From a virus, in the IMG/VR virus record IMGVR_UViG_3300044612_001184, positions 1-25,106 of that record: a stretch of 25,106 nucleotides of DNA. One strand, 5' to 3'. Of this stretch, positions 1 through 25,106 are shown piece after piece (the stretch's first letter is position 1; each line of letters begins with the position of its first letter). The notes below the pieces were generated by a model, which saw nothing but the letters and a program-made list of their open reading frames with translations, made no database searches and was not told where the DNA came from. Made by a program: the position numbers and the translations under genes.

Positions 1-392
1 AAAGGAATTAGTGTGCCCTCTTCAATCATCTTCTGAGCTAAATCATATAGACCATCTTTATCTACTTTAGGTCTTCCATTTTTAGTCCCAGCCTCTTCAT
101 TTTGAGTGATAAGGTTGTCTAACTCAGAAATAGTTTCTTCAACTAAAGCTTTGTCTTCTGCTGCTTGAGCTTTTTCTTGAGCTGTAGCAGGCGGTGTGTC
201 AAGGAACGATACATCAACATTCTCTTTGGTGAACATTGTTTTTGGTTTCTCTTCTGCTGTTTTTCCATCCTCTGGGACCATGATATTAGCAGCACCTGGA
301 TTACCAAATAGTTCATCAATGTTTACATCAACTTGTTCTACCGTTGTAGTATCTTGAATTTGCTCTTCAAGATTAGTTGCATCTTTATTCAT
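1..392 (-). CDS. Acidic protein downstream of portal (C-terminus cut by window edge)
   Basis: Reading leftward from an ATG at 392-390, the frame stays open for 130 codons to the window edge, so the C-terminus is missing. The product begins MNKDATNLEEQIQDTTTVEQ and is acidic and low in complexity up to about residue 95, then turns more basic (KNGRPKVDKDGLYDLAQKM). No domain is recognised. It is the next gene after the portal, 90 bases away. In crAss-like phages the interval between portal and major capsid protein holds virion-assembly genes, so a scaffold-like or capsid-associated role is plausible, but that rests only on position and composition. Confidence 0.75.
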   Translation of the reverse strand, partial: MNKDATNLEEQIQDTTTVEQVDVNIDELFGNPGAANIMVPEDGKTAEEKPKTMFTKENVDVSFLDTPPATAQEKAQAAEDKALVEETISELDNLITQNEEAGTKNGRPKVDKDGLYDLAQKMIEEGTLIP

Positions 393-482
393 TTTGTTGG
401 TTTTAGTTTATAATTTAATATAAGCAATAAACTTGAAAAATTTAAACACCCTTAAAAAGTTTTGAGCACTATATAGCTAACA
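393..482. other. Gap between portal and the next late gene
   Basis: This 90-base AT-rich spacer has no open frame. Read leftward it contains CTTTTTAAG followed by A/T-rich sequence, loosely like the T-run motifs found before other late genes, but I could not identify a convincing promoter or terminator. Confidence 0.4.
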
Positions 483-3212
483 CTATTCTTTTTCATCAAA
501 TTTATTTTTATTCTCTCTAGCAATTTCTAATTGTTTATTAGCAATTTCTCTTTGAGCTTGTATTTTTTCTCTTTCAATTTGAGCTTTTGTAGAATCATTA
601 TTCATTCTGTTTGCTTCTTTCTCTCTTTGAAGATTCATTTGATCCTGGAATTGTTCTGAGTCTTTAATGTCTTTCATAGCATCTAAGTAGTCAGATTGCT
701 TATTCTCATTTAAATCCACCATAGATCCCATACCAGCAGCTCTAATTTCAGCAACAAGAATATCTCTTTGTCTATTTTTCTCATCTCTCAACTCTTGAGC
801 ATCAAGTTCCATTTTCTTTTGTTTCTCTTGAGACTCAATTTGTTGTTGTTGCATTTGAGCTTGTTGTTGTTGTTCTTGTTGTTTTTGAGCTTGCATTTTT
901 TCTTCTGCAGCTTTAAGAGTATTGTTAACTTCTGATACTGTATCTGCTTGCATTAGTTTTCCTAAATCATATATTGTAGCACCAGTGGTATTGTTTGTCA
1001 TAGCCATTTGTTTCAATTGCTCTAATACCGCTCTGTTGTTAGCTGTAGTACTACAGAATATATTAAGTTCTCTCATCAATAAATCTGTTCCATTTATTTC
1101 AAAGTTTACTTTTTCATCATTGGATGTCATGTAGGAAAGTCTTGCGGACGGTTTTGTTGAGTGATAGTACTGTGCAAGATCTGTTCTCATTGTATGCACG
1201 CGAGGCATTAAGTAATCACAGTGTTGAATGAAGAAAACTTCAGTTTGAGCATAAGATGCTGATGCAGCTTGCTCAACTCCAGTAGCAGTCATTTGTGATA
1301 ACTGTTGACCCATTCTTTGTGGATTAATACCAATTACATCATAAGCTTGTTGCTTAAAGTGCTCTGCAAGTTTAATCCTTGACATTAACCTGTTAGTCTG
1401 TTCTAGATCTAATTTTTGGAAATGTTGGAAGCTTAATGGGTTTTCTGTATTTGTAAGTGATGTGTCCAATGGTAACATTTGGAAATTCTTCATAGCTACA
1501 TATGCTTTAGCTAAGTTATTTTTTCCCCAATCTTCACCCATTGAATGTCTTGGTAATGCATTTTGGTCAAGTAGTATTACTGTTCCTAACTCATCTACTA
1601 AGATATCAGCTATCTGATTGTTTACAATGTTGTATCCAATTTGATAAGGTTTCATCAAATCAAGTAATGCTGTTGACTTAGTATTTCTATCAGAGAACAC
1701 AGCTCCTTCTACAGGAAGTTTACAACCATATAAGCTATTGTCACCTTTGAATTGAAATCTTAATGGACCAATATGGTTTTTATCTACACCAATATAAATT
1801 GGAGAGAAACCACCAGGATTGTTCATACCCCAGAATGAAGGAATATTAGGTCCAATTTTTACACCACCCCAAACTTCATTAATCCAAATCCAGTCAATGT
1901 GCTCACCATATACAAGATTCTCTTTTGATTTATTTTTAAATAATCTTGTATCATAAATTGGATTATCTGTAATCTTATAGTCTTCAGTTATTATTTCATT
2001 AATAACTTCACCATTATCTTTTATTTTAGTCAAGTGTCCAACTTTTCTCTGAGACTTCCAGTAACCAGTAGTTACTCTTAGTAAGTATGCTGTACCTTGA
2101 TCATAGTAATCTTCACCTTCAGAAAGGATCTGATTAATAATATCTCCACCGTCATATACTGAACCAGCCATCATACTTGTATACTGTCTGTATGCTAATG
2201 AAGGCATATTAGTATTCCACTCATGTGATTTAGTAGCATCATAGAATGTACCATCATTTTGTCCACCAATAGTATATCCTGCAGATCTGATGGGATATAT
2301 TGCTTCTAATGCTTCATGTTGTTCATCTGTAAGAAGGTATCCATACTTATCAATTACATCTGCAACTGTTAGCATATCTACTTTACCTACCCAGTTACCT
2401 TGAGAAATATATCTAGCATCTGGTGATTTGTGATAGAAAGTAACAGGTGGGTTCCATAATTCAACTTCATAATCATCTTCCATCATGCGGAAATGCCAAA
2501 ACTCTCTATCTGTAATAAGCATGTCACGGAAACCTCTTTCTTCTAATTCCTCCATACGGAATCTTTCAACATCTACTTTATGTTGGTGAGAAGCCCATTG
2601 TTCAACCAATGATCTATAATCTTTCTTAAAGAAGCCTTCTATTTCAGGTAAAGTTTTGATTGTTTCAGGAGTAAGTTGTTGTTGAGCTTCTGGAGAATTA
2701 GGATCTAAACCTTGTTCAAGTAATGCAGCTTTTATTTTATTACTTGCATCTGCCATTAAAGTATCCTCAACCATCTTTCTTTTTTGCTCCATCATCTCAT
2801 TATATGAGAATTCATCAACAGCTCTGTAGCTAAGTTTGGTTGATCTTTTAGCAAATTCAGCTACAAGAACATTAATAACATTTGGAATAATAGGATAGAA
2901 CTTTAATTCTAATGCAGACCAGTCTTCTTTTGTTAATACATCAACAATGTCTTTCATCTCATTGTTTTCTTCAACAATATAATCTGACTTATCTATAATA
3001 CCTTTAGCCAGCTTATAGTTCTTCATTAATCTTCGCGCATTTCTGCGGATTTGTTTTAAGCCATTCCACTCTAACCAGTCAAGATTCCAAGCCGCCCACT
3101 CTTCATCTTTCTCCTTTTTAGGAATAAATTGCAATGGTTGAGTAATACTACCCATCCTGTTATGTGATGCCTTTGCTCCCTTTTTTAATTGTAGTGCGTT
3201 ATATACTTGCAT
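483..3212 (-). CDS. Portal protein, crAss-like phage type
   Basis: The 909-residue product is the right size and in the right place, directly after the terminase gene, for a crAss-like portal. This protein forms the dodecameric ring at one capsid vertex through which DNA is packaged and ejected. The middle (about residues 230-320) has segments I associate with this family, such as EFWHFRMMEDDYEVELWNPP and GNWVGKVDMLTVADVIDKYG. From about residue 765 the protein becomes strongly charged, Gln-rich and coiled-coil-like, consistent with a long C-terminal helical region. It ends at a TAG codon, so TAG works as a stop. The gene lies one base downstream of the terminase stop, implying translational coupling. 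The assignment is from memory of the family and synteny. Confidence 0.85.
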   Translation of the reverse strand: MQVYNALQLKKGAKASHNRMGSITQPLQFIPKKEKDEEWAAWNLDWLEWNGLKQIRRNARRLMKNYKLAKGIIDKSDYIVEENNEMKDIVDVLTKEDWSALELKFYPIIPNVINVLVAEFAKRSTKLSYRAVDEFSYNEMMEQKRKMVEDTLMADASNKIKAALLEQGLDPNSPEAQQQLTPETIKTLPEIEGFFKKDYRSLVEQWASHQHKVDVERFRMEELEERGFRDMLITDREFWHFRMMEDDYEVELWNPPVTFYHKSPDARYISQGNWVGKVDMLTVADVIDKYGYLLTDEQHEALEAIYPIRSAGYTIGGQNDGTFYDATKSHEWNTNMPSLAYRQYTSMMAGSVYDGGDIINQILSEGEDYYDQGTAYLLRVTTGYWKSQRKVGHLTKIKDNGEVINEIITEDYKITDNPIYDTRLFKNKSKENLVYGEHIDWIWINEVWGGVKIGPNIPSFWGMNNPGGFSPIYIGVDKNHIGPLRFQFKGDNSLYGCKLPVEGAVFSDRNTKSTALLDLMKPYQIGYNIVNNQIADILVDELGTVILLDQNALPRHSMGEDWGKNNLAKAYVAMKNFQMLPLDTSLTNTENPLSFQHFQKLDLEQTNRLMSRIKLAEHFKQQAYDVIGINPQRMGQQLSQMTATGVEQAASASYAQTEVFFIQHCDYLMPRVHTMRTDLAQYYHSTKPSARLSYMTSNDEKVNFEINGTDLLMRELNIFCSTTANNRAVLEQLKQMAMTNNTTGATIYDLGKLMQADTVSEVNNTLKAAEEKMQAQKQQEQQQQAQMQQQQIESQEKQKKMELDAQELRDEKNRQRDILVAEIRAAGMGSMVDLNENKQSDYLDAMKDIKDSEQFQDQMNLQREKEANRMNNDSTKAQIEREKIQAQREIANKQLEIARENKNKFDEKE

Positions 3213-3213
3213 A

Positions 3214-5421
3214 TTATCTTAAATTTTTAAAAGGAGATCTGGTTACTTTACCTCCTAAATGATTTCCATTCCCTCCAATATGTCTGAAGGGACTACTACT
3301 TAATTTATATAAATTTTTTGAATTATCCAAGTTTTTGGCTGCTTCATCCTTGATTACGCGCTTAGTATACCCTCTATTGGAGTGTTGTATTTTCATAAAT
3401 GCTACAAGAGCACAGAATGATACAAGTCTATCCACGTTGACACCATCAGCATAAGCAAACATTTCTTTGATTAACATGATGTCTGGGATTCTCTCTATAC
3501 CATATTTTGTTCTTACAACAGTACCATCAGTTTTTAATTCCTGATCTAATTCTTCTTTGGTATACTCAATAGCATAACTTAATAAATGTGACTTAAACAA
3601 AGTACCGGTATTCTTCCAACCATACTCCTGGAACACGTTATTATTGGACCCTAAATCCTTTAAGAACATGATCTGACTCTTAGGTACAAGATACTTTTGT
3701 TTTTTTCTAGATATCATATACTGAATAAACAAAGAAATGTTGTTCTCTATTATTGTCCATGCATTGTATAGTTCAATAATGTGCTCTAACATTCTGTGTG
3801 TTTTATTAATATCATCATATCTACCACACCAAGCAGCAACTATTTTGTCTGGTTCTATGTAAGTCTCTGTTTCAATACCAGTAACTTTAGTAACTTCTAC
3901 CGGAGCTTTCATTACATAAATAGAACACAATGATTCTGATGTTGTTGTTTTACCCTCTGCTACGGGGTCAATTGATGCATAGTAAGTACCAAATGATGGA
4001 TTCTCTATTGGTCTTTCCCATACTACAAGAACTCCTGTTTTATCTTCTGTCTTTTTAGATACAGGGAATTCTGTTATAGGTCTTCTATTAGAATGTTCTA
4101 ATCTAATATTTCCTTCGGCATCTGCAGTTATATCTAAGTATTCAGGTGCATACTCTTTATCTTCTATTCTTCTCTGTTGTGCAGTAAGAAGGTGAGTCGG
4201 GAACTTAGATACAGTCCTGTGGTCAAATGCTTCTTTTATATTTCTTGGATGCTGAGAAATCCTCAACTGATATGTCTCAGGATCTAATTCTTTTTTCCAT
4301 GCTTCAAACTGATCATCTAAAGCTTGTAATGCTTCTTCTACTTTAGAGTTACCATTATGATCTATGTATGGTGGCATAGACCATTGTTCAGGTATAAATA
4401 AACCTGACACACCTGGAGTACCTTTATCATCTATCAGATCTGTCTCTACTGTGTATATATCATTAGCCACAGGGTCCATAATCATCTTTCTCAATGGTTC
4501 ACACTGAGATAAATCCCCCACAGATCCTGCTGCAATAAACATACCTGTAGTAATCAAACCAGATCTCATGGCTGGACGCATATACTCATATGTGCTATCC
4601 ATCCTAGGAGCAATCCCGGCCTCCTCATGAAAGAAGTATTTAACCGGACCCCCTACACCATTTGTTGGATCTTTCTCAAATGACATACCTTGGATAGTAC
4701 CTTTGAGACCAACTTCTGTTTTTCTATCACCTCTTCTTACCTCAATTTTCTGTTGCCACATCATAACCTTGTCCGGTGACATAGGTCTATACCATGCTGT
4801 GTGCTCATTAAGGAAAGCTGCATATTCTTGAAGAAATTTCCAAGAACCTTTCTCATTGATGTAATCTTTAAGACTGGCACCAATCTTTAGAGTAACCCCT
4901 TCTTCAAACCATTGCTGGTTAATCAGCTTTGCCATATGGTAATATGAAGATGCTATCTGTCTTTTCTTTAGAATAGCTACATGCTTATAAGTTAATTCTG
5001 CTAGTATCTCATATAATGCCATGTGATACTGTGCATCCCGGATATCAGCAAAACCAAACTTCTGAATCTCTTTGTTAAAGATAGGTAAGAAGTTTAACCA
5101 CATGTAGTAATCTCTGGTCATATACCAGACTTTACCTTTTTCTTTTATTAAGAGCCCTCTTCTACATTTAGCTTTTTGATCATCCCAATATTTAATAAAA
5201 TCTTTAGATTTAAATGGGGCTATACAATAAACTTTGTCTCTGTTGAACTTACTAGATTCCTGAGTAAACAACATTGTTGTAGTGTCATTGAATTCATACT
5301 TACCAGGTTCTCTAAAAACATTGGTAAATAAAAATTGAGCAAACTCTTCTCTTGAGTTAAAATCAGTAACAGTCCATGTACCGTTGTCCCAAGTTGGTAT
5401 GTCTTGATATATTTCTCTCAT
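3214..5421 (-). CDS. terL: Terminase large subunit (packaging ATPase/nuclease)
   Basis: The 735-residue packaging motor drives genome DNA into the capsid through the portal and cuts the concatemer. The N-terminal ATPase shows a degenerate Walker A at about residues 152-163 (KKRQIASSYYHM), the arrangement I know from crAss-like terminases. A Walker B follows at 261-267 (KYFFHEE, with the catalytic Glu), then a coupling segment near 292-300 (TGMFIAAGS). The RNase H-fold nuclease follows, with candidate metal-binding acids D485 in YYASIDPVAEG, E559 in WTIIENN, and D647/D664 near PDIMLIKEMFAYADGVNVD. It sits two bases after the 171-residue gene and one base before the portal gene, inside the packaging operon. 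Confidence 0.93.
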   Translation of the reverse strand: MREIYQDIPTWDNGTWTVTDFNSREEFAQFLFTNVFREPGKYEFNDTTTMLFTQESSKFNRDKVYCIAPFKSKDFIKYWDDQKAKCRRGLLIKEKGKVWYMTRDYYMWLNFLPIFNKEIQKFGFADIRDAQYHMALYEILAELTYKHVAILKKRQIASSYYHMAKLINQQWFEEGVTLKIGASLKDYINEKGSWKFLQEYAAFLNEHTAWYRPMSPDKVMMWQQKIEVRRGDRKTEVGLKGTIQGMSFEKDPTNGVGGPVKYFFHEEAGIAPRMDSTYEYMRPAMRSGLITTGMFIAAGSVGDLSQCEPLRKMIMDPVANDIYTVETDLIDDKGTPGVSGLFIPEQWSMPPYIDHNGNSKVEEALQALDDQFEAWKKELDPETYQLRISQHPRNIKEAFDHRTVSKFPTHLLTAQQRRIEDKEYAPEYLDITADAEGNIRLEHSNRRPITEFPVSKKTEDKTGVLVVWERPIENPSFGTYYASIDPVAEGKTTTSESLCSIYVMKAPVEVTKVTGIETETYIEPDKIVAAWCGRYDDINKTHRMLEHIIELYNAWTIIENNISLFIQYMISRKKQKYLVPKSQIMFLKDLGSNNNVFQEYGWKNTGTLFKSHLLSYAIEYTKEELDQELKTDGTVVRTKYGIERIPDIMLIKEMFAYADGVNVDRLVSFCALVAFMKIQHSNRGYTKRVIKDEAAKNLDNSKNLYKLSSSPFRHIGGNGNHLGGKVTRSPFKNLR

Positions 5422-5423
5422 AA

Positions 5424-5939
5424 TTATTGGTCATATCCTAATCCAATTCCTCCGCGCACTTTGCTGGATTGTTCATCTTGTAAGTCTTTGTACACACCTT
5501 TAAATGATGCTCTAATCTGATCAAAGTTTTTTGCTGCAGCAATAAGAGAATTTATATTACCATCTCTACCAGCAGTAATTTGTGTATTCTCCATATATCT
5601 AGCTAATCTATCTAACATAGATGCTATACCTTTGTATGCTCTAGATGTGGGAGTTTCATACATTCTTTGACAGAATATTAAAGCTATTCTTATATCTTCA
5701 TCTTCAGTAGAAAACTCTGCTTCTATTTCTTGAAGTATAATTGATTCTTTATCTATCTCTGGTGTATTAAAAAATGGATTCATATCCGGATTTGGACATG
5801 TCATGTAAAACAAATACTGGTATATCTTTAAATGATCATCTGGATAGTTATCCATAATATCTTTTAAAGCTTTCAGTGTATAACAATGTTCTGTTGGTAT
5901 CACAGTACCATTCTGAACATCAAATAACCTTGCTATCAT
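5424..5939 (-). CDS. Conserved-looking protein immediately upstream of terL (possible small terminase analogue)
   Basis: This 171-residue soluble protein is not a family I can name. It is mostly helical-looking and acidic in the middle, ending in a segment rich in Ala, Arg and Lys (about residues 105-155, LDRLARYMENTQITAGRDGN). It overlaps the nuclease gene by four bases (ATGA), so the two are probably translationally coupled, and it ends two bases before terL. Small terminase subunits are normally encoded directly before terL, and none is otherwise visible, so this is the best positional candidate. I see no clear helix-turn-helix, so that role remains a guess. Confidence 0.8.
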   Translation of the reverse strand: MIARLFDVQNGTVIPTEHCYTLKALKDIMDNYPDDHLKIYQYLFYMTCPNPDMNPFFNTPEIDKESIILQEIEAEFSTEDEDIRIALIFCQRMYETPTSRAYKGIASMLDRLARYMENTQITAGRDGNINSLIAAAKNFDQIRASFKGVYKDLQDEQSSKVRGGIGLGYDQ

Positions 5940-6775
5940 TTCTTTTTAATTTTAATTTTATTATCCTTAATGTAATGCATTATTGCATTTACCTCATCTA
6001 CTAAATATGGGACTGCTATAGGAATAACTTCTTTCACAACCGGTTCTCCTGTGTGGTCTCTCTTGACTACTGGATATCCATATTCATCTTCAGACTCTAT
6101 TTCAAATGTAACATGATGTATAAACATTCTTCCAGGTTTTAATTTTGGATTATGTTTAAGCATAATATACATGTAAATACTTAATTGTACTGCATAATGG
6201 TTAAAGTTACAATCATCTAAACTATCTATTGGAAACATCAGTTTGTCTGACATCCCTTCCCAATTTACAAAAGATTCTGTTTTAATCTCCTTATTGGTCT
6301 TATAATCTATGATATTTATTTTACCATTTACTACTTCAACTAAATCTGATTGACCACAAATACCTGCAGATTTAAGATACACCATGTGCTCAGGATACAC
6401 ACCCTCTTCAAGTTTTTGTGAAGGAGCCATTTTTATACCACTCTCAAGTAAAGGTACAGGAGCTATAATAGGAACTGTCTTACCCTCTCTTTCTATAGAA
6501 GCAAGCGCACATAAATCAGCTTCTCTTTGATTATGATAATATGTACCAAGAGTTACAGCTCTGTCAGCTTCAGCTTCCCAAATTTCTTGAATTTTCTTTG
6601 GATCAATACCAAACCATTTAGATCTTTTATTCTTGGAAACTTTTTCAGCAATCTTTTTTGCTTCAAATGGTTTCTTAAAATGGGATACTAATGTTGTTAC
6701 ACTGATCCAATCAATATTATCTTCAGCTGCTAAGCTTTTATAACTGTGATCTGTTGCATTAAAATATATACTCAT
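5936..6775 (-). CDS. PD-(D/E)XK nuclease, RecB/Cas4-like
   Basis: The 279-residue protein has the signature order of the RecB-like branch of the PD-(D/E)XK superfamily. GTYYH lies at about 77-81, a Glu-His pair at 129-130, GQSD with D144, then IIDYKT with D157 and K159, and a Q-x3-Y helix (QLSIY, Q197/Y201). These are the expected metal-binding and catalytic residues of a Mg-dependent DNA nuclease. No helicase or iron-sulfur cysteine cluster accompanies it, so it looks like a free-standing nuclease. Its place in the packaging operon suggests a role in recombination or in processing DNA before packaging; host-DNA degradation is an alternative. Its ATG shares one base with the previous stop (TAATG). 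Confidence 0.85.
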   Translation of the reverse strand: MSIYFNATDHSYKSLAAEDNIDWISVTTLVSHFKKPFEAKKIAEKVSKNKRSKWFGIDPKKIQEIWEAEADRAVTLGTYYHNQREADLCALASIEREGKTVPIIAPVPLLESGIKMAPSQKLEEGVYPEHMVYLKSAGICGQSDLVEVVNGKINIIDYKTNKEIKTESFVNWEGMSDKLMFPIDSLDDCNFNHYAVQLSIYMYIMLKHNPKLKPGRMFIHHVTFEIESEDEYGYPVVKRDHTGEPVVKEVIPIAVPYLVDEVNAIMHYIKDNKIKIKKK

Positions 6776-7026
6776 TATTTCCCTAATTGTTCTAAAGCTA
6801 ATACTGCAACCTCAAAGTTTTCTTTATCTGGTGATGTTAGCATTGCTTTAATATTATTAAATTCTTCCTTTGTTATTTTTCCTACTTCCTGTAGAAAATC
6901 TGCATAATCTAGAGAGTTTCTTACAGCAAATTCATGTGATATCATATCCATACCATTTGCTCCTGTATACATGTGTATCTGTCTTTCTGGTATACCAGTA
7001 ATGTTAGATGTATTCAAAACCTTCAT
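6775..7026 (-). CDS. Small protein with a C-terminal module shared with its upstream neighbour
   Basis: This 83-residue protein has no recognised family. Residues about 49-83 (GKITKEEFNNIKAML...) align with the last part of the adjacent 114-residue protein (GKFTREETVNILNML...), with about 15 identical positions of 35, so the two look like diverged tandem relatives. The module resembles helical segments with the pattern L-x-S-x-D-x-E that I have seen in other Bacteroidetes proteins, but I know no function for it. The gene overlaps the upstream one by 23 bases and shares TAATG with the nuclease gene downstream. Confidence 0.75.
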   Translation of the reverse strand: MKVLNTSNITGIPERQIHMYTGANGMDMISHEFAVRNSLDYADFLQEVGKITKEEFNNIKAMLTSPDKENFEVAVLALEQLGK

Positions 7027-7348
7027 TTTTTAATATAGTTGTTGCTAGTTCTTTTGATGCTTCATCATTTGACTCAAGCATGTTTAATATATTAACAGTT
7101 TCTTCTCTTGTAAACTTACCTTCTAATACTAGTATTTTAAGAAACATAATAAGATTATTTTTCTTTAAAGATCTTATAAGTGCCACTGTTATATCTTCAC
7201 TTCCTGAATCATCTCTAATTGATATGGGAATAGTACTTATTGATGAATTATCAATAGGCAGCCATCTACCACCGCTACTACTAGTAGTAATAATACTAGA
7301 TGTTATATCAGATGCAATTGATATTGGTTGGTTAAAAGGATGTGACAT
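7004..7348 (-). CDS. Unknown protein: Ser/Ile-rich N-terminus plus shared helical C-terminal module
   Basis: The 114-residue product has an unusual first half of about 60 residues dominated by Ser, Ile, Thr and Asp (for example SDITSSIITTSSSGGRWLPI), resembling a beta-rich or disordered segment. The second half is helical and related to the C-terminus of the following 83-residue protein. It overlaps that gene by 23 bases and lies one base after the zinc-ribbon-like gene, so it belongs to the same operon. A 119-codon frame on the other strand covers the same bases, but lacks operon context and is treated as a shadow. Function unknown. Confidence 0.7.
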   Translation of the reverse strand: MSHPFNQPISIASDITSSIITTSSSGGRWLPIDNSSISTIPISIRDDSGSEDITVALIRSLKKNNLIMFLKILVLEGKFTREETVNILNMLESNDEASKELATTILKNEGFEYI

Positions 7349-7349
7349 A

Positions 7350-7655
7350 TTATTTAAGATTATCTAGTTTATCTTCATCTTCTTCAGTAACTACAGCTTT
7401 CCATTTTTCTTCTGGACACGCTGATGATAATGCTCTTGTTTTAAATTTAAAAGCACAACCACAAATACTGCAACAAGGTTGAGAACCTGTAAGTGCACAA
7501 GATTCCCCTACTTCATCTTTAAATTCACATGTATTACATACTGCTAATCTTTCTGCAGCAATCTCTTCAACAAACTCATCTCTTATTATTGAATTTGTAA
7601 TACCTTCCATAATCTGTTTTCTATTCTTCCAGATTTCCTTTAGACTTGGTTTCAT
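7350..7655 (-). CDS. Cysteine-rich, zinc-ribbon-like phage protein
   Basis: The 101-residue protein carries eight cysteines in an ordered pattern: C40-x2-C43, C53, then C61-C62-x2-C65-x-C67 (CCSICGC) and C80 in SACPEEKW. This spacing suggests one or two bound zinc ions. The closing Cys-Pro...Lys-Trp signature recalls small zinc-binding phage proteins of the DUF6171-like type, which is a recollection and not a search result. Zinc ribbons of this size usually contact nucleic acid or protein partners; nothing here says which. The start codon lies 35 bases inside the IHF-like gene, so the pair is translationally linked. Confidence 0.8.
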   Translation of the reverse strand: MKPSLKEIWKNRKQIMEGITNSIIRDEFVEEIAAERLAVCNTCEFKDEVGESCALTGSQPCCSICGCAFKFKTRALSSACPEEKWKAVVTEEDEDKLDNLK

Positions 7656-8010
7656 ATTTAGATTGTTTAAAGTTGGTTTTTCTTTCTTCTTCTTTAGTAA
7701 TCATTTCATGCAAATTCTTCATTGCTTCAAGTTTTGTTTCTAAAACTTTCTTATGATGATAAGCAGCAAATGTTGATGTATCATGAGTGATTAGTTTTGT
7801 TTCAATTGTTTCAATACCTTTTTTAACAGCATATGGTTTAGCAACAAACTGTCCTAAACCATCTACGTTAATTCTAGGATGTGCAAGACTTGATAGTTTT
7901 TTTCTTAATGTTTTATAAACATGTTCCATCAAATCTTCTACTAAGTTTTTATCAACTTCTAATTCTTCAGAAATTGTCTTATACAGGTTGACCGCTTTCT
8001 TGGGATTCAT
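7621..8010 (-). CDS. IHF/HU-family DNA-bending protein
   Basis: The 129-residue protein matches the IHF/HU layout. A helical N-terminal dimerisation part (residues 1-40) leads to the beta-arm segment INVDGLGQFVAKPYAVKKG (about 47-65), which parallels the canonical G-x-F-x2-K...G arm. A basic helical tail of about 45 residues follows (KKVLETKLEAMKNLHEMITK and beyond), longer than in bacterial IHF. Such proteins bend DNA and help assemble nucleoprotein complexes. IHF-like genes near the packaging block are a known feature of crAss-like phages, so this supports the classification. The gene overlaps both neighbours by about 30 bases. Confidence 0.85.
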   Translation of the reverse strand: MNPKKAVNLYKTISEELEVDKNLVEDLMEHVYKTLRKKLSSLAHPRINVDGLGQFVAKPYAVKKGIETIETKLITHDTSTFAAYHHKKVLETKLEAMKNLHEMITKEEERKTNFKQSKYETKSKGNLEE

Positions 8011-8368
8011 AGCCTAATAATTTATAGTCAAGTAATATTGTTCCTGCTGTCTGAATCTTCAATGCTGGGTTAAGCATTACTTGTTTTTTATTATTTGGAT
8101 CCTTTACAACCAATCCATTTTTTTCAGCTTTATTTATACAGTTTCTTACAGTTTGTGGAGACTTGAATATCCAGTCTTCATCTGCAGATGCATCATAACA
8201 AAAATGAGTTAGCTCTATTGGCTGATTAAAACTTAATAGTGTCAAACAGTTTAAATCAGACTCACTCATTACTATACGGTTAATATAGCAATGAGTTAAG
8301 ATCTGAAATTTAACCACATCCCATTTAGGCATTTTAACCTTTTTCTGAACTTGGTTAACTGTTGCCAT
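7979..8368 (-). CDS. Winged-helix DNA-binding protein (RepL-like fold)
   Basis: This 129-residue protein reads as a winged helix. Helical residues 15-55 are followed by a recognition-helix candidate (SPQTVRNCINKAEKNGLV, about 79-96) and a two-strand wing (VVKDPNNKKQVMLNPAL). This order matches MarR- and RepL-type transcription or replication regulators. It begins two bases after the acidic 93-residue gene and overlaps the IHF-like gene by 32 bases, placing two DNA-binding proteins side by side in the packaging operon. It could regulate late transcription or take part in initiating packaging; the sequence does not decide. Confidence 0.7.
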   Translation of the reverse strand: MATVNQVQKKVKMPKWDVVKFQILTHCYINRIVMSESDLNCLTLLSFNQPIELTHFCYDASADEDWIFKSPQTVRNCINKAEKNGLVVKDPNNKKQVMLNPALKIQTAGTILLDYKLLGYESQESGQPV

Positions 8369-8370
8369 TG

Positions 8371-8652
8371 TTATGATTTTTTAAGTTTTCTCTCTGCTGT
8401 AGGAGCTGGTGTTTCTTCTTCCTCTTCACGGTCACTTGTATCCTGCTCTTGTTGTGCCGCCATGATGTTAGCCCACTGGATTTGAATAGTAGCTCTCTTG
8501 AATCTTGCTTCTTCAATCTCAGTTAATAACTTCTCATACTTTGCTTGTGCTTCTAAGTAAGGATGTGACTCTTCATAGAAAGCTTTCATTTCTTCCTTTC
8601 TCTGAATTAATTCTTCTTGAGTCAATTCTCTTTCTTCTGTTACATTTTCCAT
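8371..8652 (-). CDS. Charged coiled-coil protein, first gene of the packaging operon
   Basis: The 93-residue product is highly charged and mostly helical, with a likely coiled coil over residues 5-65 and an acidic linker (DREEEEETPAPT) before a basic end (ERKLKKS). No family is recognised. It opens the leftward unit running to the portal: a hairpin terminator (8718-8748) and a host-type -7 box (8676-8683) lie just upstream. The sharp acidic-to-basic switch is typical of small adaptor or nucleic-acid-associated phage proteins, but that is only an impression. Confidence 0.75.
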   Translation of the reverse strand: MENVTEERELTQEELIQRKEEMKAFYEESHPYLEAQAKYEKLLTEIEEARFKRATIQIQWANIMAAQQEQDTSDREEEEETPAPTAERKLKKS

Positions 8653-8675
8653 TTTTTAAATATTTAAGATTTAAA

Positions 8676-8683
8676 CAAAAGTA
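8676..8683 (-). promoter_or_regulatory. Bacteroidetes-type -7 box (TACTTTTG) before the packaging operon
   Basis: Read leftward, TACTTTTG fits the Bacteroidetes -7 consensus TAnnTTTG. It lies 24 bases before the ATG at 8652 and just after a terminator, the expected position for the promoter of the packaging operon. The -33 box is poor (TTTA-like rather than TTTG). Confidence 0.5.
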
Positions 8684-8717
8684 CAAATAAAGTTTAAATT
8701 TTAAATATTTAAAAACT

Positions 8718-8748
8718 AAAAAATCCAGATGCATGAGCACCTGGATTT
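8718..8748 (-). terminator. Intrinsic terminator closing the lysis cassette
   Basis: Leftward, an eight-base stem AAATCCAG/CTGGATTT continues through a G-T wobble and TGC/GCA to a four-base loop, followed by a T-run. It lies after the small 52-residue ORF and separates the lysis genes from the packaging operon. Confidence 0.8.
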
Positions 8749-8750
8749 GC

Positions 8751-8780
8751 GTAATCACCATTACGGTAATGTGCATTACC
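8751..8780. promoter_or_regulatory. Overlapping dyads, candidate operator
   Basis: Four alternating half-sites form GTAAT-N4-ATTAC followed directly by GGTAAT-N4-ATTACC. The second is a perfect inverted repeat that extends to seven bases per arm. It overlaps the stop codon of the 52-residue ORF and lies just before the terminator on the leftward strand. It may be a protein-binding site or an RNA hairpin that competes with the terminator. A similar array with the same four-base spacers lies at 21758-21787. Confidence 0.4.
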
Positions 8781-8934
8781 TATTTTTAATTGTAAAATTA
8801 AACAAAGTTAAGCAGTAAAATTCTCTTGTTGCATCAATCTCAATGCTGAATAAATCCAAACTAGATATTCTTAATTTAATAATAAACTTATCCCATTGTT
8901 TATTCTTTGATGTCCAATTATTTCTTAGTTTCAT
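8776..8934 (-). CDS. 52-residue protein coupled to the lysis enzyme
   Basis: This short ORF begins with an ATG that overlaps the stop of the YkuD-like gene as ATGA, a strong sign of real, coupled translation. The product starts MKLRNNWTSKNKQWDKFIIK, with a basic amphipathic N-terminus, then an alternating hydrophobic stretch (LDLFSIEIDATREFYCLTLF) that looks beta-rich rather than membrane-spanning. I do not recognise the family. As the last gene of the lysis cassette it could act in lysis, but only position suggests this. Confidence 0.6.
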   Translation of the reverse strand: MKLRNNWTSKNKQWDKFIIKLRISSLDLFSIEIDATREFYCLTLFNFTIKNR

Positions 8935-9527
8935 GCAGCTTCAAATTCATTTAACAAAACATAAGTAACTCTTTTTTGAGACTTCATCATTTTTACAGCA
9001 GCTAAGTGTTTTTGTTTGTTATTACAAACCTGACAACCAGCAGACCAATTACCAATATTCTCTTGCTCACCTTTAAAATTCTCGTCCCAAGTAGCAGCAT
9101 GAAAGTTAATACCATAACCAGAACCTTTAATTGGAACTCCAAGTTCTTCTGATTTTTTGTCTCTATCACCATCTCTGTGAACTAATATTGGTCCTACTTG
9201 TTTTAAAGCTGGCATTTTACCCATATGTAAACCATATGTCCATACATTATAGTACCACTCATCAGATTTAACTATTGCAGCACCAGCTTTGTTATATTTT
9301 ATGAATCCACCTTCAAGAATTGGTGTACCAGGATTTGTAGTACCTGTTAATACTGTAACAAAAAGCTCTCCATTAAATATGTAAAATTTATCATCATATT
9401 TATTTGGAGCATCCTCATTTGATCTTACTCCTAAAATCCAATATCCTTCTGGAATAGACTTGAAAGATGGTAATGATTTTACTTTAGCAAGTAACTGTTT
9501 ATCATTATATGTCCTTACATTAGTCAT
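8931..9527 (-). CDS. YkuD-like (L,D-transpeptidase fold) cell-wall enzyme, likely the lysis enzyme
   Basis: The 198-residue protein ends with the catalytic signature of the YkuD fold: H143 in INFHAAT, then IGNWSAGCQV with S162, G164 and the candidate nucleophile C165. The preceding strands (WILGVRSNEDAPNKYDDKFYIFNG) fit the beta-sandwich. In bacteria such enzymes make or break L,D-peptide crosslinks using an acyl-cysteine intermediate. In a phage, next to holin- and spanin-like genes, the simplest role is peptidoglycan degradation at lysis. There is no signal peptide, so export would need the holin. I see no separate wall-binding domain. Confidence 0.75.
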   Translation of the reverse strand: MTNVRTYNDKQLLAKVKSLPSFKSIPEGYWILGVRSNEDAPNKYDDKFYIFNGELFVTVLTGTTNPGTPILEGGFIKYNKAGAAIVKSDEWYYNVWTYGLHMGKMPALKQVGPILVHRDGDRDKKSEELGVPIKGSGYGINFHAATWDENFKGEQENIGNWSAGCQVCNNKQKHLAAVKMMKSQKRVTYVLLNEFEAA

Positions 9528-9538
9528 ACTTAAAATTT

Positions 9539-9766
9539 TTATTGTTCAACTTGTAAATCTTCTACTGTAAACTGAGACATAGCTGCAATCAATCCACCTC
9601 CAAAGGCAACATATGATCCAGCTGTAATAATTGCTGCAGGCAATGCAACAGGAGCTGTTACTACTGCTGTTCCTATAGCAGTAAGTAATATACCTATTCT
9701 TTGTACTTTTTTCCAAAACTTAGGTGTTGGTGCAAGCACTCTTTCTTTTAAACTTAATCCTTCCAT
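9539..9766 (-). CDS. Holin-like small membrane protein
   Basis: The 75-residue protein has a basic N-terminus (LAPTPKFWKKVQR) followed by two hydrophobic segments, about residues 24-40 (IGILLTAIGTAVVTAPV) and 43-63 (PAAIITAGSYVAFGGGLIAAM), then an acidic tail. Two membrane helices separated by a short turn, with a small charged end, is the class II holin pattern: such proteins form lesions in the inner membrane that set lysis time. It lies between the spanin-like and YkuD-like genes, which supports the call. Confidence 0.75.
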   Translation of the reverse strand: MEGLSLKERVLAPTPKFWKKVQRIGILLTAIGTAVVTAPVALPAAIITAGSYVAFGGGLIAAMSQFTVEDLQVEQ

Positions 9767-9768
9767 GA

Positions 9769-10080
9769 TTATAATGTTTTTGGTCTTTTAATTATTAGTT
9801 CTTTAACTGCATCAGAAAGTTCACTAACATGCTTGGCAAGATTTTTAATTTCAAGCTGAGTTAACTCCTGGATAGCTTGATATTTCAATTGGTTCTCTTG
9901 TTGTACTAATTCAATTTTTCCTTTGAGTTTTCCAAGTTCTTCAGATGCTTTAGATTGGTTATTTATTAATAGCTCAATGTCTTTTCTAGTATCATTGTAA
10001 GCTGTCCTCAAAAAGAAACCAAAGATTGTTATTATTGTTGCTGCAACAAATAATATAATAGTAAGTACCATCTCATTCAT
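9769..10080 (-). CDS. Spanin-like protein (N-terminal membrane anchor plus coiled coil)
   Basis: The 103-residue protein has one N-terminal membrane helix (about residues 4-25, MVLTIILFVAATIITIFGFF) and then a long charged coiled coil to the end (residues 30-97). This is the topology of an inner-membrane spanin of the Rz type, which links inner and outer membranes in Gram-negative lysis. No separate outer-membrane lipoprotein partner was found, so it may act with a partner elsewhere or be a holin accessory protein. It is two bases upstream of the holin-like gene, with a late-promoter-like motif before its start. Confidence 0.65.
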   Translation of the reverse strand: MNEMVLTIILFVAATIITIFGFFLRTAYNDTRKDIELLINNQSKASEELGKLKGKIELVQQENQLKYQAIQELTQLEIKNLAKHVSELSDAVKELIIKRPKTL

Positions 10081-10092
10081 AATGAAAAATTT

Positions 10093-10116
10093 TATATAAT
10101 AATATACTAAAAAAAA
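10093..10116 (-). promoter_or_regulatory. Candidate late-promoter motif before the lysis genes
   Basis: Leftward, a run of eight T followed by AGTATATTATTATATA lies 13 bases before the ATG of the spanin-like gene. Closely similar sequences lie before the genes starting at 14163 and 18997. Confidence 0.45.
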
Positions 10117-10127
10117 TTAAGATATCA

Positions 10128-10370
10128 CTATAAAAAGTACTGTTCTCTGACTTCTATAGGAACATTATCCATCTCCTGAAACTTTTCAAAAAGAATAGGT
10201 CTCTGTGTAATAGCCAATTCATAGATTTCATCTAATGCTTCTTGTTCATTAGGAAAAGTAAAAAAGCTTGCTATGTAATCTGATATTTGTGGATCAGATG
10301 GTCTTAAACAAACATAAGCTTCTAAAGTAGGCAACACAATATAAGTGGTTGCAAGTGTGAATTGTTTCAT
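10128..10370 (-). CDS. Unknown 80-residue protein between fibre and lysis genes
   Basis: The product is a small soluble protein with a short hydrophobic N-terminus (LATTYIVLPTLEAYVCL) and an acidic helical second half (EQEALDEIYELAIT). No family is recognised. It begins two bases after the 730-residue fibre gene ends, so the two are probably co-translated, which points to a structural or assembly-helper role for the fibre. That is inference from position only. Confidence 0.7.
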   Translation of the reverse strand: MKQFTLATTYIVLPTLEAYVCLRPSDPQISDYIASFFTFPNEQEALDEIYELAITQRPILFEKFQEMDNVPIEVREQYFL

Positions 10371-10372
10371 AA

Positions 10373-12565
10373 TTATAAAGAATAAATACCAAATCTATAA
10401 ACATCAAATTGTCCTGAGTTAGTAACACCACCTCCGGATGTACCCATAGTTCTTACACCATAAAAATTTAAACCAACATTTGTTGCTGGTAAATTAGAAG
10501 ATACGGTACCTTGTGCTACAGCACCAGTTTCTTTATTTACTATTCTGTAAATAATACTTGTGGATGCAGGAGCATTATATATATAGCAACTATATATTGT
10601 TGTAATTGCTGCACCAGCTGTTCTATTAGATGGAAAGCTTGAACCTAAATCAATTTTAGTTGCAACACCAGAACCATCATTATGCATGAATTGTAAGTTA
10701 GCATCTCCTGAATCATTAGCAAAAGCAATAGTATTAAGCAATGCAGATGGTTGAGCATTCCCAATATCTCCAATATTTAAACTTCCTACGTAACCTGCTA
10801 ATCCCCAAAAATTATGAGTTCCTGTTGCAAATGCTGTATCAGAAATATTAAATTCACCTACAAACATAAATCCAGCACTTAAAATAAATTGTTGACCTGG
10901 CCCATTTAAACCTGAGTATCTACCTGTTGCAACTACAGAAGCAGTAACACCCATTCTTATACTTCTTACAGAAAAACTACTTCCTGTTATTGCTCTTGCA
11001 ACTGCAGTACCTGCAACAGTTATAGTATAACCAGATGTTGTATCTACAGTTGTAGAGTTATTTCTATATGTACTACCTCTATAAGTCTCGTTTCCTTTTA
11101 AATCAGGAATCAAAGATGCTTGATAATTTGGAATATTTAAAGTATTTCCAACAAGAGTAGCAGCACCATTTGTTCCAGTTGTAGTTAATGTTAATCCTGT
11201 ATCAGCAACAGACATTGTAGCCCAGTTTGCTTGTCCAGCACTTGTTATACATTTTAAAAATTTTCCAACACCTTCTGAATTATCTTGCAATTGAACAGCA
11301 TAAGCAAATGGTCCATCTGCATAAAATCTACCAGCAACATAAATATTAGTATTAATTGGTGTATCAGATGGATAAGATTCAAAGAATGCTGCTATTCTAT
11401 TACCAGCACCATCACCAATGTTAGAACCATATACTGCATTTTTTCCCGCTGTACTAGCTGCAGAATAGACACCTGTATTTGCACCAGCACCCACATATAA
11501 TCTTGAGCCAGCTTGTGGTGTAATACCAACTCCTATATTTGTACCATCATCTTGAATTATACTATTACCTATTGTACCACCAGCTGTAAACTTAGATACA
11601 TAGTTTGTAGAACCTGAACCACCTATCTTATTATTAAATGTAGTCCAGTTTGTAGAACTTAAATATCCTGATGTTGAACCACTAGCTTGTGCAATAGATA
11701 ATGTCATACCAATACCACTAAGATCAGATGATCCACTTAATGGACTAGATGTATTGATTGTAAATGTACTATTTGCTGGAGTATATCCTAAAGCAGTAGC
11801 TATTGATTTATGTTCCCATAAACTAGTAGTTGTATTATAAAATAAACCATCATTGTTAGATGCATTTAAAGCATCTACGTCATGTAGTTCTCCTAATTCA
11901 AATCCATTTTGTACTTTAACAAAGATTTCTCCTACGGTAGCACTTGATCTGGTAACAATACCAATAAATACTAAATGTGCTGGAGCTACTGGTTTATTTG
12001 CTAAACCAAATATTAAGTTACCATTAGTACCTAACCATACAGGATCTCCTGCATTAGCAGTACTTGTATCTAAAGGTGCACCACCTGTACCGGTAAGTAA
12101 ACCTTCTGTGATAACAAATATAATTCCATTTAATGCGGCTGAACTTGCTACAAGCCCCATTGTTTTACTTGATGTTGATTCTGATGCATTGGATGCTTTA
12201 GAAACAATCATGTTTGTACCATCTGCTGAACTAACATAAACTGCTTGTCCTTTTGTTAATGCAACTCCGGCTTTTACTTCATGTTGTACTGTACTAGTGT
12301 AGTTGCTTATCCATTCTACATCATAATTAGTACCACTTGCTTTTGCTAAAATATCTCCTGTAGCACCACCAGCTGGTAAGTTCCCACTTCCACCTAATGC
12401 AATCCAAGATGTTCCATCTGAATAATAATATTGACCAGCATGATATACTATTCTTTTAGAGTTTGTTGATGCTAAATTTGTAGTTATATCAAGTGTATCA
12501 GCTTTTAAATTAACAAGCTCATTACTGTTTAAATTTAAATCTACGTATAATTTATTAGAGGCCAT
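10373..12565 (-). CDS. Tail fibre / receptor-binding structural protein (730 residues)
   Basis: The N-terminus (KLYVDLNLNSNELVNL) closely resembles that of the 288-residue protein upstream (KFYVDINLQNNSLKNT), suggesting a shared virion-attachment module. The body is Gly/Ser/Thr/Asn-rich and beta-repetitive, as in fibres. A central part has the ALGYTPANSTF and STNWTTFNNK elements that recur in phage fibres. The last 200 residues (about 520-730) look like a separate beta-sandwich with segments such as GVTASVVATGRYSGL, a candidate receptor-binding or carbohydrate-contact domain. It is the first gene after a hairpin terminator and has its own host-type promoter. Confidence 0.75.
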   Translation of the reverse strand: MASNKLYVDLNLNSNELVNLKADTLDITTNLASTNSKRIVYHAGQYYYSDGTSWIALGGSGNLPAGGATGDILAKASGTNYDVEWISNYTSTVQHEVKAGVALTKGQAVYVSSADGTNMIVSKASNASESTSSKTMGLVASSAALNGIIFVITEGLLTGTGGAPLDTSTANAGDPVWLGTNGNLIFGLANKPVAPAHLVFIGIVTRSSATVGEIFVKVQNGFELGELHDVDALNASNNDGLFYNTTTSLWEHKSIATALGYTPANSTFTINTSSPLSGSSDLSGIGMTLSIAQASGSTSGYLSSTNWTTFNNKIGGSGSTNYVSKFTAGGTIGNSIIQDDGTNIGVGITPQAGSRLYVGAGANTGVYSAASTAGKNAVYGSNIGDGAGNRIAAFFESYPSDTPINTNIYVAGRFYADGPFAYAVQLQDNSEGVGKFLKCITSAGQANWATMSVADTGLTLTTTGTNGAATLVGNTLNIPNYQASLIPDLKGNETYRGSTYRNNSTTVDTTSGYTITVAGTAVARAITGSSFSVRSIRMGVTASVVATGRYSGLNGPGQQFILSAGFMFVGEFNISDTAFATGTHNFWGLAGYVGSLNIGDIGNAQPSALLNTIAFANDSGDANLQFMHNDGSGVATKIDLGSSFPSNRTAGAAITTIYSCYIYNAPASTSIIYRIVNKETGAVAQGTVSSNLPATNVGLNFYGVRTMGTSGGGVTNSGQFDVYRFGIYSL

Positions 12566-12580
12566 TATATTATTTTTTTA

Positions 12581-12612
12581 CAAACATAAAGAATCCCGCT
12601 CTATATTTCAAG
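12581..12612 (-). promoter_or_regulatory. Host-type promoter CTTG-N20-TATGTTTG before the 730-residue fibre gene
   Basis: Leftward, TATGTTTG (12588-12581) matches the Bacteroidetes -7 box exactly. CTTG lies 20 bases upstream (12612-12609), within the usual spacing for the -33 TTTG box. It is the best two-box match I found. The -33 box lies in the loop of the preceding hairpin, so terminator and promoter overlap. Confidence 0.6.
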
Positions 12613-12620
12613 AACGGGAT
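12593..12620 (-). terminator. Hairpin after the 288-residue fibre gene
   Basis: ATCCCGTTC pairs with GAGCGGGAT (one wobble) around a ten-base loop. The T-run that follows leftward is short (TTCTTTATG), so termination may be partial. It separates two fibre transcription units. Confidence 0.6.
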
Positions 12621-12636
12621 CAATTAAAAATTTTAA

Positions 12637-13503
12637 TTACTTAGAAACACCAACTTTGATAGTTGTAGGTGCAGATACACCAGCGTTTTTAGTTAAAGTA
12701 ACTACGTTAGCACTAGTAATAGTAACAGCAAAGTTTACTAATTCACCAGCTTCATAAACTGCTACTTTCGGAGAAGAAGAGTTTAAGTTGTGAGTTACAG
12801 TCAATGTGTTAGTAGTCCAAGCAGCAGCTAAATAATCATCAGAGAAATAGATAGCACCAGTTTGAGCATCAACGTAAGCTTTAGTAGCAGCATCTTGAGC
12901 TAAAGATGGATCAGTCAAATTGTTAATTTGATGACTATCCATGTCAAGTGCTCCAGTCATAGCTAAAGAACCATCTCTGCTTAATTTTAAATCTAAAGCA
13001 GTTTTTAAATCAAATGGTCTTACAGCATAAGCACCAGTTTCAGTACCAGCAGCTACTTGAGCAGCAGATGCCAATTGGATTAAACCTGGAGTTGATTCTG
13101 TTGCAATATCAATATTACCTTGAATAACTACCCAGTCAGCTAATGTAGAAGCATCATCAGCTTTTGCAAATAATGAATCACCAATTTTAACTGCCTCAGT
13201 AAAGAAGTTACCAGCTGCTGTTACTACATAGAAATCACCTTTCTTAACTCCTGTAGGAGCTACATCAAGGTCAGGAGTGTTTGTTGCTGCATTATACCCA
13301 CCTTTGAAATCTAACAATCCTGTTACATCATCAAGGTTAGCTACAGTTTTTACAGCTGTACCATTATGGTACTCTAAAGCGTTAGTAGATGTGTTGTACT
13401 GGAATCTACCAGCTGCTGTCATTGAAGCATTAGCTCCAAGCGTTGTGTTTTTTAATGAATTGTTCTGTAGATTAATATCTACATAAAACTTTTGTTCTGC
13501 CAT
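12637..13503 (-). CDS. Tail fibre protein (288 residues)
   Basis: The N-terminus KFYVDINLQNNSLKNT matches that of the 730-residue protein. Residues about 165-215 contain a phage-fibre signature (DLKLSRDGSLAMTGALDMD, then HQINNLTDPSLAQDAATKAYVD), known from T7- and P2-like fibre shafts. The C-terminal 70 residues (LTVTHNLNSSSPKVAVYEAG) form a beta-rich tip related to the small 83-residue protein encoded next upstream. The product is therefore attachment module, shaft and tip, and probably works in host recognition. The ATG is preceded by the leader TAAAAACAAAATAAA, shared with two other fibre-block genes. Confidence 0.8.
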   Translation of the reverse strand: MAEQKFYVDINLQNNSLKNTTLGANASMTAAGRFQYNTSTNALEYHNGTAVKTVANLDDVTGLLDFKGGYNAATNTPDLDVAPTGVKKGDFYVVTAAGNFFTEAVKIGDSLFAKADDASTLADWVVIQGNIDIATESTPGLIQLASAAQVAAGTETGAYAVRPFDLKTALDLKLSRDGSLAMTGALDMDSHQINNLTDPSLAQDAATKAYVDAQTGAIYFSDDYLAAAWTTNTLTVTHNLNSSSPKVAVYEAGELVNFAVTITSANVVTLTKNAGVSAPTTIKVGVSK

Positions 13504-13543
13504 TTTATTTTGTTTTTAAAGGTTACACTTATAATATAAGAAA

Positions 13544-13795
13544 TTAATTGCAATAAACAAAACCTGCTACAGGTATATTAAATGATATCTGAACATTATT
13601 ATTGTCTATCCAATCAATTTGAGCCACTATCTGATTACCTGAACTATCTACTACTTGCACAGCGCATTTTGTATTTAAGTTATGATTAACATTCCATACT
13701 GTTGCCGGAACAGTTTGTGTATGTACATAACTTATGTCTGAGAGAGAGTTTACAAGATCAAATTCACCAGATACTGGGTTATACTTATTCTTCAT
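13544..13795 (-). CDS. Stand-alone fibre-tip domain (83 residues)
   Basis: Nearly the whole protein is one beta domain of the kind that ends phage fibres: WNVNHNLNTKCAVQVVDSSG, then DWIDNNNVQISFNIPVAGF. The same plan closes the 288-residue fibre next door. A fibre tip without a shaft suggests a short adhesin, a decoy or exchangeable tip, or the remnant of a split fibre. The first 25 residues (KNKYNPVSGEFDLVNSLSD) are the kind of lead-in that fits onto another virion protein. Two bases separate it from the preceding gene, indicating co-translation. Confidence 0.7.
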   Translation of the reverse strand: MKNKYNPVSGEFDLVNSLSDISYVHTQTVPATVWNVNHNLNTKCAVQVVDSSGNQIVAQIDWIDNNNVQISFNIPVAGFVYCN

Positions 13796-13797
13796 AA

Positions 13798-14163
13798 TTA
13801 TGAATATTGAATTTGTATTATATTTCTATTTCCATCATATGATAAAGTTTCAAGAATAGTTTCAAATCCATAATCAGTATTGCCAGTATGAGTCACACTT
13901 GTAACATCATTATTACCATTATATACCAATACTCTATTGTAATTTGCTGCTCCTTGAATTCTACTTATTTTAGATATAGAATTCTTTTTAATTATCTCTA
14001 CTAAAGCTTCAATCAATAACTGTGTGGTTTCTTTAGCTACTCCTCCTGAAGGTGTAACTCCTTGAATACCATCAGCAATTTGTTGTAGCCCTAGTAATGT
14101 TTTCATTTGATAAGGAAAGTTATTACCCTTATTTCCTGTATCTTTTAAGTTACCTATTGACAT
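13798..14163 (-). CDS. Small virion-associated protein of the fibre block (121 residues)
   Basis: I place the start at the ATG at 14163 (MSIGNLKDTGNKGNNFPYQ). The frame opens further upstream only through a TTG at 14217 and a hydrophobic stretch translated from AT-rich promoter and terminator DNA. The N-terminus GNLKDTGNKGNNFP recurs in structural genes of Bacteroidetes phages as I remember them. The middle is helical (ETTQLLIEALVEIIKKN) and the C-terminus beta-rich (RVLVYNGNNDVTSVTHTG). Its role is unknown; the context suggests a structural part of the tail-fibre apparatus. Confidence 0.65.
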   Translation of the reverse strand: MSIGNLKDTGNKGNNFPYQMKTLLGLQQIADGIQGVTPSGGVAKETTQLLIEALVEIIKKNSISKISRIQGAANYNRVLVYNGNNDVTSVTHTGNTDYGFETILETLSYDGNRNIIQIQYS

Positions 14164-14182
14164 GATATAAAAATTTAGACTA

Positions 14183-14205
14183 TATATTAATATAACTAAA
14201 AAAAA
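14183..14205 (-). promoter_or_regulatory. Candidate late-promoter motif before the 121-residue gene
   Basis: Leftward, a run of eight T, then AGTTATATTAATATA, ends 20 bases before the ATG at 14163. It immediately follows a terminator and resembles the motifs at 10093-10116 and 19023-19039. Confidence 0.45.
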
Positions 14206-14212
14206 TAAGAAA

Positions 14213-14244
14213 AACAAAAAACCCCAGAAGTTAATCCGGGGTTT
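14213..14244 (-). terminator. Strong intrinsic terminator after the 54-residue gene
   Basis: Leftward, AAACCCC pairs with GGGGTTT around a twelve-base loop and is followed by more T residues (TTTTGTTTTT including the stem end). It closes the transcript that carries the 987- and 319-residue repeat proteins. Confidence 0.85.
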
Positions 14245-14264
14245 ATGAATTTGTGCTGTAGGAA

Positions 14265-14429
14265 TTATTCTGTTACTAATTCAGGAATAGAAGATTTTAC
14301 CTCATCTAAATTGTGAATAGTATTCAAAGCAACTAATACTTTGTTAGCATCTGCTAAAGAATAAACACCTTTCAAGTTAGCAGCATTTAATGCTTGCTCT
14401 AATACTTGTACTGCTTCAATTGGACTCAT
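14265..14429 (-). CDS. 54-residue helical protein at the end of the repeat-fibre operon
   Basis: This short ORF starts at an ATG at 14429 and ends just before a strong terminator. The product (MSPIEAVQVLEQALNAANLK...) is predicted to be almost wholly helical, with heptad-like Leu/Ala/Val spacing and no membrane segment. Small helical proteins of this kind are common at the ends of phage structural operons, sometimes as assembly chaperones or trimerisation aids, but I cannot name the family. Codon use and spacing match its neighbours. Confidence 0.65.
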   Translation of the reverse strand: MSPIEAVQVLEQALNAANLKGVYSLADANKVLVALNTIHNLDEVKSSIPELVTE

Positions 14430-14482
14430 AGTTTAAATTTTATTGGTTTATATTTAAAGTGTAAATATATAACATTTAAACT

Positions 14483-14722
14483 TTATACCAATGCTTCCAA
14501 TTCAGTTTTTTGCGCTGGAGTTAATTCTTCAACAAACCATTCTTTTGCAAGCATGATTCTCAAATGCTCTTCATTGCGCTCAATAGCTGCAGTTTCTTCC
14601 TCAGTTAATTCTGGTTTAGCTTTTAATTCAGCAATTAAAGCTACACTGTCGTAAGCTGCTAATACAGATCTTGCTGCTTGTTCAGCTGTTACTTCTTCTA
14701 CAATTTTTGTTTCTTCTGACAT
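14483..14722 (-). CDS. Acidic helical 79-residue protein
   Basis: The product is rich in Glu and Ala and helical throughout (VTAEQAARSVLAAYDSVALI, ELTEEETAAIERNEEHLRIM). No family is recognised. It lies between the 319-residue repeat fibre and the 54-residue gene and could be a fibre-folding helper, but this is inference from location. The leader AAAATCAAAATAAAATG is a variant of the shared leader before the 288- and 319-residue genes. Confidence 0.7.
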   Translation of the reverse strand: MSEETKIVEEVTAEQAARSVLAAYDSVALIAELKAKPELTEEETAAIERNEEHLRIMLAKEWFVEELTPAQKTELEALV

Positions 14723-14745
14723 TTTATTTTGATTTTAAATTATTA

Positions 14746-15705
14746 CTAAGCTAATAAAATTTTTCTATCTACACCATTAATTTTAACAGTCCATGTTCTT
14801 GTTGATGTTACAGTTTCTGTTGTTACTGTTCCTGCAGGAAATGAGTTAGATCCAACCACAAATTGGTTATTAGCATCTGATGCTGCAACACGGCCTAAAA
14901 CAATTGAACCACTTATTCCATTTGAAGTTGTATAAGCAGCATGACCTATTATTGTATTAGAACTACCAACAGTGTTATTTCCTAATGCCAAATAACCTAT
15001 TGCTACATTACAAGAACCTGTAGTTAAATCACGTAATGAAGATGAACCTAATGCCGTATTTTGAAAACCTGATGACCAATTATTACTTACAGAATTATGA
15101 CCAACATAAGTATTATTAGTAGTACCATTTTGTAGTAAACGTCCTGCATAAGCACCAATAGATACTGAAGATGCTGTAAAACCAGCTTGATAATTTGAAT
15201 AATACCCTATACTAACGCAATCATTAGTGTTTTGATTATAATAACCACTAAAACCACCAATATTAACATTTCTGTATTGATTGTTACCTTGAGCTGCTGC
15301 CGATGTTCCAATTGCAATTGAATTATCACTACTATTGCAATATTGAAATGCACTTTGACCAATAGCAATAGTTGTATTTATATTACCAGTACTTGCAGCA
15401 GCATATTCTCCAATTGCAATATTACTAGTACCACTATTTGTATTTTGTAAAGCACGATATCCTATGGCAACATTGAGATAAGTGGTAGCTTTATTATCTA
15501 AAGTTTCATTACCAAGTGTTACATTGTTATTTGTAAATGTTGGTGTAAATGCACTTGTAAAATCAAGTACAGAAATAGCTCCGGCTAAATAACCGTCATC
15601 TCTTTTAGGATCTTTAAGACCTACTGGTAATAAAGTTTGAGAGGAATCTACGGAAGTAACTATTCTACTTCCTTTAACCCATGATATAAAATTTAAAACA
15701 TCCAT
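14746..15705 (-). CDS. Trimeric-adhesin-like repeat fibre (319 residues)
   Basis: The N-terminal 50 residues (MDVLNFISWVKGSRIVTS, then DPKRDDGYLAGAI) match those of the 97-residue protein upstream. Residues about 70-270 are built from roughly 17-residue units with the pattern N-x-A-I-G, the head-domain repeat of YadA-like trimeric adhesins (left-handed parallel beta-roll). The last 30 residues (ETVTSTRTWTVKINGVDRKI) match the end of the 987-residue protein. The protein thus has one module from each neighbour. A role in binding the host surface, probably as a trimer, is inferred from the fold. Confidence 0.75.
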   Translation of the reverse strand: MDVLNFISWVKGSRIVTSVDSSQTLLPVGLKDPKRDDGYLAGAISVLDFTSAFTPTFTNNNVTLGNETLDNKATTYLNVAIGYRALQNTNSGTSNIAIGEYAAASTGNINTTIAIGQSAFQYCNSSDNSIAIGTSAAAQGNNQYRNVNIGGFSGYYNQNTNDCVSIGYYSNYQAGFTASSVSIGAYAGRLLQNGTTNNTYVGHNSVSNNWSSGFQNTALGSSSLRDLTTGSCNVAIGYLALGNNTVGSSNTIIGHAAYTTSNGISGSIVLGRVAASDANNQFVVGSNSFPAGTVTTETVTSTRTWTVKINGVDRKILLA

Positions 15706-15727
15706 TTTATTTTGTTTTTATTAATTA

Positions 15728-18691
15728 CTAAATTGCTAATAGAGGTATTTTATAGTTAGCTCCATTGATTCTAACTGTCCAAGTTCTGTTAGGTGTGATT
15801 GTTTCTGTAGCTATTGCTCCTGCATTAGTTCCAGAAGATCCAACTACAAATTGATTATCTGCTGTTGCTGTTGCACCATACCCCAATATAACTGAACCAG
15901 TAAAGTTTCCTGAAAATGTAGTAGCACCTAATGCAGAGTTTTTAGATCCTGTTGAATTATCAGTTATAGCACTTTCACCAATTCCTGTATTATTATTACC
16001 CGTTGTGTTAGCCAACAGAGACCCTTGACCTAAACTAGAATTACCACCACCAGTTGTATTATTAACTAATGCTGATTCACCCACACTAACATTTGTCATA
16101 CCTGTGGTATTAGAAAATAAAGCTCTTCTACCAACCGCAGTATTAAATGATGCTGTAGTACTATTAGTTAATGCTTGATATCCTACACCAACATTTTGAT
16201 TACCAGTTGTACTTAATCGCAATACTTGATGTCCTATAGCAATATTATTATTACTTGTAGAGTTTCTTAGTGCTTCATTACCAATTCCAATATTATGATT
16301 ACCTGTATTAGCAAACATAGTTTCAAGACCTATGGCAACATTGTTATATCCAAAAGATGCAGTTCCTCCAGCAACAGCTGTTCCAATTGCAACTGAATTA
16401 TAACCATTTATATCACTAGTTAATGCGCTACTACCTATAGCTATAATATTACCACCTGCAGTATTATTATATAAAGCTGATTTACCAATACCAATTTTAG
16501 ATGAACCTGTAGTATTACTTACTACAGCACTTTCTCCTACAGCAACATTATCAGTACCGGTTGTATTATTTAATAAAGAAACTGTACCAATTGCTACATT
16601 ACGTGTTCCAGTAGTATTATTTTGTAAAGCTGCATTACCAACTGCTGTATTTCTATTAGCAGTAGTATTTGTAGATAATGCTCCTCTACCTACACCAACA
16701 TTTTCTTCACCTGTAGTATTTGTTGCTAAAGCACCATCTCCAACTGCTGTATTTAATCTACCAGTTGTATTAGCATATAAAGCAGAAACTCCAATAGCAA
16801 CATTAGAAAATCCTGTTGTATTTGCATATAATGTTTGATTACCTATAGCAACATTTTGATAACCTGTAGTATTACTATATAAACTATTTTTACCAAGTGC
16901 TACATTTGAATAACCAGTAGTATTATTATATATAGAGTTACCACCAACGGCTGTATTATCAATACCTGTTGTATTTGAATATAATGCTTGATATCCAATT
17001 GCTGTATTTTGTACACCAGTTGTATTAGACCGTAATGTTAAATATCCTACACCAGTATTATAATCACCATTTGTTACACGCAATGCTTCACTACCTATGG
17101 CAGTATTTCCAGTTGCTGTTGTAAGATTATATAAAGTTTGATAACCAATACTAACATTGTGTCCACCTGTAGTATTAGATAACATTGACCAATAACCTAT
17201 TGCTACGTTTCTAAAACCAGTAGTATTTTCACGTAATGCTTCAATACCAATTGCAATATTTTGAAAACCTGATGTATTTTGTCTTGCACTGTAATAACCT
17301 AATCCAATATTACTATTACCTGTTGTGTTATATTGTAGAGCTCCTTCACCAATTGCTGCATTTTGTTGACCTGTTGTGTTACTTTGTAAACTTACATTAC
17401 CTATTGCTAGATTAACATTACCAGTTGTATTTGCAAATAATGCTGCATTTCCAATTGCAATATTACCACCTCCTGTAGTGTTACTAAATGCTGCTTGATA
17501 TCCAAATGCTACATTTGCAGCACCTGTTGTATTAGATCTAAGTGCTGTATGACCAAATGCACTATTATAACTACCTGTACTATTAGATACTAATGAATAA
17601 TACCCGAATGAACTATTGTAACTACCTGTTGTATTTGGAAGCATTGCTCTATAACCAAAAGCACTGTTAAAAGAACCTGTAGTATTATTATTTAAAGTCT
17701 GGAATCCTACAGCTGTATTTTCTAAACCTGTAGTATTAGCTCTTAATGCCGCATATCCTACAGCAACCATTTGACCAGAAGTATTATTTCTTAAAGCTTC
17801 ATTACCTACTGCAACACTAGCTGTATTTGTTGTATTTGAACGTAATGCTTGATATCCAAGAGCAACATTTTCACTACCAATTGTATTTTCATACAAACTT
17901 TCAAAACCTCCTGATAAGTTACGTACACCTGATGTATTTCTAAAAGAACTATATGATCCTACTGTTGTATTCTCATATCCTGTAGTATTTGCTGTAGATG
18001 ATCCTATACCTACAGCAACATTATTATTACCAGTTGTGTTTTGATTCAGTGTACTAGTACCAATTGCAGTATTATAATTACCTGTAGTATTATATTCCAT
18101 TGCATATGTACCAACAGCAGTGTTTGCAAGAGCATTGCTATACTCTAATGTTCTGAAACCAATTGCGATGTTTGCTTGACCTGATGAATTTGATGATAGG
18201 GCTTTCCAACCAATAGCTAAATTTTGATAGCCAGTGGTATTTGATTGTAATGCAAACTCACCAAAAGTTAAGTTAGTAGTTTGATTACCATTACCGTTAT
18301 TCCAGAATGTCTTATTTGATTCATTATACTCAAGAAAACTAGGTAAACCAGCTACTATATTACCACCTCCTAAAATAGAGTTACCATTAATAGTTGCTAA
18401 GTTTAATGATATACATGCACCAGGACCTGCTGGTAAATTACATCCGTTAATATTCCAACCTTGTCCTTCAAATTTTATGTTTTGTGTTTGAATTGGAGGA
18501 TTTCCGTATGCATCATATACATTTATTTTACCACCTAATTGAGATTTTAATGTCTCAAATGTTACACCAAGTATGTTACCTTTTAAACTTGATCCTACTG
18601 TTAAAGGTAAGACAGCATTATTTGGTACATTTGTAATAATATTTTGGGATGTTATAGGGTACCCAAAATTAAATTGTCCTGTAAAACTCAT
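15728..18691 (-). CDS. Giant repeat fibre/adhesin with about 46 head-type repeats (987 residues)
   Basis: The first 150 residues are a unique N-terminal part (MSFTGQFNFGYPITSQNIIT...), presumably for virion attachment. Residues 151-929 are about 46 tandem units of 17 residues with consensus NTTGxxNxAIGxxALxx, the pattern of YadA-like trimeric beta-roll heads. The last 58 residues end in RTWTVRINGANYKIPLLAI, shared with the 319-residue protein. Such long beta-rolls form stiff fibres in trimers. No chaperone-type or enzymatic domain is visible. Units vary at several positions, so this is an old or diversifying array rather than a fresh amplification. Host recognition is inferred. Confidence 0.8.
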   Translation of the reverse strand: MSFTGQFNFGYPITSQNIITNVPNNAVLPLTVGSSLKGNILGVTFETLKSQLGGKINVYDAYGNPPIQTQNIKFEGQGWNINGCNLPAGPGACISLNLATINGNSILGGGNIVAGLPSFLEYNESNKTFWNNGNGNQTTNLTFGEFALQSNTTGYQNLAIGWKALSSNSSGQANIAIGFRTLEYSNALANTAVGTYAMEYNTTGNYNTAIGTSTLNQNTTGNNNVAVGIGSSTANTTGYENTTVGSYSSFRNTSGVRNLSGGFESLYENTIGSENVALGYQALRSNTTNTASVAVGNEALRNNTSGQMVAVGYAALRANTTGLENTAVGFQTLNNNTTGSFNSAFGYRAMLPNTTGSYNSSFGYYSLVSNSTGSYNSAFGHTALRSNTTGAANVAFGYQAAFSNTTGGGNIAIGNAALFANTTGNVNLAIGNVSLQSNTTGQQNAAIGEGALQYNTTGNSNIGLGYYSARQNTSGFQNIAIGIEALRENTTGFRNVAIGYWSMLSNTTGGHNVSIGYQTLYNLTTATGNTAIGSEALRVTNGDYNTGVGYLTLRSNTTGVQNTAIGYQALYSNTTGIDNTAVGGNSIYNNTTGYSNVALGKNSLYSNTTGYQNVAIGNQTLYANTTGFSNVAIGVSALYANTTGRLNTAVGDGALATNTTGEENVGVGRGALSTNTTANRNTAVGNAALQNNTTGTRNVAIGTVSLLNNTTGTDNVAVGESAVVSNTTGSSKIGIGKSALYNNTAGGNIIAIGSSALTSDINGYNSVAIGTAVAGGTASFGYNNVAIGLETMFANTGNHNIGIGNEALRNSTSNNNIAIGHQVLRLSTTGNQNVGVGYQALTNSTTASFNTAVGRRALFSNTTGMTNVSVGESALVNNTTGGGNSSLGQGSLLANTTGNNNTGIGESAITDNSTGSKNSALGATTFSGNFTGSVILGYGATATADNQFVVGSSGTNAGAIATETITPNRTWTVRINGANYKIPLLAI
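15905..18241 (-). repeat. About 46 tandem 51-base coding repeats
   Basis: The DNA for residues 151-929 of the 987-residue fibre repeats with a 51-base period, each unit containing a variant of AATACTACAGG (Asn-Thr-Thr-Gly). Most units are exactly 17 codons; a few are 15, 16 or 20. Copy number could change by recombination or polymerase slippage. It is coding and is not a CRISPR array: there are no alternating spacers. Confidence 0.85.
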
Positions 18692-18703
18692 ATCTCTATT
18701 TTA

Positions 18704-18997
18704 TTAATTTAGTGCTTCCCAAGTAACACCGTTATACACTTTAGCTTTTTTTAATGTTGAATCAAAATACATTTGACCAGCAACTGCTGTACCAACTACA
18801 GCCTCAACAGCTGCATTGTTTACAAAACTTGGTAATTTAGGAACGGTTGGTATTAGATCTGATTTTTTTATTGCAACAGTAAGGTACTTATCATCCCTTT
18901 TAGGATCTAGTTCACCCACTGCAATTAAGGCATCATCACTGGCAGATGTAATTATTCTTCCATCTTTCTTCCAGTTGAACCAATTTAATATATCCAT
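18704..18997 (-). CDS. Short fibre-module protein (97 residues)
   Basis: The start is set at the ATG at 18997 (MDILNWFNWKKDGRIITS). Extending upstream needs an ATT start at 19078 inside a terminator hairpin and would add hydrophobic residues translated from noncoding AT-rich DNA. The N-terminal 50 residues match those of the 319-residue fibre (both with DPKRDDxYL). The rest (AVVGTAVAGQMYFDSTLKKAKVYNGVTWEAL) is the short beta motif often found where fibre proteins display label-like repeats. It is the first gene of the repeat-fibre operon. It may be a fibre-base adaptor or the remnant of a longer fibre. Confidence 0.7.
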   Translation of the reverse strand: MDILNWFNWKKDGRIITSASDDALIAVGELDPKRDDKYLTVAIKKSDLIPTVPKLPSFVNNAAVEAVVGTAVAGQMYFDSTLKKAKVYNGVTWEALN

Positions 18998-19022
18998 TAT
19001 TAAAAAATTTATATAAACATTA

Positions 19023-19039
19023 TTAATAATATACAAAAA
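19023..19039 (-). promoter_or_regulatory. Candidate late-promoter motif before the repeat-fibre operon
   Basis: Leftward, TTTTTTGTATATTATTA lies 26 bases before the ATG at 18997 and directly after a terminator. It is the third copy of the T-run plus GTATATTA pattern. Confidence 0.45.
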
Positions 19040-19047
19040 AGTTTTGA

Positions 19048-19075
19048 TAAAAAAAAGCCCCGGTAAAAACCAGGG
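19048..19075 (-). terminator. Strong intrinsic terminator before the fibre block
   Basis: Leftward, GCCCTGGT pairs with ACCGGGGC (one mismatch) around a four-base loop and is followed by eight T. It ends the small-gene operon that starts near 21331 and separates it from the fibre genes. Confidence 0.88.
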
Positions 19076-19096
19076 CAATTTTTATAAATAAAAAAT

Positions 19097-19303
19097 TTAA
19101 ATCAATGCTACTGTGCAAACAATTCCAAGTATAAATGATATAATGCACATTGCTAATATTGTTAAGTTTGCTTTAGCAGTCTTCTCAGTATCTTCTTGCC
19201 ACATGTTGTAGACTTTGTTATACACTGGAGTGCGCCAAAAGTTTTGTAGTTCATACAGAACATACAAAGCAACTAAACCTATTAACATATATAAAACAAT
19301 CAT
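19097..19303 (-). CDS. Small two-span membrane protein
   Basis: The 68-residue product has hydrophobic segments at both ends, about residues 2-19 (IVLYMLIGLVALYVLYEL) and 46-68 (NLTILAMCIISFILGIVCTV), joined by a charged loop (RTPVYNKVYNMWQEDTEKTA). It overlaps the DUF3310-like gene by four bases (ATGA). A second holin, a superinfection-exclusion protein or another inner-membrane modifier are all possible. Nothing in the sequence picks one, and the lysis cassette already has its own holin candidate. Confidence 0.75.
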   Translation of the reverse strand: MIVLYMLIGLVALYVLYELQNFWRTPVYNKVYNMWQEDTEKTAKANLTILAMCIISFILGIVCTVALI

Positions 19304-19677
19304 AAACTATCAATCCTTCGCTGCAAATATACTAAAGCTTTTTGTAAATCCTCTTTAGTTTTAGTAGAATCTTTCTTACCAGCTCTTGCAACATACTTAA
19401 TTACGTTACCTAAATAGAAGTCTTTATCAAGTTCCCATGCTTCCAAAACTTTGAAAACTTCGTACTTAGCATCAGCACCACCATAATGCTTTGGTCTTAA
19501 TGCATCTGGTTGTGGAGTAGGAGATGTAATGTTGGTCCATTTAGGCATGTTGTCCAATATTCTTTTACTATAATCTTGAGGATCAACCCACTTAGGCTCT
19601 TCAGTAACACTTATATTTGTTTTTTTCAAATCTTTCATAACAGCTCTATTATACTGTTCATAACGTAATTCATTCAT
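19300..19677 (-). CDS. DUF3310-like protein (125 residues)
   Basis: The last 70 residues carry the DUF3310 pattern: PKHYGG, then FKVLEAWELDKDFYLGNVIK, YVARAGKKDSTKTKEDLQKA and a closing YLQRRID. This family is widespread in phages, sometimes annotated as nucleotide-kinase-like, but its biochemical role is not established to my knowledge. I chose the ATG at 19677, one base after the GroES-like stop. A longer frame needs a TTG start inside that gene. The N-terminal 55 residues are variable and charged. Confidence 0.75.
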   Translation of the reverse strand: MNELRYEQYNRAVMKDLKKTNISVTEEPKWVDPQDYSKRILDNMPKWTNITSPTPQPDALRPKHYGGADAKYEVFKVLEAWELDKDFYLGNVIKYVARAGKKDSTKTKEDLQKALVYLQRRIDSL

Positions 19678-19678
19678 C

Positions 19679-19954
19679 TTAGTATACAATGGCAATATCA
19701 AACTCTTTTACTAACAACTTAATCTTACCATCTAGATCTATCTTCTCTGCTCCTTCTAAAGCAAATGTTTGAACATATACTTTGTCCCCAGCTTTTACTT
19801 TCTCTACTTCATCTCCCACAGCATGAATTTCTAACTGTGTCCATTTCTTGATAGCTTCTTTCTCGCGCTCAGCTTCTTGTGCTGGTGATAACTCTACCGC
19901 TGCTTTCTTAATCTCAGGTACGTTAATCAAAATTCTTTTTCCTAATAATTTCAT
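19679..19954 (-). CDS. GroES-like co-chaperonin
   Basis: The 91-residue protein has the Cpn10 layout: an opening strand (LLGKRILINVPEI), then AVGDEVEKVKAGDKVYVQ, which parallels the conserved G-x-V-K-x-GD-x-V core, and a closing strand (LLVKEFDIAIVY). Phages that carry a GroES-like protein (T4 gp31 is the known case) use it to redirect host GroEL to fold their capsid protein. The presumed mobile loop (residues about 16-36) is long, charged and lacks the usual Ile-Val-Leu tripeptide, so GroEL docking may differ. It lies seven bases upstream of the DUF3310-like gene in a run of tightly packed genes. Confidence 0.75.
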   Translation of the reverse strand: MKLLGKRILINVPEIKKAAVELSPAQEAEREKEAIKKWTQLEIHAVGDEVEKVKAGDKVYVQTFALEGAEKIDLDGKIKLLVKEFDIAIVY

Positions 19955-19960
19955 GATTTC

Positions 19961-20245
19961 TTATTTAAATGTTATAACTTTTACTACGGCCATTTGTGCA
20001 CTTACTAATTCACCTACCGCATGGTCAAATAGTAAACTTTTAATTGGATTTCCTGGTCCTTCTTGGTAGGTGTCTTTAAGAATGTTAGCTGCTTCTGCAA
20101 ACAATTCTTTTACTTTAGCTACACCAGCATCATTAGATGGATTGAACTCAATCCCTACTAACTGCTCACCAAATGAAAGTACCTTAGTCTCATTCATTCC
20201 AACTACTTCTGGTAAATCATTACCAATCTCTACTGTGTTACTCAT
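19961..20245 (-). CDS. Acb2/Tad1-hairpin-like small protein, candidate anti-defence
   Basis: The start is set at the ATG at 20245, which shares a base with the preceding stop (TAATG), giving 94 residues. A longer frame to 20284 exists. Residues 23-93 follow a pattern I recall from small phage proteins annotated with an Acb2/Tad1 helical-hairpin domain: LSFGEQLVGIEFNPSND, a helix ending in LFAEAANILKD, and HAVGELVSAQMAVVKVITF. Acb2 and Tad1 sequester cyclic nucleotide signals of CBASS and Thoeris defences. The match is from memory, and many proteins with this hairpin are untested, so anti-defence is a hypothesis. Confidence 0.6.
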   Translation of the reverse strand: MSNTVEIGNDLPEVVGMNETKVLSFGEQLVGIEFNPSNDAGVAKVKELFAEAANILKDTYQEGPGNPIKSLLFDHAVGELVSAQMAVVKVITFK

Positions 20246-20328
20246 TACTTTTTTGTTTTGTTGATTAATAACCATTGAAGCCATCCTTTCAAAGCTTCCA
20301 ATCTTAACTTGTTACTTGTCTTACTCAT
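20245..20328 (-). CDS. 27-residue ORF coupled to the Acb2/Tad1-like gene
   Basis: An ATG at 20328 opens a 27-codon frame (MSKTSNKLRLEALKGWLQWL...) whose TAA shares a base with the next ATG (TAATG). Exact coupling to both neighbours (the gap to the upstream gene is two bases) favours translation. The peptide is basic and amphipathic. It could be a leader peptide that sets expression of the next gene or a tiny protein. With so few codons it may also be chance. Confidence 0.4.
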   Translation of the reverse strand: MSKTSNKLRLEALKGWLQWLLINKTKK

Positions 20329-20330
20329 AC

Positions 20331-20609
20331 TTATTTATTTTGTGTTCTTTTTACTTTTACAAACTTACTATCAAATTCATCTGGTGTATGAACAGTAAGT
20401 AATCCCTCAGCATCTTTCACAATATAATCATTGTGATCTACTCTCTTTGGACCAATGAATGTCTCTATATAAAGAGCCAGCACATTAGTATTTACAGGCT
20501 TGATAAACTCAGCCTTTCTCCCAGCAAAATCATAAACAGATTCTCTATCATCTTCTTTGTGTTGAAGCACATCAAAAAAATCGGGCTTCTTCATACATCT
20601 TTCAACCAT
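20331..20609 (-). CDS. Unknown 92-residue phage protein
   Basis: The product is soluble and mixed alpha/beta. Its end, DYIVKDAEGLLTVHTPDEFD followed by SKFVKV, resembles the closing segment of a phage protein family (pattern D-W/Y-I-V-x-G-x2-G...P-x2-F) that I cannot assign a function. It overlaps the preceding gene by one base (TAATG), so I accept the first ATG even though another Met lies five residues in. It belongs to the operon that encodes the metallopeptidase- and GroES-like proteins. Confidence 0.7.
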   Translation of the reverse strand: MVERCMKKPDFFDVLQHKEDDRESVYDFAGRKAEFIKPVNTNVLALYIETFIGPKRVDHNDYIVKDAEGLLTVHTPDEFDSKFVKVKRTQNK

Positions 20610-20854
20610 TATGCATCAAATTTATTATTCATAAAATTACCAGGAAGCTCATCTACTTCTTGGAAGTCTTCTTCAAAGTCTCTTGCTAATAAATCAAATT
20701 TTGCTTTTTCTAATAAACCTACCAGAACTGGAATAGACATCTTATTAACTTTGGCTATTCTTACCTCAAATGTATTGTCAACATTTGAAACAATTTCCAA
20801 AAGAGTAATAGGTTCTTTACTCTTACTGTTTTTGTTACTCTTACTGTTTTTCAT
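20609..20854 (-). CDS. Unknown 81-residue protein with basic Ser/Asn/Lys-rich start
   Basis: The first 14 residues (MKNSKSNKNSKSKE) are low-complexity and basic. The rest is a compact helical/beta domain (LLEIVSNVDNTFEVRIAKVN, VLVGLLEKAKFDLLARDFEE) with an acidic stretch near the end. No family is recognised. It starts downstream of a TATATTTG promoter box and runs into the next gene through a one-base TAATG overlap. Confidence 0.65.
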   Translation of the reverse strand: MKNSKSNKNSKSKEPITLLEIVSNVDNTFEVRIAKVNKMSIPVLVGLLEKAKFDLLARDFEEDFQEVDELPGNFMNNKFDA

Positions 20855-20873
20855 TAGTTGTTTGTTGGTTCAA

Positions 20874-20881
20874 CAAATATA
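20874..20881 (-). promoter_or_regulatory. Bacteroidetes-type -7 box (TATATTTG)
   Basis: Leftward, TATATTTG fits TAnnTTTG and lies 20 bases before the ATG at 20854, in the 33-base gap after the metallopeptidase-like gene. The -33 region is only T-rich, so this may be a secondary internal promoter. Confidence 0.4.
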
Positions 20882-20887
20882 GAAAAA

Positions 20888-21331
20888 TTATTTACTAAAA
20901 AAATTCTTTTTTGGTTGTTCTTTTTTATCAAGACCAAGCTTCTCAATAATCTTATTAGCTTCATCTTCAGCAAAGGTAATGGCTTCTTCTTCAGTATCCT
21001 TGATATTATAGTTATCTAAAAGTATGGCCATGTGCATAGTCTCATGCATTATAGCTGTACATTTTTGTGTAAGGCTGTATTTATTAAATGTTCCTAGGTT
21101 GATAAATAAGAATGGTTTATGTGGTGCTTTAGCAGTAAGCTTCTTGTCAGCTGGGTCATAGTTACTCCATCCATAAATGTATACACCATTTCCAACAGTC
21201 TTGTCTACTTCTTCTGCCTGAGCATCTTTACGGTTTAATCCGTGCATTTCATCTACCTTGTAATAATCAAATATCTCGGTAGCATTGTTACCCGCAAGGA
21301 AAACATACTTTCCCATGTCTATCTTTTTCAT
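20888..21331 (-). CDS. HExxH zinc-metallopeptidase-like protein
   Basis: The 147-residue product contains CTAIMHETMHMAILLDN, giving H96-E97-x2-H100, the zincin active-site motif. About 14-22 residues later, EEEAITFAEDEAN could supply the third zinc ligand, as in ImmA/IrrE-type peptidases (E-x2-A-x2-F-A). It lacks a signal peptide, so it would act in the cytoplasm. The fold before the active site (GVYIYGWSNYD...PFLFINLGTF) is consistent with a small gluzincin. Candidate targets are host regulators or phage structural proteins; none is shown. It heads a leftward operon with its own -7 box. Confidence 0.7.
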   Translation of the reverse strand: MKKIDMGKYVFLAGNNATEIFDYYKVDEMHGLNRKDAQAEEVDKTVGNGVYIYGWSNYDPADKKLTAKAPHKPFLFINLGTFNKYSLTQKCTAIMHETMHMAILLDNYNIKDTEEEAITFAEDEANKIIEKLGLDKKEQPKKNFFSK

Positions 21332-21350
21332 ACAGTAAAATTTAATAACG

Positions 21351-21358
21351 CAAAGATA
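21351..21358 (-). promoter_or_regulatory. Bacteroidetes-type -7 box (TATCTTTG)
   Basis: Leftward, TATCTTTG matches TAnnTTTG and lies 20 bases before the ATG at 21331, just after the T-run of a terminator. The -33 box is weak. It is the likely promoter of the metallopeptidase-to-membrane-protein operon. Confidence 0.5.
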
Positions 21359-21359
21359 T

Positions 21360-21405
21360 AAAAAAACCCAAGCAGTAATTCTTGATCAGAGAAACTTACT
21401 TGGGT
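21360..21405 (-). terminator. Terminator closing the tRNA/structured-RNA unit
   Basis: Leftward, ACCCAAG pairs with CTTGGGT. An inner helix (TAA/TTA and TTCT/AGAA) continues after small bulges, and seven T follow. It separates the tRNA transcript from the operon starting at 21331. Confidence 0.8.
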
Positions 21406-21525
21406 GTTGCTACAGTTATACTTGACAGCTTTCCTGTGCAGAGAAGGCCAGAGAGTGAGCGAGCAGATCTTACGGTATGCCCTCCTGGCACTGAGCCTGC
21501 AGATTCTATCTACAGGGATGGAGTG
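21406..21525 (-). ncRNA. Candidate structured noncoding RNA downstream of tRNA-Asn
   Basis: This 120-base tract between the tRNA and its terminator has no ORF. It is markedly richer in G+C than the genome around it: 48 of 86 bases in 21441-21526. Leftward it can fold CACT/AGTG enclosing the hairpin CTGTAG/CTGCAG, then GCCAGGAG/CTC(T)CTGGC, then a small ACAG/CTGT hairpin. High GC in an AT-rich phage and adjacency to a tRNA recall the stable RNAs C and D in the T4 tRNA cluster, whose roles are unclear. No known RNA family is recognised, and the strand is inferred from the tRNA and terminator. Confidence 0.5.
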
Positions 21526-21599
21526 CGCTTCTTCTAAGGCTCGAACTTAGGACCCCCAGATTAACAGTCTAGTGCTCTAACCAACTGAGCTAAAGAAGC
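21526..21599 (-). tRNA. tRNA-Asn (GTT anticodon)
   Basis: A complete 74-base cloverleaf is readable leftward: acceptor GCTTCTT/AAGAAGC, D-stem GCTC/GAGC, anticodon stem CTAGA/TCTGG with loop CTGTTAA, five-base variable loop, T-stem CTAAG/CTTAG with loop TTCGAGC, and discriminator G as expected for Asn. The anticodon GTT is at 21565-21563. CCA is not encoded. It would supply AAC/AAU decoding, apt for a phage whose longest gene is full of Asn codons. A terminator abuts its 5' end and a structured tract follows its 3' end. Confidence 0.97.
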
Positions 21600-21623
21600 A
21601 AAAACCCAGGTGAGGTACCTGGG
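21600..21623 (-). terminator. Hairpin with T-run abutting the tRNA 5' end
   Basis: Leftward, CCCAGGT pairs perfectly with ACCTGGG around a five-base loop, followed by five T and then the first tRNA base. It is a textbook terminator, yet no gene lies upstream on this strand, and the tRNA begins directly after it. Confidence 0.8.
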
Positions 21624-21757
21624 CTTTCATTATTAGGCATATGCGGAAACAGCCCAAAGAACGACACATGCAAATGTAATAACTTTTCCTACATCACATA
21701 TATTCTCTTAAAAATTTTTTATAAAAATTTTATGATCAGTAAAGACCCCCCCCACAT

Positions 21758-21787
21758 GTTACCAAGTGGTAACTTACCCCATGGTAA
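21758..21787. promoter_or_regulatory. Tandem dyads GTTACC-N4-GGTAAC and TTACC-N4-GGTAA
   Basis: Two perfect inverted repeats with four-base spacers lie back to back in the divergent region. The half-site and spacer resemble the array at 8751-8780. A dimeric repressor or activator binding both is plausible but unproven. Confidence 0.4.
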
Positions 21788-21910
21788 TATAGCTCTGAGA
21801 GATATGCTGGTATTTGGGTATTTGGGTTTACTATATGGAAGAGATGATGGTGGGTCCTCTATAAAGAGGTCCCGCCCCAACGCACAAGCCCCTCCACCCC
21901 CCACACAGTC

Positions 21911-21918
21911 CTAACCCT
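21911..21918 (+). promoter_or_regulatory. Degenerate CTAACCC motif copy
   Basis: CTAACCCT here is followed by GA rather than T. It is the least complete of six rightward copies and lies 56 bases before the complete copy at 21967. Confidence 0.25.
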
Positions 21919-21966
21919 GAACTCCATATGTATAATATTTAAATATATTTTTCTTCCAGAAAAATA

Positions 21967-21977
21967 CTAACCCTTAC
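21967..21977 (+). promoter_or_regulatory. CTAACCCTT motif before the 74-residue gene
   Basis: CTAACCCTTAC begins 39 bases before the ATG at 22006. The same motif precedes each of the next rightward units. It does not resemble the host TAnnTTTG box, which suggests a phage-specific promoter. Confidence 0.5.
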
Positions 21978-22005
21978 ATGTACTAAATAATTAAAAATAA
22001 ATGTT

Positions 22006-22230
22006 ATGGAAACTATAAATGTAAAAGTATGTCCTGGTTCTCAAGATTGGTCAATTGGTTTGTTTGATATTAATAATAAGAATTGGTATCAAATAAATAG
22101 TAAATATGCTAAGGCCTGTGGTCTTAAACTTGGAACCATTACATTCATTGATTGTGTATTTAAGAAGAATGGCAAATACACAAATGTGGATAAGATTATC
22201 AGGGTGTATAAAGAAAGTAAGGCTAAATAG
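22006..22230 (+). CDS. Unknown 74-residue protein, first rightward gene
   Basis: The product (METINVKVCPGSQDWSIGLF...) is soluble and beta-rich, with two Cys-containing stretches (VKVCPG, ITFIDCVFKK) and a basic end. No family is recognised. The gene has an A-rich leader, no Shine-Dalgarno sequence, a CTAACCCTT motif 39 bases upstream, and a TAG stop inside the stem of its own terminator, so it is a self-contained cassette. Position at the divergence point suggests early expression. Confidence 0.7.
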   Translation: METINVKVCPGSQDWSIGLFDINNKNWYQINSKYAKACGLKLGTITFIDCVFKKNGKYTNVDKIIRVYKESKAK

Positions 22231-22245
22231 CCTTATTTCTTTTTT
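22218..22245 (+). terminator. Terminator of the 74-residue gene
   Basis: TAAGGCT pairs with AGCCTTA around the loop AAAT, followed by TTTCTTTTTT. The stop codon lies inside the hairpin. Confidence 0.85.
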
Positions 22246-22258
22246 CCCTCTCTTTCAA

Positions 22259-22270
22259 CTAACCCTTTAC
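22259..22270 (+). promoter_or_regulatory. CTAACCCTT motif before the structured RNA tract
   Basis: CTAACCCTTTAC follows a pyrimidine tract (CCCTCTCTTT) and precedes a unit with no ORF, so this copy seems to drive an RNA rather than a protein. Confidence 0.5.
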
Positions 22271-22503
22271 TTAATTAAAAATATATACTCTCATCCAAGC
22301 AGGTATTAACGCCAGAAGATTGATGTATTATTCATCTTCCAATAGGGACATCAAGGGTTGCAACCTTGTGAGAGTACTATACTGTTTCCTGATTGAACTG
22401 AACAAATGATGTTCTCATAGCAGTATTTTTATGTAACAATCAGAGGCATTCTCCTTAAAGGCTTTGGAGATGTAAGTACCGTAAACAGAGTTAGCCACTC
22501 ACC

Positions 22504-22521
22504 AAGATCATTAAGATCATT
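22504..22521 (+). repeat. Tandem AAGATCATT pair
   Basis: Two adjacent nine-base copies lie between the folded domains and the terminator of the candidate RNA. They are unpaired in the fold described and could be an antisense or protein-binding segment. Confidence 0.6.
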
Positions 22522-22528
22522 AAGAAGG

Positions 22529-22556
22529 GAATACCATAAAGGTATTCTCTTTTTTT
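22529..22556 (+). terminator. Terminator of the candidate RNA gene
   Basis: GAATACC pairs perfectly with GGTATTC around ATAAA, followed by TCTTTTTTT. There is no upstream protein gene for it to serve. Confidence 0.88.
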
Positions 22557-22560
22557 ACAA

Positions 22561-22572
22561 CTAACCCTTAAC
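22561..22572 (+). promoter_or_regulatory. CTAACCCTT motif before the 157-residue gene
   Basis: CTAACCCTTAAC begins 41 bases before the ATG at 22602, directly after the previous T-run, and is followed by CTAATTAA and an A-rich leader. Confidence 0.55.
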
Positions 22573-22601
22573 CTAATTAAAATAATTTAAAATTAAATAT
22601 T

Positions 22602-23075
22602 ATGGATAAAATTGTAAGAGTAGCATTGGCAACTAAGTTTGGTGACAATGTAGATGGTATAATTGAAGTAATTAATAACACACCAAATGCAGAACATGCT
22701 GTGGAATTGTTATTAGGAATATATGAAGAACCTATATTTAAAGCACTTCATACTTATACTTATAAATATAAGGGTGAAGCATTTAAGAATCTAAATGCGG
22801 CATGGCATGGTTATAATCCATGGACAAGAACATTAAGTGTGACTGTGTCAAGACCTGTTAGTAAAGAGATAATCATCTTGACAGAGAATAAAGATATAGT
22901 TAACAAGGATAATTATAGTGAGTATGAATTATCTAGAGAAGTATATTATAAAATGGATGGTGAACAATGGATGCGCAAAACTATTGTATTAGATGAAAAG
23001 GAAAATGTAATAGAATTCATTGAAGGTTCTGATCTAATAGAATGGTATGAAACAGAATTATATGCAGAGTGTTAA
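22602..23075 (+). CDS. Unknown 157-residue protein, rightward cassette
   Basis: Residues 1-45 look helical (VALATKFGDNVDGIIEVINN, AEHAVELLLGIYEEP); the rest is mixed with aromatic clusters (NAAWHGYNPWTRTLSVTVSR, REVYYKMDGEQWMRKTIVL) and an acidic C-terminus ending in Cys. No membrane segment or known motif is seen. It has its own CTAACCCTT motif and terminator, so it is monocistronic. A host-takeover or early regulatory role is a reasonable guess from position, nothing more. Confidence 0.7.
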   Translation: MDKIVRVALATKFGDNVDGIIEVINNTPNAEHAVELLLGIYEEPIFKALHTYTYKYKGEAFKNLNAAWHGYNPWTRTLSVTVSRPVSKEIIILTENKDIVNKDNYSEYELSREVYYKMDGEQWMRKTIVLDEKENVIEFIEGSDLIEWYETELYAEC

Positions 23076-23096
23076 GCACTCTGTATTCTGTTTTCT
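23065..23096 (+). terminator. Terminator of the 157-residue gene
   Basis: CAGAGTG pairs with CACTCTG around TTAAG, with the TAA stop in the loop, then TATTCTGTTTTC. The T-run is interrupted, so strength is uncertain. Confidence 0.65.
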
Positions 23097-23110
23097 TCCC
23101 TCTTTTTTTT

Positions 23111-23122
23111 CTAACCCTTAAC
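23111..23122 (+). promoter_or_regulatory. CTAACCCTT motif before the 135-residue gene
   Basis: CTAACCCTTAAC follows a pyrimidine tract and begins 53 bases before the ATG at 23164. Confidence 0.5.
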
Positions 23123-23163
23123 TTGAATTGATAATTAATTTATAATCTTTAAATGTAAAAACT

Positions 23164-23571
23164 ATGAAAGCAAAATTAGCATTGTCTACACCTAGTAAGA
23201 ACTCTAAAACAGGTTGGACACACAAGTACATCATTACAGGTACTAAAGAAGAGTTAGATAAATTCATGAAGACTCAAAACTTCTTGGACTATCCTTTGCA
23301 TGATGAAGTTACGGGTGAACCAATAGTGTTCCGTAATGAACCTATGTTATCTGATCCGTGTGATGTTGGAATCAATCCTAAGAACAATATGCACTATCTA
23401 AGTGATGCCGCTATAATAGCAAACATTGCAAGGGTGAGCAAATTGGAGAAAATGTCACAAACTATGGCAAATGCTATGGCACAAGAAACTGTGGCAGAAA
23501 TACGTGGAGTATCTAGATTCCGCAGTATGAGTATTCCTGATGCGGAAGTGAAGGAAGAAACTAAAGAGTAA
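23164..23571 (+). CDS. Unknown 135-residue protein, rightward cassette
   Basis: The first half (KTGWTHKYIITGTKEELDKF, then YPLHDEVTGEPIVFRNEP) resembles small proteins seen in other Bacteroidetes phages in which a beta strand and the phrase TGxP-hydrophobic-F recur. I know no function for them. The second half (SDAAIIANIARVSKLEKMSQ...) is helical and Met/Ala-rich and could mediate oligomerisation; the tail is acidic. The double stop TAATAA ends the gene shortly before a 12-base-pair terminator stem. Confidence 0.7.
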   Translation: MKAKLALSTPSKNSKTGWTHKYIITGTKEELDKFMKTQNFLDYPLHDEVTGEPIVFRNEPMLSDPCDVGINPKNNMHYLSDAAIIANIARVSKLEKMSQTMANAMAQETVAEIRGVSRFRSMSIPDAEVKEETKE

Positions 23572-23578
23572 TAACTAT

Positions 23579-23627
23579 GAGTGCAATATGTGTAATAGCA
23601 TATTGTACTCTTTATTTCTTTTTTCCC
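23579..23627 (+). terminator. Long-stem terminator of the 135-residue gene
   Basis: A 12-base-pair stem (GAGTGCAATATG with CATATTGTACTC, one G-T pair) with an eight-base loop is followed by TTTATTTCTTTTTT. Confidence 0.85.
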
Positions 23628-23636
23628 TCTCTTTTT

Positions 23637-23646
23637 CTAACCCTTT
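23637..23646 (+). promoter_or_regulatory. CTAACCCTT motif before a noncoding half-kilobase
   Basis: CTAACCCTTT follows CCCTCTCTTTTT just as in the other cassettes, but the next ATG of a real gene is more than 500 bases away. Confidence 0.5.
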
Positions 23647-23655
23647 GTTGCCATA

Positions 23656-23701
23656 GTGGGAATATGTATATGTATTATATACATGTAGTAGTATAACCCA
23701 C
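23656..23701 (+). other. Long two-part hairpin
   Basis: GTGGG pairs with CCCAC on the outside, and ATGTATAT pairs with ATATACAT inside around a five-base loop, with an unequal internal loop between. It begins ten bases after a CTAACCCTT motif, so it would sit at the 5' end of the RNA. Confidence 0.55.
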
Positions 23702-23713
23702 ATAATATACAGT

Positions 23714-23736
23714 GTTCAACATAATGTATAATGCTA
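23714..23736 (+). repeat. GTTCAACATAATG repeat, copy 1
   Basis: This copy and the one at 23771-23793 share GTTCAACATAATG and then differ at three positions before ATGCTA. A shorter third copy, GTTCAACAT, lies at 23922. The starts are 57 and 151 bases apart. Copies 2 and 3 are also preceded by ATTCTC. Confidence 0.65.
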
Positions 23737-23770
23737 ATGGAGTAGTGATATAGGAAAATATTATTCTCCC

Positions 23771-23793
23771 GTTCAACATAATGCAAGATGCTA
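23771..23793 (+). repeat. GTTCAACATAATG repeat, copy 2
   Basis: This is the second near-copy; it continues into CTAGGAG where copy 1 has CTAATGGAG. Repeats of this type can be protein-binding iterons. Confidence 0.65.
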
Positions 23794-24134
23794 GGAGTTG
23801 TCTCCACCGTGTGTAACAATGAGACTCAGTATCTCATAATCAAGTAGTTATATTTTTGTAAATTGTGCGTGAATGTGTGTTAATGTGGTGAAAGGTGTTC
23901 ATCTTCATCACTATTCTCACTGTTCAACATGAGTACAAAATGGGCTAACTAGCTGTATGTGAATATTTATATAGCTAACACAAGACTAAACAGTTCCCTG
24001 TATACAATACATTAAGCATTACTATACATATATTAATCAGTATTACTATTACTTATAGTATTATTATTAGTGTTATGTGCTTTAAGACAGTAAATGCTTC
24101 CGGAAACCTTTGTAAAATATATAATCTCAATAAT

Positions 24135-24148
24135 AATAATCTCAAAAT
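24135..24148 (+). repeat. AATAATCTCAAAAT leader element
   Basis: The same 14 bases lie in the leader of the 269-residue gene here and directly over the ATG of the next gene at 25059-25072. A partial copy (ATAATCTCAA) is at 24121. It may mark a shared translation-initiation or promoter element of these two genes, which lack a close CTAACCC motif. Confidence 0.45.
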
Positions 24149-24157
24149 TTAAACCTT

Positions 24158-24967
24158 ATGAAAATTCATTTAAACTCTAGAAATGGTGTGTATACTGTAA
24201 AGTCATACAATAATACATACATAACTGTAGTTACTAAGCGTTATGAAATGCAAGTACCATGCAGTGACTTCAAATGCTTTGCTGGTGGTAGTAATAACCA
24301 TGATCTTATAACAGCTGAGTCAGATAGATTCCTGTCAGTTGTTAATCCATCAATGTTTGCTCATCAGCAAAACATGATTAACACAATCAAAGAATATGCA
24401 TACAAAATAGATGAGCTTGATACTAAAATAGCTCAACTAAAAAATGCACCTATTCATGATGAGATAGATGATCATGTTGAAGAAGATGATTTTGATATGT
24501 TTGATGAAGCAGATAATAAACAATATGAAAATTGGTATTATCAGAAATCAGAAGAACTTAACAAATACAGAGACAAGATTAGAATATCTGCATCTGAAGT
24601 CTATAAACAAAAATTAGACTTTAGTGATCTTCAAATTCATGATGGTATCAAGTTTATCATACAAGCTAAGCATGATGAAACAGACTTTAGATTCTGTTTT
24701 GATCCATTTGGATTTGTAGATAACTTTCATAGTTCAATCAGTAATATATACCGTGAGTATGGTTATGGTACTATTAATGGTGGTTGGATTAAAGTTATTG
24801 GTAAGAATGTTATTCTATACTATAAGTCTGGTGACTATGGTGTATATGATGACAATATTGCTATTGAAGCAGCATCTAAATTGTTCCCGAATCATAAGAT
24901 TTCTTCTTATGCTGGTAGACAGTGGGATAATGAATTGACTGTAAAATATGATGATCTGCCTTTTTAA
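24158..24967 (+). CDS. Unknown 269-residue protein, rightward cassette
   Basis: Three parts are visible. Residues 1-65 are beta-rich (VYTVKSYNNTYITVVTKRYE). About 66-145 form a charged helical/coiled-coil linker with an acidic patch (HDEIDDHVEEDDFDMFDEAD). Residues 150-269 form a mixed domain rich in aromatic residues (FRFCFDPFGFVDNF, NVILYYKSGDYGVYDDNIAI). The SGDYG element recurs in other Bacteroidetes phage proteins as I remember, but no activity is known to me. The gene is monocistronic, ending before a hairpin and T-run. Confidence 0.75.
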   Translation: MKIHLNSRNGVYTVKSYNNTYITVVTKRYEMQVPCSDFKCFAGGSNNHDLITAESDRFLSVVNPSMFAHQQNMINTIKEYAYKIDELDTKIAQLKNAPIHDEIDDHVEEDDFDMFDEADNKQYENWYYQKSEELNKYRDKIRISASEVYKQKLDFSDLQIHDGIKFIIQAKHDETDFRFCFDPFGFVDNFHSSISNIYREYGYGTINGGWIKVIGKNVILYYKSGDYGVYDDNIAIEAASKLFPNHKISSYAGRQWDNELTVKYDDLPF

Positions 24968-24984
24968 CTCACACTACTGAGTCT

Positions 24985-25046
24985 GTCACAAGAGTAGTAT
25001 CCTAACAGTATCCTTAACAGGGCTTGAAAGGGGCTTGTGACTTTTT
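24985..25046 (+). terminator. Hairpin after the 269-residue gene with internal tandem repeat
   Basis: GTCACAAG (24985-24992) pairs perfectly with CTTGTGAC (25034-25041), followed by five T. The 41-base loop holds AGTATCCTAACAG and AGTATCCTTAACAG in tandem. An alternative ACTACT/AGTAGT stem overlaps the left arm, so two exclusive folds are possible. Confidence 0.65.
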
Positions 25047-25070
25047 ATTAATCTTAAAAATAATCTCAAA

Positions 25071-25106
25071 ATGACAAACTATTACTGGACCATGCAGAAT
25101 GGTAAG
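25071..25106 (+). CDS. Start of a rightward gene cut by the window edge
   Basis: An ATG at 25071 opens twelve codons (MTNYYWTMQNGK) to the window edge. It follows a terminator and the AATAATCTCAAAAT element. The opening YYWT-x2-GK recalls short Bacteroidetes phage proteins that begin in this way, but too little is present to classify. Confidence 0.55.
   Translation, partial: MTNYYWTMQNGK

Follow-up and report, generated by a model that had tools for sequence, protein, structure and literature searches.

A probable new family of pseudoknotted RNA domains with a hypervariable arm in viral early regions

Structured phage RNAs of unknown function have already been described. GOLLD and ROOL are RNAs of 600–900 nt, of unknown function, that are often found near phage tRNA genes (PMC12286853), and the HDV-like theta ribozymes are reported to be small structured RNAs of gut phages associated with phage tRNAs (PMC10879173). 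Here we analyse a short non-coding cassette of an early region and show that it holds a copy of a structured domain, module A, of which about 100 distinct copies could be extracted from viral sequences. Rfam 15, which includes GOLLD and ROOL, gave no match over module A at gathering thresholds or at relaxed E-values, and the open-licence literature that we searched held no description of such RNAs.

The window, that is, the whole stretch analysed, comprises 25,106 nt of a 25 kb IMG/VR virus record (IMGVR_UViG_3300044612_001184). Its portal and large terminase are related, though at low identity, to their counterparts in crAss-like phages (phrog_6547, phrog_6681; 22–32% to crAss-like records in tblastn comparisons of portal and terminase), the top portal match being Leptolyngbya phage Lbo-JY46 (32%). 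With a related portal and large terminase taken as the mark of crAss-like kinship, sequence comparison places the virus among the relatives of these phages. By portal, the closest of its named relatives is Lbo-JY46 (loci L222–L224), a phage of a cyanobacterium; the window phage need not, therefore, have a Bacteroidota as its host. The layout of Lbo-JY46 is similar and its early non-coding gaps are long; a search for module A in it found none. Megablast of the window gave no match, and a nucleotide search of the cassette against named phages returned chance matches only.

In the window, structural genes on the − strand are followed by a tRNA-Asn gene (21525–21599, − strand; ARAGORN, Rfam) and, from 22 kb, by small + strand genes whose early cassettes are separated by terminator-like sites. 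Three further features of this surrounding region were recorded. A second conserved non-coding stretch lies between tRNA-Asn and a terminator-like hairpin (21351–21524, − strand); it is not an Rfam family, and DNA resembling it occurs in 44 loci, including some in which no window-like tRNA-Asn was found adjacent. A non-coding leader of about 510 nt (23646–24157, + strand) precedes a gene of 269 aa and contains the block GTCTCCACCGTGTGTA; of 102 loci examined, 15 have this block. Finally, the divergent intergenic region carries a perfect palindrome, GTTACCAAGTGGTAAC (21758–21773), which is also present in L003 and is a possible origin or operator.

The cassette itself (22259–22556) is short, contains no protein gene and holds two separable RNA elements, not one. 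It opens with the motif CTAACCCTT (22259–22267, + strand), present in five exact copies in the window against 0.26 expected, a number reached by none of 100 shuffles. All five lie on the + strand within the early-gene stretch, and elsewhere the motif stands 30–44 nt ahead of the ATG in other cassettes, from which we infer a promoter- or leader-like role. The cassette closes with an intrinsic terminator (22522–22556, + strand; −16.4 kcal/mol, z −5.4), and no ORF of at least 40 aa was found in it except the tail of an out-of-frame ORF overlapping the upstream gene. The motif, the strong terminator and the lack of an ORF had all been noted in a first-pass annotation and are borne out. The same annotation proposed a single new RNA made of two closed domains. 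Judged by energy alone, the whole region folds only a little better than expected by chance (z −2.3); domain 1 of that proposal folds weakly by itself (z −1.8), and domain 2, closed by CTGTTT/AAACAG, folds no better than shuffles (z −0.12). Because folding energy alone is too weak, the structure was established from homologues.

A search of IMG/VR by protein anchors and patterns yielded about 220 loci; the protein encoded next to the cassette (23164–23571), used as a scan query, found none. Module A measures about 65–210 nt. Its 3' end, CAAGGRTTGCAACCTTGTGAGAGT, was matched in at least 119 stretches of viral sequence; its exact form was absent from all 84,980 GTDB genomes scanned, one for each bacterial or archaeal species. 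Sixteen of 19 records longer than 100 kb hold one to three model copies each, a proportion that is no estimate of prevalence since many of these records were fetched for holding module A. One copy, on the reverse strand of L049 (14942–15037), has its 3' P1 strand replaced by TACTCAT; it has either been rearranged or decayed, or the assembly is at fault.

An alignment of 37 copies defines module A (22286–22376, + strand, as are all its parts) as a three-way junction with a pseudoknot and a hypervariable arm. The constant frame consists of an 8-bp closing stem, P1, in which TACTCTCA (22286–22293) pairs with TGAGAGTA (22369–22376) and five of the eight pairs change on both sides; a junction, TCCAAGCAGG (22294–22303); a 5-bp hairpin, P3 (CAAGG-GTTGCAA-CCTTG, 22352–22368), stacked on P1, with compensated change of CAAGG/CCTTG to CAGGG/CCCTG; and a 4-bp pseudoknot between GCAG of the junction (22299–22302) and UUGC of the P3 loop (22358–22361). 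The hypervariable arm, P2 (22304–22351), is inserted between junction and P3. The ACTCTCA/TGAGAGT stem (22287–22293/22369–22375) and the T-arm-sized hairpin (22352–22368) had been recognized in the first-pass annotation, and both are present and covary in relatives. New are the eighth pair of P1 (22286 with 22376), which also covaries, and the pseudoknot.

Covariance analysis, which that annotation had suggested as a check, bears out a conserved structure. In the 37 copies, picked to include variants and therefore describing pairing, not natural frequencies, 99.8% of the cells of P1, P3 and the pseudoknot are paired, and seven pairs (28 cells), distributed over all three helices, have changed on both sides, against at most three pairs and five cells for slid-partner controls. 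The covariation score is 0.186 against 0.065 or less for slid partners, and none of 500 shuffles reached it. As the 3' end had served to fetch the loci, an extra scan was run in which neither P1 nor the outer pairs of P3 were specified; all eight P1 pairs were present in 40 of its 43 distinct copies, and new compensated types appeared, such as TTCTCCTA/TAGGAGAA. In the pseudoknot, whose core is nearly invariant, covariation comes from a few variant copies in which C–G has become U–A on both sides (GCAG:UUGC, GUAG:UUAC, AUAG:UUAU); two more variants, L113 and the second L003 copy, retain three pairs out of four, as judged by eye.

The P3 loop reads RUUGCAA in 98 of 104 copies, and its palindromic UUGCAA was considered as a dimerizing kissing loop. 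The intramolecular pseudoknot is favoured over this candidate, because the loops AUUACAG and UUUGCCG lose the palindrome yet keep the pseudoknot. Module A also has invariant unpaired bases and, within the covarying pseudoknot, an invariant G–U pair. G–U pairs are seen in P1 and P3 without any A–C cells, which, together with the strand that module A shares with the gene after it, indicates that the element acts as RNA of the + strand. The covariance model R1 matches the window copy at E 4e-14, this copy being part of the training set. As the homologues carry compensatory changes and no Rfam family matches, module A very probably represents a new family of structured RNA, in agreement with the earlier proposal of a new structured RNA in a cassette of its own.

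The arm P2 behaves quite differently from the frame. It is about 20 to 170 nt long in most copies and falls into 54 types with unrelated interiors (fewer than 30% shared 6-mers). P2 is nevertheless structurally constrained: its ends pair better than ends taken from other copies (one of 200 shuffles was as good), and compensatory changes are found inside the arm in two types, sampled 9 and 10 times. The type present in the window has five members, among which variation is too small for covariation. Outside P2 the window matches L002, but the arms of the two are unrelated, and L019 and L034 share one P2 type between different flanks. From such cases, the same flanks with different arms and the same arm with different flanks, we infer that P2 is exchanged between otherwise similar phages by recombination at its conserved ends. 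A search for P2 arms in other modules found none, the outside matches being diverged or truncated A modules and one partial match of 35 nt.

The second part of the cassette is a separate small RNA, element 2 (22379–22500 plus the terminator, + strand). Its long hairpin (22379–22426) pairs ATACTG (22379–22384) with CAGTAT (22421–22426) and AAC with GTT around the loop TGAACAAATGAT, and is imperfect mid-stem in the window. In homologues inspected by eye the loop UGAACAAAUGAU is kept while the paired sequences change together (GTGAT/ATCAC in L204, AATGAT/ATCATT in L107). A middle hairpin (22447–22472), CATTCTCC/GGAGATG, becomes TCCC/GGGA in L179 and CTC/GAG in L003 and L204. The small hairpin GAGT-TAGCC-ACTC (22488–22500), correctly predicted by the first-pass annotation as a GAGT/ACTC stem (22488–22491/22497–22500), is replaced at the same place by GTCT/AGAC in L179 and GGAT/ATCC in L107, again by eye, and has one mismatch in L002. 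The closed domain CTGTTT/AAACAG did not survive, its stem being broken in L002, L003 and L004, and neither did the idea of one two-domain RNA, since the halves separate: L003 carries element 2 without module A, with its own CTAACCCTT and its own terminator. The cassette of the window therefore consists of element 2 preceded by module A.

In most other loci module A precedes protein genes. In 92 of 98 cases its strand is also that of the gene that follows, a 92:6 bias that in part reflects a mostly one-stranded early region. The next genes are unrelated early genes of 48 families, for which Pfam gave nothing informative. Eleven copies stand 29–36 nt ahead of an ATG, many others are 200–600 nt away from the next ATG, and in 78 of 92 cases no terminator-like site separates module A from the gene. 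Among 102 pairs of copies with the same P2 type, 5 have downstream genes of one family, while among all 3564 pairs the figure is 115. The type does not follow the next gene, and a role of P2 as a gene-specific regulator is not supported.

The reading that we tentatively favour, at somewhat less than an even chance, is that module A serves as a generic 5' leader domain. This is suggested by its position, by the variety of the next genes, by its presence ahead of a small RNA that exists independently and by the independence of P2 type from the gene. Early phage transcripts would carry the folded module A at their 5' end or close to it, and its rigid core could protect the transcript or pass it on to an RNA-binding partner from phage or host. 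P2 would be free to diversify by recombination at its conserved ends, a fixed arm perhaps being selected against by host defences that cleave or sense RNA. In the window the transcript so headed would be a small RNA instead of an mRNA. Against a leader, distances of 200–600 nt to the ATG allow for possible separate non-coding transcripts, the strand bias is partly that of the region, and protection of a generic kind would not in itself call for so variable an arm.

In an appreciable, though doubtful, alternative, module A, alone or in tandem with other modules, is itself the product and acts in trans on a factor of host defence or RNA processing, as a decoy, sponge or inhibitor; P2 would be its variable display or target-recognition part. 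The stand-alone terminated cassette of the window, the hypervariable yet structurally constrained arm, the tandem arrays in long non-coding stretches and the terminator-like site before the next gene in 14 of 92 copies are all consistent with it, whereas most copies have no such site and some adjoin the start region of a gene. The earlier suggestion that the transcript itself is the product accordingly fits the window locus and does not extend to most copies of module A. It is unlikely that the domain is a riboswitch-like cis regulator whose pseudoknotted core senses a ligand or protein and controls the next gene: the compact pseudoknotted junction, the invariant unpaired bases and the closeness of some copies to start codons would suit such a role, but unsystematic inspection noticed no alternative pairing with an expression platform, the next genes belong to 48 families, one copy heads a small RNA and P2 type is independent of the gene.

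Recognition of the P1/P3 stack and its 7-nt loop by RNase P or another tRNA enzyme, as substrate or decoy, is quite improbable. This weak option is kept open by the stacking of P3 on P1 without a linker, by the T-arm size of the hairpin and by the conserved tail A-C-N-A. Against it, and against the tRNA mimicry envisaged in the first-pass annotation, stand the length of P1, 8 bp in place of the 7 bp of an acceptor stem, a loop that departs from the T-loop consensus, a third tail position (T 37, A 36, G 18, C 13) that shows no preference for CCA, and the results of ARAGORN and of the Rfam tRNA and tmRNA models, whose sole call in the window was tRNA-Asn, with no match over module A. Least probable of all is that module A functions as DNA, with inverted ends that only look like a stem, and is a site of recombination or insertion or else a mobile element. 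The conserved ends around a swapped interior and the one to three copies per genome might suggest this; against it stand the fixed orientation relative to genes, the covarying pseudoknot with its invariant G–U pair and the RNA structure kept in P2 within types.

Module A often occurs in tandem with other elements. Module B (in L197, L183, L168, L171 and others) has a closing stem TGCAC/GTGCA with variants TGTAC/GTACA, a hairpin loop TTCCCAAGG and a variable arm of its own, CAGTTGTAAT/ATTACAACTG. Its stems covary (CTCAC/GTGAG, CCTGA/TCAGG, TCTAC/GTAGA, TCTCA/TGAGA, CTTAT/ATAAG, CTAAC/GTTAG); the loop had been written into the search pattern and is invariant by selection, while the changing stems were not selected. 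A CCC:GGG pseudoknot with the tail GAGGGG is possible in module B. Further recurring elements were seen in the flanks of module A in L042, L040, L051, L067 and L019, namely C (CAATAGAAAGGCAGTGATATTCTGC...CTGCTC), D (ACCACAAGGTTTCAGGC...TTGACTTGTGGT), E and F. It is conceivable, if rather speculative, that the early region is a combinatorial RNA system, in which pseudoknot-locked scaffolds (A, B and others), each with a swappable hypervariable arm, would be strung in varied orders into long leaders or non-coding RNAs. Conflict with RNA-targeting host defences would be the driver, and the system would be the RNA counterpart of the mosaic, rapidly diversifying proteins of phages.

Present in more than 100 viral sequences, with swapped arms on a pseudoknotted core that covaries, module A is a specific RNA that lends itself to testing in an important group of viruses and, if the arms diversify under host pressure, offers a route to the study of phage–host conflict at the RNA level. 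HDV-like ribozymes are built on a nested double pseudoknot; in module A the pseudoknot is single and the core differs from that of the theta ribozymes, and the Rfam ribozyme models gave no match to it. With the acceptor/T-arm minihelix of tRNA and the tRNA-like domain of tmRNA it shares a closing stem, a directly stacked hairpin of 5 bp with a 7-nt loop, an inserted third arm and a loop that contacts the junction. Unlike them, it has a closing stem of 8 bp and neither D arm, anticodon arm nor CCA, and its loop RUUGCAA pairs with the junction and departs from the consensus UUCRANN. GOLLD and ROOL are likewise structured phage RNAs with pseudoknots, and GOLLD, too, combines a conserved with a less conserved part (PMC12286853). 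They are single RNAs of 600–900 nt, whereas module A is far smaller, modular and placed ahead of many genes; what is unusual here is a constant pseudoknotted frame that carries exchangeable arms and is used in tandem with other such frames.
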